Assembly (NCBI GenBank): GCA_020072645.1
Contig: JAIQGK010000017.1
Location: forward strand, 1-64,000
Length of the DNA stretch: 64,000 bases
Direction of reading: 5' to 3'
Source: Terriglobia bacterium
GTDB lineage: Bacteria > Acidobacteriota > Terriglobia > Terriglobales > Acidobacteriaceae
Within the stretch, counting starts at the first letter, position 1, and each line of letters begins with the position of its first letter. The notes beneath the pieces are model-generated. The model was not told the DNA's origin, ran no database searches, and saw only the letters and a list, made by a program, of their open reading frames with translations. This document shows, piece by piece, positions 1 through 64,000 of this stretch. The translations under genes and the position numbers were made by a program.

Positions 1-299
1 GATTATGAAAGAGTACGGGTCTTGGTTTCGTGAATAGTTGGAAGAATTTCATCGAGAGCGAAATGGCGCTTCTCCTAACCCGAGGGCGTCGACGCCTTCG
101 TTTGCCCTTGACATCGCCGTCGTTGTTATAGACAGGATGACGCGTCGCGGAGATGAGAGGATCGCTTACCGCGACGTGCGTAGTGGATACAGTAACTCAG
201 GAGATGCTATAGCGATGATTTCTCCGGGAACATTTATACGCTGCGCTAATGCGAAGGTTCTTGAGACAGAAGATGAAAAATTGGCGGAGGGGAGATCAG
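1..299. other. Leading stretch with no supported gene
   Basis: I see no convincing coding region here. A 95-codon open frame on the plus strand begins with TTG at 38. It has no clear ribosome-binding site, its composition is not protein-like, and it runs into the 3' end of the TPR gene on the other strand. The stretch is the region downstream of that gene. Confidence 0.5.
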
Positions 300-1040
300 T
301 CATCCTCTGCCAAGGGCTTTTTTGATTTGGGCAATAATTTCTTTGACTGAAGGCGCAAGGCTTCCATCAGGATCAAGCCGCAGATATTCCTGAAATTCCG
401 CCAGCGCCGCTTCTGCATCTTCTTGTTGCAGATAGATATTGCCCATCAGCGCGTGCGGCCCGGCGTAGTCTTTGTTCAGCGCGATGGCCTGGCGCACGTG
501 CGGTTCCGCAGCCTGCCATTTGCCCAGTCCCCACAAGCTGCGCGCCAGCTCATAATGCGCTTCGGCTGAGTCCGGACGGATTTCCAGGCTATGCTGCAAC
601 GCCTTCTGGGCTTCCAGATAATTTTTCTGCTCGTTTAATGCGGAGCCCGCGCCCAGGTAGGCCTTGGCATTTCCGGGCTCGACTTTTGCTGCTTCTTCAA
701 AAGCCCACTGCGCGTCACTCCACTGCTGCAGCTGCATTTGCGCCAAGCCCTGCAGCATGTAAGCCTGTCCATACCAGGGATCGAGCTTGGCGGCGCGCTT
801 AAATTCGTCGAGGCTGGCGCGGGCGTCGTGCTTTTTAAAAAGCAGGTCTTCGCCTTTGGCCATGGCGTCTTCGACTTCAGGGATGGCGCGCCGCTTGTGG
901 ACTTCAGGTGTGGGACTGGGCTGCGCGGCTTGAGCTGGCTGCATGGCGCGTGTGGTGGTGCTGGAGCTTTCCTGGGCGAACAGGACGGAACCTGAAGTCG
1001 CCACCAAGAGTATGAGAGCCAATAAACGTGTGTTCCGCAT
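300..1040 (-). CDS. Secreted tetratricopeptide-repeat (TPR) protein
   Basis: 246 aa. The N-terminus MRNTRLLALILLVATSGSVLFAQ is a typical signal peptide, so the protein is probably periplasmic. A Ser/Thr/Pro/Ala-rich linker (about 24-50) is followed by five or so TPR units from about residue 55 to 235, visible as recurring A-x-x-x-L-P and A-x-A-Y/H-x-x-L/M-G spacing (for example around 83-115, 117-150, 151-185). TPR arrays are protein-interaction scaffolds and the partner cannot be read from sequence. It lies downstream of the Oar-like receptor on the same strand with about 125 bp between, so co-transcription is possible. Specific function unknown. Confidence 0.85.
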   Translation of the reverse strand: MRNTRLLALILLVATSGSVLFAQESSSTTTRAMQPAQAAQPSPTPEVHKRRAIPEVEDAMAKGEDLLFKKHDARASLDEFKRAAKLDPWYGQAYMLQGLAQMQLQQWSDAQWAFEEAAKVEPGNAKAYLGAGSALNEQKNYLEAQKALQHSLEIRPDSAEAHYELARSLWGLGKWQAAEPHVRQAIALNKDYAGPHALMGNIYLQQEDAEAALAEFQEYLRLDPDGSLAPSVKEIIAQIKKALGRG

Positions 1041-1165
1041 TGCTTACGATTGTATGTGCATCGTGGTTCCAGATTCCATGTGCCCGGTCTATCTGAGGGT
1101 AGAACGAAAAACCGCTGTGCTCTTGCGAACACAGCGGCGGAAAATGAACAAAACCGGGACTGAAG

Positions 1166-4100
1166 CTAGAACTTCAGCTTCATGCCAAATTCAATGACAC
1201 GCGGCGAACCTAAGTTGAACACTCCGGTGCCCGGCAGAGTGCGGAACCGGTTGTGATCAGCTTGGGTGGAATCATTGACTGAACCGGCGCCGGTGTTCAG
1301 GAAGCCATTCAGGCTATTTTTCGCCGAGCCATCGAAGTTGGATATGTTGAAGGCATTGAACACAGCGACGCTGGGTTCAATGGTGAAGTTTTCACCGATT
1401 TTGCGAGGATAAGCCAGGCTAAGATCGATGGTCTTGAGCCAGCCCAGGCTTTGCACGGGGCCAGTGGGAACATCGAGTGGCTGAATAACGCCGCCCAACT
1501 GTTGAAGCTGCGCCAGTGAGAACAGGCCATTCTGGATGAGTACTTGCCCAGCGGGAGTAGCCGAGCCGGCCACGTTGCTGTTGAAGTTCTGGATAAAGCT
1601 GGTCAAGTCCTTGCCCTTGATACTGCGGCCATACGCGCCCAGCTTGGTGCCGGGTACAAGATCACCCGTGGGACCGTAAACGCCGCTGCCGTCGCCCGAG
1701 CCATCGCCGGTGACGTCGCTGATGAAAATACCACCCGCTCCGGCACCCGGCAGGAACAGGTTGGTTGCCAGTGGACTATAGATATGGCCGACGCTGCCGA
1801 ACCGGAACGAACCCGGCAGATCAACTGTGCCACCGAACGAGAACTGGTGAGTACGGTCCAGCCCATTCGGGCCAAGGGACTGGGTTGGATGGTTGTTGTC
1901 AATCGCGGGATTGATAAAGTCCGAGTCCAACGCGGAGCCCAGATAGCGGGACAAGGCGTAAGAAACGATCCAGTTCAGTCCCTTAACGCCGGTAAAAGGA
2001 TTACGGACGTTGGCGCGAAGAGAAGTCTGAAACGCGTTGTAAACCGAACGGCCACCAGGGAACAGCATCTGGTTCACGCCGAGATTCGGGTTTTGGCCAG
2101 CAAACGCCGCTCCCGGGCAAGGACCGCCACTGCACAGGTCGGCGCCGGAGGTCAGCCCATTGCCGGCATAATCGGCGATGGTGGCCCCGGCTGCTATGGC
2201 ACAGTTTGTTGCAACAGCAGACGTTGAAGCACCGCAACCGAAAGAAGCATTAGTAGCTGAAATTGCCGAATTTGCGATGTTCTTATTGAAGAACCGTACG
2301 TCGCCCACATGGTTTACGTCAATCGCGAGCAGGCTGTGGGTCCCTACGTTTCGGATATAGTCGGCATTCCATACCACACCTTTGCCGAGTTGCCGCTCAA
2401 AACCGAAGTTCATTTGAAGGGAGCGCGGCGTTTGATAATTTGGGGCGAACATGTTGTTGCCGGTTATGTTGACACCCTCCGCCAGCGTATTGCCGATGAA
2501 TGACGGGTTGCTGGATGCTCCTACAGCTTTGCTTGCCGTCTGGTAGAGCGCCTGTAATTGACCGAGTTGTGCTGCCACGCTCCCAATCGGCTGACCGCAG
2601 AGAATGGCAGGATCAAGGTTAGCCGGGATCACCCCTCCGCCCGGCAGGGTGAAGCCAGTCGGTGCCCCACCAGCGCACGGAACCGCCGTACCGAAGAAGA
2701 GTCCTTGCGCCAGATGCGGGGGCCGGTTAAACAGGTTGTTGTTGAAGATGGAGTTTTCAAAATAAATACCGGCTCCGGCGCGGATGACTGTCTTGCCGCT
2801 GCCGGTCGGGTCCCACACAAAGCCGGCCGTGGGACTGAAATTGTGTCCAGGAGTGCGGATTCTGTTACCTAACCCGGGACCATACAGATCCAGGATGTTG
2901 CCATTGCAAGGTGTACCGGCAGCCGCCAAAGGAGCGGCCAGGGCGGGATCAAGTTGGGAACAAGGTATCGGCGCAAGATCGCTGTCAGTACGACCGGTGT
3001 CATGTACATAGCGCAGGCCGAAGTTAACGGTCAGGTTTGGCTTGATCTTCCACGAATCGCCGCCGTACAACTGGATCCGGTTGTCCGGTCCTAATCCGCC
3101 TCCGGGCAAGCCAAATGCCGGCTTTTCCGACGAGAACCCCAGGCCGTTGCCCATAATTACGAGCAGGGCCGGGTAATTCAGGGGGTTGCTGGCACCCCCG
3201 CCAAACGGAGCTGCTCCGGGATTGAATGCAGTGGGATCGGAGTTCACCGTGGGCGCCAGACCGAAGAAACTGGCAAAGCCGCCGCCCTGAATGTGGTTAT
3301 AGCCAAATCCGTAGCGCAGCACATGCGAACGTACCGTTCTGCTTCCGTCGTACTTGGTTTGAATGTTCTGTTGATAGGTCTTTTGCGGGGCAAGCGGGTT
3401 GGATCCGGAACAGAAAGCGTCTCCGCCATTCAAACAGGTCGCGTCTGATCCAATCGAAATGGCGACCGCCGGAGCGGGATTGAATACGCCCGCAGTTGCG
3501 TCCGTGATGCCGTTGCGGAACTTGGTATAGCCAAAACGAATTGAGTGGGTAAAGGCTCCGGTATTGAAATCCAGTCCGGCCGCGTGGACGGGAGTATTGT
3601 TGACGTTATCAAACGGCGAAAAACTGTTCGGGATGAAGCCCGTGATGTCGTGGTTCTGTTCGTAAGAGAATCTGTAAAAGGCGTGGATGTTGTCTCCTAT
3701 GCGCCAATCGAGTTTGGCCACGCCGTTGGTGTCACGGAACGGCCCGGCAAAACCGCCGTCATTCACGCCAAAAGGCGCCCCATTCGTCACAGGCTGGGTC
3801 TGGTCCTGTTTCAACCGCTCGGCGTCCACAAAGAAGAACAGCCTGTCTTTCAAGATGGGGCCGCCCAGTTCTCCTCCGAAATTGTTGCGTTGAAACGGAA
3901 TCTGGGTGGGAGCTATGCGGGCGGCAATACTATCATCGCGAAACAGGTAGAAGGCCTGCCCGTGCCACTTATTCGAACCAGAACGAGTCACAACATTGAC
4001 TGCGCCTGAAGACGTCAGCTCGGTGGAGAGATCAAGAGATGACTGGCTGACTTGAAACTCCTGGATCGCGCCTGCAGGCAAATTCTGGGTTGTGGTGCCG

Positions 4101-4726
4101 ACAGTTTCATCCGAAATATCGATGCCGTCCACTTCAATGCGGGCCGTGCGGCCAAAACGGCCTCCGAAAGAGATGGAAGAAAATCCGTTCTTGGTGGGAT
4201 CAAAGCTGCCGCCATCCTGAATCTGCACGCCCGGTTCGAGCTGCGCCAGATCAAGGAAGTTGCGGCCATTGATGGGGAGATTCTCAATCTGCTCAGTGGT
4301 AAGTACGCCCTGAACAGTCGCCTGTTCCGTGTTCACGGCAACAGCGGAGCCAGTTACTTCCACCACTTCGGTTGATTGCCCCAGTGTCAATTTGGCGTTG
4401 CCGGGAGTTATGTTGCCAACCTGCACCGGCACACTGATGGCCTGTGTCTGGAACCCCTTGGCTTCGATCTTAACTTCATATTGACCGGGTATCAGCGCGC
4501 CCGAGGCATATGTGCCGCTGGACGAACTGGTGAATTTGCTGGATTGGCCTGTCCCTTTGTTGGTGATGGTGACAGACGCGCCGGGAACAACGGCGCCGTT
4601 TGGATCTGTGACCGTGCCCTGAATGCTTCCGGTGGCTACGGTGGATTGTGCGCCCGCAGGCAGCGGCGCAAAAGTTGTCAAACTAATACATAGGATAAAA
4701 GCAAACCAGAACCTTGAACTTCTCAT
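1166..4726 (-). CDS. Oar-like TonB-dependent outer-membrane receptor
   Basis: 1186 aa. I place the start at the ATG at 4726 because a strong GGAGG lies about 7 nt upstream and the protein then opens with a signal peptide ending in PAGAQ; the frame stays open further upstream without a signal. Residues about 27-110 form a carboxypeptidase-regulatory-like (CarboxypepD_reg) domain (GTVTDPNGAVVPGASV). A plug domain follows (VLTTEQIENLPINGRNFLDL, then VDGIDISDE), and then a very long beta-barrel that ends in a terminal Phe (KLKF), as expected for BAM-assembled barrels. This architecture matches the large Oar/TonB receptors that are expanded in Acidobacteriota and are usually thought to import glycans or other polymers. 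The substrate cannot be inferred, and no SusD-like partner is adjacent. Confidence 0.92.
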   Translation of the reverse strand: MRSSRFWFAFILCISLTTFAPLPAGAQSTVATGSIQGTVTDPNGAVVPGASVTITNKGTGQSSKFTSSSSGTYASGALIPGQYEVKIEAKGFQTQAISVPVQVGNITPGNAKLTLGQSTEVVEVTGSAVAVNTEQATVQGVLTTEQIENLPINGRNFLDLAQLEPGVQIQDGGSFDPTKNGFSSISFGGRFGRTARIEVDGIDISDETVGTTTQNLPAGAIQEFQVSQSSLDLSTELTSSGAVNVVTRSGSNKWHGQAFYLFRDDSIAARIAPTQIPFQRNNFGGELGGPILKDRLFFFVDAERLKQDQTQPVTNGAPFGVNDGGFAGPFRDTNGVAKLDWRIGDNIHAFYRFSYEQNHDITGFIPNSFSPFDNVNNTPVHAAGLDFNTGAFTHSIRFGYTKFRNGITDATAGVFNPAPAVAISIGSDATCLNGGDAFCSGSNPLAPQKTYQQNIQTKYDGSRTVRSHVLRYGFGYNHIQGGGFASFFGLAPTVNSDPTAFNPGAAPFGGGASNPLNYPALLVIMGNGLGFSSEKPAFGLPGGGLGPDNRIQLYGGDSWKIKPNLTVNFGLRYVHDTGRTDSDLAPIPCSQLDPALAAPLAAAGTPCNGNILDLYGPGLGNRIRTPGHNFSPTAGFVWDPTGSGKTVIRAGAGIYFENSIFNNNLFNRPPHLAQGLFFGTAVPCAGGAPTGFTLPGGGVIPANLDPAILCGQPIGSVAAQLGQLQALYQTASKAVGASSNPSFIGNTLAEGVNITGNNMFAPNYQTPRSLQMNFGFERQLGKGVVWNADYIRNVGTHSLLAIDVNHVGDVRFFNKNIANSAISATNASFGCGASTSAVATNCAIAAGATIADYAGNGLTSGADLCSGGPCPGAAFAGQNPNLGVNQMLFPGGRSVYNAFQTSLRANVRNPFTGVKGLNWIVSYALSRYLGSALDSDFINPAIDNNHPTQSLGPNGLDRTHQFSFGGTVDLPGSFRFGSVGHIYSPLATNLFLPGAGAGGIFISDVTGDGSGDGSGVYGPTGDLVPGTKLGAYGRSIKGKDLTSFIQNFNSNVAGSATPAGQVLIQNGLFSLAQLQQLGGVIQPLDVPTGPVQSLGWLKTIDLSLAYPRKIGENFTIEPSVAVFNAFNISNFDGSAKNSLNGFLNTGAGSVNDSTQADHNRFRTLPGTGVFNLGSPRVIEFGMKLKF

Positions 4727-5093
4727 TCTTTCCTCCTTCACTGTTATGGCTCGAACTGTGACGGGCCAGGGGGATAACGAAGCGCAGGGAGTACATGCGA
4801 AACGATCAAAGGGATAATGGTCTTCAACAATCATGTACGCGTTCTGCAAAGCATGAGCGATGCCATATTCAAAAACTCGTAACCGCAAAGAAACAAGGGA
4901 CGAACGCCGCCCCCAGGACGGAAAACATCTTATCAAGATATCGAAACTCATAGCCAGAGCTCCGGAATCCTACGAAATCCCATAATCCGGAGCTCCGGTT
5001 TATTACCAGCCAGCGATTTGCGCAGCGATGATTCGGTGTGATAACTTCCGCTTCAACAATTCTTTACAGAGGACTTATTACCAGGAGCAAACA
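4727..5093. promoter_or_regulatory. Divergent intergenic region with a 10-bp inverted repeat
   Basis: This separates the receptor (minus) from lemA (plus), so both promoters should lie here. It carries a perfect inverted repeat: arm GAGCTCCGGA at 4957-4966 and arm TCCGGAGCTC at 4986-4995, with 19 nt between. The right arm sits inside the 12-bp palindrome CCGGAGCTCCGG (4988-4999). This could be an operator or a hairpin in the lemA leader. No gene was seen. Confidence 0.45.
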
Positions 5094-5648
5094 ATGATGC
5101 CACTGATTGTGATCGGGATACTGGTGCTGGGCGCGATCTTCATTCTGGCCGGAATGTACAACAGCCTGGTTCAGCTGCGCGTTCGCGCGGATTCAGCATG
5201 GTCAGATATTGACGTGCAACTGAAGCGCCGCCATGACCTGATCCCAAACCTGGTGGAGACCGTAAAAGGCTACGCCGCGCATGAAAAAGGGACATTCGAG
5301 AACATAGCCAAATTTCGTTCCCAGGCCATGCAAGCCACAACGCCGGCGGACAAGGCGCAGGCGGAAGGCCAGCTTTCCGGCGCGCTTAAGAGCCTATTTG
5401 CCGTGGCAGAAAATTATCCTGAGCTGAAAGCTTCTGAACAGTTCACGGGGTTGCAAAGTTCGCTTAATTCAATTGAAGACAACATCCAGAACGCGCGGCG
5501 CTACTACAACGCAGTGGTGCGCGACTTCAACACCCGCGTGCAATCGTTTCCGACCAATATCATCGCGGGGATGTTCGGCTTCCATGCGCGGCAGTTCTTT
5601 GAAATGGAAACGCCCGCCGATCGCGAAAATGTGGCCGTAAAGTTTTAA
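5094..5648 (+). CDS. lemA: LemA family protein
   Basis: 184 aa. The start at 5094 is supported by AGGAG at 5083-5087. One N-terminal membrane segment (about residues 4-22) is followed by the conserved LemA core: YNSLVQLRVRADSAWSDIDV, then LKRRHDLIPNLVETVKGYAAHE, and the C-terminal helix pattern YNAVVRDFNTRVQSFPTNIIA. LemA proteins are helical-bundle proteins anchored in the inner membrane, and their biochemical role is poorly defined. The gene is 5 bp upstream of a DUF2207 gene, the usual lemA neighbour, so the two probably form one operon and complex. Confidence 0.95.
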   Translation: MMPLIVIGILVLGAIFILAGMYNSLVQLRVRADSAWSDIDVQLKRRHDLIPNLVETVKGYAAHEKGTFENIAKFRSQAMQATTPADKAQAEGQLSGALKSLFAVAENYPELKASEQFTGLQSSLNSIEDNIQNARRYYNAVVRDFNTRVQSFPTNIIAGMFGFHARQFFEMETPADRENVAVKF

Positions 5649-5653
5649 GCCAA

Positions 5654-7402
5654 GTGAAATTCACTGGTCATTCCGGAAGACGGGTTTTCTCTGCTGCACA
5701 AGTCCTGGCTGTGCTGTTGCTGGCTTTCAGCCTGCCGGCGTGGGCGCGCAACTATCACATTGCAAAATTCAACAGCACAATTCACGTCGAGGAAGATGGA
5801 TCGGCGCGCGTGGAAGAGCAGATCACTTTCGTCTTCTCCGGCATTTACCAGGGAATTTATCGCGACCTTCCCGTGGACTATCCCGGCCCTGGCGGCTCGA
5901 ATTACACGCTATTCGTGAAGGTGTTGTCGGTCACGGATGACAACGGCGACAAACTAAAAGTCGAGAAGAAGACCAGCAATGGCTTTCTCCACTTAAAGGT
6001 TTTTGTGCCGGGAGCAGTGGACGCGACGCGCACGGTGAACATCGAGTATTCCGTGGCCAACGGGACGAGATTTTTTGAAGACCACGACGAGTTTTACTGG
6101 AACGTGACCGGCAATGACTGGCCGGTGCCGATTCAACAGGCTTCGGCGACGATTTACTTTCCGGCCGAGGCAAGCGGCAAGCTGCGGGCGCAGGCCTTTG
6201 AGGGCATTTACGGATCTTCAGAGCATGCTTCTGCTTCCATCATGGCATCCAGCGCAACGGTTGAAGCCAGAGATCCTCTGCCCATGCGTGGCGGACTGAC
6301 GGCCGATATCTACATTGAAAAAGGCGTGTTGCACCAGCCCAGCGCGGTCGCGCGGTTCTTCAGGTTTGTGCGCAGCAATCCGGTGCTTACTTTGCCGCTC
6401 TGGGCGTTTGCCGTGATGTTTCCCATGTGGTGGATGAAAGGCCGCGATCCTGATCCGGGAATGTCCGTGGCGCCCATGTATGAGCCGCCGGAACAGATGG
6501 GGCCCGCAGAAGTAGGCACGCTGATTGACGGCAGCGTGGACCCACGCGACATAACTTCTGTCTTGGTGGATATGGCCGTGCGCGGTTACGTGAAGATCGT
6601 GGAGACGCAGCACAAAGGCTTTCTCTCGACGACCAAAGATTACGAGTTCCACCTGCTGAAGGGGCCCGGCGAATGGAAAGGCCTAACGGACTACGAGCGG
6701 GCGATGCTGCAGCAGGTTTTTACCGGCGGCGAGGTCACGCTGCTTTCCAGCCTGCGCAATCATTTCTATACCGCCCTGCCCATGATCAAGGGCGAAATCA
6801 TGAGCGCGCTGAAAGCCAAGGGCATGTACACGGTTGATCCGAACTCAGCCGCAGGCTATCTGGGGCTTGGATTCCTGCTGGTGGCGCTGCCATATGCCGC
6901 GCTCCAAGTCATGGGCGGCGCCGATTTTCTGAATTCCGTGCCGATGGCCATTGGCTGCGGCCTGATTGCCGTGGGGATCATCCTTATTATCGGCAAACAG
7001 CTTACGGCGACGAGCCTGAAGGGGGCGCGGACGCAAGTACAGATCAAGGGCTTCCAGGAATTTATGAATCGCGTGGATTCTGACCGGCTGAAGCGCATGC
7101 CGCCGGACACGTTTGAAAAATTTCTGCCCTATGCCATGGCGCTGGGCGTGGAACATCGCTGGGCCAAGGCTTTTGAAGGCATCATCCAGAACCCGCCGAC
7201 GTGGTATCAGGGATATGGTCCCAGCCCGAGCTTCAGCACCTACTACTTCGTCAACAGCCTGGGCTCCATGGCGACTACTGCCAGTTCGACATTTGTCTCT
7301 GCTCCGCGCGCCAGTTCCAGCGGCTCAGGCTGGAGTGGCGGTGGTGGTGGAGGCGGCTTTTCCGGCGGCGGGTTTGGCGGCGGTGGTGGCGGAGCGTTTT
7401 AA
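5654..7402 (+). CDS. DUF2207 membrane protein, LemA partner
   Basis: 582 aa from a GTG start 5 nt after lemA. A signal peptide (to about residue 31, LPAWA) is followed by an extracytoplasmic beta-rich DUF2207 domain (about 32-235: YHIAKFNSTIHVEEDGSARVEE style). After that come a membrane segment (about 247-266, LTLPLWAFAVMFPMWW), a cytoplasmic domain (about 275-400), a second hydrophobic pair (about 405-450) and an extremely Gly/Ser-rich tail, mainly GGGG and SGGG runs. The Gly-rich C-terminus is typical of this family. Function unknown; lemA-DUF2207 pairs are widespread and often linked to envelope homeostasis. Confidence 0.9.
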   Translation: MKFTGHSGRRVFSAAQVLAVLLLAFSLPAWARNYHIAKFNSTIHVEEDGSARVEEQITFVFSGIYQGIYRDLPVDYPGPGGSNYTLFVKVLSVTDDNGDKLKVEKKTSNGFLHLKVFVPGAVDATRTVNIEYSVANGTRFFEDHDEFYWNVTGNDWPVPIQQASATIYFPAEASGKLRAQAFEGIYGSSEHASASIMASSATVEARDPLPMRGGLTADIYIEKGVLHQPSAVARFFRFVRSNPVLTLPLWAFAVMFPMWWMKGRDPDPGMSVAPMYEPPEQMGPAEVGTLIDGSVDPRDITSVLVDMAVRGYVKIVETQHKGFLSTTKDYEFHLLKGPGEWKGLTDYERAMLQQVFTGGEVTLLSSLRNHFYTALPMIKGEIMSALKAKGMYTVDPNSAAGYLGLGFLLVALPYAALQVMGGADFLNSVPMAIGCGLIAVGIILIIGKQLTATSLKGARTQVQIKGFQEFMNRVDSDRLKRMPPDTFEKFLPYAMALGVEHRWAKAFEGIIQNPPTWYQGYGPSPSFSTYYFVNSLGSMATTASSTFVSAPRASSSGSGWSGGGGGGGFSGGGFGGGGGGAF

Positions 7403-7435
7403 GGCAGCCGCTGACATTGGGGAGAGTCTATCGCG

Positions 7436-8293
7436 ATGATGAGTGTTCAAGGACTCGCCAAACCATCCCGTACTGCTCTCGGTGTTGCCATTCGCAGAGC
7501 GTCGCATCAACTTTATGATGCCCGTCCGCTCGTATTGGACGATCCAATCGCTGTCCCGATTCTGGGTGAACGCTACCGTCCCGCACTGGAAGAGGCAGCT
7601 GCGTCCATCCATGAGACCTTTTCAGTGTCAATGCGCGCTTGGTTGGTCGCGCGCAACCGATTGGCTGAAGATAGTCTCGCGCAGGCCGTCCACCATGGCG
7701 TTCGCCAATATGTTCTGCTGGGAGCAGGTCTAGACACATTCGCCTATCGAAATCTACATCCGGGTCTTCAAGTCTTTGAGGTTGACCACCCTGCCACACA
7801 ACAGTGGAAGCGCGAGCTAGCACTGTCAAGTGGATTGCAGGAGCCCTCCTGCCTGCACTATGTACCTGTGGATTTCGAGCGTCAGGGCCTCGCTCAGCAA
7901 CTGATAACCTGTGGTCTGGATTTTGCGGCTCCTACTGTCTTCGCATGGCTTGGGGTGGTGCCGTATCTTACTCATCCAGCTTTTCGAACGACTCTTGATG
8001 TCATTGCACGTTTCCCTGAGGGCAGCGGCGTGATTTTCGACTATGCCTTGCCTCGGCAGGCGCTGGCGCCGCATGAATTGGAAGCTCGCGATGCGCTCTC
8101 TGCTCGCGTTCAAAGCATAGGAGAGCCCTTTCAACTGTTCTTTACGCCGGAAGAGATCAAGATAGAGCTGGCGCAATTTAAGCGCGTGGAAAATCTGGAT
8201 GCCAGGGAATTGAATGCCCGTTATTTCGCCAATCGTACAGATGGATTGAACCTTCTGGGCCGCTCGGCGAATATCGTTAGCGCGTGGCTCTGA
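7436..8293 (+). CDS. LCM-family class I SAM-dependent methyltransferase
   Basis: 285 aa. The pattern matches the leucine carboxyl methyltransferase-like family (PF04072, TIGR00027 subgroup): N-terminal DDPIAVPIL, then YVLLGAGLDTFAYR as the SAM-binding glycine motif (about 91-104), the acidic loop VFEVDHPATQQWK (about 113-125) and FAWLGVVPYLT before the last strands. Bacterial members methylate small molecules, often in secondary metabolism, and the substrate is unknown. The start may be the ATG at 7436 or the adjacent ATG at 7439. It is 33 bp after the DUF2207 gene, so a shared transcript is possible but no functional link is apparent. Confidence 0.87.
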   Translation: MMSVQGLAKPSRTALGVAIRRASHQLYDARPLVLDDPIAVPILGERYRPALEEAAASIHETFSVSMRAWLVARNRLAEDSLAQAVHHGVRQYVLLGAGLDTFAYRNLHPGLQVFEVDHPATQQWKRELALSSGLQEPSCLHYVPVDFERQGLAQQLITCGLDFAAPTVFAWLGVVPYLTHPAFRTTLDVIARFPEGSGVIFDYALPRQALAPHELEARDALSARVQSIGEPFQLFFTPEEIKIELAQFKRVENLDARELNARYFANRTDGLNLLGRSANIVSAWL

Positions 8294-8344
8294 TCTGGCG
8301 AGCTTATTCAACAACGCCGTTATATCGGTTAGCTTTACCGTGCT

Positions 8345-8612
8345 GGCTCTGAAGGCTTCACCGGGGCGATCAATCTACCCTTCACGAGATGCCACCCTGA
8401 GCCGAGCCGACATTGCTTCGTCTGCCTTCAATTCTTGAAGGGCGCAGGCGAAGGGTCTGCTCCGCTGCTCTTCAGGGCCATACTGACTCCATGCTCGCGG
8501 TATCAGCAGATTCGATACCCCAGATCTAGCGGAGCCGAATCCTTCGTCCTCGCGGAAACTTCATGGAAGCTTGTAGCAAACAGAGGCTCGTCCTCAGGAT
8601 GGGCGTATCGAG
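8345..8612. repeat. Long dispersed intergenic repeat, copy 1
   Basis: This gene-free stretch is clearly related to the reverse complement of 47098-47372. Shared blocks include AGGCGAAGGGTCTGCTCCGC followed by TGCTCTTCAGGGC, CACCCTGAGCCGAGCC, CTTCACGAGA, GCGGAGCCGA followed by TCCTTCG, and CCTCAGGAT. Similarity runs for about 260 bp with small indels and substitutions. A short plus-strand open frame inside it (8435-8626) is an artefact of the repeat. No transposase or terminal repeat was recognised, so it is an extragenic repeat of unknown origin. Confidence 0.75.
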
Positions 8613-8688
8613 GGGGGAGAACATGAACGAGCAAACCAGGCACTCAATGCGAAAATGCCGTTATCGTGTTGGGTGCCTTAAAGCCACG

Positions 8689-9342
8689 TCAGCTCGGGAT
8701 GTGGATGACCAGATCAATCTGGCATGGTATGGGTGAGCCATCGCGCTTGGCGGGGATGTACTTGAATTCGCGAATGGCCGAGAGCAGGGTTTGCTGAATT
8801 TTTGGCGGCGCCATTCCAGAAGTGAGCCGCGCATCAGCCACACGGCCATCGATATTGATGGTGACTTCCACGATCAAATATTGTTCAAAACGCGGCGGAA
8901 GATCGTCAGCCGAAATGGTTGGAATCACTCCCGAAGTCTGAACTGCAAGTTGATAGTTAATGGTAGAGAACCCAAAGGTAAGACGCTGCTTGATACCCAT
9001 CATCAACCCGGCAGTTGCCTGTTTGGCGTGGGCCCGGATAATCTCCACACCCGCAGCATCTCCCGCAACGTCAGTCTGCTGCACGCGCTGCTTCTTTTTG
9101 CTGTGTGGCTGGTGAAATGGGCTAGGACGTGGTGCACCTTTTGGTGGAGGCGCATACGCCACCTGAGCTGCTCCGGAGACGGTTTGGACCATTTCGTATT
9201 TATTTGGCACGATGTGGGGCGCTGTTGCGTGCCGTACAACAAGAACCGCCAAGACCATACAATGCGCCAGAACCGACAGCGAAAAGACAGACACCCGGGG
9301 GACGGGATTGCGAGGAACGAGTATCTGATCTTGATTTAGCAT
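8689..9342 (-). CDS. TonB-like energy transducer protein
   Basis: 217 aa. An N-terminal membrane segment at about residues 18-38 (VSVFSLSVLAHCMVLAVLVV) is followed by a proline/basic periplasmic linker (about 60-85, PPPKGAPRPSP, HSKKKQR) and a TonB C-terminal domain. That domain carries the pattern LIVEVTINIDGRVADARLTSG, then LLSAIREFKYIPAKRDGSPIP near the end. TonB proteins couple the proton-motive force to outer-membrane receptors such as the Oar-like protein in this window. No ExbB/ExbD genes are adjacent, so it would use complexes encoded elsewhere. Confidence 0.85.
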   Translation of the reverse strand: MLNQDQILVPRNPVPRVSVFSLSVLAHCMVLAVLVVRHATAPHIVPNKYEMVQTVSGAAQVAYAPPPKGAPRPSPFHQPHSKKKQRVQQTDVAGDAAGVEIIRAHAKQATAGLMMGIKQRLTFGFSTINYQLAVQTSGVIPTISADDLPPRFEQYLIVEVTINIDGRVADARLTSGMAPPKIQQTLLSAIREFKYIPAKRDGSPIPCQIDLVIHIPS

Positions 9343-9572
9343 CCTGCCGCCAAGCCTTTCATTTCATCATCATAAAAGACTTCTATACAAGAGACCGATA
9401 GCGGCATTGGCTTTTTTTTCCTGTCACCGCAAGTACCGCCGCGAGCGGGGAATTTCGTCTTTTTATCCTACGGTCGGGGGCTGCAGAGTGGCTCCGGCAG
9501 CTCTCGAATCCTTGCAATCCCCTGCAAACACGCGGGCCAAATCCGACATCCTAGTAACCCAGAGGAACTACT

Positions 9573-10085
9573 ATGGCCGAGAGCATGCACAACAGCTCAG
9601 ACATCCCCAATTTTGACACCTATCCCTCAACGCCTCCAGATCGACTGCTTGACACCAAGAGCGTTGAGAGATCTTCTCTGGAAGAGCGCGCCGCCGAACT
9701 GGGCGCCGCCGCCGGAAGGATTGCCCTGATTCTGCGGCAAACCAAAGAAAACGTGGAAAACCTGGCGCAGCATGGGATTTATGATCGCGTGACGAATCTG
9801 GCAGAGAACGCCAAGGTCCGGACGGAAGAAATGCGCCGGACGGCTGCCGCCCGTGTGCAGGAAATTGCACATGCGGCGCAGGACAAAGCGACGGAACTCG
9901 GCATCCAGGCTCGAGATAAGTCAGTGGAATTGGGACGGCAGGCGAGGACGAACTACTATCGCGCGCGGCTGAGAGCCAACCAGACGGTGCGGGAGTATCC
10001 GGTGCAAACGGCGCTGGCGGCTGGAGCAGCAGGCTTATTGGTCGGAATAGCACTGAGAATTGGGAGGGCGAGACGTGCATACTGA
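9573..10085 (+). CDS. DUF883/YqjD-like membrane-anchored helical protein
   Basis: 170 aa with GAGGA upstream of the ATG. It is mostly long amphipathic, alanine- and charge-rich helix (about 30-135), ending in an arginine-rich segment and a short C-terminal membrane helix, VQTALAAGAAGLLVGIALRIG (about 144-164). This layout resembles the ElaB/YqjD/DUF883 family, tail-anchored inner-membrane proteins, some of which bind ribosomes in stationary phase. It overlaps the next gene by 11 bp. The three genes from here to 10691 match the yqjD-yqjE-yqjK style arrangement. Confidence 0.7.
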   Translation: MAESMHNSSDIPNFDTYPSTPPDRLLDTKSVERSSLEERAAELGAAAGRIALILRQTKENVENLAQHGIYDRVTNLAENAKVRTEEMRRTAAARVQEIAHAAQDKATELGIQARDKSVELGRQARTNYYRARLRANQTVREYPVQTALAAGAAGLLVGIALRIGRARRAY

Positions 10086-10479
10086 GAAATCAATTGCAAC
10101 CATCCTGTCTGAGACCAAGGAAGAGCTGAAGCAGTTTGTCGCCACGCGCGTGAACATGCTGAAGGCGGAGATGGATGAAAAGATCAGCCGGTTAAAGGCT
10201 GTTATTCCGCTGGCGATAGTGGCCGCGTTATTCCTGATTTCCGCGTGGGGGGTCTTTACCTTTGCTTTGGTCGCGCTGCTGCAAGCGTTTTTTGCCCCCA
10301 GCGCGTACGCGTGGCTTTGGGCCAGCCTGATTGTGGCGCTGGTTTATGCGATAGTGGGCGCAATAGCGGGCTGGTTTGCCTATTCCGAAATTAAGGCCAC
10401 CAAACTGGCCCCAACCCGCACGCTGAAGGTGCTGCAACAGGACCAGGTCTGGATCCAGAATGAAGCGAGGACAGCATGA
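10075..10479 (+). CDS. Phage-holin-superfamily / YqjE-like membrane protein
   Basis: 134 aa from GTG at 10075, chosen because GGAGGG (10063-10068) sits about 6 nt upstream; an in-frame TTG at 10060 lacks a site. Two hydrophobic segments (about 43-70 and 78-104, with AWLWASLIVALVYAIVGAI) follow an N-terminal amphipathic helix. This fits the PF07332 (putative actinobacterial holin-X) / YqjE family, which despite the name is a normal chromosomal inner-membrane protein. It overlaps both neighbours and is translationally coupled to them. Confidence 0.75.
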   Translation: MHTEKSIATILSETKEELKQFVATRVNMLKAEMDEKISRLKAVIPLAIVAALFLISAWGVFTFALVALLQAFFAPSAYAWLWASLIVALVYAIVGAIAGWFAYSEIKATKLAPTRTLKVLQQDQVWIQNEARTA

Positions 10480-10691
10480 CTGAAGGAATTCCCGTAGAAG
10501 TACTGGAGAAACGCGCGGCCGACGAACGCCGCCAGCTGCACAACTCTGTGCAGGAGCTGCGAGAAAGCGTGCATGAGCGGCTGGACGTTAAACGCAACGT
10601 AAGAAACCACTTGGGGACCATTTGTGGCGCAATGGCGGTGATTGGGTTGGCCGTGGGCTATACCGTGACGGGCGTTTTTACCCGCGACTAG
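10476..10691 (+). CDS. Small DUF3618-like membrane protein
   Basis: 71 aa, beginning in an ATGA overlap with the previous stop. A charged N-terminal helix (EKRAADERRQLHNSVQELRESVHERLDVKRNVR) leads to one C-terminal membrane helix, GAMAVIGLAVGYTVTGVF. The position and layout resemble the third member of yqjD/yqjE clusters or DUF3618. Function unknown; probably a partner of the two preceding membrane proteins. Confidence 0.65.
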   Translation: MTEGIPVEVLEKRAADERRQLHNSVQELRESVHERLDVKRNVRNHLGTICGAMAVIGLAVGYTVTGVFTRD

Positions 10692-10697
10692 GCTTTG

Positions 10698-10738
10698 GCC
10701 GCTGTCTGGCCCTTTCCAGACGCGGCGTTAAGGTTTTT
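10698..10738 (+). terminator. Probable intrinsic terminator after the yqjDE-like trio
   Basis: Stem GCCGC-T-GTCTGG (10698-10709) pairs with CCAGAC-GCGGC (10716-10726) around the loop CCCTTT, with one bulged T. A short T run follows at 10734-10738. It lies just after the stop at 10691. Confidence 0.6.
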
Positions 10739-10941
10739 GCTCGATTTGATGGCTGCAGGGCGACTCACGTCCGGCAGCCGTTTACTTTATAGCGTCTTTA
10801 TTGGGCTTTTCTGGCCATCTAAGTTGAACACCATCTACTCTGCTTTGCTTTTTCGTGGTATAAACCTGATTCGTCAACTTTCCATCGTTTAAAAATGCCC
10901 TGATTCCCCAGGCAAGGGGCGTTTGCTGAGGAGTGTAGTGA

Positions 10942-11310
10942 ATGTCAGAAGAGGCTAGAACAGGGAAACGATTTCCGCTGGAACTGCCGATCAAGATCCA
11001 CGGCAAGGGCGGCGATGAAGGCGCCACCACCGGAAACATGAGCGCCGCAGGCGTCTATATTATGGCCGATCTCGATCTGGCCATTGGCTCCAACATTGAG
11101 TTTGACATAACCTTGCCGGCCAATGTGCTGGGAACGCCCGGGGACGTGGAAGTCCACTGCACGGGGCGCGTGGTGCGCAAGGACGCGAGCGCGGCCGCCG
11201 CAGCCGGCGCGAATTCAAATTCCACCACCAAGAAAAAGAAATCCAAGAGCGGCGTTGCTTGCGTGATTGACCAGTACAAATTTATCCGCAAGAGCAAAGG
11301 GGCCAAGTAA
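10942..11310 (+). CDS. PilZ-domain protein
   Basis: 122 aa with GAGGAG upstream. The N-terminal pattern KRFPLELPIKIHG followed by TTGNMSAAGVYI resembles the PilZ c-di-GMP-binding core (RxxxR then D/NxSxxG). The usual RxxxR is only partly present (TGKRFPLEL) and Asn replaces Asp in the second motif, so nucleotide binding is uncertain. A lysine-rich insert (about 98-105, KKKKSKS) interrupts the C-terminal half. It is immediately followed, with no gap, by a LuxR-type regulator, so the pair probably acts together. Confidence 0.75.
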   Translation: MSEEARTGKRFPLELPIKIHGKGGDEGATTGNMSAAGVYIMADLDLAIGSNIEFDITLPANVLGTPGDVEVHCTGRVVRKDASAAAAAGANSNSTTKKKKSKSGVACVIDQYKFIRKSKGAK

Positions 11311-11973
11311 ATGCTGAAGATCATTTTGGCTGACAACCAGGCAATCTTCCGCACGGGCGCGGCCAAGGTATTGGCCGTGGAAGACGATTTGCGCATTGTG
11401 GCGCAGGCGGAAAACACCGAAAAAATGATGATGGCGCTGGAGAAGTTTCATGCAACGGTCATGATCTTTGGCGTTGACACACATCCCAGCCTGCCCACCG
11501 TGGTGGAGATGGCAAGAAAATTCAAGACCAAGCTGGTGGCGATTGCCGAAACCGGACAGGATTCACGGCACTACCTGACCAACGGCGTCCACGGCGTGAT
11601 CTACCGCAACGTGAGCGGCGAATCGCTCGTCCAGTGCGTGCGCAAGGTGAGCAAAGGCGAAACCTGGGTGCAGGACACGCAGGAAAGCAAAGAGACCGCC
11701 GAGAATGACCTGGTGGGCGCGCGCGTCCGCGACCGGCTGACAGCAAAAGAGCTGAAGATTGTTGCGCTGATTGTGCAGGGATACAAGAACAAGGAAATCG
11801 CCACGCAACTTGGAACGACCGAGCAAGTGATCAAGAATTATCTGCGCAACGTCTATGACAAGATCGGCGTTTCTGACCGGCTGGAGCTTGCGCTGTTTAC
11901 GATTCACCATCGTATATTGGCGGAAGCGGCAGCGACGTCAGTGGCGGCAACGGCGACACCCGCGGCGCGATAA
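11311..11973 (+). CDS. NarL/LuxR-family regulator with a degenerate receiver domain
   Basis: 220 aa, starting directly after the PilZ stop. Residues 1-120 have the receiver fold (MLKIILADNQAIFRTGAAKVL). The usual phospho-acceptor segment (LLDxxMP) reads VMIFGVDTHP, with Gly where Asp is expected, and the conserved switch Lys is Arg (VIYRNVS). The C-terminal HTH (about 145-205) is canonical LuxR type: LTAKELKIVALIVQGYKNKEIA, then KNYLRNVYDKIGVSDRLELAL. Members bind DNA as dimers. The altered receiver suggests regulation without phosphorylation, perhaps through the adjacent PilZ protein. An intrinsic terminator follows. Confidence 0.85.
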   Translation: MLKIILADNQAIFRTGAAKVLAVEDDLRIVAQAENTEKMMMALEKFHATVMIFGVDTHPSLPTVVEMARKFKTKLVAIAETGQDSRHYLTNGVHGVIYRNVSGESLVQCVRKVSKGETWVQDTQESKETAENDLVGARVRDRLTAKELKIVALIVQGYKNKEIATQLGTTEQVIKNYLRNVYDKIGVSDRLELALFTIHHRILAEAAATSVAATATPAAR

Positions 11974-11998
11974 GTTCCATAATCCAAGAAAACTGAAG

Positions 11999-12030
11999 CG
12001 GCCGAGAAGCTACTCGGCCGTTTTTCTTTT
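11999..12030 (+). terminator. Intrinsic terminator after the LuxR-type gene
   Basis: A perfect 8-bp stem, CGGCCGAG (11999-12006) with CTCGGCCG (12013-12020), has loop AAGCTA and is followed by TTTTTCTTTT. It is 25 bp after the stop codon. Confidence 0.9.
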
Positions 12031-12154
12031 GTGAATAGGGTTCTCCGATTGTATCCAGGCGGAAAGAAGCTGTTGCCGGACAGATCCCTCTGATTTGGTA
12101 GTGTCGCAGTGAAGGAAACACTCGGTCTTTGATCGTATAAAAACAATGTAGATC

Positions 12155-12220
12155 GCAGGCGCTCTCGCCTGCGTTCCCAAACGTTCTTCAGCGCAGCCGG
12201 GGGCGGCTGCGGTCCACAAT
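12155..12220. repeat. Inverted pair of extragenic palindromes
   Basis: Two hairpins face each other. The first is GCAGGCG-CTCT-CGCCTGC (12155-12172). The second is GCAGCCG-GGGG-CGGCTGC (12193-12210), followed by GGTCCACAAT. The second matches, in reverse, the TTGTGGACC-hairpin units of the 19.6-19.9 kb cluster. Both stems are perfect although their sequences differ. Confidence 0.75.
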
Positions 12221-12297
12221 CGTCTAACACCTGGTCAAACTGAGACACTACCCTCTGATTTTTGACGCCTGTACTGTTCGCACTTATAGTGAAATAC

Positions 12298-12945
12298 ATG
12301 TCAAAAGTTCGGGTCAGCGCATTTTCTGTGTCGCTTGATGGTTACTCCGCCGGTGCGAACCAGAGTCTTGAGAATCCCCTGGGAATCCGCGGTCCTGAGT
12401 TGTTTGAGTGGTTTTTCTCTACGCGCACGTTTAAGCAGATGCACGGGCTGGAAGGAGGCTCAACTGGCGTTGATGATGAGTGGGCGCGGCGCGGCATGGA
12501 GAACGTCGGCGCGTGGATTCTGGGACGGAACATGTTTGGACCTGTGCGCGGCCCCTGGCCGGACGAGTCGTGGAAAGGATGGTGGGGCGACGAGCCCCCT
12601 TATCACGTGCCCACGTTTGTGCTGACGCACCATCCAAGGAAGGCACTGGAGATGAAAGGCGGAACAACGTTCCACTTTGTTACCGACGGAATCCACGCCG
12701 CCCTGCAACGCGCAAAGGATGCGGCAAAGGACAAAGATATACGGATCGGCGGCGGAGTGGCGACGATTCAGCAGTATCTTCGGGCGAAGCTCATCGATGA
12801 ACTGCATCTCGCGTTTTGTCCGATTCTGATGGGCTCTGGCGAGAACTTATTTACCGGCATGGACCTGGCGGTGCTCGGCTACGCATGCACGAAACACGTT
12901 TCCACCGAGCATGCGATGCACGTTCTACTGCAAAAACAGACTTGA
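12298..12945 (+). CDS. Dihydrofolate-reductase-like (RibD C-terminal) family protein
   Basis: 215 aa from ATG 12298. The pattern is that of the RibD_C/DHFR-like superfamily: VSAFSVSLDGYSAG at the start, AWILGRNMFGP (about 73-83), TFVLTHHPR (about 106-114) and the nucleotide-binding IRIGGGVATIQQYL (about 148-161). It ends with DELHLAFCPILMGSGENLF. Many such stand-alone proteins are annotated as deaminase/reductases, but the substrate is usually unknown. It is monocistronic, with repeats upstream. Confidence 0.85.
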   Translation: MSKVRVSAFSVSLDGYSAGANQSLENPLGIRGPELFEWFFSTRTFKQMHGLEGGSTGVDDEWARRGMENVGAWILGRNMFGPVRGPWPDESWKGWWGDEPPYHVPTFVLTHHPRKALEMKGGTTFHFVTDGIHAALQRAKDAAKDKDIRIGGGVATIQQYLRAKLIDELHLAFCPILMGSGENLFTGMDLAVLGYACTKHVSTEHAMHVLLQKQT

Positions 12946-13146
12946 TGCCTCGCTTTGGATGCGACACATCGCACATCAGATTGACTTCAGGCGTCTTTCC
13001 GCATTACGCTGGCTTTCAGCGCTAGAGGGCGCATCCAGTCCGCGGAAAGGGCCGTGCCCACCTTGAACAAAAATTGAGAGTGCGAACTTTCTTTCAGCCT
13101 GATTCATGCGGATTCAACAGGCGCAACCATGAAAGGAAGGTCGTTG

Positions 13147-14790
13147 ATGGACCCTAAGCCGCTACCCGCCCGTCCCAGCCTGGAGCAGTATAAAAAACAA
13201 GCTAAAGAGTTGTTGAAAGCTTATCGCTCCGCGGATGTGGAGACGATTCGCCGGGTTAAAAGAAATCATCCACGTTTTGAAAAGCTTGCAGAATCGGGAT
13301 TTGACATCAGCAAATTTGCATTGGCCGACGCGCAATTGGTGATCGCGCGCGAACATGGGTTTGAGAGCTGGCCAAAATTTGCCAAGCGCATTGAAGTGAT
13401 CAACAGCGAGATTGCCGCGCTGAAGAATCCCGTAGCCGCTTTTATCGAGGCGGCAATCTGGCACGGAACGCTGGATGCGGCGGACGCGATCCTGGCAGCG
13501 CATCCGGAGATTGCGCATAGCAGTATTCATGTGGCAGCGATCCTGGGCGATGATGCGGCGGTGAGGCGGTTCATCGCCGCTGATCCGCGAAACGTCACCA
13601 GGAAGGAAGCGCCTTACGACGGCGACGCGCTGGTCTATTTGTGTCTCTCAAAGTATTTGCGGCTGGATAAAACACGGTCAGAGTCGTTTCTGCGTGCGGC
13701 CACTGCGCTGCTCGATGCCGGGGCTGATCCGAATAGCGGCTTCTGGAGCAAGGACGAATATCATGACTTTGAAAGCGCGATTTATGGCGCGGCAGCAGTA
13801 ACTGTTCATGCGGGGCTTACACGCTTGCTGCTGGAGCGCGGCGCTGATCCCAACGACGTGGAAACGCCCTATCACTCTCCGGAAAGCTATGACAACTCCG
13901 CGTTGCATGTGCTGGTAGAAAGTGGCAAGCTCACCGCCGACAGCTTAACGACCATGCTGCTGCGCAAAGCCGACATGCACGATTACGACGGAATGAAATA
14001 TCTTCTGGAGCACGGAGCCGATCCGAACCGGATGACGCGCTGGCATTACACGGCGCTGCATCAGGCGCTGCGGCGCGATAACCGGATTGAGCTGATTGAT
14101 TTGATGCTTGACCACGGAGCCGATCTAACACAGAAGAATGAAGTAGACGGAAAGACAGGTATTGCGATGGCAGCGCGAAGAGGCAGGAGCGACGTGCTCT
14201 GGACATTCGCACGCCGCGAGTTTCCCATGCCAATGCCGTATGACGGCGTGGAAAGTCTGATTGTAAGAGCCTGCGCGGCAAGAGGCGGTATGGCGGGGGC
14301 GCGCGCCTTTCGTGAACAATTTCAACAACTGGCCAACGTTGCAAGATTTACCAAGTACAGCGAACTGGGGGCCATCCGCGAACTTCTGGCTGAAGGCAGC
14401 GCGCTCCTGGCGGAGTTTGCCGGAAACGGAAACACCAAGGGCGTTCAAAACCTGCTCGATATTGGCGTGACAGTGGACGCGCTCTATGACGGCGATCCTT
14501 ATTTCGATATCGCGAAGAACAGCACGGCGCTGCATGTTGCGGCATGGAAAGCATGGCCTAAAACCGTGAAACTGCTGATTGAGCGCGGCGCAAACGTAAA
14601 CGCACAAGATGCAAAAGGCCGAACTCCGCTGATGCTTGCCGTGAAAGCCTGTGTGGACTCCTACTGGACGAACAGGAGATCACCTGAATCAGTGGAGGCG
14701 CTGCTGAAGGCTGGAGCTTCGATCAGCGGAGTGGATTTTCCATGTGGTTACGACGACGTGGACGAGCTGCTGAAATCGTATAGAAGTTAA
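13147..14790 (+). CDS. Ankyrin-repeat protein
   Basis: 547 aa. ATG 13147 has GGAAGG about 7 nt upstream; an ATG at 13129 is in frame but less well placed. It opens with a helical segment (PSLEQYKKQAKELLKAYR, then AREHGFESWPKFAKRIE) that is common in bacterial ankyrin proteins. Ankyrin units follow from about residue 100 to the end, with clear copies such as LLDAGADPN, LLLERGADPND, YLLEHGADPNRMTRWHYTALHQAL, LMLDHGADLTQKN and LLIERGANVNAQDAKGRTPLMLA. No signal peptide, so probably cytoplasmic. These are interaction scaffolds and the partner is unknown. Confidence 0.9.
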   Translation: MDPKPLPARPSLEQYKKQAKELLKAYRSADVETIRRVKRNHPRFEKLAESGFDISKFALADAQLVIAREHGFESWPKFAKRIEVINSEIAALKNPVAAFIEAAIWHGTLDAADAILAAHPEIAHSSIHVAAILGDDAAVRRFIAADPRNVTRKEAPYDGDALVYLCLSKYLRLDKTRSESFLRAATALLDAGADPNSGFWSKDEYHDFESAIYGAAAVTVHAGLTRLLLERGADPNDVETPYHSPESYDNSALHVLVESGKLTADSLTTMLLRKADMHDYDGMKYLLEHGADPNRMTRWHYTALHQALRRDNRIELIDLMLDHGADLTQKNEVDGKTGIAMAARRGRSDVLWTFARREFPMPMPYDGVESLIVRACAARGGMAGARAFREQFQQLANVARFTKYSELGAIRELLAEGSALLAEFAGNGNTKGVQNLLDIGVTVDALYDGDPYFDIAKNSTALHVAAWKAWPKTVKLLIERGANVNAQDAKGRTPLMLAVKACVDSYWTNRRSPESVEALLKAGASISGVDFPCGYDDVDELLKSYRS

Positions 14791-15075
14791 GCCGCGAATT
14801 CACGCGAATGAACACGAATCAAAAAAAAGATTTGGTAATTGAGTAATTTTGTAATTGGGTAATTGAAAACCTGATTTTGCGGGTTGCAAACAGTACATTC
14901 GCACTGGCCCGAAGATGGATGTTTCTTTCAATTGCCTGATTTGCCCAGTTGCGTGTTTCGCTTTGATTCGCGGAATGAGCGGCGAGGGCCGATTCGCCCG
15001 AGCCGCTAGCAACAGGAGCAATACAATTTTGATCGAAGGAAAAGATCACGAGCGGTGTGGAGCGAAGCGACAGAA

Positions 15076-15447
15076 CTAGTGCGACGTCGCGCGTTCGCTG
15101 CTCTTGAGCAGCTCATTCACGATCGTCACCAGCTCTTCAGGATTGACCGGCTTTTCCAGATACAAATCGGCCAGCGGCTCGGCGGCCTGAAACGCTTCAG
15201 CCACATAACCCGAGACAACTACCACAGGCATGCTGCTGTTATTTTTGGCGGCTTGCACTACGGCGCGACCGTTGGCATCGCCCAGACGCCAGTCTGTTAC
15301 CACGGCGTCATAGGTGTTGCTCTGGAGTTTTTCCATGGCGTCGCGGGCCGATGTGGAAGCGGTGACTGTGTGTCCGGCAGATTCAAGGATGGCGCACTTC
15401 AATGTGACTACGTGCGGTTCATCGTCGACGCAAAGGATCCTGGCCAT
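15076..15447 (-). CDS. Single-domain response regulator (CheY-like)
   Basis: 123 aa from ATG 15447 (MARILCVDDEPHVV). It is a complete receiver: acidic pair in CVDDEP (about 8-9), phospho-Asp in AVVTDWRLGDANG, Thr/Ser in VVVVSGY and Lys in YLEKPVNPEEL. There is no output domain, so it would act through protein contact. No histidine kinase is adjacent. The frame is open further upstream, but there it lacks receiver-like sequence. Confidence 0.9.
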   Translation of the reverse strand: MARILCVDDEPHVVTLKCAILESAGHTVTASTSARDAMEKLQSNTYDAVVTDWRLGDANGRAVVQAAKNNSSMPVVVVSGYVAEAFQAAEPLADLYLEKPVNPEELVTIVNELLKSSERATSH

Positions 15448-15736
15448 TTTGGAAACATCCCTAACGCTGACGCGCTTGGTGAATTCGGGCGCGTCTTCGG
15501 AAAAATGATAGCTGCGGCACATAGCAGCTAAAGCTGGCCCTATTCTCAAGCAGCGATGCTGCTTAAGTCAAATAATCCCTTGCGTGGGTCGTCCTTTTTA
15601 ACATGCCTTTCGCCGGAACCTTAGTTCCTTATTCGGGGCGAGGAAGCTGGACTTCCGGCCAGTGCCCTAAAGCAGGAACTCTGGCCGGAAATCGGACGCG
15701 CGGACCCTTAGAACCTTAAGCCTAAACCTCCAGGCT

Positions 15737-16369
15737 TTAGAATCTCCAAACCAGCCCGACCGACGGCTGGGCCAGGTGGGTGAAATTGTCACTGGCCAGG
15801 CCGGGGAGCTGGAAGTCGGGGATCTTGTACAGGTAGCCGCGATATTCCGCCCGCAGCGCCAGGTATTTGCTGATATCGAAATCAACTCCGCCGCCGTATA
15901 CGAATGCCGCTTTGGTCTGGTTGTTGCCGCTGCTATTGCCAATGCCGATGAAGTTATTATTCAGAGAGTCGGTAGGACGGAAGAAAAGTCCGCCGATTCC
16001 GGCCAGCCCATAAGGCCGCACTCTGCTGCTGGCAGGCGCGCTAATCACGGCTTCGCCCGTAAGCTGATGGATGTTGGTCTGAATATCTGTCTCGCCAAAG
16101 AACGGATCAAAATACTTTTGTGTGTCGCGGGTGTAACCGTAATCGCCCTGCAGGGCGAACCATGAGTTCAGGTGGTAGCGGTAGCCAATAAGAAAGCCGC
16201 CGCTCTTGGTTGCGTCATGCGGGATATCAATGTTGGTGGAGTTTTTGGGCAGGTTCGCCGTGCCCTGAACGCTGAATTCAGACTTAAAGTCCTGGGCAAA
16301 GCCAGACGCTATAAACAAAAAGATGAATGCGGCGAATACTACTGGGGATAAGACAGACTTACTCCTCAT
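15737..16369 (-). CDS. Small outer-membrane beta-barrel protein
   Basis: 210 aa. A signal peptide (to about residue 26, ASGFAQ) is followed by alternating beta-strand segments (FLIGYRYHLNSWFALQGDYGY, VRPYGLAGIGGLFFRP, ALRAEYRGYLY). The C-terminal signature VGLVWRF ends in Phe, so BAM-dependent insertion is likely. It fits the OmpA-like transmembrane-domain/porin-family opacity proteins (8 strands). Specific role unknown. Confidence 0.85.
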   Translation of the reverse strand: MRSKSVLSPVVFAAFIFLFIASGFAQDFKSEFSVQGTANLPKNSTNIDIPHDATKSGGFLIGYRYHLNSWFALQGDYGYTRDTQKYFDPFFGETDIQTNIHQLTGEAVISAPASSRVRPYGLAGIGGLFFRPTDSLNNNFIGIGNSSGNNQTKAAFVYGGGVDFDISKYLALRAEYRGYLYKIPDFQLPGLASDNFTHLAQPSVGLVWRF

Positions 16370-16534
16370 CGCGTATTAACTCTCCTTGCAGAAATTTTGT
16401 GCTCTGTTTTAGATAAGACGCACAGTTGAACCGCGGAGGTTCGCGCAAGCAGCGAACTTAAATATTCTTAACGCGATGAGCAGTAGCACTTTAGAACTAA
16501 GCAGGAAGCGCAAAGATCGGGAAACGGAAACCCT

Positions 16535-16605
16535 ACCACAGATAAACACGGATGACGCGGATCAAAACGCTTTATCCCGTCTGATCCGTGAAATCCGTGG
16601 TGAGG
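16535..16605. repeat. Imperfect inverted repeat of the CCACxGATxxACACGGAT family
   Basis: The left arm ACCACAGATAAACACGGAT begins at 16535 and the right arm (16579-16605) reads GATCCGTGAAATCCGTGGTG. The arms pair imperfectly into a long hairpin. Related pairs occur at 27535-27633 and 49000-49161, with single arms near 18530 and 35433. It is in the gap upstream of the outer-membrane protein gene and past the end of pruA. Confidence 0.6.
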
Positions 16606-16632
16606 TTTGCCTGTCTATTCGATCCGACAAAA

Positions 16633-18279
16633 CTAGCGCGATTCCTCGCCCTTCTTATTCATGTCGTCCGTGATCGGTCCGGCATCGCCGATTTTTTCCG
16701 CCACGGATTTTGCCTGGGTAAAGAGCAACAGATAATCCGGGCCGCCGGCCTTTGAGTCCGTGCCGGACATGTTGAAGCCGCCAAACGGATGCGCGCCCAC
16801 CATGGCTCCGGTGCATTTACGGTTGAAATACAAGTTGCCAACGTGGAAGTCCGTGCGCGCCTTCTCCAGCTTGTCGCGTGACGTGCTATACACCGCGCCC
16901 GTGAGCCCGAACTCAGTGTTATTGGCAATGGCCAGCGCGTCTTCAAAATTGCGCGCCTTGATCACGGCCAGCACGGGCCCAAAAATTTCTTCCTGGGAAA
17001 TGCGCGCCATCGGCGGGATATCGGCAATCACCGTGGGCTGGATAAAGTAACCATCGCCCGCGTCCGTCGCGCGGCCGCCGCCGTGAATCAGACGGCCTTC
17101 CTTTTTGCCAATTTCAATGTAGTTGAGAATGCTCTTCATCGCCTTCTCGCTCACCACGGGGCCCATCGGCTTGTTCTCCGTAGGATCGCCGACTGTGATT
17201 TTTGCAACGCGGTCTTTCAGGCGCTCCAGAAACACGTCATAAATTTTTTCGTCGACGATGGCGCGCGAGCAGGCTGAGCATTTCTGTCCCTGGAAGCCGA
17301 AGGCCGCCTGGGCCACGCCTTCCACGGCCGCGTCCAGGTTGGCATCGGCGTCAACAATGATTGAGTCTTTGCCTCCCATTTCCAGGATGGTGCGCTTGAT
17401 CCACTTCTGTCCCGGCTGCGGTTTGGCCGCGCGCTGGTTAATGTCGAGGCCCACTTCTTTCGATCCGGTAAACGCCACAAAGCGCGTGAGCGGATGCTCC
17501 ACCAGCCCCGCGCCAAACGTGGAACCTGATCCAGGACAGAAATTCACCACGCCGTCCGGCATGCCCGCTTCCTGCAAAACTTCAAAGAACTTCGCGGCAA
17601 TCGCCGGAGAATCGTGCGAGGGCTTCATCACCACGGTGTTTCCGGTCACAATCGCGGCCATGGTCATGCCGGCCATAATCGCGCACGGGAAATTCCACGG
17701 CGGAATCACCGCGGCCACGCCCAGCGGAATGTAGATCAGCCGGTCAGCTTCGCCCGGCAACTGCGTGGGCGTTTTGGCCTGGGCCAGCCGCAGCGCTTCG
17801 CGCGCGTAGAACTCCGCAAAGTCAATTGTCTCGGCAATGTCGGCGTCGGCTTCCGCCCAGTTCTTGCCCACTTCAAACACCATCCACGCGGCAAACTCAA
17901 ATTTGCGCTCGCGCAGTATGCCCGCCACCGTGTGCAGCAATGACGCGCGCTGTTCCACGCTCGTGCGTTTCCACGTCTCAAACGCCTGCTGCGCAGCCTG
18001 GATCGCCGGCTCCACATGCTCGCGTCCCGCGCTCTGGAAGACGCCAACAATCTCACTCGGCTTTGCCGGATTCACGCTCTTGATCTTCTCCGTGGTCCTG
18101 ATCAGCTTCTCGCCAATCACCATGTCATATTCGCGTCCCAGCTCCGCGCGGACCTTGGTTATCGCGGCCTTCATCTTGCGGGCATTTTCCGCGTTGCCAA
18201 AGTCGGTGAGCGGCTCGTTTTTAAACGGAGTAGTGGGTACGCGCAGCGTGCGGTTTGAGATCTCAAGCAGGGTCGCCAT
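16633..18279 (-). CDS. pruA: L-glutamate gamma-semialdehyde (P5C) dehydrogenase
   Basis: 548 aa. It oxidises glutamate semialdehyde to glutamate with NAD+, the second step of proline breakdown. It is a full-length aldehyde dehydrogenase: cofactor motif VIPPWNFPCA (about 191-200), AFTGSKEVG (269-277), general base Glu300 in ILEMGGKD and nucleophile Cys334 in GQKCSACSR. The C-terminal FGGFNMSGTDSKAGGPDYL matches the RocA/PruA-type P5C dehydrogenases, as does the N-terminal extension FKNEPLTDFGN. AAGGAA precedes the start. No proline dehydrogenase gene is adjacent. Confidence 0.95.
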   Translation of the reverse strand: MATLLEISNRTLRVPTTPFKNEPLTDFGNAENARKMKAAITKVRAELGREYDMVIGEKLIRTTEKIKSVNPAKPSEIVGVFQSAGREHVEPAIQAAQQAFETWKRTSVEQRASLLHTVAGILRERKFEFAAWMVFEVGKNWAEADADIAETIDFAEFYAREALRLAQAKTPTQLPGEADRLIYIPLGVAAVIPPWNFPCAIMAGMTMAAIVTGNTVVMKPSHDSPAIAAKFFEVLQEAGMPDGVVNFCPGSGSTFGAGLVEHPLTRFVAFTGSKEVGLDINQRAAKPQPGQKWIKRTILEMGGKDSIIVDADANLDAAVEGVAQAAFGFQGQKCSACSRAIVDEKIYDVFLERLKDRVAKITVGDPTENKPMGPVVSEKAMKSILNYIEIGKKEGRLIHGGGRATDAGDGYFIQPTVIADIPPMARISQEEIFGPVLAVIKARNFEDALAIANNTEFGLTGAVYSTSRDKLEKARTDFHVGNLYFNRKCTGAMVGAHPFGGFNMSGTDSKAGGPDYLLLFTQAKSVAEKIGDAGPITDDMNKKGEESR

Positions 18280-18579
18280 AAATGATTTCCTTTTTTGCGC
18301 TCACCATAGCGGGAGCGGATGATGTGACAGAACCTTATATTTTACATCGTTTGCGGTGCCTTCCGGGTTTCCCCGACCTCCCTGCCTTTTCCTCTGTCTT
18401 CCTTTGCGTTCCTTCGTGTCCTTTGCGGTTAAGGTTTTGACTTTTTCCGATCACCAGATCGCCCGATCTTCTCTTCCTTTGTATTCCTTCGTGTCCTTTG
18501 TGGTAAAAGGTTTTGCTTTTCCTGATCAGTGTCATCCGTGTTATTCAGTGATAAGGTTTTTCCCGCTTCCCACCAGGTC
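18280..18579. repeat. Intergenic stretch with repeated CTTCGTGTCCTTTG phrases
   Basis: No gene seen. The phrase TTCCTTCGTGTCCTTTG occurs twice (about 18409 and 18486), each followed by an AAGGTTTTG-like word. A related arm of the CCxTGATAA family (GTGTCATCCGTG, then TTATTCAGTGATAAGG) lies at about 18529-18556. These are dispersed extragenic repeats. Confidence 0.5.
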
Positions 18580-19281
18580 TCACGGCTCATCCTCTTCTTC
18601 CTCTTCCTCTTCCTCTTCTGGGTCCTCTTCCTCTGGGTCTTCTTCCTCTGGCTCCTCCGGTTGCTCCGGCTCGCCAAATCTCACCCGTCCCATCACGCTG
18701 GCTACAATCTGCATACCGTAAAAAAACATTCCTGCCGACTTCAGGTCCATCTGGCCCTTCATCATTGCATTTAACCCCTTGGTCAGGCTCAGCACAATCG
18801 CGTTGGCGTCTTCCAGCGGCGGCAGTTCCAGGTCTTGAGTCCGCGCTGCCAGCAATCTGTCATGCCCGTAGCAGTACTTGCTGCCATTCATGCGCGGAGA
18901 CCCGCAGTATTCCCCGCCCGCTCGCCGATGCGTGCATCGTGCTGCCAATTTGGCCTTTTCCAGGTTTCTCTTGTCCCTCTCCTTGCGATGCTTCTGATAT
19001 TCGGCCATCGTCCGCGCCATCACTTCAAATGCCTGGTGCTCTTCAAATTCCAGCGGAGTGTCATTGCCCTCCCGCCAATCGCGCAAATTCTCTTCCAGAT
19101 ATTCCTTGTAAGCCGTATAGGCGCGGTAAAATTCCACGCATAGTTTGCCCTCTTCGCTGCTTTCCCATTGCACACCGTGCTTTTCCCGGTATTCTCTCCG
19201 CCTCTGCTCCAATGGCTTGGCTTCCTCTTCGGCTGCTCTCTCCTTTGCCAACTTAAATAGTGCGTCCAGGCTCATGCTCAT
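18580..19281 (-). CDS. Acidic-tailed protein with a Cys/His zinc-like motif
   Basis: 233 aa from ATG 19281; an in-frame ATG at 19338 with AAGGA nearby is also possible. The first half is highly charged and helical (LFKLAKERAAEEEAKPLEQRRREY). A central CTHRRAGGEYCGSPRMNGSKYC then GH segment has C-x(8)-C-x(10)-C-x2-H spacing, which looks like a small zinc knuckle of the sort seen in DUF5763-like acidobacterial proteins. The C-terminus is almost entirely Glu with Pro and Asp (about the last 30 residues, encoded by CTC/TTC tracts). No membrane segment. Not recognised functionally. Confidence 0.6.
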   Translation of the reverse strand: MSMSLDALFKLAKERAAEEEAKPLEQRRREYREKHGVQWESSEEGKLCVEFYRAYTAYKEYLEENLRDWREGNDTPLEFEEHQAFEVMARTMAEYQKHRKERDKRNLEKAKLAARCTHRRAGGEYCGSPRMNGSKYCYGHDRLLAARTQDLELPPLEDANAIVLSLTKGLNAMMKGQMDLKSAGMFFYGMQIVASVMGRVRFGEPEQPEEPEEEDPEEEDPEEEEEEEEEDEP

Positions 19282-19572
19282 CGTTTTACCTCGTCTTGAA
19301 GTTGGGTCTTTACCCTTTTGCACTGCTGCCGTCGCCATCGTCCTTAGTCTTGCGCTGTCCAGCCGATTTTCAGGTCTTCTTCGTAAAGTGGGGATGGCCG
19401 GGATACCCCTACCCCTCCCCTCATCCCCATTTCTAAAGGACTTACGCCATTCCTCCCCAGGTGTCCCCACTTGCCCTTGTTGCAAACAAATGTGCTTACC
19501 TTATTCCTCCCCATTTCGTCCCCACTTTCGGCTGAGACATCAGGCAGAGGGTCGCAACCCCAAAATGCAAAA

Positions 19573-19592
19573 ACCCGGCCTCAAAGCCGGGT
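19573..19592 (-). terminator. Hairpin with a T tract on the minus strand
   Basis: Read on the minus strand, ACCCGGC-TTTGAG-GCCGGGT is followed by TTTTGCATTTTG. The 7-bp perfect stem would stop leftward transcription entering from the palindrome cluster before the acidic-tailed gene. Confidence 0.6.
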
Positions 19593-19611
19593 GAAAAACA
19601 AAAAACTAAAC

Positions 19612-19944
19612 TTGTGGACCACAGCCTGGGCTCCAATCAAGCCCGGTTCTGGCTTGATTGGGTAGAGAAGCCCTCGGCTGTGCCTTTGTTTCAAATCTCT
19701 TATGTGGCCAGGCACTCTCTCGCCTGTGACTTTTCCTGGACCGCAGAGCCTGCCCTGAGCCTATCGAAGGGGCACCCTCTCCTATGACTACTTGTGGACC
19801 GCAGGCGCCCTCGCCTGCGACTCCTCGTCTTTTCATGTGGCACAGGCACTCTTGCCTGTGTTTTTTTTAGCCCGCAGAGTCTACCGAAGGGCACCCTCGC
19901 CTGCGCCTACGATGCACATGTGGCACAGCCGCCCTCGGCTGTGA
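19612..19944. repeat. Cluster of about seven extragenic palindromic units
   Basis: Each unit begins with TGTGG(A)C(C) and forms a hairpin with a CYCT-type loop. Clear units are GCAGGCG-CCCT-CGCCTGC (19801-19818), CACAGGCA-CTCT-TGCCTGTG (19841-19860) and CACAGCCG-CCCT-CGGCTGTG (19924-19943). A weaker one is at 19703-19729 and two degenerate ones are near 19740-19790 and 19870-19905. The first unit (19612-19682) has CACAGCC/GGCTGTG outer arms enclosing a second perfect hairpin, CCAATCAAGCC (19633-19643) with GGCTTGATTGG (19651-19661). No coding region seen across 19282-20239. Confidence 0.8.
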
Positions 19945-20239
19945 GTTTTTACCTTACAGTATCGTTATCAGTCGCTACAAACAAAAGACGAATTTACTTT
20001 AGCATTCTTTCCGGCCGCTGTAACAGAAAAATCTGCGATCCTCTGCCTGACTTCATGAAGGTTTTCCCAAACTCATCGACCTGATTCACCAAGCTCGGAA
20101 CCTCGATGTCCCGAAGCGCCTGCAAAGCGCGAACAATGGTAGCCCCGGGCGAAGCGCGGGGTATGGTGAAAAAGAAATTGAGCCCCGGCAACGGTAGGGG
20201 CGGCAAATTCGGCTTTGTATTGGCGAATAGAAGGTGTAA

Positions 20240-20264
20240 TATAATACGCACATTAGCTGATTAG
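20240..20264 (+). promoter_or_regulatory. Promoter and putative operator of the XRE-ImmA genes
   Basis: A perfect -10 box TATAAT lies at 20240-20245, with weak -35 candidates TTGTAT (20215-20220) or TTGGCG (20220-20225). Ten nt downstream is AGCTGATTAG (20255-20264). The same 10-mer recurs just after the -10 box of the Ubl promoter at 21329-21338, which makes it the best candidate for the XRE protein's binding site. Confidence 0.65.
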
Positions 20265-20281
20265 CGGATGGAGTGAACTGA

Positions 20282-20581
20282 ATGGCTCAAAGCCTCGGAC
20301 AGATTATTCGAGAAGCGCGAAAAAGTAAGGGGTTCACTCAGCGTGAACTGGCAGACAAGGTCAAGAAGGAAGATGGAACGGCTATTACGCCACAGTATTT
20401 TAATGACATCGAATTTGACCGACGAACACCTTCCGAACACGTGGCAAGAGGTCTCGCGAAGGCCCTCGATCTCGATCCCGACTACATCGTGGTGCTCACC
20501 GGATTTGTCCCTGAGGACGTACGGGAAAAACTCACCGAGGAGAATGTGAAGAAGGCGATGAGTCTATTCAGGAAAAAATAG
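20282..20581 (+). CDS. XRE-family helix-turn-helix repressor of the Ubl locus
   Basis: 99 aa. A canonical HTH_3 domain spans about residues 5-70 (LGQIIREARKSKGFTQRELADKV, ITPQYFNDIEFDRRTPSEHVARGLAKALDLD). A short C-terminal helix follows (EENVKKAMSLFRKK) that may be the site recognised by the partner peptidase. The gene is separated by 1 bp from an ImmA/IrrE-type peptidase gene, the arrangement of ImmR-ImmA and DdrO-IrrE switches, in which the peptidase cleaves the repressor. I infer that it represses its own promoter and the Ubl promoter at 21291. Confidence 0.88.
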   Translation: MAQSLGQIIREARKSKGFTQRELADKVKKEDGTAITPQYFNDIEFDRRTPSEHVARGLAKALDLDPDYIVVLTGFVPEDVREKLTEENVKKAMSLFRKK

Positions 20582-20582
20582 T

Positions 20583-21299
20583 ATGTATTCGGTCCCTGAC
20601 AAGACGGGTAGATTTCAGCGACGACCCCACTATTCACAAGGCGAGCTTGACGCCGAGTGTGAGCAAGTTATTTCCAGCTTCCTGCTTTCTCGTCATCGCA
20701 GGATTGTATATCCCGTCGCAACTGATGACTTGATTCATTTGTTGGAACAGGTGGCGGTGGTTGATCAATACGCTGACTTGAAAGACGAGAGCGGAAATGA
20801 ATTGTGGGGTGTGACAGAATTCGAGCCGGGAACCTCTCCGCTTGTGAAAATTAGTGCCAAGTTATCATCTGCTGAACGCTTTACAAATCCATTCCGCACC
20901 ACGCTGACCCACGAGTTCGCGCATGTCAAATTACATGGACCTCTGTTTGAACTCAAGGCTAGTTCGCCTGGGTTGTTCGAGGGCGCGGAAGTCGTCAGGC
21001 AACAGTGCAAACGAGAGCAGGTGGAAAGCCCAGCCGAATACGACTGGGCGGAATGGCAAGCAGGGTATTGTTCAGGAGCACTGCTAATGCCTATCGGGGC
21101 GTTGCGGCTTTCGGTCACAGAATTCTTGAAGGCGGCAGGCCTGAGTGTTACTGGAGTGCCCACGAACTCGAACCATGGGCAGGATCTGATCACCGTGGTG
21201 TCACGTAAGTTTGAGGTATCAACACTAGCTGCAAAGGTCCGGCTGGCCAAGCTTGGTTTTTTGAACGCTGACGACCGGCAAAAATACTTGTTGACATGA
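20583..21299 (+). CDS. ImmA/IrrE-family metallopeptidase
   Basis: 238 aa (PF06114-like). The zinc motif is HEFAH at residues 110-114 in TTLTHEFAHVKLH, with a third acidic ligand likely in the following helix region (EWQAGYCSGALLMP, the usual E-xx-A-xx-F-A-x-xLLMP motif of this family). Family members cleave a cognate XRE repressor on signal (DNA damage or mobile-element induction). The gene is coupled to the XRE gene upstream. Its last codons overlap the TTGACA box of the Ubl promoter (21291-21296), so the two transcripts are separable. Confidence 0.9.
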   Translation: MYSVPDKTGRFQRRPHYSQGELDAECEQVISSFLLSRHRRIVYPVATDDLIHLLEQVAVVDQYADLKDESGNELWGVTEFEPGTSPLVKISAKLSSAERFTNPFRTTLTHEFAHVKLHGPLFELKASSPGLFEGAEVVRQQCKREQVESPAEYDWAEWQAGYCSGALLMPIGALRLSVTEFLKAAGLSVTGVPTNSNHGQDLITVVSRKFEVSTLAAKVRLAKLGFLNADDRQKYLLT

Positions 21300-21349
21300 T
21301 ATTTTTTTGGAGTAATACTACGCTTGCAAGCTGATTAGTCTTGCAAGCG
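21291..21349 (+). promoter_or_regulatory. Ubl operon promoter with palindromic operator
   Basis: -35 TTGACA (21291-21296) is separated by a 16-17 bp spacer from the -10 region TAATACT (21313-21319). A perfect 10-bp inverted repeat follows at the expected start-site region: CGCTTGCAAG (21321-21330) and CTTGCAAGCG (21340-21349), with CTGATTAGT between. It contains AGCTGATTAG, also found at the XRE promoter. It is well placed for repression of the three Ubl genes. Confidence 0.8.
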
Positions 21350-21381
21350 GATTTAATAATAACAACAGGAGCATTGAAGCT

Positions 21382-21630
21382 ATGTCCAGCGAAGCCAAAC
21401 TGCGAACGATTCATATCTTTGTGCAGATTGAAAACCAAAAAGAGATCGAAGTGGAGTTCACCTCCGAAACAGTGACTGTTGCTCAAATCAAGCTTGCGGC
21501 AGGCGTACAGTCAGATTTTGCCTTGGCCATCAAGCGTGAAGGTCGGCCGCTTCCTCTGAGGGATGACGAAGTCATTGAGATCAAAAACGGAGAACATTTT
21601 ATCGCCGTCCCCAACGGAACCGTTTCGTAA
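21382..21630 (+). CDS. Ubiquitin-like protein (multiubiquitin-domain type)
   Basis: 82 aa, AGGAG at 21367-21371. A single beta-grasp domain is suggested by IHIFVQIENQKEIEVEF (first hairpin), VTVAQIKLAAG (helix), FALAIKREGRPLPL and the closing DEVIEIKNGEHFIAVPNG. This matches the pattern of the prokaryotic multi-ubiquitin family (PF14452-like), here as one copy. The C-terminus is PNGTVS and not a free glycine, so conjugation would need removal of three residues to expose Gly79. The adjacent JAMM domain is the obvious candidate. It is followed by an E2-like and a JAMM-E1 gene. Confidence 0.82.
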   Translation: MSSEAKLRTIHIFVQIENQKEIEVEFTSETVTVAQIKLAAGVQSDFALAIKREGRPLPLRDDEVIEIKNGEHFIAVPNGTVS

Positions 21631-21643
21631 GGAGAAAATCATT

Positions 21644-22006
21644 TTGAACCCCGACACGATGCAACGCTTCGAAGACGAGTTGCGGCAGGCATTTGACGGC
21701 TCTGTTGTGGCCAACGATGCGAACCGCAAACTGATAAGACTCGCGACCGTGGACTTTCCTGACGGCTGCATTCCTCAGAGATCGGCGGCATTAGTCGTTC
21801 TTGATCCGGCCGCCGACAAACCCGAGTTTTACTTAGCGCAGGTTCCAAGATTGGCCTCCGGCAATCAACCAGCAACGGGCCAAGTAATGGTTGGTGGCGA
21901 GATTTGGAATACTTATTCCTACGCGATCCAGAACTGGGACCAGATCAGAAGCACTGCTGTGCAGTTCGTACAGGCCAAACTTAGGAGATTTGCCCTTGCC
22001 CAATAA
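21644..22006 (+). CDS. E2-like protein of the first Ubl system
   Basis: 120 aa. I choose TTG 21644 because AAGGAG (21629-21634) is 9 nt upstream; an in-frame ATG at 21563 lies inside the Ubl gene and ATG 21659 is far from the site. The core VDFPDGCIPQRSAALVVLD, PEFYLAQVPRL, then GGEIWNTYSYAIQNWDQI resembles the divergent prokaryotic E2 families (Prok-E2_E-like), where a W-x(n)-W segment replaces the eukaryotic C-terminal helices. The only cysteine is Cys42 (DGCIP). No HPN motif. It may be a catalytic E2 with an unusual site or a non-catalytic E2-fold partner. Overlaps the next gene by 11 bp. Confidence 0.7.
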   Translation: MNPDTMQRFEDELRQAFDGSVVANDANRKLIRLATVDFPDGCIPQRSAALVVLDPAADKPEFYLAQVPRLASGNQPATGQVMVGGEIWNTYSYAIQNWDQIRSTAVQFVQAKLRRFALAQ

Positions 22007-23360
22007 AGCTCAAGTGAGAATTCCGTACGACTTGGCCCAACGAATTCGCCAAATTCTCAACGACCCGTGGCTTCATCACGAGCCTGTTGTCTTTGCGTTG
22101 GCGAGCGCGAATCGTACAAATCAATATGCTTTGATTCAGGTGAAGCGGTTAGTGCATGCGCCGGAATCGGCATTCATACCAAGTCTTGGACATGGTGCTA
22201 GGTGGTCGGCACGATGGAACATCGAACTGATGAACCTTTGCGCCGAATCTTCACTTGGTTTGGTTATTTTCCACCGGCATGGCGGTACTCACGTCGCGCT
22301 CTCGAATGATGATCGCGAAAGTGCATCTCAACTGCTGCCATATTTTCAATCATTCGTTCCGGGCCGCTACCACGGCTCAATAGTAATCGGCGACCATTCA
22401 GCAGTTGGTCTGGTATGGTGTCCCGGCTTCAATCACCCGATTGAAGAGGTGGAAGTGCGCTTTTTGGGGTCGCATATTGAAACTCTCGCGAGTAATTCCT
22501 ATAAGCGGGAGGAGTGGGAGGAATTCCAGCGGGTTCCTCTAGCAGAGAATCGCATAAATCGAAAAATTATGCGTAAGGCGAAAGTAGCCGTTGTTGGTCT
22601 TAGCGGCGGGGGAAGCCAGATTGTTACGCAGCTTGCATCATGGGGAATAGGAAACATCATCGGTATAGATCCACAAACCTATGATTTTGAGAACCGACTC
22701 ACTACCGATTGCCCGTGGTTTATTGATCTGACTTGGGGCGCAAGGAAGACGTCAGTTGCAAAGCGTCAATGTTTCTTGGTGAACCGATCTACTAGATTTC
22801 AAGCGATTCCAGCCGAAATTACATCGCCGACCGCGGTCTGCGCACTTAAGACAGCAGATGTCATTGTCGGATGCGTTAACAACCTTCAAGCCCGCGCAGA
22901 TTTGCTGGAAATTGGCGGAAGGTTTGGTATTCCATATATTGATATTGGCTTTAAGATCGTTCTCGGCACTATGCTTGGTGTTTCCGAGCTGAGCTCGTTG
23001 CCGGGAAATGCTTTCACCATCGTTCCTGGCGACTTCTGTCTTTGGTGCACGGGCTTTCTTACGAAAAGCAAATTGGAGAAGGAAGCCGGTGGCGCTGATC
23101 GTTCGTACCTCAACTTGAAATCTCAATCCGAGCACGGAAGTCGAAATGCCTACGTTTCATCCTTCAACGGGCTGCTAGCGGGACATGCCGCAACCGAGGT
23201 TCTCCAATTGCTTCTTGGTTGGCGCCGCGGAACAAGCGGATCTAGATATTATGTGTATAACGGCGTCACGGGTGAAATGCAGCTGTGGGCCGGCAAAAAA
23301 AATGACAAATGCAATCATTGCAACAATGTAGTTCACGCCGGCGACCCGATCTGGAACTAG
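21996..23360 (+). CDS. JAMM deubiquitinase-E1 activating enzyme fusion
   Basis: 454 aa from TTG 21996 (AGGAG at 21983-21987). The N-terminal JAMM/JAB domain (about 1-165) has Glu29 (HHEPVVF) and the exact H-x-H-x7-S-x2-D signature at His93, His95, Ser103 and Asp106 (FHRHGGTHVALSNDD). The C-terminal ThiF/E1 domain (about 190-454) has the glycine loop VVGLSGGGSQ (about 200-208), the acidic GIDPQ (Asp225), ENRLTT and the DVIVGCVNN strand. Two CxxC pairs (348/351 and 439/442) form a probable zinc site. It should adenylate the Ubl C-terminus after the JAMM half trims it. Operon: Ubl, E2-like, this gene. Confidence 0.88.
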   Translation: MPNKAQVRIPYDLAQRIRQILNDPWLHHEPVVFALASANRTNQYALIQVKRLVHAPESAFIPSLGHGARWSARWNIELMNLCAESSLGLVIFHRHGGTHVALSNDDRESASQLLPYFQSFVPGRYHGSIVIGDHSAVGLVWCPGFNHPIEEVEVRFLGSHIETLASNSYKREEWEEFQRVPLAENRINRKIMRKAKVAVVGLSGGGSQIVTQLASWGIGNIIGIDPQTYDFENRLTTDCPWFIDLTWGARKTSVAKRQCFLVNRSTRFQAIPAEITSPTAVCALKTADVIVGCVNNLQARADLLEIGGRFGIPYIDIGFKIVLGTMLGVSELSSLPGNAFTIVPGDFCLWCTGFLTKSKLEKEAGGADRSYLNLKSQSEHGSRNAYVSSFNGLLAGHAATEVLQLLLGWRRGTSGSRYYVYNGVTGEMQLWAGKKNDKCNHCNNVVHAGDPIWN

Positions 23361-23390
23361 CGAAATGCCGCAGGCATACAAGGAACACCT

Positions 23391-24236
23391 TTACTTCATC
23401 CCCCTCGCCGCGGCCAGCATCTCGTCAGCCTTGGCGCGGACCCGGATATCTTCAGTGAAGTTCGTCCAGCGCACGGTGCCGGAGGAATCCACCAGGAACT
23501 CTGCAGGTCGCGCAATGTCACTGTGTTCAGGCCCGCCGCCTTTGTGCAGCAGGTTATAGCGGCGGATGGTTTCAGTCGTGGGATCGGACAGGATAGGGAA
23601 GGTATAACCGGCCTTGCCGGCCAGGTTGCGCGATACTTCCGGCGTGTCCACGCTGATGGCCACGGGACGCACACCGGCAGCTTCAAACTCTTTCAGGTTT
23701 TTCTGTATGCCTCGTAACTCGAGGTTGCAGAATGGTCACCAGTATCCACGATAGAAGACCAGCAGCACCGCCTTGGGCGGCGTTGACGTGCTCAGAGCAA
23801 CTGGAGTAGCTTGCCCCACTGTTCTGCTTGCGGATGCCGAATTTGCAGAAGCCGAAGTTGCGGCGTCGGCCTTGCCCAGCAACTGATCGAGCGACACTTT
23901 GTTGCCGCTGGTATCGGCCAGCGTGAAGTCGGGAACTTTCTGTCCCACTTGCGGCGCTGCCGCCGATGATGGCAGAGCGCGCGACGTGACAGACGCAATC
24001 GCAACCAGGCCGCAGATCAGCAGTGACAACACGCCGAGGATCGGACTGGAAACCTTGCCGCCATAAATCTGCGGTTGGCGGAAAGCGCGCATCATTCCCA
24101 CGGCGGCGCAAATAAGTGCGGCAATCGCCAGGGCCACACTCAGCCACGGCAGGGCACGCTGCCCGGGAAGTCCCATGAAGTATCCGGCATTGGAAAGCAG
24201 GGCAGCCAGGGCAAGCAGCAATGCGATCCATGGCAC
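23391..24236 (-). CDS. Membrane redoxin with UGA-encoded selenocysteine (U-x-x-C)
   Basis: 281 aa if the in-frame TGA at 23736-23738 is read as selenocysteine (residue 167). N-terminal half: four hydrophobic segments (about 2-16, 28-47, 64-84) from a GTG start at 24236. C-terminal half: AhpC/TSA redoxin domain opening with VPDFTLADTSGNKVSLDQLLG and KAVLLVFYRGYW. The UGA follows, exactly where these proteins have the first active-site Cys, and reading continues in the same frame as PFCNLELRGIQKNLKEF and VRPVAISVDTP to the normal end. A bacterial SECIS-like hairpin sits 11 nt after the UGA. The alternative is a nonsense-mutated pseudogene; the intact frame on both sides argues against decay. 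Confidence 0.8.
23710..23738 (-). promoter_or_regulatory. UGA codon and bacterial SECIS-like hairpin
   Basis: On the minus strand, UGA (23738-23736) is followed after 11 nt by the stem CCTCG, loop AGTTA and stem CGAGG (23724-23710). A short apical loop with G in its first two positions about 16 nt after the UGA fits the bacterial SECIS pattern read by SelB. The hairpin lies within the redoxin coding sequence. Confidence 0.7.
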
Positions 24237-24514
24237 CCAGTTGCGTTAGCGCGCCGATGGTTGCGGTAGATCAGTTGTTGGCGTCATATGAGATGGCAGT
24301 CTAACAAATTTGCCGTTGGCGCACACGGATTATGCAAACACAAACACAATTATGGTGGCACTCCCCAGTGCGCATCCACGAAAAGGGCAAGTGTCAGGGC
24401 ATGACTTTAGTCGTGCCGTAAAGCGGAGCAATGACAGGTTTCTTGTGCCGCAGGCCGTCGCGGAGGCGGAGGCGGAGCGACAAAAGATGGGTTCGCCTGC
24501 GATACACTCTTTCT

Positions 24515-25648
24515 ATGCTTGCCCCTTACGCGTTGCGGGCGGAAGAGAGCCGCGGACGGCGCTATCCGGAAGAAGCCCATGCTTACCGCAACGTCTTCCA
24601 GCGCGACCGCGACCGCGTGGTGCATTCGCGGGCTTTCCGCCGGCTGGAAAACAAGACGCAGGTTTTTACCGGCCGCCGTTCTGACCATTTTCGCAACCGG
24701 CTCACGCACACCATTGAGGTCGCGCAGATTTCCCGCACCATTGCCGCCGAGCTGCAACTGAATGAAGACCTTGTCGAGGCGCTGGCCCTTGTGCATGACG
24801 TGGGCCATCCCCCGTTTGGCCATGCGGGCGAGCGCGTGTTGAATGCGGCCATGCAGGAATATGGCGACCAGTTTGACCACAACCTGCACGCGCTGCGCAC
24901 GGTGGAGCAGTTCGAGCATCGCTATGCGGAATTTCCCGGGCTGAACCTGACGTTTGAGGTGCGCGAGGGAATCGTGAAGCACTCTCGCGATTATGATGCT
25001 GCGGATTTTCCTGAGCTGGCGGAATATTTGCTGGACGAGCGTCCGCCGCTGGAAGCGCAGTTGATCGACTTTACCGATGAGATTGCGTACTCAACTGCCG
25101 ATCTGGATGATGGCGTTGAAGCAAAGATCCTCACGCGCGAGCAGGTGCGGCAGAACGTGCCGCTATTTGCGCGGCTGCATGCGGAAGTTGAGCAGCGCTA
25201 TCCCGCCGCCGCAGAGAAGCTGCTATTTAATGAGACGCTCAAGCGCGTGCTGGACCGCCTTGTGAGCGACTTGATCATCAATAGTCGGAAGCTGATTGGC
25301 GAAGCAGGCGTTAAATCAGTTGAGGCAGTACGGAAGTATCCGGAGCGGCTGATTGCTTTCAGCCCGCAAGTGGACGAAGAGCGCAAGCAGATCAAAGACT
25401 TTCTTTACGCGAACGTTTATTACAGTCCGGCGCAGCAGCGTGACAAGCAGCAGGCGGAGAAGGTGATAGCAGAAATGTTTGCCTTCTTTATGAAATTTCC
25501 GCGCGAGCTGCCCGCCAGCTACCAGGAGAAAACACGCACCGAGCCGCTGCACAGAATCGTCTGCGATTACGTTGCGGGAATGACGGACAGTTATATCTTT
25601 GAGCAGCATCGGCGGTTTTGCGCGCCAAAGAAGCGGATTGGAGTATAG
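24515..25648 (+). CDS. dgt: Deoxyguanosinetriphosphate triphosphohydrolase-like protein
   Basis: 377 aa from ATG 24515; the frame is open upstream but Arg-rich and not protein-like. It is an HD-domain dNTPase: NVFQRDRDRVVHSRAFRRLENKTQVF at the N-terminus, metal ligands in HFRNRLTHTIEVAQ and ALVHDVGHPPFGHAGE, and DFTDEIAYSTADLDDG further on. These enzymes hydrolyse dNTPs to deoxynucleoside and triphosphate, and in some hosts limit phage by nucleotide depletion. The length is typical of the type-2 subfamily. It stands alone, with no phage-defence genes immediately attached. Confidence 0.93.
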   Translation: MLAPYALRAEESRGRRYPEEAHAYRNVFQRDRDRVVHSRAFRRLENKTQVFTGRRSDHFRNRLTHTIEVAQISRTIAAELQLNEDLVEALALVHDVGHPPFGHAGERVLNAAMQEYGDQFDHNLHALRTVEQFEHRYAEFPGLNLTFEVREGIVKHSRDYDAADFPELAEYLLDERPPLEAQLIDFTDEIAYSTADLDDGVEAKILTREQVRQNVPLFARLHAEVEQRYPAAAEKLLFNETLKRVLDRLVSDLIINSRKLIGEAGVKSVEAVRKYPERLIAFSPQVDEERKQIKDFLYANVYYSPAQQRDKQQAEKVIAEMFAFFMKFPRELPASYQEKTRTEPLHRIVCDYVAGMTDSYIFEQHRRFCAPKKRIGV

Positions 25649-25702
25649 AGAACGCAAGTTCTCAGTCGCGCGCTTATTAAAGGAGTGCACGGAGGGGTGA
25701 AA

Positions 25703-26620
25703 ATGAAATTGGTATTCACCGTATCAGTGATCGCTCTGATGTTTCTGCAGAGCGCAGCCGCCCAAAGCTGCGCCGGCAAGCCGCTGACTGAGGTTGGAGG
25801 AGCCAGGAACGCATGGGCCATGGATGGAGGCGGTATCGCCGCCTTTGCCAAGATGAACGTCAACCTGGATGGTTACGGCCACGCCTACAGTCCCACAAAC
25901 TTCGCAGGAGGCGCGCTGCTTCACCTGTGCAACGCCGGAAAGGTTTACCTGCCTGATGGCAAAAGCTATCAGGGTTCAGAGAGCAATGCGACCTGCACAG
26001 GGCGCTTTATGCAGGACTTCAAACGCATAGGCGACTCAGGCTGGCAAGATCCGGCGGTCGGCGCAATCAATTGGTATGGCATTCTTGGTGAAGGTACGGC
26101 CACAATCCACGGCAAGAAAGTCACGTCCGTCAAACCGGTGCTGCAGAAAGACGGCTCGGGCTTTTACGTCTCGCCCACATCGCTGGTAGACAGCAATGTT
26201 ACCGACCTCAAAGACCAGAGCCGATACGTCAATCCGCTGCGCGTTCCTTCAGCCGTTGTTCCCCAAGGGCTGGTTTCGCGAGGAGTCGCTTTTGGTTCTT
26301 TCGGTGTAGCAATAGATAGGCGTAAGAACATCGCCGTTCCTTTCGTGGTTGGTGACGGAGGCCCGCGCATTGGCGAGGGCAGCGCCGCATTGGCCCGTCT
26401 GGTCGCAGGTAAGCCGGTTACCGATCAACTCACGCGCAAGACCAGCAGCGTTGGGCAGGTTGATACCCCGGATGTCCTTTGGGTGTTTTTTGGCGGCCAG
26501 CCGGCCAAGTATGACCATACCAATGAGAGCAAGCTTGCCGCCGACGCAAAACAAGCCTTTGAGAAGTGGGGCGGAGAAGCGCGGCTGCGCGACTGCCTGA
26601 GTGTGGTTCCAAAGCAATAA
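25703..26620 (+). CDS. Secreted GH75 (chitosanase)-like protein
   Basis: 305 aa with GGAGGGG 7 nt before ATG 25703. A signal peptide ends at AAAQS (about 22). The region NIAVPFVVGDGGPRIGEGSAALARLVAG (about 215-242) resembles the fungal-type chitosanase GH75 signature of an acidic residue before GP and an IGEGS motif. Upstream, KKVTSVKPVLQKDGSGFYVSPTSL fits the family's core strands. Three or four cysteines may form disulphides. It would act outside the cell on polysaccharide. Family assignment is by motif only. Confidence 0.65.
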   Translation: MKLVFTVSVIALMFLQSAAAQSCAGKPLTEVGGARNAWAMDGGGIAAFAKMNVNLDGYGHAYSPTNFAGGALLHLCNAGKVYLPDGKSYQGSESNATCTGRFMQDFKRIGDSGWQDPAVGAINWYGILGEGTATIHGKKVTSVKPVLQKDGSGFYVSPTSLVDSNVTDLKDQSRYVNPLRVPSAVVPQGLVSRGVAFGSFGVAIDRRKNIAVPFVVGDGGPRIGEGSAALARLVAGKPVTDQLTRKTSSVGQVDTPDVLWVFFGGQPAKYDHTNESKLAADAKQAFEKWGGEARLRDCLSVVPKQ

Positions 26621-26747
26621 AGCCTAGCTGACCTGCTCGCGTCGATCCTGCAACTTTCTTTCTTCAGCATTGCAACAGCAGCTCTGGTTGGCTGATCTAA
26701 TATGTAGCGCCACTTCGCCTCCTAAATTCCCCAGGGAGGCTTTCCCC

Positions 26748-27518
26748 ATGTCTAATCCAATTTTTACCCCGCATGTTCGCGGAGGCCTGGCGGTCGTGCT
26801 TCTCACCATCACCGGGCTGCTTGGCTATACAGTCCACCAGCACTACCAGGTCAAGCAGATTTCCGCCCAGAACGATCAGGTGATCGCGAGCCTGAACGAT
26901 ACGCGCGCACAGATGGCCGCCCTTGCCGCGAAGATTGACTCGCTCAATACTCCTCCAGCCGCGCAACCCGCGCCGGTGAAAGCGCCGTCGACGACGAGGC
27001 CTCATACCAGGCCCGCTGCCCGGTACAACGCAAACGACGTTCGCATTAGACATCTGCAGACGCAAGTTGACGCCCAGGGCAGGGCGATTGATTCCACGCG
27101 CCAAGAGTTGGTTTCTACGCGGACTGACCTGGAGGGCGGCATCGCACGGACGCATGAAGAGCTTGTGACGCTGCAGAAAAAAGGCGAGCGCAACTACTTT
27201 GAGTTTGATCTGGATAAGACCAAGCAGTTCCAGCGCACCGGCCCCATCGCTCTCAGCCTGCGCAAGGCCAACACCAAACATATGTATGCCGACCTGGAAA
27301 TCAGGGTGGAAGACGCAGAGGTCTCACAGAAGCATGTGAACCTGTTCCAGCCCGTTCTGTTCTACACGGAGCAGGGCCGCCCGGTTGAGCTGGTGATCAA
27401 TAGTATCCGCCATGACCATATCCATGGCTATATCAGCGCGCCAAAATACAGCGCGGCGGAGCTGGCCGTGAGCAGTCCGGATGGAGCAAAGCGGCAGAAG
27501 CTGGAGCTGCCAAGATAG
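26748..27518 (+). CDS. Membrane-anchored coiled-coil protein, unrecognised
   Basis: 256 aa from ATG 26748 (GGAGG upstream). One N-terminal membrane helix (about 12-32, GGLAVVLLTITGLLGYTVH) is followed by a predicted coiled coil (about 38-68, QNDQVIASLNDTRAQMAALAAKI), a Pro/Thr linker and a second coiled coil (about 98-145). A beta-rich C-terminal domain ends it (NYFEFDLDKTKQFQR, MYADLEIRVEDAEVS, HVNLFQPVLFYTEQG). I do not recognise the family. Single-pass, probably periplasmic-facing. Confidence 0.7.
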   Translation: MSNPIFTPHVRGGLAVVLLTITGLLGYTVHQHYQVKQISAQNDQVIASLNDTRAQMAALAAKIDSLNTPPAAQPAPVKAPSTTRPHTRPAARYNANDVRIRHLQTQVDAQGRAIDSTRQELVSTRTDLEGGIARTHEELVTLQKKGERNYFEFDLDKTKQFQRTGPIALSLRKANTKHMYADLEIRVEDAEVSQKHVNLFQPVLFYTEQGRPVELVINSIRHDHIHGYISAPKYSAAELAVSSPDGAKRQKLELPR

Positions 27519-27534
27519 AAGCCTAAAATCAAAA

Positions 27535-27633
27535 CCTCACCACTGATAACACTGATAAGACGGATTTACACGGATCAAAAGGTTCAACAGAGCCATTTTA
27601 GACCGTAAATCCGCGTTCATCCGCGGTGAGATT
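27535..27633. repeat. Second CCACxGATxxACACGGAT-type inverted repeat
   Basis: Left arm region CCTCACCACTGATAACACTG (from 27535) continues to ACGGATTTACACGGATC. Right arm (27601-27633) reads GACCGTAAATCC, GCGTTCATCCGCGGTGAG. Imperfectly complementary and related to 16535-16605 and 49000-49161. Confidence 0.6.
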
Positions 27634-27714
27634 GCTACCAAAATCGCTGGAACCGGATGCCCTGCCTTTGCGTATCACAAGCCAGGTTGTGGTGTGTACA
27701 AGGAGGGCAGGACG

Positions 27715-28293
27715 ATGAAAACCGCGATCGCGGCGGCACTGTTTCTGGCAGTTCTCTGGGTGACGCCGCTTGGAGCGCAGAGCACAGGCAGTCCGGTGGA
27801 AAAGGATTTTGTTTCCGGCGGGAAAATCGAGATGACGCTGGAGTCCGGCGATTACAAGATTCGCGCGAGCTCTGACAATCGCATACATGTGCACTGGAAT
27901 GAAGCTAGCGCCAAGGGCGTGCGTGTGAAGCTGACGACCAATGGCAAATCGGCAGACGTGCGCGTGGAGAATACGCCGCATGATAATTTTCACGCGATCA
28001 TTGAAGTGCCGGCGCTTGCTGATGTGCGCGTCCGCCTGACCGCGGGAAACCTTGAAATAGGGGGAATCACGGGCGATAAAGATGTTGAGGCCAACGCGGG
28101 GAACCTGAATATCTCCGTAGGCAATTCCAGTGATTGGGGCGATGTGGACGCCTCCGTGACCGCCGGCGATGTACACGCACCCGCATTCAAGGCCGCCGCA
28201 GGAGGATTGTTCCGCTCAATCAAATGGAAAGGCCCGGGCAAGTACAGATTGCACGCCCATGTAACGGCGGGAGACGTGAACCTGAAAAATTAA
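27715..28293 (+). CDS. Secreted DUF4097-like beta-repeat protein
   Basis: 192 aa with AGGAGG upstream of ATG 27715. A signal peptide ends near LGAQS. The body is built from short repeating beta turns (VRLTAGNLEIGGITGDKDVEANAGNLNISV, VDASVTAGDVHAPAF, HAHVTAGDVNLKN), typical of the DUF4097/DUF4098 putative adhesin beta-helix. Probably periplasmic or surface. Function unknown. Confidence 0.72.
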   Translation: MKTAIAAALFLAVLWVTPLGAQSTGSPVEKDFVSGGKIEMTLESGDYKIRASSDNRIHVHWNEASAKGVRVKLTTNGKSADVRVENTPHDNFHAIIEVPALADVRVRLTAGNLEIGGITGDKDVEANAGNLNISVGNSSDWGDVDASVTAGDVHAPAFKAAAGGLFRSIKWKGPGKYRLHAHVTAGDVNLKN

Positions 28294-28658
28294 ATTGGCC
28301 GGGAATCTCTTCCGCCGGGGAGATGCCAAGAGAAAACCGGAAGCCAGTCTCTATTGTTTGAAGAGTTGGCACTCAAATGCACTTGTGGCTTCCGCCCAGA
28401 AGCGGCGGAGCAGGTCCCTCACACGCCTGCGGCTTGCCAAGGTTTGCATCGGCGGTTCGGGTGGCAGCCGGGAGAATGTTACGGCGTTGGTAATGCGAAC
28501 ATTTTCTGTTTTGTAAAATTGTTAGCCCGCCGGGCCAGCGATCAGCCAGCGGGACTACAATACGAACGCACATCCAGCTGCAAGTTCTTTGCCGCATTCC
28601 ATTCTTCAAAGGCTGTGGCTGGACATTCCCGCAACTCACTCATTGGAGGATTCAAACC
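28294..28658. other. Intergenic stretch without a recognised gene
   Basis: 365 bp between the DUF4097-like and lipase genes. It should contain the lipase promoter; GGAGG before 28659 is the lipase ribosome-binding site. No repeat, RNA or terminator stood out. Confidence 0.4.
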
Positions 28659-29594
28659 ATGCCAGTCTCCGGTTACGACCCGAACCTTTCCAATCTGCTG
28701 GTGGAAGCGTGCGAACTCACGTACGTCCAGTACGGCCTTCCACCGGAAAAGCACGGGGAGATCAAACCTCCAGCCGGATACAAGCAGATCGCCTCCTTCA
28801 TGGCGCCGGAGATCGACCTGTCAAAGCTCAAGCTGTTGAGTTTGTCCGCTCAAGCCGGGCCTCTGGCCCCGCTGCTCTTGCAGAACGTACAGAACAGCGC
28901 GGAAGTCCGCGCAAGCGTTCACGCGCTCTTTCCCAGCCTGCAAGACGTTTATTTCGGGTTTGCGCTTACATCATCTACATGCAACGTCATCGCGCTGCGC
29001 GGGACGCAGTCGGATTTCGAGTGGGCCCTGGATGCCACGATCCCTCAGTTCCCGGTGCCGCTGGTCTGGTACAGCGATGGGAAGTTTCAGTTCGCCAAGG
29101 TCCACCTGGGTTTCCTCATCTTCTTTGTCATGCTAGCGGACCAGATTCTGGCGGCGGCCAAACAGTTCAACCCTGCCCTGCCATGCCTTGTAACCGGCCA
29201 CAGTCTGGGGGGCGCGCTGGCAGTGCTGGCTTCACCGATGCTGCGTATTCTTTCGTTGTTGCCAACGGTACAGATGTACAACTACGCCGGGCCTCGCGTA
29301 GGCGATCCGGCATTTGTGGACGCTTACAACTTCTGGGTGCCGCAAAGCTATCGCGTGGTAAATCTGGCCGACCTGATTCCAATGCTGCCACCGAGCCAGA
29401 TTATCCACTTGCAGTATGGCCATGTGGGCCAGGAGTGGTCATTCCTGAACCAGTCAGGCAACGTAGCCGGCAACCATGCCCTGATCGGGCCTGATAACTA
29501 CACGAAGGCGGTCAATCTGGGTGTGCCCACAGACGCGCCGCGCGTTTATCCGGTAACCGGATTGGGCAATGCTCAGGCAGGCGCAAAGGCCTGA
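28659..29594 (+). CDS. Class 3 lipase (alpha/beta hydrolase)
   Basis: 311 aa, GGAGG upstream. Lipase_3 (PF01764) pattern: oxyanion strand CNVIALRGTQSDFEWALD (about 108-125) and the nucleophile elbow TGHSLGGALA with Ser182. Catalytic Asp is probably in VNLADLIPMLPP and the His in GNHALIGPDNY near 285. YNYAGPRVGDPAFVD is another family hallmark. No signal peptide is visible, which is unusual for a lipase and suggests a cytoplasmic or leaderless enzyme. Neighbours give no pathway. Confidence 0.9.
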   Translation: MPVSGYDPNLSNLLVEACELTYVQYGLPPEKHGEIKPPAGYKQIASFMAPEIDLSKLKLLSLSAQAGPLAPLLLQNVQNSAEVRASVHALFPSLQDVYFGFALTSSTCNVIALRGTQSDFEWALDATIPQFPVPLVWYSDGKFQFAKVHLGFLIFFVMLADQILAAAKQFNPALPCLVTGHSLGGALAVLASPMLRILSLLPTVQMYNYAGPRVGDPAFVDAYNFWVPQSYRVVNLADLIPMLPPSQIIHLQYGHVGQEWSFLNQSGNVAGNHALIGPDNYTKAVNLGVPTDAPRVYPVTGLGNAQAGAKA

Positions 29595-29767
29595 GGAGCC
29601 AGGGCGGAAACACGTCTTTTTAATTTGTGCTGGGACAAAAGTAGCGTGCGGCAACGCGAGCAAAACTTTCACCTGTTGAGGACATGGGGAATGCCTGTCG
29701 GTCATTGCAAGATCCTGGAGTAAGATCGTTCTTCTCCCGAGGCAATGTTTTGCGATTGGAGGGGAAT

Positions 29768-30985
29768 ATGCGCCGCGCCGGCCGTCTACTTTTCCTGCTG
29801 GTTACTGTTTGCGGTTTTCTCCTGCGCTCCGGCGGATATGCTCAAAGCGCCGGCGTGGATGACAATCGCAAGCTGGCATTTGAGCTTTTTAAACAGGATA
29901 AACATCTTGAGGCCTTGCCGCTGTTTGAAGAACTGGCGCTCAAGAGCCCAGACGATCGCGACGTTTTGGTGGGGTTGGGCGCGTGCCTGGTATCAGAAGC
30001 AGCAACGCTCGACGATCAGGATGCCGCCAGCAAAGAACGCATGCGGGCGCGACAGGTGCTTCTGAAAGCTAAAAAGCTGGGTAGTACAGCGCCGCTTCTT
30101 GAGAACCTGCTGCAAATGCTTCCGGAAGATGGCGTGGTGAAGTACGCAAACACGCCTGCCGATCAGGCCATGCGCGCCGCTGAGGCCGCGTTTGCGCGGC
30201 ACGATTTTGAAGAAGCAATCAAGAACTACAGCAAGGTACTGGAATCCGATCCTAAAAACTACAGCGCTGTGCTGTTCATTGGCGATACATATTTTGCGGA
30301 AAAGAACTGGGCTAAGGCCGGCGAGTGGTACCAAAAAGCCATTGATCTGGATCCCAACAAAGAAACAGCGCATCGGTATTACGCAGATATGCTGCTGAAA
30401 AACGGAGAGATTGAAAAGTCGCGGATGCAGTTCATCCAGGGCGTAGTGGCCGAGCCCTACAATCCCATCACATGGCGAGCGCTGCAAGCATGGGCAACCA
30501 GCAACAAGCTGCAACTCAAGCGGGTGCACGTGGACACACCGAATAACGTGAGCCAGACAGATGAGAAGAACATCACGATCACCGTGGACCCTAAAGCATC
30601 GGACGAGACTTCCACTTTGTGGCTCAGTTACGGACTAGCCAAGGTGAAATGGCGCGGCGACGAATTCAAAAAGCAATTTCCCGCGGAAAAGCAATATCGC
30701 CACAGCCTGGCCGAAGAGGCGGAAGCGCTTACGATGGCGGCCACGGTGTGGACTGAGGTGAACGAATCCGAGAAGAAAAAGAAGAAAGCATCTTCACCCC
30801 CGAAGGACCCAAACCTGATTCTGTTGCTCAAGCTATACCAGGCAAAGATGATTGAGCCCTATGTGCTGCTGAACGCGGCAGATGATGGCATCGCGCAGGA
30901 TTATCCCGGCTATCGCCAGAAAAACCGCGAAAAGCTGGAGCAGTATCTGAGCGAGTTTGTGGTGCCGCTGCTGAAAAAACCTTAA
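29768..30985 (+). CDS. Secreted TPR protein with Lys-rich insert
   Basis: 405 aa from ATG 29768, preceded by GGAGGGG. A signal peptide (to GGYAQS) is followed by TPR-like helices at about 32-80 and clear TPRs at about 145-235 (FARHDFEEAIKNYSKVLESDPKNYSAVLFIGDTYFAEKNW, AGEWYQKAIDLDPNKETAHRYYADMLLKNG). The C-terminal domain (about 290-405) is helical, with a KKKKKK-type basic stretch near 335, and is not recognised. Likely periplasmic. It is convergent with the zinc-ribbon gene. Confidence 0.8.
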   Translation: MRRAGRLLFLLVTVCGFLLRSGGYAQSAGVDDNRKLAFELFKQDKHLEALPLFEELALKSPDDRDVLVGLGACLVSEAATLDDQDAASKERMRARQVLLKAKKLGSTAPLLENLLQMLPEDGVVKYANTPADQAMRAAEAAFARHDFEEAIKNYSKVLESDPKNYSAVLFIGDTYFAEKNWAKAGEWYQKAIDLDPNKETAHRYYADMLLKNGEIEKSRMQFIQGVVAEPYNPITWRALQAWATSNKLQLKRVHVDTPNNVSQTDEKNITITVDPKASDETSTLWLSYGLAKVKWRGDEFKKQFPAEKQYRHSLAEEAEALTMAATVWTEVNESEKKKKKASSPPKDPNLILLLKLYQAKMIEPYVLLNAADDGIAQDYPGYRQKNREKLEQYLSEFVVPLLKKP

Positions 30986-31014
30986 TCGAAGCCGTGAAGC
31001 CAAACTGGCTGCGC

Positions 31015-32013
31015 TCACATATGCGAAATGATTTTGTTCGCAATCTCTGTGCCGCGTGAGCGAGCTTCCGGCAGATACATGGTGTCCAGTTTGAAAACGC
31101 TGTCGCCTTTCAGCACGTAAAACGCGTGGCCAAAAGAGCCGATCATGGCGTGGTCGCCCACGCCGTTGACTTCATCGAATCCTGGGACAACGGAGAGCGT
31201 AGTACGCAGCGGCCCCCAATTCTCACTGCCGAATTTGTTGTTCACGCTGAAGGAGAAGACGCGGCCGCTGGGGTCGGGCGCGCTCAGGCCAAAGCCTTTT
31301 ACAATACCTTCCATTTCTTTCGTGTGTTTCAGCAGCTCAAGAGGATTGTCGCCTTTGGAATTTTTGACGTCGGGTTCCTGCGAAGCCTTTTCAGAATCCC
31401 GCTTCGCCTGGGCAACGGCAAGCTTTTGCAGCTCAGCGAAGGCCGCCGGGTTGGTGTAATAAGCGCATCCGGGATCGCCGTTGTCCATGATTTCGGCGCT
31501 GCGCTCCACGGTCACGCCAATCATCTGCTGCAAGTCTGCCGTTGAAAGCAGCTTGCACATGTTGCCCTGCGAAACTTCAGAGCCAAACGATCCGCCACCA
31601 ATAGCACCGCCGGTAATAGAAGATACCTTGTGCTTGACCCAGTGGACGCCATAGAGCACCGCGCCAAACGCTCCGAGGACCATCACCAGAACGATTCCGC
31701 CGACGATCAGCAAGGCTTTGCCGCCGCCGGAAGATTTTGGCGGCTGCGCGGCGGGCTGAGATGGTGCTTGTGCGGCGGATTGCTGTGCGATGGGTTGCTG
31801 TGAGATCGGCGGCTGGAAAGATGGCTGCTGTGGTGCTGGTTGCGCTGCTGTCGGCTGGGCGCTGGCGACGGGCTGAGGAGTCGGCGTGACGACGGGCTGA
31901 GGAGTCGGAGCAGCGACGGGCGCTGGCGCGATGGCGGATTGAGCGCGATGACCGCAACGTCCGCAGAACGGGCCGGAAAGCGGCGCGCCGCAATTGGTGC
32001 AAAATTCGGCCAT
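31015..32013 (-). CDS. Zinc-ribbon membrane protein with Gln/Pro/Ala linker
   Basis: 332 aa. It starts with a double-CxxC zinc ribbon (FCTNCGAPLSGPFCGRCGHR, residues 4-23). A long Pro/Gln/Ala linker (24-93), one membrane helix (about 99-122, ALLIVGGIVLVMVLGAFGAVLYGV) and an extracytoplasmic domain follow; that domain contains CKLLSTADLQQMIGV and GDPGCAYY. The C-terminal domain resembles DUF3558-like lipoprotein domains in pattern only. Topology: cytoplasmic zinc ribbon, external sensor-like domain. Function unknown. Confidence 0.72.
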   Translation of the reverse strand: MAEFCTNCGAPLSGPFCGRCGHRAQSAIAPAPVAAPTPQPVVTPTPQPVASAQPTAAQPAPQQPSFQPPISQQPIAQQSAAQAPSQPAAQPPKSSGGGKALLIVGGIVLVMVLGAFGAVLYGVHWVKHKVSSITGGAIGGGSFGSEVSQGNMCKLLSTADLQQMIGVTVERSAEIMDNGDPGCAYYTNPAAFAELQKLAVAQAKRDSEKASQEPDVKNSKGDNPLELLKHTKEMEGIVKGFGLSAPDPSGRVFSFSVNNKFGSENWGPLRTTLSVVPGFDEVNGVGDHAMIGSFGHAFYVLKGDSVFKLDTMYLPEARSRGTEIANKIISHM

Positions 32014-32311
32014 GGTGATCTCCTGATTGCTTAAAGGCGCTTCATTTTACCCCAGACCTAATGCGGAAGCATCCATCGGATTCGGTCCCCGCTGTAGCTG
32101 CTGCCATTAAGGAGACAAAGGTAGTTGGCTCGTCAGGAAAAATGGATCAGAGATAGGTTGGTGGGTAGAACCTATTATTAAAAAATAACTTTCATTAACT
32201 ATTCTGCTGGGTAAAAAATCAAAAAATATAGTAGTATCTACCCGCAAACAGGCCCCCCTCTAGAAAGCTTTATTCCGGATCGTTGTTATCTCATTATTTA
32301 ATGGAGTCGCT
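32014..32311. other. A/T-rich divergent intergenic region
   Basis: 298 bp between the zinc-ribbon gene and the HAF-repeat gene, both of which start here. The segment 32175-32240 is distinctly A/T-rich (AAAAAATAACTTTC, AAAAAATATAGTAG) compared with its surroundings and is the likely promoter zone for the HAF gene. No gene seen. Confidence 0.4.
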
Positions 32312-33940
32312 ATGCTCAGGTATTGGATGCTGCGCAGTCTTCTATTTCTTTTCATCATCTTCACTGCCTTGGAAAACGGTATGGCCCAATCACCGGCCTG
32401 CACTGCGGGCACCATGGCAAATGTGGAAGGAACGAGCTGTTCGATCGGCAACATAACTTTCAATTTTCAAAATGATTTTGATTTCAACGTTACGGTCATT
32501 CAGAACAACGTGATTGACTTCCATGTCCTCAGCCCGGCAACGGTGGGCTTCATTCCAATTCAAAATGGGAACCAGTTTGGGTTCCAGTTGGTGATGAACG
32601 TGATTGAGGGCCCGGGCGATCCTTTCTTTCTGAGCACGCACAACTTCAACTTTTCTTATCTGCCGCAGGCTAATCCAGGGGCGGCGATCCGTGGAGAAAG
32701 CCTCGCACTGGACGCGGCCATCCAGAACCCTGGGTCGCAACTGGCGCGCGTGCTCGCCGCCGATAATCAATGCTATTCAAATGGAATCTTTGAGCCGCTA
32801 TTTCCGCAACTGTTCAGCCAGCCGGGGACTGCGATCAATGATCCTGCGCAGAGCATTCTTCTGGAAGTGCCTTCACTGCAAGCCGTGGCATGTTTTCCGG
32901 GTGTGACCACAACTACTGTCCAGAGCATAGCTACCGGGCCGGCCACGGCGAGGCTTACTTCAGCAACCTTCCTTTACACGGTGGATCCGCAAGCTGCGCC
33001 TCCGGCGTTGGCCCATCTGCGGTATTCCAACATCGACCTACCCGGCGCTGCTGAGACGGATGTTTCTAGCATCAACAACGCAGGCAGGCTCGTGGGAAGC
33101 GTGCTGGATGCAAACGGGGTCTTCCATGGCTTTGTCACCGGCGGCAACGACGGCGTTAGCACGTTCGATTTTCCCGGCGCTGCCGCGACATTTCCACAGG
33201 GCCTGAACGAGCATGGGGACATTGTAGGAACTTATATAGATGATGCTGGCAAGATCCACGCGTTCCTGCTGCAGGACGGGACCTTCAGCAATATCGATTT
33301 TCCGGGAGCTGTATTCAACTCCGCAATCGGGATCAATAACCAGGGAGAAGTGGCTGGGCTGTTCCTGAAGGACCACCAAGTCTTCGGCTACATTCTTGCC
33401 AACGGCACATTTACCCTGCTGGACCATAGCCCGGACACACCCGGCAGGCCAAAGCTGACGCAGGCAATTGGCATTAGCAATCGTGGAGAGGTGGTGGGAT
33501 CGTTCTTTGATCCGGACACGATGAGGGGATTCAAGTTCTTCCAGGGCGTCTTCACTGATTTTGATGTTCCCGGCCAGGGAGATACCTTCCCGGAGGGAAT
33601 GAGCAATATTGGAGACAACGTAGGAACATATACAGATAGTGACTTTGTTATTCACGGCTACGTGGAGAACAGCGGAAGCTTTGCGACAGTGGAGTTCCCC
33701 GGGAGTGGCAGTACGATACCGCTGGGGATCAATGCGCCGGGGCGGATCGTGGGCATATACACGGATGCTGATGGCGCCGTCCATAGCTTCCTGGCCGAAC
33801 CACAGCCGGATGACGGACAGAAGATCGCTCCCAGCAAGCTTGCGCAACCAAACCAGGGCGTACAACTACCGACTTGTGGCGGTCCTGAATGGCAGAAACA
33901 TCCCGAGAGAATCCGCAGGCCGTGCAAACCAAGCCGGTAA
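32312..33940 (+). CDS. Secreted HAF-repeat protein
   Basis: 542 aa. A signal peptide (to GMAQS) is followed by an N-terminal beta domain (about 27-215). A series of about seven HAF-type repeats follows (about 228-495) with the pattern IDFPGA..T...GIN..G.IVG.Y.D..G..HGF; examples are FDFPGAAATFPQGLNEHGDIVGTYID and VEFPGSGSTIPLGINAPGRIVGIYTD. HAF-repeat proteins are extracellular or periplasmic, abundant in Acidobacteriota, and of unknown function; the repeats probably form a propeller. A short Lys/Pro-rich tail ends it. Confidence 0.87.
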   Translation: MLRYWMLRSLLFLFIIFTALENGMAQSPACTAGTMANVEGTSCSIGNITFNFQNDFDFNVTVIQNNVIDFHVLSPATVGFIPIQNGNQFGFQLVMNVIEGPGDPFFLSTHNFNFSYLPQANPGAAIRGESLALDAAIQNPGSQLARVLAADNQCYSNGIFEPLFPQLFSQPGTAINDPAQSILLEVPSLQAVACFPGVTTTTVQSIATGPATARLTSATFLYTVDPQAAPPALAHLRYSNIDLPGAAETDVSSINNAGRLVGSVLDANGVFHGFVTGGNDGVSTFDFPGAAATFPQGLNEHGDIVGTYIDDAGKIHAFLLQDGTFSNIDFPGAVFNSAIGINNQGEVAGLFLKDHQVFGYILANGTFTLLDHSPDTPGRPKLTQAIGISNRGEVVGSFFDPDTMRGFKFFQGVFTDFDVPGQGDTFPEGMSNIGDNVGTYTDSDFVIHGYVENSGSFATVEFPGSGSTIPLGINAPGRIVGIYTDADGAVHSFLAEPQPDDGQKIAPSKLAQPNQGVQLPTCGGPEWQKHPERIRRPCKPSR

Positions 33941-34264
33941 ACGCGGAATGACTGGCGCGCTGTCCTTGCGGGCGGCGCGCCGGAGTACGCGACAGAGATT
34001 TCCACGGCGTCGGAAAGATTGCTGATGCCCCTGGGCAAAATTTACCCGATCGCCATCTTATGGTGTATGGCCCGGTCTAAGGTGTTTACTGTAAACTACT
34101 GAAAACAAATGATCTGGAAACTCCGTTTCCTTTCAGGAGTTTGGCAATTGCAATGCAATAGTCAAAAGCGTGACGTTATGCGCAATCGGGGGTGAGCTGG
34201 CAAACCCTGTCACAAAGCGTGGCCCCGATGCTCGAACGACCCCGGTTCGGAGGATTTTACCCCA
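33941..34264. other. Intergenic stretch upstream of the OmpA-like gene
   Basis: 324 bp without a recognised gene. It contains the GGAGG ribosome-binding site at about 34250 and presumably the promoter of the OmpA-like gene. No repeat stands out. Confidence 0.4.
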
Positions 34265-35224
34265 ATGAAGAATTATCTATTGTCGTTATCGCTTGTCGCC
34301 GCCATGGCAATTCCAGCGGTCGCACAGCAGAATCAACAGACCACATCAGATCAACCGCAGGCGCAGCAGAGCCAGACCCAAGCCCAGAGCAACGATCAGA
34401 CCGCGACCGGCAAAGATCCGTTGACCTACACGCGCAAAGAGGGCTTTTGGGGACATTTGAATCCCTTTGCCCGCAAGAAATATGTTAACCGGCAGCTTGA
34501 TCCTGTTCGCGGCCGCGTGAATGAGCTCGACGAACTCACCGCGAAGAACGCCAAGATGATCGCTGACGTTGACGCTCGCGCGACTGAAGGCATTCGCAAC
34601 GCCATGAGCAAGGCCAATGAAGCCGATACGCACGCGCTCGACGCGGGCAATCGCGCCAACCAGGCCCAGCAGACGGCGCAGCAGGCGCACACGCGCATTG
34701 CCACTGTTGAAGACACTGTCAGCAAGATCGATCAATACCAGCCCATCACGCAGGCTGAAATCCGCTTCCGTCCCGGACAGGGCGCCCTCAGCAAGAACGC
34801 GAAAGACGCTCTTGACCAGATGGCCACCTCGCTGAAAAACCAGAAGGGCTACATTGTTGAAGTGCAGGGCTTCTCGCCCGGCAGCGGCACCACGGCCATT
34901 GAGAACTCCCGTGAAATGGCGCAGATGGTCGTCCGTTACCTCGTGCTGAACCATGAGATTCCGGTCTATCGCATCTACACGGTCGGCATGGGCAATGCTC
35001 CCATCCAGACGGAAGACGGCAAGATTCATCGCCAGAAGGGCGGCAAAGTTGAGATCAGCCTGTTGAAGAATGGCCTGGCTGACCTGAACGCCAGCAACAG
35101 CTCAGCCCCCACCACCGGCAGCGGCGTCACCGCAACTCCTGCTCCGCAATCTGCTCCGGCAACTCAGCCCGCTTCTCAGCCCAGCACCACTGACCAGCCG
35201 GCCCAGAAGCCGCCGCAACAGTAA
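34265..35224 (+). CDS. OmpA-family protein with coiled-coil spacer
   Basis: 319 aa. A signal peptide (to AVAQQ) is followed by a Gln-rich segment (22-48), a long alanine-rich coiled coil (about 75-150, NELDELTAKNAKMIADV and AGNRANQAQQTAQQAHTRI) and an OmpA-like peptidoglycan-binding domain (about 155-272). The latter has IRFRPGQGALSKNAKDALDQMATSLK and VRYLVLNHEIPVYRIYTVGMGNA. The tail is Ser/Thr/Pro/Gln-rich. There is no N-terminal barrel or lipobox, so it probably bridges peptidoglycan and another envelope component through the coiled coil. A strong terminator follows. Confidence 0.83.
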   Translation: MKNYLLSLSLVAAMAIPAVAQQNQQTTSDQPQAQQSQTQAQSNDQTATGKDPLTYTRKEGFWGHLNPFARKKYVNRQLDPVRGRVNELDELTAKNAKMIADVDARATEGIRNAMSKANEADTHALDAGNRANQAQQTAQQAHTRIATVEDTVSKIDQYQPITQAEIRFRPGQGALSKNAKDALDQMATSLKNQKGYIVEVQGFSPGSGTTAIENSREMAQMVVRYLVLNHEIPVYRIYTVGMGNAPIQTEDGKIHRQKGGKVEISLLKNGLADLNASNSSAPTTGSGVTATPAPQSAPATQPASQPSTTDQPAQKPPQQ

Positions 35225-35251
35225 GTTTTGTAACTTTCTCTAACCAAACGC

Positions 35252-35288
35252 ACCCCTCTTGCCCATGTGGCAGGAGGGGTTTTTTATT
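35252..35288 (+). terminator. Intrinsic terminator of the OmpA-like gene
   Basis: Stem ACCCCTC (35252-35258) with GAGGGGT (35274-35280), extended inward by TGCC/GGCA, then TTTTTTATT. Confidence 0.9.
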
Positions 35289-35565
35289 GCGACTGCCGAT
35301 TTTTTGGTTACCGATTCCGTCGCGCGCTTTCTCTCATTTTCGTGCATCTCCTCATCTTGGGTCCGACCTCTAACGATAACGTTCGACCGCGATGACGAGC
35401 GATGTCTGCGATTCGCTAGCTCAACCAATCCGGTTCTGATCCGCGTTTATCCTTGTTAATCCGCGGTAAGCTTTTGCTTTCCCGATTTCCTCTGCGCCCT
35501 TCGCGGTGAAAAGAATTTGGCTTTCCGATCACCAGATCATCCGATCACGCGCGATCACCAGATCT
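35289..35565. repeat. Intergenic stretch with dispersed repeat arms
   Basis: No gene. GATCCGCGTTTATCC and TTGTTAATCCGCGGTAAGC (35440-35470) are arms of the same family as 16535-16605. A CTCTGCGCCCTTCGCGGTG phrase (about 35490) resembles the repeats at 18.4 kb, and GATCACCAGATC occurs several times around 35525-35566. Confidence 0.45.
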
Positions 35566-35919
35566 TCATTGCTGCTCGACGATCAGCTCCTGGCAGGTGA
35601 TGCAATAACGGCTCCACGGCACCGCCGTCAATCGATTCACGCTGATGTCCTGGCCGCAATGCAGGCATTCGCCAAACGTGCCGCCATTGATCCGGCCAAT
35701 GGCCGCTTCCACCAATTGCAGCAGCCCGCGCTCCTGCGCCTTTTGGCGGAACGTCATTTCCTTTGAGAGCGACGCGGTCGCCCTGTCGCCTTCATCGCGA
35801 CCAAAATCCTGCGCCTCATTGTGCTCTTCCTGTGTGCGACTCAGGCTGCGGCGTAGCTCCTCGCGCCTCTTGTTGAGGAGCTCCTCAAATTTTGCAATCT
35901 TGGCTTTTTCCATGCGCAA
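35566..35919 (-). CDS. DksA/TraR-type C4 zinc-finger protein
   Basis: 117 aa. An N-terminal coiled coil (about 1-70, KFEELLNKRREELRRSLSR) leads to a C4 zinc finger: CLHC at about 84-87 and CITC at about 107-110. DksA-family proteins bind the RNA-polymerase secondary channel and modulate transcription, often with ppGpp. The coiled-coil tip differs from the DxxDxA of true DksA, so it is more like the short TraR/YbiI group or a CarD-independent regulator. An alternative start is two codons in. Confidence 0.88.
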   Translation of the reverse strand: MRMEKAKIAKFEELLNKRREELRRSLSRTQEEHNEAQDFGRDEGDRATASLSKEMTFRQKAQERGLLQLVEAAIGRINGGTFGECLHCGQDISVNRLTAVPWSRYCITCQELIVEQQ

Positions 35920-36162
35920 TCACTCAACAATCAAAAAAATATCCGGGCGCGACGCTGTGCCCAGTGCGGATTTCATCTTTAATATCTTAATTGAGATTTG
36001 CCTTGTCCGCCGCTCCAGCCCACTGGCTGCCATCCCGAACTCCGAGGCCGAGCCTACGGTAAGACCAGCAAGACGTCCATCAGCCCCACCGCGGCCCGGA
36101 CTAACTGTTTGTGCCATAGTGTATGCTTTCCGAGCTGGATGAAACCCCACGGAGCAGTTCTT

Positions 36163-37029
36163 ATGATGCCCAGACTTATCCTGTTTTCGTTCATGCTTGC
36201 TTCTTTTCTGTCCGCGGGTGCGACGCAAGACGATCCTAAAGCAGCCGCGCACACAGCGATGATCGCCGGAGTCCAGGCATTCGAGTATGCAGACTATGAA
36301 GGGGCGATAGTGCATTTTGAACAGGCAGCCGCTCTCGATCCTGATTTCGTCACTGCGCACCTGTATCTGGCCACAGCGTGCGCGCAAACGTTTGTGCCGG
36401 GAATTGATACGCCGGCGAACGTTGGCCGGGCTACAAAAGCATTGAATCAATATCGGGAAGTCCTAAGGCGTAACCCTTCCGATATTTATTCTTTCAAGAG
36501 CATCGCATCTCTGGAACTCCAGTTGAAAAATTTAAAACAGGCGAAAGAAACCTATCAAAAAGCCATCGCAGTCGACCCCCGCGATCCGGAATTGTTTTAC
36601 TCCGTCGGGGTGGTGGACTGGTACATGGCGTATGACGCCGTTGCGGTGGAGAAGGAAAAGCTGCCGGAGGAATCACGTCGCGCCGTTGCCTTGGGGAAGC
36701 CAACGGTGCCGGAGAAATTAGAGGGCTCCTTTTTTTTGTCGGCGAGATGTGCCGACGCGAGAACAGCGGCGCTGGCCAATTTGGATGACGGCCTGGCCAT
36801 GTTCACCAAGGCAGTGTCTCTGCGGCAAGACTATGAAGCCGCCATGGGCTACCTGACCCAGCTCTACCGCCTGCGGGCCGACCTGGGCTGCGGCAATAAA
36901 GATGCGCATGCGGCAGACATGAAACAGGCCGATGAGTGGATCGATATGGCCACGGCAGCGAGAAGAAGGAAAGTTGAGGCTGTAATCAAGAGCGGTCAGG
37001 GTTTAATCGACGTGCCGCTACCACGATAA
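36163..37029 (+). CDS. Secreted TPR protein, paralogue of 43958-44773
   Basis: 288 aa from ATG 36163 (or the next ATG). Signal peptide to SAGATQ. TPR units lie at about 32-75 (AGVQAFEYADYEGAIVHFEQAAALDPDFVTAHLYLATA) and 90-170, then a helical region ending LTQLYRLRADLGCGNKDAHAADMKQADEWI. The protein at 43958-44773 shares this whole architecture, including PGVDTPENV, RSNPSDV and FYRLRADLECGSK-like segments, so the two are paralogues flanking the chaperone-usher-like operon. Its 3' end overlaps the next, convergent gene by 34 bp. Confidence 0.8.
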   Translation: MMPRLILFSFMLASFLSAGATQDDPKAAAHTAMIAGVQAFEYADYEGAIVHFEQAAALDPDFVTAHLYLATACAQTFVPGIDTPANVGRATKALNQYREVLRRNPSDIYSFKSIASLELQLKNLKQAKETYQKAIAVDPRDPELFYSVGVVDWYMAYDAVAVEKEKLPEESRRAVALGKPTVPEKLEGSFFLSARCADARTAALANLDDGLAMFTKAVSLRQDYEAAMGYLTQLYRLRADLGCGNKDAHAADMKQADEWIDMATAARRRKVEAVIKSGQGLIDVPLPR

Positions 37030-37544
37030 CCTCGCCACGCAAACCACGCAACCGTCCCTAACATTCCTGCCCACGCCACCAGCCGCGTGAAATTCCCGAT
37101 CTGGATCGCGTACGGCAGAACTCCCAGGCTGGAAAAGATCCGCACCCAATCATGCTCCACTCCGTCGCCGGCCCCGCCGACGGTCACTAACGGCAGCTCC
37201 AGCCGCAACGCGTCCGCCATATAAGTGGCGACGCCCGTAAGACTGTGAAAGAACGCAAACGCGCAGAACGTCGTCCCCGGTAGTTCGCGGCGCACGGCAA
37301 AACTTACCGCCAGCAGCGCCGGAACCAGTAGCTGAAGCAGCGTTCCTCCCCACAGTCCAAGCGTTTCTCCCAGCCAGCCAAAAAGCAGATGCCCGCCTTC
37401 ATGGATCGGCAGATGCACGTTATCGATCAGCGTCAACTGGCCCCAGTTCAGCCCAAGATAGAAAAGCAGCAATCCGTAGAACGCCATCCAGCAGACAAGC
37501 TGTATGCGGGAAACCGGTTGCCATTCGATCTCAGGAAGTGTCAT
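36996..37544 (-). CDS. Polytopic membrane protein with HEGGH motif
   Basis: 182 aa from ATG 37544; a GTG at 37565 is an alternative. About five hydrophobic segments. The sequence LPIHEGGHLLFGWLGE holds an HExxH-type zinc motif, and EHDW near 140 could supply a third ligand. This resembles M50-like intramembrane metalloproteases in pattern but is shorter than typical site-2 proteases and lacks a PDZ domain. Not assigned to a known family. Its 3' end overlaps the convergent TPR gene. Confidence 0.65.
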   Translation of the reverse strand: MTLPEIEWQPVSRIQLVCWMAFYGLLLFYLGLNWGQLTLIDNVHLPIHEGGHLLFGWLGETLGLWGGTLLQLLVPALLAVSFAVRRELPGTTFCAFAFFHSLTGVATYMADALRLELPLVTVGGAGDGVEHDWVRIFSSLGVLPYAIQIGNFTRLVAWAGMLGTVAWFAWRGYRGSGTSIKP

Positions 37545-37738
37545 TTTGAACCAAAGGAATATCACATTGCGGCCGACGTTCGTAAAGCATTTAGCCCGGT
37601 CGATATTACTTTAGGAAACCCACGGATCAACAAATCCCGCCATGAATTGTTGCAAAACACGAATGGGCCAGGCCCCAACAGGAAATAGATCCATTCGCGT
37701 TTGTTCGCGTGAATTCGCGGCTAAACTGGTTTTGGTTC

Positions 37739-40375
37739 CTACTTTTGCGCAGGCGCTTCCTTTGTCCCCGCATTCAAATCCACATCGCGGATACTCGCCG
37801 GATCAGCCGGAACCACCACTGTCCGCGTGATCTCTTTGCCATCGCTTTCAATCGCAACCGTATAAGTTCCCGCCGCCAGATTGCGGAAGATATATGCCCC
37901 GGTCGCTCCGGTCTTTGTTTCCAGTGAAACTTCTTTCAGCCGAACCACTGCGCCGGCCAGTGGAACCGTTTGCAGCGTCGTCTTGTCATAGATCAGCACG
38001 CGCCCTGCAATCGACCGCAGCGCCTTCACCGTAAATTGCGTGCTCGCGGGCTTGCCGGATTCCACGGCGACGCTCTGCGCCGCCAGGTCCTGCAGCGCAT
38101 ATCCCGGAGGATAAGAATCCGCCAGTGTTGCCACCGAATAATTTCCGGGAACCAGTCCGGTGAATGCGAATTTGCCGTTTACGCCGGTCTGCACGCGCCG
38201 CGTGAATTTCTCGCCTTTTAGCTCCACCGTGATTCCGTTAATGCCCGTTCCGGCATCGTTAAGCAGAAAGCCGAAGATCTGTCCTTTGGCAAAGTTAATT
38301 CCGAAGTCCGCCGTGGCGTTCATGTCCACGGTGGCCGGTGAATCCGTGGTGTAAAAGAACGGCTCGTCGCTTTGCAGCTTCGCCTCCACCCGATGCACGC
38401 CGAACGGCACATGATGAAACGCGTAATAGCCGCTGGGATCGGTGCGCGTAACGCGGTCTTCATCCAGACGCACCTCCACGCCGCCGATTGCGGGCATCTG
38501 CGCGTTATAGATTCCGGCTGAATCATCATCGCGGAAGATATGTCCCTGGATCATTCCGTGGCGTCCCGGCAGCAGAAGCGTGGGCACCGTGAAAAATCTG
38601 TGCTGGAGAGATATGCTGAACAGCGGATGCGTCGACGTCACGCCGTTGTTCGTGGTTTGCACCATGGCGGCGGAACCCACAATGTCATTCGTCGACTTCA
38701 GCCGCTGCGAGTAACTGAGCGTCGCGGTCTTCAGGATGAAGTGTCCCTGCAACAGCTCCGTATCGCTGTCGAAATAACTCAAGTCAATCTTGCGGCGGTT
38801 CTGGCTGTGTGACATCCAGCTCACCGCCGCGTTCAGGTCATTGCGTGACGGCGCCAAATTTACGACAAAAGCATTGGTGAACCCCAGCAATTGCAGGATC
38901 GCGGTATTCTGCAGCAGGCTGGCAAGCTGCTCTGGCGTGGACGCAACAATTCCCGCGCGGTCCAGAGCGTCCTGCAGCCCCGGCACTTCTGAAAAGATGG
39001 CGGCCAGCGTGGGCACCTGAACGTCATGCCGGTAAAAGCCGCTCATCTGGAATTGCCCGGCAGAAGCGCGCGCATTCACCGCATAATCATTGCCTCCACC
39101 TCCACCCTCGATATTTACCGTTCGCTGGTACTCAAAGCCCGTTCCAAAATGCCGCGTTGAATAATCCACGCCCGCGGGGAGGTTCACCGTGGTTACGGCT
39201 GGCCCAATGGGAATCTTGGATTGAAACGTTGCGTATCCGCCGCCCCCATTGACGGAGAAATGCTGGTTCAGCTTGTAGTTCAGCAAGCCGCTGCTGGTGA
39301 ACGTATTCTGGCTGAGCGTGAGCAGGTTGTAATTCGATTGGTTCAGGTCAAGGCTGGCGTAGAGTCGTTCCGTCAGCTTGCGGCTGGCATTTAAATCGGC
39401 AAACGTTCCGTGCTGATTGTTCACCGCCAGTGAAGCGAAATTGCGCGACTGTATGTGAAAGTTTCCCAGCAGATGGTTGCGCTTATCGTCATAGGTGGCC
39501 CGCGTAGCAAATCCGATCCCGTGGCTCATGCCCAGTTCAGCCAGAAAATTTCCCTTGTCGCTGAGCTTGCGCCGGTAAACCACGGAGCCAACCGCGCCAT
39601 TGCTGGCAAAGTCGCGCTGACTTTCAGGATTTTGAAAATAGTAAGCGTTGGCCTCCAGCGAATTGACGTCATCAATATGAAACACCCTGGTCACGCCCGC
39701 TGTGTATTCGCGATCGGTCGAGAGAAAAAGCCCTTGAAACGTGGCGATGGAGGTAAAGCCGCCGTGAAATTCCCACGGCCCTTGGCGCATGTGAAAGCCG
39801 CGCACCAGAAAGCCATCGAGCGTGAGCGGAGAATTCAGCACGTTCTTGTCAATAAAAGTTATGTCCCTGTCAGGCCGGCTGATCTGGTAAGCCAAAAAAG
39901 GGAAGCCAATGGCCGAGGTCGATCCCGAAGACGAAAACAGGTTGGCGTTGATGACCTGCATTCGCGTGAAAGATTTTCCCTGCGTCCGCTTCATCTCAAT
40001 CGAGTTTGTAATCTGGCTGGGATCTGAGTTGTAGCGAAACTCATACGTGCCGCTCTCGCCGGTGCCCTGGCGCTCCGGCGGTTCAAATCCCGGAGGCAGT
40101 ATGGGAAGCGGAACAGGCACGGTCACCGCCAATGTCTGCGCTCCGGCAGAAGTCACGACAACAATGTTGGTGGAACCCGGCGCTTTGCCCACAATTTCGA
40201 GCACACCGTTTGAAGCCATGGCGTCTGCAATGCTTGGATCCAGCGAGTAAGCTGCAGTTGCGCCGGCCACGGAAAGCTGCAAGGTCTTCTGGTAGGCCAC
40301 AGAAAGCGGAGTTTGTCCCTGTGCCGCCAGACAGCAGGCGATCGCCAACAGGACAAGGCTCCAGCAGCGTCTCAT
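37739..40375 (-). CDS. Usher-like outer-membrane protein of a chaperone-usher-like operon
   Basis: 878 aa. Signal peptide to AAQGQ. Residues about 24-90 resemble the pilus-assembly N-terminal domain PF13629 (VAYQKTLQLSVAGATAAYSLDPSIADA). Residues about 110-600 are rich in alternating beta strands with aromatic girdles, consistent with a large outer-membrane barrel. The C-terminus has three carboxypeptidase-regulatory/SdrB-like beta domains (IQGHIFRDDDSAG then VRTDPSGYYAFHHVPFG; VNGKFAFTGLVPGNYSVATL; TGATGAYIFRNLAAGTYTVAI). It starts in an ATGA overlap with the chaperone-like gene. A role as a usher or secretion pore for the upstream subunits is inferred. Confidence 0.7.
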   Translation of the reverse strand: MRRCWSLVLLAIACCLAAQGQTPLSVAYQKTLQLSVAGATAAYSLDPSIADAMASNGVLEIVGKAPGSTNIVVVTSAGAQTLAVTVPVPLPILPPGFEPPERQGTGESGTYEFRYNSDPSQITNSIEMKRTQGKSFTRMQVINANLFSSSGSTSAIGFPFLAYQISRPDRDITFIDKNVLNSPLTLDGFLVRGFHMRQGPWEFHGGFTSIATFQGLFLSTDREYTAGVTRVFHIDDVNSLEANAYYFQNPESQRDFASNGAVGSVVYRRKLSDKGNFLAELGMSHGIGFATRATYDDKRNHLLGNFHIQSRNFASLAVNNQHGTFADLNASRKLTERLYASLDLNQSNYNLLTLSQNTFTSSGLLNYKLNQHFSVNGGGGYATFQSKIPIGPAVTTVNLPAGVDYSTRHFGTGFEYQRTVNIEGGGGGNDYAVNARASAGQFQMSGFYRHDVQVPTLAAIFSEVPGLQDALDRAGIVASTPEQLASLLQNTAILQLLGFTNAFVVNLAPSRNDLNAAVSWMSHSQNRRKIDLSYFDSDTELLQGHFILKTATLSYSQRLKSTNDIVGSAAMVQTTNNGVTSTHPLFSISLQHRFFTVPTLLLPGRHGMIQGHIFRDDDSAGIYNAQMPAIGGVEVRLDEDRVTRTDPSGYYAFHHVPFGVHRVEAKLQSDEPFFYTTDSPATVDMNATADFGINFAKGQIFGFLLNDAGTGINGITVELKGEKFTRRVQTGVNGKFAFTGLVPGNYSVATLADSYPPGYALQDLAAQSVAVESGKPASTQFTVKALRSIAGRVLIYDKTTLQTVPLAGAVVRLKEVSLETKTGATGAYIFRNLAAGTYTVAIESDGKEITRTVVVPADPASIRDVDLNAGTKEAPAQK

Positions 40376-41190
40376 TTCTTAGGTATTTCGAAGGCCGCTT
40401 CCGTAGTTTGCGTCTTGCCTTCAAACTGGAACGAGCACAGCGCGCGATAATTTCCTGGAGGCAGCTCTCCCGGATACTCGGCGGAAAATTCCAGGCGCTC
40501 GCCCGGCAGCAGACGTTGCGGATCAAAAATCGCCTTGCCCACCAGCGCGCCGCTGGAGTTCAACACCGCTGCCGCGCCTTCCGGCAACACCGGCTCGGTG
40601 CCTGAATTGGTCATCCACTGCGCGATCTTCATGTTTGCCGTTTCGCTCGCCGGGATCACGCGCACCGGCTCAGGCCTTAGCTTTACGTTGTCCGTGAGAT
40701 TGAAGGTGATCAGCGCGCCCAAGGACGCCGTCATGCCTACGGCTCCCGAAGAAGTCGGTAGCTTGTCCGTGCCGCGAAACATTGCCACCACGGCGCGAAT
40801 ATTCGTCTCTGCCGGCAATGTAACGCGCACATCCACTGACGCGGAAGAAAAAGGTTTTACCAGCACAGTTTTTTGCGTGAACACCGCGGAGGCGGCAATG
40901 CTGTTCGGCGTTTCACCCGCAGTAACAAAAACTCGCTTGCCGTCTTTCACCACAACGTCTTCCGCCACCATTTCAAAAGCAAAGTCGCGCGCGGTTTGAT
41001 TGGTGAGCGTGAGCGTCTGGGAGAGCGTCTGGCTGAAACTGCCTTTGGCCATCACCACGGCGGGAGTGAGTGAGATGGAAGGCTTGTCTGTTGGCTGGAC
41101 AGGCGCCGTCGGCGCAGCAGGATTTTGCGAAGAAGTGGCAGGGGCGGTCTGTGCGGTCAGCAGGGAGACCGAGAAACAGAGTAAAGCCAT
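40372..41190 (-). CDS. Periplasmic chaperone-like protein
   Basis: 272 aa from ATG 41190 (MALLCFSVSLLTAQTAPA, a signal peptide). Earlier in-frame ATGs at 41274 and 41322 would translate through an extragenic palindrome at 41207-41234, so they are unlikely. After a Pro/Ala linker the mature protein has two immunoglobulin-like halves (SISLTPAVVMAKGSFSQTLSQTLTLTNQT; then VKLRPEPVRVIPASETANMKIAQWMTNSG), resembling PapD-like or CS1-type chaperones in general layout. The downstream usher-like gene overlaps it by 4 bp. The chaperone role is inferred from architecture and operon order. Confidence 0.62.
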   Translation of the reverse strand: MALLCFSVSLLTAQTAPATSSQNPAAPTAPVQPTDKPSISLTPAVVMAKGSFSQTLSQTLTLTNQTARDFAFEMVAEDVVVKDGKRVFVTAGETPNSIAASAVFTQKTVLVKPFSSASVDVRVTLPAETNIRAVVAMFRGTDKLPTSSGAVGMTASLGALITFNLTDNVKLRPEPVRVIPASETANMKIAQWMTNSGTEPVLPEGAAAVLNSSGALVGKAIFDPQRLLPGERLEFSAEYPGELPPGNYRALCSFQFEGKTQTTEAAFEIPKK

Positions 41191-41206
41191 CGAGAGGAAA
41201 AGGCAC

Positions 41207-41234
41207 GCAGGCGAGGGCGCCTGCGGTCCACAAT
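41207..41234. repeat. Extragenic palindrome between two operon genes
   Basis: GCAGGCG-AGGG-CGCCTGC (41207-41224), followed by GGTCCACAAT, the reverse orientation of the 19801 unit. Its presence marks 41191-41290 as intergenic and helps set the start of the chaperone-like gene at 41190. Confidence 0.75.
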
Positions 41235-41290
41235 TCTTTAAAACATTCGGCTCGATACGTGATATCTGTGACATAGAAGTTCGAGAAAAT

Positions 41291-41839
41291 CTAATTCGGA
41301 ATGACCTGGAAAATAATTGCATTGTTCAGTTGAGAATTCTTCTCGGTCAGAGATGTGGGCACTTCGATCTCCAGGCGATGCATCATGGTGGTCCCCATTC
41401 TTGCCTGGCCCTGCAGCAATTGGGGAACGGTTTGCAGCGTGATCCCGTCAAGCCGGAATGTGTATGCCGGATCGGGGATAGTAAGCGCGGCCAGCACGGC
41501 CGCGGTGGTTGCGGTTTGTGATCCGGCCTGGATACTGATGCCGAACCGCGTAGAAACAACAAAGCGTCCAGGCAATTTCTGCATCTGGACGTTGGCGGTC
41601 TGGGCGCCGCTGGCAAGTGAGACTGTGCCCAGATTTAAATTGCGCTGGCCGGAGGTCCCGCCGGTCAAGGCGGCGCCATCCGGCGCGCTTACAAAACTCA
41701 CTGAGATTGCCCCTTCACTTGCAGACTTCATGGAAACGGCGCTGGAGGTGCGTTTAACCGTGCTCTTGTGTTGTGCCCACCCGTCGGTCATGAGGGAGGA
41801 ACCGAACAGCAATAACGGCAGGACATAACGCAGCCCGAT
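41291..41839 (-). CDS. Subunit-like secreted protein, probable non-ATG start
   Basis: About 182 aa. A signal peptide (GLRYVLPLLLFGSSLMTDGWAQ) is clearly encoded but has no ATG, GTG or TTG before its hydrophobic core. A perfect GGAGGT (41845-41850, minus strand) is followed 5 nt later by ATC (41839-41837), and CTG comes two codons after that. TTG 41812 or ATG 41791 would cut the signal peptide. The body (ISVSFVSAPDGAAL, FVVSTRFGISIQAGS, YTFRLDGITLQTVPQ) resembles the three following proteins. Likely a minor or initiating subunit of the secreted structure. Confidence 0.6.
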   Translation of the reverse strand: MGLRYVLPLLLFGSSLMTDGWAQHKSTVKRTSSAVSMKSASEGAISVSFVSAPDGAALTGGTSGQRNLNLGTVSLASGAQTANVQMQKLPGRFVVSTRFGISIQAGSQTATTAAVLAALTIPDPAYTFRLDGITLQTVPQLLQGQARMGTTMMHRLEIEVPTSLTEKNSQLNNAIIFQVIPN

Positions 41840-41911
41840 TTCGCACCTCCCGCCCAGCTCTAATCCATCTGTCTATCCCAGTCTTTCCGCACAGCAAATC
41901 CCATTAAACCC

Positions 41912-42445
41912 TTAATTGGCGGTTGCAACGTAATTAATGGTGTTGCTGATTAGGGTTCCGCTGGCCGTGGTGAAAGGTACAGTGATGGCCACCGGGAAAT
42001 TGCTGTTCGAGCCATAAGTGCCGGTCGCGGTGATTGGGGCGGCGGCAGCATTCGTTACTCCGATTCCGCCAACCGTCCAGGTGTTAACTGCGTCAGCCGA
42101 ACCCAGTTGCGCCGTCAGGCTATAGTTCGCGCTGGTGGAATTGGTTTTTGTTACCAGCACGTCAACCGCGGAGCTTACGGTGAAGTTGGTCGCTGTGGTG
42201 CTGCGGACGATGCCTGCTGAAATTGCGCCAAAGGCTGACACGTTGCCAAATGCCAGGGTCGCGGCGTTTGTTCCCGCGCCGCTGGAAAGGGCCAGGCCTG
42301 AAGCGTCAGAGTTGAAAACCAGGTTGATGCTGCCCGTTACAGTGGCAGTCACAGTGAGTGTGCCACTGGCGGTTGTTTGTGCAACGGCCGCTGAAGAAAT
42401 CATCATCAGCGCCGCAAAGATGGTTAAGAGCGTTACTTTTTTCAT
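41912..42445 (-). CDS. Pilin-subunit-like secreted protein 3
   Basis: 177 aa from ATG 42445 with GAGGAGAGG upstream. Signal peptide to AVAQT. The body is Ala/Thr/Ser/Gly-rich beta sequence opening with GTLTVTATVTGSINLVFNSD and closing with NTINYVATAN. The same frame (signal peptide, TxSGxLTITxxVxxSIxLVF, FTVSSAFDVxVTKxNSxSxxYxLxA, I-x-F-x-A-T-A-N end) recurs in its two upstream neighbours. This supports a family of co-secreted structural subunits. No cysteines in the mature part, unlike classical type 1 pilins. Confidence 0.68.
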   Translation of the reverse strand: MKKVTLLTIFAALMMISSAAVAQTTASGTLTVTATVTGSINLVFNSDASGLALSSGAGTNAATLAFGNVSAFGAISAGIVRSTTATNFTVSSAVDVLVTKTNSTSANYSLTAQLGSADAVNTWTVGGIGVTNAAAAPITATGTYGSNSNFPVAITVPFTTASGTLISNTINYVATAN

Positions 42446-42512
42446 TGTCGTTCCTCTCCTCATTTCGAATTCAAAAAGTTCGTTACTTCAAAAAAGTCAT
42501 ACTGTGAAAAAC

Positions 42513-43076
42513 TCAGTTAGCTGTAGCCGTAAAATTAATCGTCGTCGTAATCGGCGTATTCACCGCCGGACCGCCTGCTCCCGGCGCTGCAGTCAAAATC
42601 ACCAAATCCAGGTTGTGCGCGATGTCAGTGTTGTAAGCGCCATTCACCTGGATCGTCTGCAATGCCGTTGTCAGCGTGATGGCATCCACTTTGTAATTGA
42701 GCCCGGTGGGCGCGGCTGCGGCAAGGTTCGCCGTGAGTGTATATGTGGTGCTGGTCAAGCCGCCCTGGATCACCTGAACATCAAAAATCGTCCGTACGGT
42801 AAAGTTCGCTGCTGTAACGCTGGGCCGGGTTACGCCCGCGGCAAGCGGACCAAACGCTGAGACTGTGCCGAAGTTCGCTGTGGCGGCACTGGTGCCGGCC
42901 GCGCCCAGCGTAACGCCCGCCGGATCAGTATCAAACTGGATCGAGATGCCATTCTTGTTGACCAGCGTGCCATTGATCACGCCTGTGGCCGTTGTCTGCG
43001 CCGCCAGTGAAGCGCCGCACATCAGCAGGGCCGCCAGAGCCGCGCCGCGCATGATCGAAATGTATTTCTTTAGCAT
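42513..43076 (-). CDS. Pilin-subunit-like secreted protein 2
   Basis: 187 aa from ATG 43076, 9 bp after the previous stop, with AGG of the ribosome-binding site inside that stop region. Signal peptide to SLAAQT. The body reads GVINGTLVNKNGISIQFDTDPAG, then ANFTVRTIFDVQVIQGG, TYTLTANLAAA and ends TTINFTATAN. Paralogue of 41912-42445 and 43086-43658. Confidence 0.68.
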   Translation of the reverse strand: MLKKYISIMRGAALAALLMCGASLAAQTTATGVINGTLVNKNGISIQFDTDPAGVTLGAAGTSAATANFGTVSAFGPLAAGVTRPSVTAANFTVRTIFDVQVIQGGLTSTTYTLTANLAAAAPTGLNYKVDAITLTTALQTIQVNGAYNTDIAHNLDLVILTAAPGAGGPAVNTPITTTINFTATAN

Positions 43077-43085
43077 GGTCAAAAC

Positions 43086-43658
43086 CTAGTTCGCCGTAGC
43101 CAGAAACGTAATTGTTTCCTGCAATACCTGCGCCGCCACCGTGTTCTTTACCTGCACCTGCAAAGTCTTGGTGATCCGTGCGCCAAAGGCGTCGGCGGCA
43201 TCGAGCGCGGTAAATCCTGTATTAGTCAACGTCACGTTATTCAGCAGCCACTTCACGTTCGCCGGCGGAGGCGTGGAAATCTCCGCCGCCAGCCGGTAAT
43301 TCGGGCTGCTGGAATTTGCCTTGGTCACGATCACGTCAAACGCGCTGCTCACCTGATAATCCGCGGCGGTCAAATGCGTGTAATTCACGCAGGCCGACGT
43401 ATGAAAATTTCCCGGGAAAGCTGCCGTACCCAGATCCAGGCCAACATTGTTCGTTCCTGCATTGGTCAGTGGACAGAAGCCCGTTGTTCCTACAGACGGA
43501 TTATTTTGGAAAACCAGAGTGATTGACGATTGCACGCTCATGGTAATGGTGAGCTGTCCGGAGCTGGTTTGCGCCGCCGCACTTGAAGCTAGCAGGCATA
43601 GCAGGCCGCCCATCATGAGCAGGGCTTTCATTCCGCCGAATTTGAAGTTGCAGCTCAT
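43086..43658 (-). CDS. Pilin-subunit-like secreted protein 1, first gene of the operon
   Basis: 190 aa; start at ATG 43658 or more typically ATG 43631 (MKALLMMGGLLCLLASSAAAQT). The body reads GQLTITMSVQSSITLVFQNNPS, then DYQVSSAFDVIVTKANSSSPNYRLAAEI and ends QETITFLATAN. It is the best candidate for the major subunit by position. It has a pair of cysteines (CPLTNAG and SACVNYT) that its paralogues lack. Genes run in the same direction down to the usher-like gene at 37739. Confidence 0.68.
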   Translation of the reverse strand: MSCNFKFGGMKALLMMGGLLCLLASSAAAQTSSGQLTITMSVQSSITLVFQNNPSVGTTGFCPLTNAGTNNVGLDLGTAAFPGNFHTSACVNYTHLTAADYQVSSAFDVIVTKANSSSPNYRLAAEISTPPPANVKWLLNNVTLTNTGFTALDAADAFGARITKTLQVQVKNTVAAQVLQETITFLATAN

Positions 43659-43957
43659 CGTCAGTTAGTCAAAAACGTTAGTCAGTCGAAGCGTTCTGGC
43701 AGGAGGGTCTTTACCGGAAGTACATTCGACCTCCTGCCTGGGTACATTGGTCTTTCGTGTTGGCAGAAGTGTAAGCGGAACCCGAAAATTGGCAAACGGT
43801 ACTTCAGTCACCATCGGGAACCGGGCAAAAACACGTGCGTTTGGGCAATTTTCCTGAGCTTGTGGCAATCGTATCCCGGCTTCAGCAGATGTAAATAAGG
43901 TGTTTCCTTACAATGTGCCGGAATAGTAATGGGAGCGGTGGTTTGGGGTGGTTACAG

Positions 43958-44773
43958 TCAGTGTTTATCCGGGGCTTTTTCTTGATCTTCTTTTTCCGCC
44001 GCTTCAGCTTTCTTTTTTCTTACCTCGGCTGCCCGGGCGGCCCATTCATCGGATTGCTTGATGTCCGCTTTGAAGTTCTTTTTGCTTCCGCACTCCAGGT
44101 CCGCGCGCAAACGATAGAACTGGTTCATATACGTCATGGCATCGAGGTAATCTTTGCGTAGGGAAATGGCCTTGTTCAGCATCGATATTCCGATATCCAC
44201 CACGGCCAGCGCTTTCGTCCGCACATCCGGGCAGTAGTCGGACAATATCAGCGAATAGTCTGATTCAGCGTCCAGTTTTGCCTTTTCCGCCGTAATCTCG
44301 CTGTTGGCCATTGACCAGTTCGCCACTGCCGCCGCATATAACAAGTCAGGATCAGCGGGATTCAGCGCGATGGCCTTGGCATAGGTTTCTCTTGCTTCGT
44401 CAAAGAGGTTCAACTGCAGTTTCAGGTAGGCCACGCCTTTAAGGGACTCAACGTCAGAAGGATTGCTGCGCAATATTTCGGAATACTGTTCCAGCGCCTT
44501 TGTCGCCAGGACAACATTTTCCGGGGTATCCACTCCGGGCTGAAACACCTGTAAATAGGTTGCTGCCAGATACATCCTCGCCACTGCAAGGTCCGGATCA
44601 TTCGCTACCGCCTGCTCAAAGTGCGCGATCGCATCTTCGTAGTGCGCCTGCCGAAATGCCTGCACGCCTTCATCTACTTCGTTGCGGGCGGCAGCTTTCG
44701 CTTCGTCCTGTGCCACGCCCGCGATGGCCAGGCAGACCAGCAAACCACATGTAAAGAAAAATCTGTAAATCAT
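43958..44773 (-). CDS. Secreted TPR protein, paralogue of 36163-37029
   Basis: 271 aa. Signal peptide to AGVAQ. TPR units at about 30-70 (EGVQAFRQAHYEDAIAHFEQAVANDPDLAVARMYLAATYL) and 85-170 (KALEQYSEILRSNPSDVESLKGVAYLKLQLNLFDEARETYAKAIALNPADPD). The C-terminus is charged and helical (AAEVRKKKAEAAEKEDQEK). Shares full-length architecture with the protein on the other side of the usher-like operon. Periplasmic scaffold of unknown partner. Confidence 0.82.
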   Translation of the reverse strand: MIYRFFFTCGLLVCLAIAGVAQDEAKAAARNEVDEGVQAFRQAHYEDAIAHFEQAVANDPDLAVARMYLAATYLQVFQPGVDTPENVVLATKALEQYSEILRSNPSDVESLKGVAYLKLQLNLFDEARETYAKAIALNPADPDLLYAAAVANWSMANSEITAEKAKLDAESDYSLILSDYCPDVRTKALAVVDIGISMLNKAISLRKDYLDAMTYMNQFYRLRADLECGSKKNFKADIKQSDEWAARAAEVRKKKAEAAEKEDQEKAPDKH

Positions 44774-44833
44774 AGGCCGTGTTTCAATCCTAGCTTAACT
44801 GCTGCCGCTTCCAATCGGGGAAACACTTGTGTT

Positions 44834-45202
44834 TCAAAGAATCGCAATTGGGACCCAATTCATGAAGCCCAGCAGGGCGCATACGACAATCGGAGTTCGT
44901 GCCGCGCCCTTTCCAGCGATCGCTCCAGCCAGGGCCAGCAAAACCAGATAGCCTGCAAAATCTCCTAGAATGTCTTTGGATCTCCAAATGAGCGGGGTTC
45001 CCCCAGCGACGACTCGGCATGAAAGCCAAACGTAGTACATAGCTGCGTTCGCGGAGGCGGCCACAAGCCCAGTCATCGCGAAGCCTCTGCGCCAACCGTT
45101 GGCCAGCGAACGGTTCCTGCGTGACCAAAGCCACCAGGCCAAACCAGCAGATAGCGGTGTGCCTATCAGCGATAACCAGATTATGAAGTAGATCGAGCTC
45201 AT
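44834..45202 (-). CDS. Small polytopic membrane protein, unrecognised
   Basis: 122 aa, with GAGGG upstream of ATG 45202. Four hydrophobic segments (about 4-26, 41-62, 80-98, 103-121). No motif recognised. It is 36 bp downstream of a TetR gene on the same strand and may be in its operon. Confidence 0.65.
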   Translation of the reverse strand: MSSIYFIIWLSLIGTPLSAGLAWWLWSRRNRSLANGWRRGFAMTGLVAASANAAMYYVWLSCRVVAGGTPLIWRSKDILGDFAGYLVLLALAGAIAGKGAARTPIVVCALLGFMNWVPIAIL

Positions 45203-45238
45203 AATTTTTTCCCTCGGAGTTCCTTAATGCGGCCACTC

Positions 45239-45922
45239 TTACGGCGCAATTGTTTCCACCAGCTCCAGAACCGTCTTTCGCACCGGCTTCATCAGCGGCA
45301 ACCCGGAGAGCCGCAGCAAAGTCACCAGCAGTCCCAAACTCTTTTCCATGAGTTTTTGCGTGCGTTGCTGGCTTTCTGAACGGTCATACAGCCAGAACAG
45401 GATCAGCCCCATCTGGTAGAGCCACAGCAAGTAGGGAAGTTGCGGCTTCAGGTCGGCGGGGACCTTTACCTCGCTGCCCTCCAGCGCAATTCGCAGGTGC
45501 TCAATGGCGCGTTGCCGGATCGGCTCCGTCTCATTGCTGAAAGGTGAGAGCGGGTCCTGGCTGTCCGGCGCGTGGCGGAAAAGCGCATCGCAAAACTTGC
45601 GATTCGGGGCCAGCAGCTCAAAGCGTTTCTCCATCACGCGGCGGAGCCGCTCTTTCAATTTCTTCTCCCCGGCAAGGGCCTGCAGGATTTCCTCATGGCT
45701 GCCTTCCTGCATCTCCTGATAAAAAGCCAGCACAATGGCTTCCTTGGACGAGAAGTAATAATAAGCGCCACCCAGCGCCACTCCGGCTTTGGCCGCGATG
45801 TCACGCATGGTGGTCTGTTCAAAACCTTTTTCGCGGAAAAGGTCCATCGCGGCTTCATAAATCCGCCGGCGAGTGTCTTCCGCGCGCGGCGTAGGTCGTG
45901 TTTTCATGGCGGGCACATTCAT
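45239..45922 (-). CDS. TetR-family transcriptional repressor
   Basis: 227 aa from ATG 45922, set by an ATGA overlap with the upstream DCC-family gene. N-terminal HTH: RRRIYEAAMDLFREKGFEQTTMRDIAAKAGVALGGAYYYFSSKEAIVLAFY (about 20-70). The ligand-binding half is helical with a hydrophobic pocket segment (LPYLLWLYQMGLILFWLYDRS). Two GAAC-xx-GTTC palindromes about 1 kb upstream, in front of 46516-46935, are likely operators. Confidence 0.9.
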   Translation of the reverse strand: MNVPAMKTRPTPRAEDTRRRIYEAAMDLFREKGFEQTTMRDIAAKAGVALGGAYYYFSSKEAIVLAFYQEMQEGSHEEILQALAGEKKLKERLRRVMEKRFELLAPNRKFCDALFRHAPDSQDPLSPFSNETEPIRQRAIEHLRIALEGSEVKVPADLKPQLPYLLWLYQMGLILFWLYDRSESQQRTQKLMEKSLGLLVTLLRLSGLPLMKPVRKTVLELVETIAP

Positions 45923-46371
45923 CTTAGATAATCCGATACTGTTCCATCTGGCACGGCACACGGCGTCAGCGGAACTTTTTTAAGTTCGCCCGCTATCTCC
46001 TCCTCTGGCCGATCATTGCTCAGCCAGCGGGAAATAGCGTGGCGGTTTTTGGAAATCATCTCAAAGGCCTGCCGCGCAAATGGCGCAATCATCGGATGCG
46101 CCAGCCGGCAAGCCCACTCGCGATAGTCCTCCAGCGCATACAGCGCCATGATCCACGCGGAATTATTCAGGTAAACCTCGCCTGAATCGCTGATCACCGC
46201 CAAGTCGTTGCCTGACGCTATCTTCTCCAGTTCAGGAAACATCGCGCGGGCTTTTTCAGAGCCAGCCGGGACCATGCACAGTCCCAGCCATGTACGCTGC
46301 ACCAGCAGCCAGTCTTTCAGCCGCTCGCACAGTTCGCATTTCGGATCATATAGTACGTAGAGCTTTTCCAT
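45919..46371 (-). CDS. DCC-family thiol-disulfide oxidoreductase-like protein
   Basis: 150 aa from ATG 46371 (GAGG upstream). The DCC motif LYDPKCELCERLKDWL has a CxxC at 12/15, thioredoxin-fold style, followed by the family's helix pattern NNSAWIMALYALEDYREWACRLAHPMI. PF04134 proteins are predicted oxidoreductases of unknown substrate. Translationally coupled to the TetR gene. Confidence 0.85.
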   Translation of the reverse strand: MEKLYVLYDPKCELCERLKDWLLVQRTWLGLCMVPAGSEKARAMFPELEKIASGNDLAVISDSGEVYLNNSAWIMALYALEDYREWACRLAHPMIAPFARQAFEMISKNRHAISRWLSNDRPEEEIAGELKKVPLTPCAVPDGTVSDYLR

Positions 46372-46515
46372 CACTCACCTCGCGTTTCGGTAGTCGTACG
46401 GACTGTTCAGTGATTCATCGCTTCGCGATGACGTCTGCCTAAAGGCCCGCGATTCGCGAGCGAATCGCTAGACGCTGATACCAGAAGTGGTTCAGTTTTT
46501 AAACTGAACCACTTA

Positions 46516-46935
46516 CTACCGCGGCACCGCCACTTTAAGCACTGCGTCCGGCGCCACCGGAGGACGCCGCGGGCCATTGTGCTGTCCATGCGCGCGTATG
46601 CGGGAAAACACAAACAGGTTGAAGAAGTGCATTCCGCCCAGGACCAGCAGGATAAAGCCGAGCTTATCGCTCAACATCTCAATGGCGGCGCGCGAGCTGG
46701 TGACCGTGGCATTGCTCTTCAGGGCAAGCGTTACAAATCCGATATTGATCAGGTAGAAGCCCACCACCAGCAGGTGGTTCACGGATGCAGCCAGCTCAGC
46801 ATTGCCCTGGAATGCATCCACCAGGAAAATGGCGCCTCGCTTATGCAGTGTGCGTGCCACCCAGACGGTCAGGGCGACGCTGATCAAAAGGTAAACCAGA
46901 TAACTCACCACGATGGTCGTATCGTTGTTGTACAT
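46516..46935 (-). CDS. Polytopic membrane protein under the TetR operators
   Basis: 139 aa from ATG 46935 with GGAGGAG 7 nt upstream. Three hydrophobic segments (about 8-26, 50-72, 87-110), ending in an Arg/Pro-rich tail (RIRAHGQHNGPRRPP). Family not recognised. Two GAAC palindromes directly upstream suggest regulation by the TetR protein encoded 0.6 kb downstream on the same strand. Confidence 0.7.
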   Translation of the reverse strand: MYNNDTTIVVSYLVYLLISVALTVWVARTLHKRGAIFLVDAFQGNAELAASVNHLLVVGFYLINIGFVTLALKSNATVTSSRAAIEMLSDKLGFILLVLGGMHFFNLFVFSRIRAHGQHNGPRRPPVAPDAVLKVAVPR

Positions 46936-46954
46936 ATCTCTGCTCCTCCGAATG

Positions 46955-47025
46955 TATTTGAACGTGTTCAAATACAGCGTAGCCCTGATGTGAGGCGCCG
47001 TCAAGAGAAATTTTGAACATGTTCA
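46955..47025. promoter_or_regulatory. Two GAAC-xx-GTTC palindromes, probable TetR operators
   Basis: Site 1: arms TATTTGAAC (46955-46963) and GTTCAAATA (46966-46974), perfect 9-bp arms. Site 2: TGAACATGTTCA (47014-47025), a perfect 12-bp palindrome. Centres are 55 bp apart, about five helical turns, which fits cooperative binding. They lie just upstream of 46935. Confidence 0.75.
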
Positions 47026-47097
47026 TGTTACTGAAAACAATTGGTTAGAGCGCTTTCTGAGTTGCTGTATCCCACTACACACGTCGTGGTCAGCGAT

Positions 47098-47372
47098 CCA
47101 TCTCACCCCGCGACGCGCTATCCTGAGGTGAGCCACGCGAACTGCAAAGTTTTCGACAAGGTTTTCGCGAACCGAAGGATCGGCTCCGCTGCACCGTAGG
47201 GCTATCCCAAGACTTGCTTTGATGATCGGCTGCCCTGAAGAGCAGCGGAGCAGACCCTTCGCCTTTGCACTCTAAGCATCGAAGGCAAACAGGAGCAATG
47301 CCGGCTCGGCTCAGGGTGGCGTCTCGTGAAGGTAGAAGATTGATCGCCCGGTGAAGCTTCAGATGATCGATC
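47098..47372. repeat. Long dispersed intergenic repeat, copy 2 (inverted)
   Basis: Reverse-complement relative of 8345-8612, with the same blocks in the same order. The rest of the 46.9-47.5 kb gap holds the TetR operators and otherwise nothing recognised. Confidence 0.75.
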
Positions 47373-47472
47373 ACGTGAAAGCAAACCGATATAGGTTCGG
47401 TTGCGATCCGGAGCGGTGGCAGGGATGAAATTAGAGAGCGATCAGATAAAGATAGTGCGGCCTGGTGATTGG

Positions 47473-47754
47473 CTATCCCTTCAAATACTTACCCAGCACT
47501 GAAGCGACTACTCCCAGGCCGACGATGGCAATTGGCCCGTGGTTCTGCTGCAACGCGGCTGCTGAGTTACCGTTTACTGTCACCAGATATGTTCCCCAGC
47601 AAATACCGCCCACGATGGCGATTGCGCCAAGAATTCGTAGAATCGGGCTGCCGGGTTCCTTCTGTGGAGCGCGCGGCGGACGGAAAGCCCCGCGATCTTC
47701 ATAGCCTTCACGCGCGCCTGTGCCCCATTCATCCTGAAAACGTTTCTGAGCCAT
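47473..47754 (-). CDS. Small two-helix membrane protein, unrecognised
   Basis: 93 aa from ATG 47754. A charged N-terminus (FQDEWGTGAREGYEDRGAFRPPR) precedes two membrane helices (about 41-60 and 72-90). No known motif. Confidence 0.6.
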   Translation of the reverse strand: MAQKRFQDEWGTGAREGYEDRGAFRPPRAPQKEPGSPILRILGAIAIVGGICWGTYLVTVNGNSAAALQQNHGPIAIVGLGVVASVLGKYLKG

Positions 47755-47915
47755 GCGCCAAATTTGACTCAAGTCCCGCAAAAATACAACAAGCAAAACT
47801 TCCTAGAACCACTGTTTTAAAGCCCCACGCTTGTAAAGACCACGCGGCTGCACCTGTATGAAACGGTTTGCAAAGCCCCGTTACCGCCTGTGCAATTACA
47901 ATAAACGATTCACTC

Positions 47916-48986
47916 ATGGCCCATTTATTTGATCTGCTTAACCTGCGCGGCGTGGAATTTGCCAACCGCATTGTGGTCTCACCCATGTGCCAGTATTCCT
48001 GCACGGACGGCCTGGCCAACGACTGGCACTTCGTCCACTTAGGCAGCCGAGCCGTGGGACGAGCCGCCGCCGTAATTGCGGAAGCTACGGCCATCACCGC
48101 CGACAGCCGTATCAGCCCGCAGGACCTCGGAATCTGGTCGGACGCGCACATTGAGCCGCTGCGCAGAGTGTTTTCCTTTATTGCCGACCAGGGCTCCGTT
48201 CCGGGTATCCAACTGGCTCACGCCGGCAGAAAGGCAAGCACCAACCAGCCATGGAACGGCGGCAAGCCGATCACTCCGTCCGAGGGAGGCTGGACGCCCA
48301 TTTTCGCGCCCAGCGCGTTAGCTTTTGCCGACGGATACCAGGTTCCGCAAGCTCTCACGATGGCAGAGATTGCGTCGATCATTGAAGCTTTTGCCGCCGC
48401 CGCCCGACGCGCTCTTGCCGCAGGCGCAAAGCTGATCGAATTACACTCCGCGCACGGATACTTGCTGCATTCGTTTCTCTCGCCATTGAGCAACCAGCGT
48501 ACTGACCAATATGGTGGCTCGTTCGCCAATCGCATTCGGATCGTCTGTGAAGTAGTTACAGCCGTAAGAAAAGTCTGGCCGGAACAATATCCTCTATGGG
48601 TGCGCATCTCTGCCACGGACTGGACCGAGGGCGGCTGGACGCCCGAAGAATCGGTTGAGCTGGCAAAGACCCTTAAGCCGCTCGGCGTTGACTTGATCGA
48701 TTGCTCCTCCGGCGGCAACGTGGCCCAGGCAAAAATCCCCGTAGGACCTGGTTATCAGGCGGCATTCGCTGAAAAGATCCGCCGTGAAGCCGGAATTCCA
48801 ACCGGCGCCGTTGGCATGATCACCGATCCGGCCCAGGCCGATCAGATCATCCGCTCCGGCCAGGCGGACGTGGTAATCATGGCGCGTCAGTTCCTGCGCG
48901 ATCCCTACTGGCCGCTTCTGGCGGCACACGCTCTGGGGCAGGAGATCCAATGGCCTTTACAGTATGACCGCGCCAAAAAGAAATGA
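47916..48986 (+). CDS. namA: Old-yellow-enzyme family NADPH dehydrogenase (YqjM type)
   Basis: 356 aa from ATG 47916. FMN-dependent ene reductase: N-terminal LFDLLNLRGVEFANRIVVSPMCQYSC (Cys at the YqjM redox position), WHFVHLGSRAVG, QLAHAGRKAS, IELHSAHGYLLHSFLSPLSNQRTDQYGGS with the catalytic and substrate His/Tyr region, and C-terminal GAVGMITDPAQAD plus DVVIMARQFLRDPYWP. Thermophilic-like/YqjM group by motif and length. It reduces activated C=C bonds, with NADPH as usual donor. Monocistronic. Confidence 0.94.
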   Translation: MAHLFDLLNLRGVEFANRIVVSPMCQYSCTDGLANDWHFVHLGSRAVGRAAAVIAEATAITADSRISPQDLGIWSDAHIEPLRRVFSFIADQGSVPGIQLAHAGRKASTNQPWNGGKPITPSEGGWTPIFAPSALAFADGYQVPQALTMAEIASIIEAFAAAARRALAAGAKLIELHSAHGYLLHSFLSPLSNQRTDQYGGSFANRIRIVCEVVTAVRKVWPEQYPLWVRISATDWTEGGWTPEESVELAKTLKPLGVDLIDCSSGGNVAQAKIPVGPGYQAAFAEKIRREAGIPTGAVGMITDPAQADQIIRSGQADVVIMARQFLRDPYWPLLAAHALGQEIQWPLQYDRAKKK

Positions 48987-48999
48987 AATCGACAAAAAC

Positions 49000-49161
49000 C
49001 CTTACCACGGATGAATACTGATCTGCACGGATTTCCAATTGATTAGGGTTGCGTACGTGGGCGGATAAAAGTCGGGCGAGATTCAAAGATGGCGGAATCG
49101 CAAACAGTCATCCGCACTGATCAATCCAAATCAGCGTTATGCGTGTTCATCAGTGGTAAGG
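49000..49161. repeat. Third CCACxGAT-type inverted repeat
   Basis: Left arm CCTTACCACGGATGAATACT (49000 on), then ATCTGCACGGATTTCC. Right arm (49108-49161) includes GTCATCCGCACTGATC and GTGTTCATCAGTGGTAAGG. Imperfect pairing. Lies between the OYE and Lrp-type genes, which converge. Confidence 0.6.
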
Positions 49162-49167
49162 TGTTCG

Positions 49168-49680
49168 CTATTTTCGCGGCGATGCCTGCGCAGTCTGAGC
49201 GGCGGGATGCGTTTCTTCCATGCGATCAATGGCGCGCTTTTCCACCGGCGACGACAAAACTATGGAAGTCGACGTTGTGCCAAATGGCGTCAGCCTGTCT
49301 ATGAGCGATTCCAGGTGCTCTACCGAACGCACATGGACTTTCATAATGAAAGAATCCGCTCCCGTGCCGCGATGGCATTCCACTACTTCCGGCGAATTCT
49401 TCACCACCGCCGTGATCCGCGTAAAAACATCGCCCACAACAGACATGCGTATGAAAGCCGTGATTGGCATTCCGACTTTCATTGGATCAACATCGGCGTG
49501 ATAGCCGACAATGATTCCTGCTTCTTCCATGCGCTTTACGCGCTCCACCACGGCCGGCGTTGTGAGACCAACCCGCCGTCCCAGTTCAGCGTAAGAGAGC
49601 CGCCCGTTGATTTGCAGTTCTTGCAGCAGCTTCCAGCCAATCTGGTCAAGCAACTTGTCTGTTCTTAAATTTGTTTCCAT
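49168..49680 (-). CDS. Lrp/AsnC-family transcriptional regulator
   Basis: 170 aa. N-terminal AsnC HTH ([54 protein letters not shown], about 12-65) and a C-terminal RAM/effector domain (about 75-150) with [26 protein letters not shown]. It usually senses amino acids. It is divergent from the nine-gene Ubl operon with a 544-bp gap, so it could act there, but no site was identified. Confidence 0.92.
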
Positions 49681-50224
49681 GTTTTGCCTGACATTATAAG
49701 ACAGATTTTCTTTTTTTTGGCCTTATTTTGGGAATTGAGCAAATAGGATCCGGTTCATCGAAAGATTAGTGATTTCTAATCTTGTTTCGATGGCCTTTTA
49801 TTTAACACGAAAATGCAATTTCTGCCTAATAAAAAGTTGTTTGGCTGGAGATCCGCCATTCCCCGGCGTCAGCGCTCTTAACTTCAGCTTCGCCCGAGTA
49901 GAAACCTCCTGAATGAACTGAAACGTCGCCCCTTTGCGAAAGCACATTCCAAAATCCTGCGTCCCGGTTTTCTGAAGTCGCGGAAGCTTGGCTGCTTTCC
50001 TAAGTATTGGAATGCTCAGCGCAGCCCCTTCTAGCTATGGAAGGGCGTGGTTGTTAAGGCATTCCGCTGAATCGCTGTATGCACCCGCCGATGTACACTA
50101 ATGTACCGATGCCGAGATGGTTTTCCTTGCTTTGGGCCTATAACCAATATAAAAATGATCTACTCAATTGATTTGATACCGCTCGCCGCATTCACTCCCC
50201 CAGGCGTGAGCTAGTTATTTTTCC
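49681..50224. promoter_or_regulatory. Long region upstream of the nine-gene Ubl operon
   Basis: 544 bp with no coding sequence that I can support. It carries the inverted repeat GTACA-CTAA-TGTAC (50093-50106) and a weak promoter candidate, TTGCTT (50127-50132) with TATAAA (50148-50153), spacer only 15 bp. The length and A/T-rich composition near the Lrp-type gene suggest regulatory DNA for both divergent units. Confidence 0.45.
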
Positions 50225-51325
50225 ATGGATCCTATAGTCATCACTAACCAAGAAGTTGCTAAGGCGCAGATTCCAATTCAGGGTGCGCAGGAAGTCCGCC
50301 CCAAAGTGCCGAACCCAGTCCCTTTGTGGACGCGCCTGCTATTTGTTCCGCTGGTTCTCGTGTTGCCGCTGCTGTGCCTTGCTGCTCTGATCATGCGCAT
50401 CGCCACGCGCGGCCAGGCGCCGCGTATCCGGCAGACATGGGCTTCGTATCTTCTTACGTTGCTTATCATTAGCGGCATCTTGTCCACGGTTGCGGCGGTC
50501 TTTACCATTTCACTCGATAGCGTTCCGGTGCCAGATGCCATCAGTTCGTCTCTCTCTGATCTGGACGAGCGTGGCAATTTCCCGTCACTGCCTGCGGGAA
50601 AAGAAATGTCCAGCGTGGAGTTAAGTTCGACGTTGAAGCCTCTGGTGCTTCTGGCTTCGCCTTCTGCCAAGCGCTGGTTCCAGCCGACCGCCGGAGTTTC
50701 CGGCCTTCTGGGCGCGGCCATGATCCTGCATTCTGATTCGCATGGCTACCTGCTGGCGACAGCGCGTCACGTGGCCGATGGTGAAAACTGGCGCACCCGC
50801 ACAGGTCCGCAGAAAGTAATGGTCTCCGTGGGCATGAACGGCTGGGCCTCAGCGCAGGTGGTTGGCCGCCACAAACATCTTGATGTCGCCCTGCTCTGGC
50901 TGGAGCGCCACTATGGCGATGCGGAATTCACCCAGCCCGTTGCGACTTACGGCAGCGTGCAGATGGGCGAGAAGATTTTTGTCATCGGCCATCCAGAAGG
51001 CCTGAATTTTTCCGTGAGCAACGGAATTGTTTCGCGCACGCCGGGCAATGACGTGTTGCAGGTTTCCGCGCCCATTAGCCCCGGCAACAGCGGCGGCCCG
51101 GTCTATGACGAATTTGGCAACCTGCTCGGCATCGTTACCTCCAAGGTAGCGCGCTCCATGGAGCCGGAAGCCGAGAACCTGAACTTCGCGGTGAGCACGG
51201 ACGCTCTGCTGCACGAATCTGACTGGGACTTTGTGGCCGGCGGAAGCGCGCCACGGAACCTGCTCGCGGATTTTGTTCACCAGGCCAAAGTGCGCAAAGT
51301 GCCCATGACCTCGGCTGCCCGATAG
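50225..51325 (+). CDS. Membrane-anchored trypsin-like serine protease heading the Ubl operon
   Basis: 366 aa. Two membrane helices (about 35-58 and 74-96) precede a chymotrypsin-fold domain (about 155-345) with a complete triad: His182 (ATARHVADG), Asp220 (HKHLDVALLW) and Ser289 (SPGNSGGPVYDEFG). This is the HtrA/S1C-like arrangement without a PDZ domain. With two helices, both termini are probably on the same side, and the catalytic side cannot be fixed by eye. It lies 13 bp upstream of the Ubl gene and is the first gene of a coupled run of nine. It may degrade or process modified membrane proteins. Confidence 0.88.
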   Translation: MDPIVITNQEVAKAQIPIQGAQEVRPKVPNPVPLWTRLLFVPLVLVLPLLCLAALIMRIATRGQAPRIRQTWASYLLTLLIISGILSTVAAVFTISLDSVPVPDAISSSLSDLDERGNFPSLPAGKEMSSVELSSTLKPLVLLASPSAKRWFQPTAGVSGLLGAAMILHSDSHGYLLATARHVADGENWRTRTGPQKVMVSVGMNGWASAQVVGRHKHLDVALLWLERHYGDAEFTQPVATYGSVQMGEKIFVIGHPEGLNFSVSNGIVSRTPGNDVLQVSAPISPGNSGGPVYDEFGNLLGIVTSKVARSMEPEAENLNFAVSTDALLHESDWDFVAGGSAPRNLLADFVHQAKVRKVPMTSAAR

Positions 51326-51338
51326 GAAAATCTCAAAC

Positions 51339-51614
51339 ATGGCTAACATAACTGTTACTGTTTACGATTCAACGGAAAACAAGCGCGTGCCGGTGGAGCT
51401 GCCGGATGACGCTCCGGCCAATCGCATCATCGCCGTGCTGGTGGACAAGCTGCAGTTGCCGCAAAACGGCCCAGACGGCGCTCCGCTCAGCTATAAGTTC
51501 CATCACAAAAATTCAGGCCGCCAGATACAGGATTCGCAAACCCTTTCTGACGCTGCCGTAAAAGAAGGCGACATTCTTCGCCTGCAGCCGGAAATCACCG
51601 CAGGAGCACGATGA
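51339..51614 (+). CDS. Ubiquitin-like protein of the membrane Ubl system
   Basis: 91 aa. Beta-grasp pattern: ITVTVYDSTENKRVPVELP (first hairpin), NRIIAVLVDKLQLPQ (helix), LSYKFHHKNSGRQIQDSQTL, then VKEGDILRLQPEITAG as the last strand, like YukD/EsaB and ubiquitin. It ends TAGAR, so it lacks a free Gly-Gly; trimming two residues would expose Gly89. The JAMM protease two genes downstream is the natural candidate. It overlaps the E1 gene by 4 bp, supporting stoichiometric coupling. Confidence 0.85.
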   Translation: MANITVTVYDSTENKRVPVELPDDAPANRIIAVLVDKLQLPQNGPDGAPLSYKFHHKNSGRQIQDSQTLSDAAVKEGDILRLQPEITAGAR

Positions 51615-52822
51615 GCAAGTCTGTGGCATCGCTGAACGGCGGCGGAACGGCTTCCGCGGGTGAAGACAGGTTCAGCCGCTTTCGTCTCATCGGCTGGTGG
51701 GACCAGGAAAAGCTTCGTTCGGCACGCGTGCTCGTGATCGGTGCGGGCGCGCTCGGCAATGAGATTCTTAAGAACATGGCGCTGCTCGGCTTCGCCAACA
51801 TTGTGGTGGTCGATCTCGATTCCATTGAAGCTTCCAATCTCTCCCGCAGCATTCTTTATCGTGCGTCAGACGTAGGCCGCCGCAAAGCTGATGTTGCCGC
51901 CGATGCCGTCAGAAATATTTTTCCTGAAGCCCGCGTTCACGCAATTACCGCTAACGTGGTCCACGGTCTTGGGCTGGGACTGTTCGCCTGGGCCGACATT
52001 GTGATTGCAGGACTCGATAACCGTGAAGCGCGGCTATGGATCAATCGTGCCTGCTGGAAGATGAACAAGCCGTGGATAGACGGCGCTATTGAAGGCATCA
52101 ACGGCGTGGCCCGCGTTTTCAAAGCCGGACAGCCGCCTTGTTATGAATGCACGCTCGGTGAAACGGATTGGGCCATCCTGAACAAACGCATGTCATGCAA
52201 TCTGTTGGCATTGGAAAACGATACTGAAGGCAAAGTCGCCACCACGCCCACCATCTCTTCCATTATTGCCGGATTGCAGGTGCAGGAAGCGGTGAAGTTG
52301 CTGCATGGGCTGCCGGTTCTGGCAGGGAAGGGCTTCATTTTTGAAGGTCTCAACCACACCTCTTATAAGGTTGAATACACTGAGAACCGTGATTGCATGA
52401 GCCATTACACCTTTTCTGAAGTGATCCGGCTTCAGGAAACTTCGCGCGATCTCTCTCTGGCCCAAATGCTTGACCGCGCCCGGCTCGATCTTGGATCAAA
52501 AGACGTTGCGCTTGAGTTCAGCCGCGACGTGATTCACAAACTTGCGTGTCCGGGCTGCGGCGCGGAAGAAGAATTGTTTGCCGCTGTGGGCACCGTACCT
52601 TATGCAAAAGGCAAATGCGCCGCCGATGGCCAGATGCGCGCCGTGATCACCGCGCACGGATATTCCGGCCACGAACCTTTCGGCAACCGCACTCTGGATC
52701 AGCTCGGTCTTCCGCTCTTTGACGTGGTTACGGCCCGTTCGCCCGAACGCGAGATTGCCTACTTGATCGGCGGTGATGAAAAACAGGTGCTAGGACAGAG
52801 CGCGATGGGAGCGGCACGCTGA
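51611..52822 (+). CDS. E1-like ubiquitin-activating enzyme (UBA3-like)
   Basis: 403 aa. ThiF/E1 Rossmann domain: VLVIGAGALGNEILKNMALLGF (glycine loop 44-49), VVVDLDSIEASNLSRS (acidic loop and the Asn/Arg nucleotide motif), VGRRKADVAA, then DIVIAGLDNREARLWIN. The segment from there to about residue 235 follows eukaryotic UBA3 unusually closely (GLDN..ARLWIN, ID...EG..G.ARV...G..PCYECTL, MSCNLLA, TTPTISSIIAGLQVQEAVKLL). Cys196 in RMSCNLLA aligns with the UBA3 catalytic cysteine region (MCTIAS). CxxC pairs at 177/180 and 313/316 form a probable zinc site. It should adenylate the Ubl and carry it as a thioester to the E2 at 56537. Confidence 0.93.
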   Translation: MSKSVASLNGGGTASAGEDRFSRFRLIGWWDQEKLRSARVLVIGAGALGNEILKNMALLGFANIVVVDLDSIEASNLSRSILYRASDVGRRKADVAADAVRNIFPEARVHAITANVVHGLGLGLFAWADIVIAGLDNREARLWINRACWKMNKPWIDGAIEGINGVARVFKAGQPPCYECTLGETDWAILNKRMSCNLLALENDTEGKVATTPTISSIIAGLQVQEAVKLLHGLPVLAGKGFIFEGLNHTSYKVEYTENRDCMSHYTFSEVIRLQETSRDLSLAQMLDRARLDLGSKDVALEFSRDVIHKLACPGCGAEEELFAAVGTVPYAKGKCAADGQMRAVITAHGYSGHEPFGNRTLDQLGLPLFDVVTARSPEREIAYLIGGDEKQVLGQSAMGAAR

Positions 52823-53712
52823 TGCCTAAGCCGGCCAAAGTCAAGGTCAGGGTCTCCACCCAGCCTGTAGTGGTGATGGAGGCGGAAGTCGCGCGCAAAA
52901 TCCGCCAGCACGCCCGTACGTCAATGAAGGCAGAGGTTTGCGGCGTGCTGATCGGCAATACTGAGCATGAGCGCATGACGGTGGAAGCCTGCATCGCCGG
53001 CATCAATGCCGCGCAGGGCGGCGCTCACGTCACCTTCACCCAGGACACCTGGGAACATATATATAAGATCAAGGACAAGGAATATCCGGACGACAAGATT
53101 GTCGGTTGGTATCATTCGCATCCTGGCTTCGGCGTGTTTCTCTCCGAGCACGATCTGTTTATCCAGCAGAATTTCTTTTCCAATCCTCAGCAGGTGGCAT
53201 GGGTTTACGATCCGCACACGGACGAAGAAGGCTGCTTCGGCTGGATCGGCGGCAACATTGAAAAGCTTTCCGCCATTCGCGTGGGCTACTCTCAGGATGT
53301 TGAGATTACCGGCACAGCGGCCCGGGAATATGAAGAAGACGATAATGGCGGGTCTTTGGACTCCATGGTTCGTACCGATCAAGATCAAAGATCCGCGGAA
53401 CCGGCATGGATGAAGTGGACGACGCGGGTTCTGGGCTATCTGGCAATCATGCTTTTGGGACTGGTGTCCGGGTACATGCTGCGGAACTGGCAGGTATCGC
53501 CCGTGCTGGATTCTTACCAGCAGATCATGAATCACCCACTTGAAGCGTGCCGCATCCTGCTCACAATGGATCCGGAGCGAAATGGAATAGTGGCGGCCCC
53601 ACAAGTTCCGCAGCAGGATTCACCTCAGCAAACCCAGCCTCAGCAATCGCCACAACAGCAAGCTCCGCGGCAGAAAGCTCCTGAGGCAAAAGGAAACAAT
53701 GGCAAGCACTGA
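52822..53712 (+). CDS. Membrane-anchored JAMM isopeptidase (Rpn11/CSN5-like)
   Basis: 296 aa, starting in a TGATG overlap with the E1 stop. MPN+/JAMM domain (about 15-165): Glu38 (AEVCGVLIG) and VGWYHSHPGFGVFLSEHD, with His98, His100, Ser108 and Asp111 matching H-x-H-x7-S-x2-D. The surrounding GWYHSHPGFG is the form found in eukaryotic Rpn11 and CSN5. A single membrane helix (about 203-220, LGYLAIMLLGLVSGYML) and a Gln/Pro-rich tail follow. It is predicted to mature the Ubl and remove it from targets at the membrane. Overlaps the FHA gene by 14 bp. Confidence 0.93.
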   Translation: MPKPAKVKVRVSTQPVVVMEAEVARKIRQHARTSMKAEVCGVLIGNTEHERMTVEACIAGINAAQGGAHVTFTQDTWEHIYKIKDKEYPDDKIVGWYHSHPGFGVFLSEHDLFIQQNFFSNPQQVAWVYDPHTDEEGCFGWIGGNIEKLSAIRVGYSQDVEITGTAAREYEEDDNGGSLDSMVRTDQDQRSAEPAWMKWTTRVLGYLAIMLLGLVSGYMLRNWQVSPVLDSYQQIMNHPLEACRILLTMDPERNGIVAAPQVPQQDSPQQTQPQQSPQQQAPRQKAPEAKGNNGKH

Positions 53713-54763
53713 CGACAAACCGACGCTAAAGATTACGCTGGAAGACCTGGCCAGCGTAGAAATGCCGGCAGCCACCCCCGCCGGAAACATGGCGCCTGTT
53801 GCAGCCGGAACCAAACAGTATGGCAACATCGCGGCCCCTGCCGATGGTCCTGCAATGGTAACGGAAGAGAAAGGCAGCATCTTTTTACAGGGGTGGTTCT
53901 ATCTTGGCATTGCTGGGATGCTTGGCGCACTTGCCGGCTGGGGCATCTGTGAGCCTTTTTTCATTGATTCACGTGCCGGGATCCGCTGGGGAAACATCGT
54001 CATTCTCCCCTTAGTCGTCATGTTTACTTGTCTGGGCCTTGGAGTGGCGGAAAGCATCGTTGAACGCTCTGCAAAAAAAGCCATGGTTCGTGGTTTGCTT
54101 GGCCTGGCGCTTGGACTGGTGGGCGGTTTCATCTTTGACTGGATTGCGAACATATTTTTTGCCGTCGGTACGGCGATTCTCTTTTCGCTAGGCGTCCAGA
54201 CGGCAAAGAATCCCGCTTTCTGGATCGTCCGCGGCCTCGCATGGGCCGTTTTCGGCGTTGCCGGAGGAATTATCTACGGCTTGGTGGACCGCTCCATGAC
54301 CAAGACGAAGTACGGAATTTTCGGCGGACTGATTGGCGCTGCGTTGGGCGGCATGGTCTTCGACCCCATCAGCTTTGCCACTAAAACCGGCGGAGTGAGC
54401 CGCGGCGTTGGCTTTGCGCTGCTCGGGCTTGCCACGGGCGTTGCCATCGGCATTGTTGAAAGCGCCCTTAAAGACCGCTGGCTTTATGTGGCTTCGGGAC
54501 CGCTGGCGGGTAAGCAATTCATCCTTTATAAGCCGATCACCACCATCGGCAGCAGCCAGTCGTCCGACATTTATCTCTTCAAGGACACCAGCATTCTTCC
54601 TCAGCATGGCATCATCGAATTGCGTGGCGCGCAGACGTTCATCCGTTCTGATGCGCCGGTATTTGTTTCCGGAGCGCCAGCGCGCAATCGCGCATTGCAA
54701 AGCGGAGATCTTATCCAGATCGGGCGGTATGCGTTTCACTTTCGCGAAAGGCAGAGGAATTAA
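53699..54763 (+). CDS. Polytopic membrane protein with a divergent FHA domain
   Basis: 354 aa. N-terminal segment with LKITLEDLASVEMPA (9-23), about seven or eight hydrophobic segments (65-255) rich in Gly, and a C-terminal FHA-like domain (about 262-350). The FHA core reads TTIGSSQSSDIYLFKDTSILPQHGIIEL. The Arg that normally follows the first Gly (GR) is Ser, and the Ser of S-x-x-H is replaced, so phosphothreonine binding may be lost or altered. The N-terminal motif recurs in the RING-like protein encoded next. Probably a membrane scaffold for the system. Confidence 0.82.
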   Translation: MASTDDKPTLKITLEDLASVEMPAATPAGNMAPVAAGTKQYGNIAAPADGPAMVTEEKGSIFLQGWFYLGIAGMLGALAGWGICEPFFIDSRAGIRWGNIVILPLVVMFTCLGLGVAESIVERSAKKAMVRGLLGLALGLVGGFIFDWIANIFFAVGTAILFSLGVQTAKNPAFWIVRGLAWAVFGVAGGIIYGLVDRSMTKTKYGIFGGLIGAALGGMVFDPISFATKTGGVSRGVGFALLGLATGVAIGIVESALKDRWLYVASGPLAGKQFILYKPITTIGSSQSSDIYLFKDTSILPQHGIIELRGAQTFIRSDAPVFVSGAPARNRALQSGDLIQIGRYAFHFRERQRN

Positions 54764-55398
54764 TGGCCGAGCCTGTCTGCCCCTATTGCCGCATGCCGTT
54801 TGACGAGGCTTCTCCGCCGCGGATTTTCTGCACCGCCTGCGGTATGCCGCATCATGAAGATTGCTACCAGGAAAATGGCGGCTGCACCGTCTTCGGCTGC
54901 AAGCGCGCCCCCGCCGACGAACCTAAGGTGCAGGTTGCGCTCAGCGATTTAAGCGCCGTCTCGGTACCGACCCAGCAGTATGCTCCTGTTGCGCAGCAAT
55001 ATGCCCCTGTGATGCAGCAGCCGGCTCCGGTACAAGGCTATCAACCATCGCGCTACAGCGGGCCGCTCGGCTTATCGCAGGCGTCCGCTACAGCGCCCGC
55101 ACAGGCTCCAGTCGCCACGCCAAGTCCTGCGGCATACTCGTATGCTGCGCCGGTAAATTCTTCTGCTGCGCCGGCCTATGGCCCCACACACAAGAGCCGG
55201 ACAAGCTACATTGTTCTTGGCATTTTTCTCGGCGGACTTGGAGTTCACAATTTTTATGCCGGATACACCGGCCGCGCGGTCGGACAACTCTGCCTTACGG
55301 TTTTGACGCTTGGTTATCTCGGTATTGTTTCGTGGATATGGGCCATCATTGAAATCTGCATCGTGGAAAAGGACAGCACCGGCCTGCGTTTTAGCTGA
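54763..55398 (+). CDS. RING-like zinc finger fused to a TM2 domain, candidate E3
   Basis: 211 aa, starting in a TAATG overlap. Residues 6-46 hold eight ligands, C6 C9 C23 C26 H31 (or H30) C34 C41 C46, a C4HC3 cross-brace pattern like the prokaryotic RING family 1 (CPYC, CTACGMPHHEDCY). A linker (47-145) repeats QQYAPV and includes VQVALSDLSAVSVP (57-70), similar to the FHA protein's N-terminus. The C-terminal TM2 domain (about 147-205) has LGIFLGGLGVHNFYAGYTG, two membrane helices. RING-like fingers next to E2 genes usually act as E3 ligases; activity here is inferred. Confidence 0.85.
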   Translation: MAEPVCPYCRMPFDEASPPRIFCTACGMPHHEDCYQENGGCTVFGCKRAPADEPKVQVALSDLSAVSVPTQQYAPVAQQYAPVMQQPAPVQGYQPSRYSGPLGLSQASATAPAQAPVATPSPAAYSYAAPVNSSAAPAYGPTHKSRTSYIVLGIFLGGLGVHNFYAGYTGRAVGQLCLTVLTLGYLGIVSWIWAIIEICIVEKDSTGLRFS

Positions 55399-55413
55399 GT
55401 GACTGGGTGAAGA

Positions 55414-56142
55414 ATGAAATATTACATTCAGCGCGAACTCAATGAGTATGGCCCTTATACTCTGGCCGATCTCCAGCGCTACGTCGCGCAGGGAAGCATT
55501 TTGCCAACTGACCTGACGCGCAGCGAGGGCATGACGGAGTGGACGCCCGTATCGCAAGTCATCGGCAACATTCCCATTCCTGCACCCATCCAGCCTGGGT
55601 ACGCGGCTGGCACACCGGCTTACGGTGAAGGGACCGTTTACGCGGGTGGCGGCAATGCTTACGGTGCGCAAGGCGCTATGCCTGCGGTGACCACAGGTCC
55701 CGTACCGCCAGATTTTCATTGGGCGCTGGTCCTGCTGATCTCTTTCTTTTGTGGTTTCTTTCAAATCGTGTGGCTATTCGTCGAAGCCGGCTTTGTGAAA
55801 AAGCTTGATCGGGAAGGCAAGTCGCTGGCCTTCCTGATTGGCGGCATAGTTACTTCAATAGTAGCTTTTATCGTTTTCTTCACGGCTGCGAGCGCCAATC
55901 GCCAGGAACCCCCGACATTGGCCCTCGTCTCGTTTCTTCTTATCGCTCTCGCAGGAGCCGTGTTGCACCTGATCGGAATTTTTCAGATGCGTAGTTCGAT
56001 TGAAAATTATTACAACACTACGGAACCAATCAATCTGCGGCTGAGCGGAGTGATGACATTCTTTTTCGCGGTGTATTACTTTCAGTACCATTTCACACGT
56101 ATCGCCAACTGGAAGAAAACGGGGTATTTACCGACACAATGA
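55414..56142 (+). CDS. GYF_2-domain polytopic membrane protein
   Basis: 242 aa. N-terminal GYF_2 domain (about 1-55: YYIQRELNEYGPYTLADLQRYVAQGSILPTDLTRSEGMTEWTPVSQV), a fold that binds proline-rich peptides. A Pro/Gly/Ala linker (about 56-105) and four membrane helices (about 106-130, 140-165, 170-190, 210-230) follow. The proline-rich linkers of the RING-like and JAMM proteins in the same operon are plausible ligands. It overlaps the DUF2752 gene by 4 bp. Confidence 0.83.
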   Translation: MKYYIQRELNEYGPYTLADLQRYVAQGSILPTDLTRSEGMTEWTPVSQVIGNIPIPAPIQPGYAAGTPAYGEGTVYAGGGNAYGAQGAMPAVTTGPVPPDFHWALVLLISFFCGFFQIVWLFVEAGFVKKLDREGKSLAFLIGGIVTSIVAFIVFFTAASANRQEPPTLALVSFLLIALAGAVLHLIGIFQMRSSIENYYNTTEPINLRLSGVMTFFFAVYYFQYHFTRIANWKKTGYLPTQ

Positions 56143-56531
56143 AAATGAATGCCAAATTTCGGGCGCATATTTCCGCCGTAGGACTGTTGGCCGGGTTCGG
56201 TGTGCTATACACCTTCCCTCCCACTGAACATTCTTTTTATCCTCGATGTTTGTTTTATGCTCTTACTGGTTTGCAGTGCCCCGGATGCGGAGGCACGAGG
56301 GCGCTCTATCATCTGCTCCATTTCGACTTCAGTGGGGCCATACGATATAACGCGTTGGTGACCGTACTTATACCGATGGTTTTGACTTGGTTTATTTTCT
56401 GGTATACCTCGGTGATATTTCGCGGCCATGCACCTGATCTCCGAATTTCACGTCCGATAGCCGTTTGTTTGTATCTCATTGTTTTGTTTTTCGCCGTTGC
56501 CAGAAATGGCGCATTTTCTTTCTTGAGTTGA
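56139..56531 (+). CDS. DUF2752 membrane protein
   Basis: 130 aa. Family hallmark CPGCGGTRALYHLLHFDFSGAIRYN (about 48-72) between hydrophobic segments (about 10-28, 76-98, 105-122). The CxxC may bind metal or be redox-active. DUF2752 proteins are small inner-membrane proteins of unknown function, often near GYF_2 and TM2 proteins. It lies between the GYF_2 and E2 genes. Confidence 0.88.
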   Translation: MKMNAKFRAHISAVGLLAGFGVLYTFPPTEHSFYPRCLFYALTGLQCPGCGGTRALYHLLHFDFSGAIRYNALVTVLIPMVLTWFIFWYTSVIFRGHAPDLRISRPIAVCLYLIVLFFAVARNGAFSFLS

Positions 56532-56536
56532 TCTTC

Positions 56537-57133
56537 ATGTTGTCACCCAGAATCCGCCGGCTAAAACTCGATCACGATTCTTTGTTCAAGCGCTTCTCCG
56601 GATGGCCGTTGATCCGCATTGTGGGCACCGCCGGAATGCCGCCGGAACTGTATCGCTTTCAGTATCTGGTGCGCGGTTTATATGTGGCCCCTGATGGCGC
56701 CATCCTGGAGCGCAACGATCATTTGCTGGAAGTAAATCTTTCTCTGGGATATCCGCGGCGTGCGCCACAATGCCGCATGCTCACGCCGGTCTTCCATCCA
56801 AATTTTGATGACAGTTCGGTCTGCATCGGCGATTTCTGGGCCGCTTCAGAGTCTCTGGACGATCTTATTATTCGCATTGGCCGAATGATTTCGTATCAGG
56901 AGTACAACACCAAGAGCCCATTAAATGGGCTGGCGGCAAAATGGGCCGCGCAGAACTCAAGCTTGTTGCCGGTCGATCCTCGCCCTATCGCTCCGCCACT
57001 CGACCAGCCGATGGTGGAACCAGGTTTGCCAACACCCGCGTCGCCGCAAGCCGCCGCTGCTTCCATCCCTCAGGCTGCCGCTTCTGTTCCTGATGGTGAG
57101 GACCCATGGGAACAGAAAATCGTGATTTCGTAA
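56537..57133 (+). CDS. Canonical E2 ubiquitin-conjugating enzyme-like protein
   Basis: 198 aa from ATG 56537, 5 bp after the DUF2752 stop; a TTG further upstream would run through that gene. UBC fold: LLEVNLSLGYPRRAPQCRMLTPVFHPNFDDSSVCIGDFW has His87-Pro88-Asn89 and catalytic Cys96 seven residues after Asn, as in eukaryotic E2s. It continues with SLDDLIIRIGRMISYQEYNTKSPLN, equivalent to the LxxLLxxPNPxDPLN segment. A Pro/Ala-rich C-terminal tail (about 145-190) could bind the GYF_2 protein. It would take the Ubl from the E1 and work with the RING-like protein. Last gene of the operon. Confidence 0.93.
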   Translation: MLSPRIRRLKLDHDSLFKRFSGWPLIRIVGTAGMPPELYRFQYLVRGLYVAPDGAILERNDHLLEVNLSLGYPRRAPQCRMLTPVFHPNFDDSSVCIGDFWAASESLDDLIIRIGRMISYQEYNTKSPLNGLAAKWAAQNSSLLPVDPRPIAPPLDQPMVEPGLPTPASPQAAAASIPQAAASVPDGEDPWEQKIVIS

Positions 57134-57528
57134 CAGCAGGCATGATTTTCCCCGCCTGACAAGCCATTGCGCGAGATCTTTTATCGCCAGGACAAAGTGC
57201 CGTTTACCGCAGTCCTTCACATGGCTTGAATCCGAGTGACTTTCACTGAAAACCGAAAAAGTTACAGAAATCCTATCTTTCTTTTGCGCCGCTTTCCCAT
57301 TTCCGCATTCCGGATTTTTTGGGATTTATTCTCCGCCCTCATGTTACGGATGCTAAGCTCCAGCACGCTTAGCCGACTTCCTGGCTTGTTCTCTCCGCCA
57401 GAAAGACGAACGATCATCATAACGCTGGACTTTCAGTGTGGCGAAAATTGCTCCTTTTCATACCGGCTTCCTCTGTTCATCTGGATTCGACAGACGCAGC
57501 ACAACCCAACAAAGATGAGGTCACAGAA
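57134..57528. other. Gap between the Ubl operon and the EXORDIUM-like genes
   Basis: 395 bp, no gene supported. Its last 66 bp (57463-57528) form the leader conserved before all three EXORDIUM-like genes (CCGGCTTCCTCTGTTC, then GACAGACGCAGCA, then GAGGTCA before the start). No clear terminator for the Ubl operon was found. Confidence 0.45.
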
Positions 57529-58533
57529 ATGACGTTTCCCCAGGGAAAAATTAAAGTTGTATCTATTTTTTTCTTTTTGATTTTGGCTGTGAGCTTTATG
57601 GCCGCGCAGCAGCTCAACCAGCATGTTGACAATCCGGGACAGACAGCCGACAAGGCTCCCACCGGCCACGTTCCCAACGTTCTTCCAACAACCATAGAGC
57701 CTGCTAAACCCGGCCCCATTGGTCAGGCCGTGGTGACCGGCAATGGCATCAATTATCACAACGGTCCGGTCATGAAAGGCAATCCTGTCCATGCTTACAT
57801 TATCTGGTATGGCAACTGGAGCGGCACGGGATCGAATACGGCTGCGACCAGAAGTCTGATCGAGCATTTTCTCGGCAGCATCGGCGGATCGAATATAGAA
57901 AAAGTCAACACCACCTATGGCGATACCACCGGCAACGTGAGCGGCAATGTTTCCTTTGCCGGCAGCACAATCGTCAGCAGTTCAACGAATTTAACCGATT
58001 CGAGCTTGCAGACTACAGTCAGCAATGCGCTGAACAGCGGAGCCTTGCCCCGCGACTCCAATGGCGTATATTTTGTACTAACCTCTTCAAACATTAATGA
58101 GACCTCAGGCTTCTGCACGCAATACTGCGGTTTTCATACCCGCGCCTCCTTGGGCGGCGTCGATATTAAATATTCGTTCGTCGGCAATCCTGATCGTTGC
58201 CCCAGCGGCTGCGAAGCCCAGACGACCGGCCCCAACAGCCCTGCAACGGGCGTTGGCGGCGCGGACGGCATGGCAAACGTGATGTCGCATGAATTGGAAG
58301 AGGCAATTTCCGATCCTGACTTGAACGCCTGGTTTGATTCGAGCGGACAGGAAAACGCCGACAAATGCAATTTCAATTTCGGCGCTCTTTCCACCTGTAC
58401 ATCCACCAGCATTTGCAGCGCTGCCGCAAAAGCTGCCGGCTCAAGGTTCAACCAGACCTTTGGCAACAACGACTGGCTGCTGCAACAAAACTGGAGAAAT
58501 TCCGGTGGCGGCGCTTGCGCGCAGCACCTGTAA
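57529..58533 (+). CDS. EXORDIUM-like (phosphate-induced 1 family) secreted protein 1
   Basis: 334 aa from ATG 57529. Signal peptide to FMAAQQ. Family pattern of PF04674: VHAYIIWYGNWSGTGS, VNTTYGDTTGNVSG, FCTQYCGFHT, FVGNPDRCPSGCEAQ, GADGMANVMSHELEEAISDPDLNAWFDSSGQENADKCNFNFG. Plant EXORDIUM proteins are apoplastic growth regulators of unknown enzymology; bacterial homologues are secreted. HELEE fits HExxE and could bind metal. This copy has an extra Cys/Ser/Thr insert near 290 (STCTSTSICSAAAKAAG). First of three tandem paralogues. Confidence 0.88.
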   Translation: MTFPQGKIKVVSIFFFLILAVSFMAAQQLNQHVDNPGQTADKAPTGHVPNVLPTTIEPAKPGPIGQAVVTGNGINYHNGPVMKGNPVHAYIIWYGNWSGTGSNTAATRSLIEHFLGSIGGSNIEKVNTTYGDTTGNVSGNVSFAGSTIVSSSTNLTDSSLQTTVSNALNSGALPRDSNGVYFVLTSSNINETSGFCTQYCGFHTRASLGGVDIKYSFVGNPDRCPSGCEAQTTGPNSPATGVGGADGMANVMSHELEEAISDPDLNAWFDSSGQENADKCNFNFGALSTCTSTSICSAAAKAAGSRFNQTFGNNDWLLQQNWRNSGGGACAQHL

Positions 58534-58910
58534 AACAAACTTAAATTTGTGGGCCGCCCGCTCCTGGCGGCCCCTTATTCCACTTTAGAAAGCGCCACTG
58601 CTGGCGAATTATGCGGGAAGTTGCTTGTAATGGGAAAACAAAACATGGCTGGATTGCCGGCCTGCCGATGCTTTGAAAGCCGCATATTTGGCGCATAAAA
58701 GCGGCTTAATTGTGATTGTGCTCAGCTGAATCTCGTGGTACGATTCCGGACATTCTGTTCTGCTCGATTCCGGGGGGCCGCGAATCAGAAATCAGTATCA
58801 GTCAATTCAATTTATTTCATGAGAATCGTCCGAATAATTTATTCCGGCTTCTTCTGTTCATTTCATATTCAACAGACGCAGCAACTCTTTGACATCGAGG
58901 TCATTCACAA
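58534..58910. other. Gap between EXORDIUM-like genes 1 and 2
   Basis: 377 bp without a gene. The last 67 bp (from CCGG at 58844) repeat the conserved leader (GGCTTCTTCTGTTC, CAACAGACGCAGCA, GAGGTCA). A promoter for gene 2 is likely here. Confidence 0.45.
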
Positions 58911-59888
58911 ATGAAAGCTCCTCTTGGAAAATTTAGATACGCGTTAGCTCTTCTCTTCATCCTGTTGGCCGCGAACTTCGTGATGGCGCAGTCGGTACTT
59001 CACCCATCAGTTCCTTCCGGCGACAGGATGGTTCCAAATGGTGACGGTACTGCTGCCGCAGTTGCGGCTGGTCCTATTGGCCAGGCTGTAGTCACAGGCA
59101 ACGGCATCAACTACAACGGCGGCCCGGTACTGAAGGGCAGTCCGGTCCCGATCTACATCATCTGGTACGGAAACTGGAGCGGCACAGGATCGAACACTGC
59201 AGCCACTCAAACCCTTCTCCAGGGGTTCCTCTCGAGCACGTCTCTGGGCGGCTCCAACTATGAGGCGATCAATACCACGTACGGCGATACCACTGGAAAC
59301 GTGAGCGGCCATCTGAATTTCGTCCAGGCGGTCTCTGACACTGGCTCGCAGGGAACACGGCTCAGGAACAGCAACATCACCGCGGCCATTTCCGCCCAGT
59401 TAACTGCTGGCCATCTGCCGACCGATCCTAACGGCATCTATATCTTTGCAACCTCCTCGAACGTCAAGGAAAGCGGATTCTGCACCCAGTTCTGCGGTTT
59501 CCACACCCATCAGACGATCAACGGCGCCGATATCAAGTGGGCGTTCATCGGCAACACTGACCAGTGCCCCAGCGGCTGCGAAATCCAGGCCACCGGCCCC
59601 AACAGCCCGGCAACTGGCGTAGGCGGCGCGGACGGAATGGCCAATGTGATGACACACGAAACAGAAGAAGCCATCACTGATCCCGATCTCAATGCCTGGT
59701 TTGATTCCAGCGGTAATGAAGATGCGGACAAGTGCAACTTCAAGTTCGGTCCTACGCAAATTGCGCCCAACGGCTCTAAGTTCAACCAGACCTTTGGCGG
59801 CCACAATTGGATGATCCAGATGGAATGGGAAAACAGCCGCGGCGGCGGTTGCGATCAGGTTCTTGGCGGAGCATTCTTTACCAGCTAG
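58911..59888 (+). CDS. EXORDIUM-like secreted protein 2
   Basis: 325 aa. Signal peptide to FVMAQS. Same domain as its neighbours: VPIYIIWYGNWSGTGS, INTTYGDTTGNVSG, FCTQFCGFHTHQTINGADIKWAFIGN, QCPSGCE, GADGMANVMTHETEEAITDPDLNAWFDSSGNEDADKCNFKFG. HETEE keeps the HExxE pattern. Closer to copy 3 than to copy 1 (shared GSQGTRLRNS, FGGHNWMIQMEWENSRGGGCDQ). A perfect terminator follows, so it is an independent transcript end. Confidence 0.9.
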   Translation: MKAPLGKFRYALALLFILLAANFVMAQSVLHPSVPSGDRMVPNGDGTAAAVAAGPIGQAVVTGNGINYNGGPVLKGSPVPIYIIWYGNWSGTGSNTAATQTLLQGFLSSTSLGGSNYEAINTTYGDTTGNVSGHLNFVQAVSDTGSQGTRLRNSNITAAISAQLTAGHLPTDPNGIYIFATSSNVKESGFCTQFCGFHTHQTINGADIKWAFIGNTDQCPSGCEIQATGPNSPATGVGGADGMANVMTHETEEAITDPDLNAWFDSSGNEDADKCNFKFGPTQIAPNGSKFNQTFGGHNWMIQMEWENSRGGGCDQVLGGAFFTS

Positions 59889-59906
59889 TTCTATCTTTAC
59901 GGAAGG

Positions 59907-59935
59907 GCCGTCCGGTTCGCCGGACGGCTTTTTTA
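59907..59935 (+). terminator. Intrinsic terminator of EXORDIUM-like gene 2
   Basis: GCCGTCCGG (59907-59915), loop TTCG, CCGGACGGC (59920-59928), then TTTTTT. A 9-bp perfect stem with a UUCG tetraloop. Confidence 0.95.
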
Positions 59936-60126
59936 TTCCGGAGCCAGAGATCGCCATGATTCCTGGCTGAGTTGCCGCTCCATAACCAAGGGAGTACACT
60001 TCTGAAACACCAGCCAACCGGCTGATGGGCTCGTGGAGTGCGGTTTCCAATGCCCATTCATATAATTTCCGGCTTCTTCTGTTCGTTCGTCCAACAGATC
60101 GCAAATCCCTTACTAGTGAGGTCAGC

Positions 60127-61086
60127 ATGGTAGCTCCCCTTGGAAAGGTAAGATTTCTGGTTTTTCTTTGTGTGATCTTGTCCGCCAGTTTCCTGATGGC
60201 GCAAAAAGTACGAGAACAGCAAGCTGGCCCGGGCGAGAAAATGGCCCCTACAGGTGACGGTCATGCCATTACCGTCCCTGCCGGTCCAACTGGACAGGCC
60301 GTGGTTACTGGCAACGGCATGAACTATAACGGCGGACCGGTCCTGCACAACACCGTTCCTATTTACATCATCTGGTACGGAAACTGGAACGGTACCGGCT
60401 CGAACACTCAGACCACCGTGAGCCTGATTGACACCTTCATCGGAGGGTTGAGCAACAGTGGCTACGAGAAAATCAATTCCACATATGGCGACAATGCGGG
60501 CAATGTCAGCGGCGCCATGACCCTGGTCAAGCAGGTCTTTGATACCGGATCACAAGGTACAAGGCTGCGAAACAGCAGAATCTCAGCGGCTATTTCCGCC
60601 CAGCTCACCAGCGGCGGTTTGCCTACAGATCCTAACGGCGTGTACCTCTTCCTGAGTTCGTCGAACGTCAAAGAGAGCGGATTCTGCACCCAGTTCTGCG
60701 GATTCCACACTCACCAGACTCTTAACGGCGCCGATATAAAATGGGCTTTCATCGGCAATGTTGACCAATGCCCATCAGGCTGCGAAATTCAGTCCACCGG
60801 GCCGAACAGCACCACCGGAAGTGGCGGAGGCGCTGATGGTATGGCCAACGTGATTGGCCATGAGACGGAAGAAGCCATTTCCGATCCCGACCTGAATGCC
60901 TGGTTTGACTCGGCCGGAAATGAAAACGCCGACAAGTGCAACTTCCGCTTTGGCACAACTCAAACCGCTTCAAACGGAGCCAAGTTCAATCAAACCCTTG
61001 GGGGAAAGAACTGGATGATTCAGATGAACTGGGAGAATAGCCGGGGAGGTGGTTGCGACCAGACCCTGGGTGGAACGTTCCAGTAA
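60127..61086 (+). CDS. EXORDIUM-like secreted protein 3
   Basis: 319 aa from ATG 60127, with the conserved leader (60069-60126) and GAGGTCAGC just before the start. Signal peptide to FLMAQK. Same hallmarks: VPIYIIWYGNWNGTGS, INSTYGDNAGNVSG, FCTQFCGFHTHQTLNGADIKWAFIGN, QCPSGCE, GADGMANVIGHETEEAISDPDLNAWFDSAGNENADKCNFRFG. Near-identical terminator to copy 2. Confidence 0.9.
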   Translation: MVAPLGKVRFLVFLCVILSASFLMAQKVREQQAGPGEKMAPTGDGHAITVPAGPTGQAVVTGNGMNYNGGPVLHNTVPIYIIWYGNWNGTGSNTQTTVSLIDTFIGGLSNSGYEKINSTYGDNAGNVSGAMTLVKQVFDTGSQGTRLRNSRISAAISAQLTSGGLPTDPNGVYLFLSSSNVKESGFCTQFCGFHTHQTLNGADIKWAFIGNVDQCPSGCEIQSTGPNSTTGSGGGADGMANVIGHETEEAISDPDLNAWFDSAGNENADKCNFRFGTTQTASNGAKFNQTLGGKNWMIQMNWENSRGGGCDQTLGGTFQ

Positions 61087-61110
61087 AACTTTTGTTGTAT
61101 TCCACCAGAA

Positions 61111-61139
61111 GCCGTCCGGTTCGCCGGACGGCTTTTTTT
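61111..61139 (+). terminator. Intrinsic terminator of EXORDIUM-like gene 3
   Basis: The hairpin is identical to that at 59907: GCCGTCCGG-TTCG-CCGGACGGC (61111-61132), then TTTTTTT. Confidence 0.95.
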
Positions 61140-61348
61140 ACGGACATAGCGATTCAACACCTTCTACAAAATTAGGATAACCAGGATCGACGCCAATGGA
61201 ACAGAACCGCAACTGCTATGTTCCAGGCCTTCTTCCGCCGACCATGGGCACTGTTCCGGGGACAGGAATGGAATACAAACGCGGGTTTGCAAGCAGCATT
61301 TCTTTATTAGAATGATCTTGATTGCCAACACAAGGGAGATTGCTCAAG

Positions 61349-61876
61349 ATGCGGCCTCGTTTTTTTGTGAGTTTGTTGTCAGTGCTGATTGCCACAAGTA
61401 TCTTTTCCGCCACGCAGGAGCCGGTGAAGCCTGCGCTTAGTCCCCGCATCATCACTGCAACTAGACAAGTCTCAATATTCACCAAGCTGGAAAATCAACT
61501 GCTTCAGGCCGTACAGAAAAAAGATAAAGCTGCCGCGCAAGCCATGTTGACCGACGATCTGTACATCGAGATGCCGGACGCGGACCCCATGCCCGGCGAT
61601 GATTGGCTGGATTCAGTGATGGCGAAGGACTACACGCTCAAGTCATTCGTGGTCCGCCAGATGTCCGCCATTGATCTGGGCAATGCCGTCGTGGTGAAAT
61701 TTGACCGTCTCCAGCAGGCGGTGTCAAAGGGCAAGGCCGATAGCGGCGAATTTTTTGTGGTAGATGTATGGAAGAAAGATGGAGAAAATTGGAAGCTGGC
61801 CAGTCGCTATGTTTCCAAAGTAAGCTCTGTCCCGTACATGCCCAAAGCCGACGTGAAGCCAACAGGGAAGAAGTAA
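61349..61876 (+). CDS. Secreted SnoaL/NTF2-like (DUF4440-type) protein
   Basis: 175 aa from ATG 61349 (AAGGGAG upstream). Signal peptide to IFSATQ. The cone-like NTF2 fold is suggested by ENQLLQAVQKKDKAAAQAMLTDDLYIEMPD, DWLDSVM, GNAVVVKFDRLQQ and FFVVDVWKKDGENWKLASRYVSKV. DUF4440/SnoaL proteins bind small ligands or are catalytic; here it is secreted and of unknown role. Confidence 0.8.
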   Translation: MRPRFFVSLLSVLIATSIFSATQEPVKPALSPRIITATRQVSIFTKLENQLLQAVQKKDKAAAQAMLTDDLYIEMPDADPMPGDDWLDSVMAKDYTLKSFVVRQMSAIDLGNAVVVKFDRLQQAVSKGKADSGEFFVVDVWKKDGENWKLASRYVSKVSSVPYMPKADVKPTGKK

Positions 61877-61912
61877 GACAACAGACATCGAACCGGCAGT
61901 AGGGTAGCTCCT

Positions 61913-62647
61913 CTACCGGTTCGCGTCTTGCAGCAATTCGCGCAGCCGGTCGGCGTCTTCGCGCGGTGCATCCGTCACAATGTAATATTGCAGTCCGCCC
62001 TGTTGCCAGCCATTTACTACAAAGGTCTGATTGGCGGGAGAGGGATCGCCGTGTACATCGCGTGCCTGGAAGATAAAGACGGACATTTTGTGTTGCCGCA
62101 CCTGATACACCAGCTCCGCGCCGGGAGCGTGTTGCGCGTAGATCAATTTGCCGCCGATTAAAGTGAACGGCGAGTCTTTGGCAAGCTCTGGCGGATTGAA
62201 CGTGAACGGAAGCTTTCCCTGAAACCATGGCTTCACCATGTGCTTGTCGCTGGAAACCACATCCACCGGATTAACGCTGGCCAGCATGATCACATGCTGA
62301 TCAATTAATTGCGCAAGTGTGGCGTTGGATGCCGAGGGACGCGAGATCCAGGCGAATGCAACAATGGCCAACAAGACCGCAGACGCTGCTAGTGCGCTGG
62401 CTTTCAGCCACAAGCCTGTACTTTTCTTCGGCCGCATTTGCCGATGTATGCTGGCATAAAGTTCCGGCGGCGCTGTGAAGCGTTTGCCGGCCAGGCGGAC
62501 AGCTTTCTTCAGCGCCTGCTGTTCCACCACTGCCGCGGAGCAATCGGCACAGCTTTGCAGATGGTCGCCGATGGCCTGCTCTTCGCGTGGCTCCAGCTCG
62601 CCATCCACATATAGCCCGATTTTTTCCCGCCATTCGCAGTTTGTCAC
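61913..62647 (-). CDS. Anti-sigma factor with HC2 zinc finger
   Basis: 244 aa. The N-terminal zinc-binding anti-sigma domain (about 1-45) has H-x3-C-x2-C in GDHLQSCADCSAAV. One membrane helix (about 83-102, ALAASAVLLAIVAFAWISR) and an extracytoplasmic domain (about 115-240, LVYQVRQHKMSVFIF, FVVNGWQQGGLQYYIVTD) follow. It would hold the sigma factor encoded 4 bp upstream (ATGA overlap) until an envelope signal is sensed. Confidence 0.92.
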   Translation of the reverse strand: MTNCEWREKIGLYVDGELEPREEQAIGDHLQSCADCSAAVVEQQALKKAVRLAGKRFTAPPELYASIHRQMRPKKSTGLWLKASALAASAVLLAIVAFAWISRPSASNATLAQLIDQHVIMLASVNPVDVVSSDKHMVKPWFQGKLPFTFNPPELAKDSPFTLIGGKLIYAQHAPGAELVYQVRQHKMSVFIFQARDVHGDPSPANQTFVVNGWQQGGLQYYIVTDAPREDADRLRELLQDANR

Positions 62648-63216
62648 TTTACACCTACAGTCCTGCTGCCGCCCAACGTCAGCACAATGTGCTCGCGCAC
62701 CTGTTTTCTTGCCCGCGCCAACCGAGACATCACCGTGCCAATCGGTATGTCCAGCGCTTCCGCGATTTCCTGATACTTCATTTCTTCCAGATCGGCCAGC
62801 AGAATCACTTCCTGAAATGCGGGAGCCAGCTGTGCAATTGCGGACTGTACCAGCTCGGTATTCGCGCGCCGTATCAGCGCGATCTCCGGAGTTTCCTGGC
62901 TGATGGAAATCTCGGCCACGCCTTCTTCATCTTCCTGCTGCGTGTTGCGCCGCTCCAGCCCTGTCCTGCTGGTCAGGAACGTATTGCGCAGGATCCGAAA
63001 CATCCATGCCCGAAAATTTGTGCCTTCGCGGAACGACGAGAAGCCTTTCAAGGACTTCAAGAACGTTTCCTGCACCAGGTCGCGGGCTTCGTCGGGGTCA
63101 CCGCATAGCCATCGGGCAAAGTTATACAGCCCGTCCAGCAGCGGAATCGCCAGTTTTTCGAAGTCCTTATTTTCCAGGCCGCTCACATTCCCTCGCGCAA
63201 CAACGGTGGCGGCCAT
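62644..63216 (-). CDS. ECF-family RNA polymerase sigma factor
   Basis: 190 aa. Region 2: LLDGLYNFARWLCGDPDEARDLVQETFLKSLKGFSSFREGTNFRAWMFRILRNTF (about 26-80). Region 4: QLAPAFQEVILLADLEEMKYQEIAEALDIPIGTVMSRLARARKQVRE (about 127-172). Coupled to its anti-sigma gene. The target regulon cannot be read, but adjacent envelope genes are candidates. Confidence 0.95.
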   Translation of the reverse strand: MAATVVARGNVSGLENKDFEKLAIPLLDGLYNFARWLCGDPDEARDLVQETFLKSLKGFSSFREGTNFRAWMFRILRNTFLTSRTGLERRNTQQEDEEGVAEISISQETPEIALIRRANTELVQSAIAQLAPAFQEVILLADLEEMKYQEIAEALDIPIGTVMSRLARARKQVREHIVLTLGGSRTVGVK

Positions 63217-63306
63217 GATTTTACTCTCCTTCGTGAACGTTTCCTGTCTGAAATGCTTCTGTGCTTATCGAGACGGCAAGCCCCTTGCTGCGTCATTCGA
63301 GTTCCT

Positions 63307-63753
63307 TCACACCCCAGCATTAACGCCGCTCAGGAATCCGCCGAGATGAGCAGTGAGGGCCACTACGCCAGCCGCCGCCATCTCCAAAGGGAACCGATAC
63401 ATGGGCAGCGTGCGTTCCGGTTTGCGGCCGCGAAAATGTACCCACCATACCAGCCAGATGAATAGAGTCGATCCCAATCCCAGCAGCAAGTGCAGCAGCA
63501 GAGTGCCTTTCAGTTTTTGACCCTCAAGCTGCCAGTGCCACGCCATTAAACCCGTGGCAACCGCCAGAACGGACGAAACGGCGGCCACCGTCAGGTTGTA
63601 ATAAGCCACTGCCGCGAATGCAGCCTTGCTACACCACTGCGCCGCGATATCAAAAGCGACGCTCACCAGGAACAACGCGATAGGGAAGTGAATCAGCACA
63701 ACGTGCTGAGCGTGGCGGGCCAGCAGGGCCGATTTCAGGTCAAAGGGGTTCAT
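63307..63753 (-). CDS. DUF2231 membrane protein
   Basis: 148 aa. Four hydrophobic segments with the DUF2231 hallmark HVVLIHFPIALFLVSVAFDIAAQW (about 17-40) and a His in a following helix (MAWHWQLEGQKLKGTLLLHLLLG). These quinol/haem-like membrane proteins often sit beside cupredoxins. Directly abuts the cupredoxin gene upstream. Confidence 0.85.
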   Translation of the reverse strand: MNPFDLKSALLARHAQHVVLIHFPIALFLVSVAFDIAAQWCSKAAFAAVAYYNLTVAAVSSVLAVATGLMAWHWQLEGQKLKGTLLLHLLLGLGSTLFIWLVWWVHFRGRKPERTLPMYRFPLEMAAAGVVALTAHLGGFLSGVNAGV

Positions 63754-64000
63754 TTACTGCACCACAATCTTGCCGGTCATCTTGGGATGGATCGAGCAAA
63801 AGTATGTATAAGTGCCTGGCTGGGTAAATGTGTAGGTAAAAGTCTCATCCGTATCCAGCGCCTTGGATTTGAAGCTTTTGTCATCGCTCACAACGTTGTG
63901 AGGAATGTCATCCTGATTGGTCCAGCGGATCGTGCTGCCCACCGGCACCGTCACAGGATTTGGTGAAAAAACAAAGTTGTCGATTTTAACCTGTGTCGCG
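63754..64000 (-). CDS. Cupredoxin (plastocyanin-like), 5' end beyond the window
   Basis: The frame stays open to the window edge, so the N-terminus (probably a signal peptide) is missing; an internal GTG at 63954 is not the true start because coding continues upstream (VKIDNFVFSPNPVTV). Type 1 copper ligands are all visible: His in DDIPHNVVSD, then Cys, His and Met in YFCSIHPKMTGKIVVQ at the C-terminus. A periplasmic electron carrier. It is immediately followed by the DUF2231 gene, so the two are probably one operon. Confidence 0.92.
   Translation of the reverse strand, partial: ATQVKIDNFVFSPNPVTVPVGSTIRWTNQDDIPHNVVSDDKSFKSKALDTDETFTYTFTQPGTYTYFCSIHPKMTGKIVVQ

Follow-up and report, generated by a model that had tools for sequence, protein, structure and literature searches.

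A nine-gene operon of a Terriglobia bacterium predicted to encode a membrane-anchored ubiquitin-like conjugation system

The window analysed here, a stretch of 64,000 nucleotides, is part of contig JAIQGK010000017.1 of a Terriglobia bacterium (GCA_020072645.1) and contains an operon of nine ORFs in one orientation at positions 50225-57133 of the plus strand, to which all coordinates below refer. In gene order, the ORFs encode an S1 (trypsin/HtrA-like) serine protease, a ubiquitin-like protein (Ubl), an E1, a JAMM protease, an FHA protein, a RING-like/TM2 protein, a GYF_2 protein, a DUF2752 protein and an E2. The successive junctions are a gap of 13 bp, overlaps of 4, 1, 14 and 1 bp, a gap of 15 bp, an overlap of 4 bp and a gap of 5 bp; these coordinates bear out the initial annotation, which described nine co-oriented genes with gaps of at most 15 bp and five of eight junctions overlapping. 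The E2 ORF begins with a TTG at 56465. We take the ATG at 56537 as its start, because the alignment of homologues begins at the residues encoded from there and because no other start yields the numbering "Cys96". In a Pfam scan, all nine products score above the curated cut-off. The gene order is also found in other genomes, so the arrangement is not due to chance.

The conjugation enzymes were compared across 97 loci, a set from which two duplicates had been removed. The E1 (51611..52822; ThiF 2e-56) consists of a ThiF fold and a C-terminal zinc-binding part, and G44, G46, G49, D68, D70, R79, K92, D136 and C196 are each kept in 97/97 loci; Cys196 (codon 52196..52198) is the candidate thioester cysteine. 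Its best solved relatives are UBA7/UBA1 (2e-30, PDB), and its NCBIfam scores are 142 bits for ThiF, 124 for MoeB and 90 for Ube1. The proposal that this E1 is nearer to eukaryotic E1 than to MoeB/ThiF was dropped, because the PDB E-values favour it and the NCBIfam scores oppose it. The E2 (56537..57133; UQ_con 1.6e-8) has a UBC fold with H87-P-N and Cys96, followed by a proline-rich tail, and its profile finds UBE2B as the best solved match (1e-14). Among its 68 best matches, the H is present in 67, the P in 68, the N in 64 and the C in 67; the cysteine is missing from nine additional E2-like copies. Loss of the catalytic cysteines in homologous loci, which the initial annotation had named as evidence against its reading, is therefore not what is observed (E1 97/97, E2 67/68).

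The JAMM protease (52822..53712; JAB 1.5e-15) carries the motif H98-x-H100-x7-S108-x2-D111, the H/H/S/D residues of which are intact in 81/81 proteins, and its best solved relative is RPN11 (8e-11). The RING-like zinc finger is joined to a TM2 membrane hairpin in a candidate E3 (54763..55398; Prok-RING_1 3e-7, TM2 1.7e-12). Its ligand residues are C6, C9, C23, C26, H30/H31, C34, C41 and C46, and the ligand-type columns, which number nine when H30 and H31 are taken separately, are conserved in 46 to 62 of 65 sequences. Thus, the domains and catalytic motifs predicted for every core step are present both by Pfam and by the individual residues.

The Ubl (51339..51614; YukD 7e-14) is a protein of 91 aa with a single Ub-like domain (Pfam) and the C-terminal sequence ITAG-AR. 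Its proposed mature C-terminus is Gly89 (codon 51603..51605), which is invariant in 11/11 aligned Ubls and is aligned with ubiquitin Gly76 in a profile comparison; with individual ubiquitin chains, the Ubl profile reaches no better than about E 0.001. An anchored Gly motif is found in 87 of 89 standalone Ubls, 38 of which end exactly at the Gly and 49 of which have a variable tail of 1-25 residues; the remaining two end at, or run on past, VVAG. Because the conserved Gly is followed by a variable tail or by none, we read the Ubl ends as the pattern of a conjugated modifier that is sometimes made as a precursor. In pairwise comparison against E1 among 16 close loci, the Ubl is the most conserved protein of the set, its conservation exceeding that of E1 in 120/120 pairs, and it is 90-98% identical in five relatives, the first of these being identical. 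In being conserved far more than its enzymes, it is much like ubiquitin.

The initial annotation had also assigned membrane helices to six of the products, and hydropathy, Pfam and AlphaFold agree with it. By hydropathy, the JAMM protease has one transmembrane segment, C-terminal to its domain, the GYF_2 protein (55414..56142; GYF_2 6e-11) three or more, the small DUF2752 protein (56139..56531; DUF2752 1e-19) two, and the RING-like/TM2 protein one in addition to the Pfam TM2 hairpin. The S1 protease (50225..51325; Trypsin_2 2e-20) has the triad H182, D220 and S289, kept in 29, 29 and 30 of 31 loci, respectively, and two N-terminal transmembrane segments, between which hydropathy and charge place a positive loop. 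The favoured topology would put the S1 N-tail and the protease outside the cell membrane. In the FHA protein (53699..54763; FHA 6e-6), an AlphaFold model (pLDDT 78) shows six long helices, the membrane part, ahead of a C-terminal FHA fold that is confirmed by PDB matches to OdhI and GarA. Phosphothreonine-binding FHA domains as a rule have a Gly-Arg in the phosphate pocket. At this position, the 44 loci with an FHA protein have Gly-Ser in 32, Arg in 3, Lys in 2 and a gap in 7, with Ser in this operon; because the pocket Arg is present in only 3/44, a role of the domain as phospho-reader is doubtful.

The Ubl/E1/E2/RING-like/JAMM core is seen across several bacterial phyla, mostly in metagenome-assembled genomes, and its gene order and linkage to membrane proteins are kept in relatives; a lack of conserved synteny, which the initial annotation had likewise named as evidence against its reading, is thus not observed. 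The nine-gene combination as such is rarer: the core with membrane linkage recurs, but all nine genes occur together in 6/97 loci, all of Acidobacteriota. FHA is carried by 44 of the 97 loci, S1 by 31, GYF by 15, DUF2752 by 8 and RING by 60; many of the loci lie on contigs cut short, which limits such per-locus counts and explains part of the RING shortfall. When 459 same-strand ORFs were examined for additional genes conserved in the operon, no cluster extended to more than six loci. When S1+FHA is treated as a label on the E1 tree, nine changes are required. From this and the scarcity of the full set, we conclude that the membrane part is not obligatory but is a variable extension of a more widespread core.

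Unrelated membrane proteins of the operon share a short motif, approximately K-[IL]-x-[IV]-[TS]-x-x-[DE]-[LV], outside their folded domains. Here it is represented by IVITNQEV ahead of the first transmembrane segment of S1 (aa 4-11; 50234..50257), by LKITLEDL in the N-tail of the FHA protein, which AlphaFold leaves disordered (aa 10-17; 53726..53749), and by the motif-like VQVALSDL in the RING/TM2 linker (aa 56-63; 54928..54951), which has Ala where the pattern asks for S/T/G/N/D. The motif was found in 37/44 FHA tails (shuffle mean 1.1), a count that is no independent test because the pattern was derived from the FHA tails together with the S1 and RING proteins of this operon, and that stood at 29 with a tail window of 75 residues, before this was extended to 120. 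The motif is also present in 22/32 S1 tails (shuffle mean 0.2) and in 21/78 RING surroundings; the S1 and RING proteins of other loci come nearer to an independent test, but the loci are mutually related. Controls are at chance, and the scan found the motif in 0/104 JAMM C-parts, 2/104 JAMM N-parts and 0/15 GYF linkers. With the narrower window, 15 of 26 loci having FHA and S1 show both motifs, and 9 of 24 having FHA, S1 and RING show all three. At one locus (L068), two extra same-strand membrane ORFs inside the operon also start with the motif. The short motif common to the operon membrane proteins appears to be new.

The E2 tails have a related property. Here the tail ends in the strand-like KIVIS (57116..57130), and 44/50 tails end in phi-x-phi (shuffle mean 11.9), where the test covers the 50 of 78 E2 proteins with a tail of at least 15 residues. 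Matches to the eight-residue motif itself in E2 tails (18/50) were not counted, because most of them, judged by eye, are the end of the conserved E2 core.

On these sequence features, the products of the operon probably form a self-contained cycle of ubiquitin-like conjugation that is anchored in the membrane. The JAMM protein, or else the S1 protease, would trim the short Ubl tail and expose Gly89, much as archaeal Rpn11 is described to cut a nine-residue tail from pro-ubiquitin (PMC5654768). The E1 would then adenylate Gly89, hold the Ubl as a thioester on Cys196, and hand it to Cys96 of the E2. With the charged E2 positioned at the membrane by the RING-like/TM2 protein, the tag would go to lysines of proteins in or near the membrane, and the membrane JAMM would take it off again. 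Covalent conjugation of the Ubl is the part of which we are most confident and is very probable; action at the membrane is also to be expected with good confidence. The receptor and output side may consist of the membrane proteins with the FHA fold, GYF and S1, gathered by the shared motif, which is likely to be an operon-wide docking element. Its partner would probably be one of the soluble core proteins, and the simplest candidate is the Ubl, by analogy with SUMO-interacting motifs (SIMs); we put this forward tentatively. For the S1 N-tail a cytosolic partner is disfavoured by the positive loop, and docking on the Ubl is not supported by the AlphaFold model of L114, a natural fusion of Ubl and E2, in which the C-terminal tail is disordered (pLDDT <50). 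A more extended proposal, rather speculative and on balance unlikely, is that the motif is SIM-like in S1, in FHA, in the linker of RING/TM2 and in the tail of the E2. The hyperconserved Ubl, either free or conjugated, would then serve as scaffold for a membrane ligase-protease complex for ERAD-like tagging and cleavage of membrane proteins. As physiological role we prefer quality control of membrane proteins or regulated membrane proteolysis, of which quality control can be suggested with some reserve.

The strongest alternative is anti-phage defence resembling Bil, CBASS-Cap2 or Bub. The Ubl would then be attached to proteins of the phage or to sensor proteins, and the membrane proteins would act as effectors. 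Bacterial E1-E2-JAMM operons of known role are, in the excerpted sources, defence systems (Bil, CBASS; PMC11354881, PMC13373217), and the distribution is patchy, with five of nine genomes of the genus having this operon type, one a different E1 locus and three none. The E1 and JAMM also match PADLOC models, but only partially; of ten genes scanned from the 64-kb stretch outside the operon, nine have no PADLOC match and one, a ThiF gene, has weak E1-E2 matches. Against defence, exact E1 peptide patterns gave one pattern match and no relative in viral contigs, phage records contain no relative at 1e-20, and plasmids yield a single partial match (36% identical) at 1e-30. Moreover, a Pfam scan of ten flanking genes identifies FMN oxidoreductase, AsnC regulator and Phi_1 genes as neighbours, and the oxidoreductase flank is conserved within the genus; Bub operons are described in part of the literature as often adjoining CapW, CapH+CapP or CapK+CapS. 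We consider defence rather unlikely. The initial annotation had called the system membrane-targeted and not a soluble defence cassette: the conserved linkage to membrane proteins supports the first part, and the searches of viral contigs, phage records, plasmids and PADLOC models support the second only indirectly.

Two other readings are very improbable. The Ubl might aid assembly non-covalently, the role suggested for YukD in ESAT-6 export, with E1, E2 and JAMM having another target; it does belong to the YukD family (Pfam), and B. subtilis YukD is reported, in the excerpt of PMC1779556, not to be conjugated. However, the genome has no WXG100 (PF06013) match at 1e-3, the terminal Gly with its removable tail is conserved, and the linkage to E1/E2/JAMM is constant. 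Similarly small is the chance that the acceptor is a membrane lipid or other non-protein molecule, as with ATG8; many operon products are membrane proteins and a RING was found in only 60 of 97 loci, in part owing to cut contigs, but HPN is retained in the E2, whose matches are to Rad6-type E2s. Least credible is a sulfur-carrier pathway (ThiS/MoaD with MoeB/ThiF), which would fit the best NCBIfam scores of the E1, whereas the operon includes E2 and RING-like genes, rhodanese and cofactor genes are absent among the nine, and a ThiF-rhodanese gene adjoining a JAB gene sits elsewhere in the genome.

Compared with known systems, the preferred conjugation cycle has a familiar core. Burroughs et al. 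2011 reportedly predicted bacterial RING-E1-E2-JAB-Ub neighbourhoods, probably the nearest description of it. Ub-like, E1-like, E2-like and JAB genes also stand together in the bacterial operons of Iyer et al. 2006 (rows 6a-6e; PMC1779556), in the excerpted text of which FHA is absent, "RING" is used only three times, and YukD is linked only to ESAT-6 export and not to E1/E2. With YukD of type VII (ESAT-6) systems, the Ubl has the Pfam domain in common, and its neighbours and C-terminus differ. The Caldiarchaeum subterraneum operon, as far as described in the excerpt of PMC5654768, likewise has clustered genes for E1, E2, a small RING, an Rpn11-type JAMM and a Ubl made as a precursor whose tail can be removed. 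Its Ubl ends in di-Gly, whereas that studied here ends in ITAG; S1, FHA, TM2, GYF and DUF2752 parts are not named for it there; and, unlike in that operon, the JAMM and RING proteins have membrane segments of their own here. Bil (BilABCD) also comprises Ubl, E1, E2 and a JAMM that exposes the Ubl C-terminal Gly. In the excerpt of PMC11354881, however, BilA has two Ub-like domains instead of one, BilB has the active site C-E-H-H, where our E2 has HPN...C without CEHH and with A at +6 and S at +8 after C96, and no RING-like/membrane module is named.

A survey, in its excerpted part, finds a complete Ub toolkit in no analysed bacterial genome (PMC4327156), and complete operons are mentioned for some bacteria in that of PMC5654768. 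With the present operon, a tagging system best known from eukaryotes would have a bacterial counterpart open to experiment, and the shared motif leads to a concrete binding experiment. If conjugation is true, ubiquitination at bacterial membranes can be tested directly, also in the cultured species Edaphobacter aggregans, whose locus (L054) carries eight of the nine operon genes.

The nine co-oriented genes at 50225-57133 (S1 protease, Ubl, E1, JAMM, FHA, RING/TM2, GYF_2, DUF2752 and E2) form, judging from sequence comparison, a real, conserved and probably functional membrane-linked conjugation system for a ubiquitin-like protein (Ubl). The nine reading frames are as the initial annotation described them: five of the eight junctions overlap, and the remaining three have gaps of 5, 13 and 15 bp. 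The family it gave to each agrees with the Pfam assignment, always above the curated cut-off. The most likely start of the E2 gene is ATG 56537, not TTG 56465. Among the matches listed, no NCBIfam model exceeds its cut-off for any operon protein, and PADLOC gives partial matches to E1-E2, BilD and JAB. YukD and UQ_con each match once genome-wide, both in the operon; the genome contains one proteasome-fold match and no WXG100 match.

A Ubl conjugation core is a known, already predicted kind of system; Burroughs is said to have added prokaryotic RING fingers to Ubl/E1/E2-type operons in 2011. Our literature searches (listings and the beginnings of abstracts) returned no description of the nine-gene combination, nor did they turn up the membrane module, Ubl tail counts or shared motif described below. 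It is plausible that the operon is not a defence system.

Synteny holds within the genus: the gene set keeps its order in G004, G006 and G007, and in G002 as far as the contig end. G001 carries a different locus, E1-Ubl-E2-JAMM, and at 1e-40 the E1 search found nothing in G003, G005 or G008. In the phylum sample, 15 of 396 genomes, own genome counted, have an E1 match at this threshold. An E1-alignment scan of genome contigs returned at least 593 stretches and at least 503 relatives, the best 80 of which were used; with two duplicates and one locus lacking a called E1 dropped, 97 loci were analysed (the window plus 19 whole-genome and 77 scan loci). Record titles of the scan relatives, among the matches listed, are mostly MAGs, and name Acidobacteria, Planctomycetota, Verrucomicrobia, Armatimonadetes, Chloroflexi, Bacillota, KSB1, Riflebacteria, Nitrospira, Deltaproteobacteria, Bacteroidetes and others.

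Among the 97 loci, we found Ubl in 91, JAMM in 81, E2 with its cysteine in 66, RING in 60, FHA in 44, S1 in 31, GYF in 15 and DUF2752 in 8. The five-part core is present in 47; FHA joins it in 26, FHA and S1 together in 21, and all nine parts are present in 6. For the 61 loci whose flanks extend at least 3 kb upstream of E1 and 6.5 kb downstream, the corresponding numbers are 38, 21, 18 and 5. The 12 closest loci with such flanks all have the core, FHA and S1, with GYF in 11 and DUF2752 in 5. A 96-row E1 tree places the window with its own genus within Acidobacteriota, and the sister clade (support 100/98) consists of rows titled KSB1, Verrucomicrobia and Deltaproteobacteria. The S1+FHA label requires nine changes on this tree, so the membrane parts were gained or lost more than once. 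A shorter, divergent E1-Ubl-E2-JAMM locus occurs in the same genus and family (L021:8070-10546 and L050:8265-10728), its Ubl ending in EGG plus two residues.

Residues that point to function, counted from one best match per locus, are retained in nearly all cases. E1 Cys196, C177, C180, C262 and H265 are each present in 97/97 loci, and C313 and C316 in 92/97; the 68 best E2 matches keep His in 67, Asn in 64 and Cys in 67; JAMM has Glu in 80/81 and H/H/S/D in 81/81; and the S1 triad (n = 31) has His in 29, Asp in 29 and Ser in 30. The core reading of the initial annotation, a Ubl conjugation system, stands. The second zinc pair in the C-terminal part of E1 (51611-52822) is C-x-x-D in the window, L016 and L017, and C-x-x-C in L018-L021. 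Nine loci, mostly Planctomycetota (L093, L096, L098, L101, L103, L105, L107, L108 and L117), encode a cysteine-less E2-like protein, in which HPN is followed by Ser or Gly in eight and is altered in others. Eight of these loci also hold an E2 with cysteine; in the ninth, L103, the contig ends just upstream of E1. The protein may be a UEV-like or RWD-like partner.

Across 16 chosen close loci, Ubl identity exceeds that of E1, JAMM and FHA in 120/120 pairs each, and that of E2 and S1 in 105/105 each. Compared with L017, the window's Ubl has synonymous differences in 30 of its 91 codons and amino-acid changes in 2. Using a Gly motif list drawn up after inspection of the tails, 87 of 89 standalone Ubls have an anchored motif (PEITAG 52, PEIVAG 17, NTRGG 7, others), of which 38 end there and 49 extend 1-25 residues beyond; the other two have VVAG at the equivalent position. 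A profile of 11 Ubls searched against PDB found ubiquitin, with position 89, the proposed mature C-terminus, aligned to Gly76. Single ubiquitin chains scored about E 0.001, and polyubiquitins far better because domain scores add up. Since Rpn11 of an archaeal system removes a nine-residue propeptide (PMC5654768), JAMM is by analogy the likely Ubl processor here. L100:12351-13211 and L114:12366-13268 encode a natural Ubl-E2 fusion with TAG internal, alongside a separate Gly-ending Ubl.

The predicted structure of the FHA protein comprises six long helices, an FHA sandwich close to OdhI and GarA, and a disordered N-tail (residues 1-58, pLDDT <50; short predicted helix 14-18). The FHA pocket has Ser in place of the usual Arg, which occurs in 3/44, making phosphothreonine reading doubtful. 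In close loci whose S1 has two membrane segments, the intervening loop has a charge of +2 to +5; under the positive-inside rule, this favours placing the protease and the N-tail outside. The S1 of L068 and L069 has a single membrane segment.

The FHA tail contains LKITLEDL, the S1 N-terminus IVITNQEV, and the RING/TM2 linker VQVALSDL, one change from the motif. The pattern [IVLF]x[IVLF][STGND]xx[DE][LIVF] matched 37/44 FHA tails (shuffle mean 1.1, maximum 6), 22/32 S1 tails (0.2, 3; eight of the ten without it have tails of <20 residues) and 21/78 RING surroundings (1.0, 5). As controls, flanking N-termini matched in 11/447 against 11.3 expected, and other ORFs in which a tail precedes a membrane segment did so in 4/153 against 2.1. 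One of these four is a RING-like protein of L097, on the opposite strand, and two are same-strand ORFs of the L068 operon. The latter, unassigned membrane ORFs at L068:4425-5883 between JAMM and S1 with the motif at their start, are candidate further members of the system. The consensus of 59 matches, K-I-R/V-I-T-x-E-D-L-x-x-V, suggests a strand leading into a capped helix. Independently of this motif, a terminal phi-x-phi is present in 44/50 E2 tails (shuffle mean 11.9, maximum 22), and in 130/447 flanking proteins against 134 expected.

The motif lies beside RING in five loci (L095, L123, L126, L127 and L130) where Ubl, E1, E2, JAMM and RING were found and neither FHA nor S1 was, so its partner should be a core protein; L102 and L118, also core loci without FHA or S1 found, lack the strict pattern. 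The Ubl is the simplest guess, one that structure modelling did not bear out. The predicted outside position of the S1 N-tail counts against a cytosolic partner for that tail.

Several other genes were observed nearby or elsewhere in the genome. A Prok-JAB gene adjoins a ThiF-rhodanese gene on contig 22 (L022:5449-7267), an E1/JAB pair separate from the operon. A second, different ThiF-domain protein (21891-23360; 489 aa, ThiF at 226-475, 4e-21) has weak PADLOC E1-E2 matches. Downstream of the operon, three consecutive genes (57436-61086) match Phi_1 (phosphate-induced protein 1; 2e-23 to 6e-25), a family familiar from plants and unusual for a bacterium.
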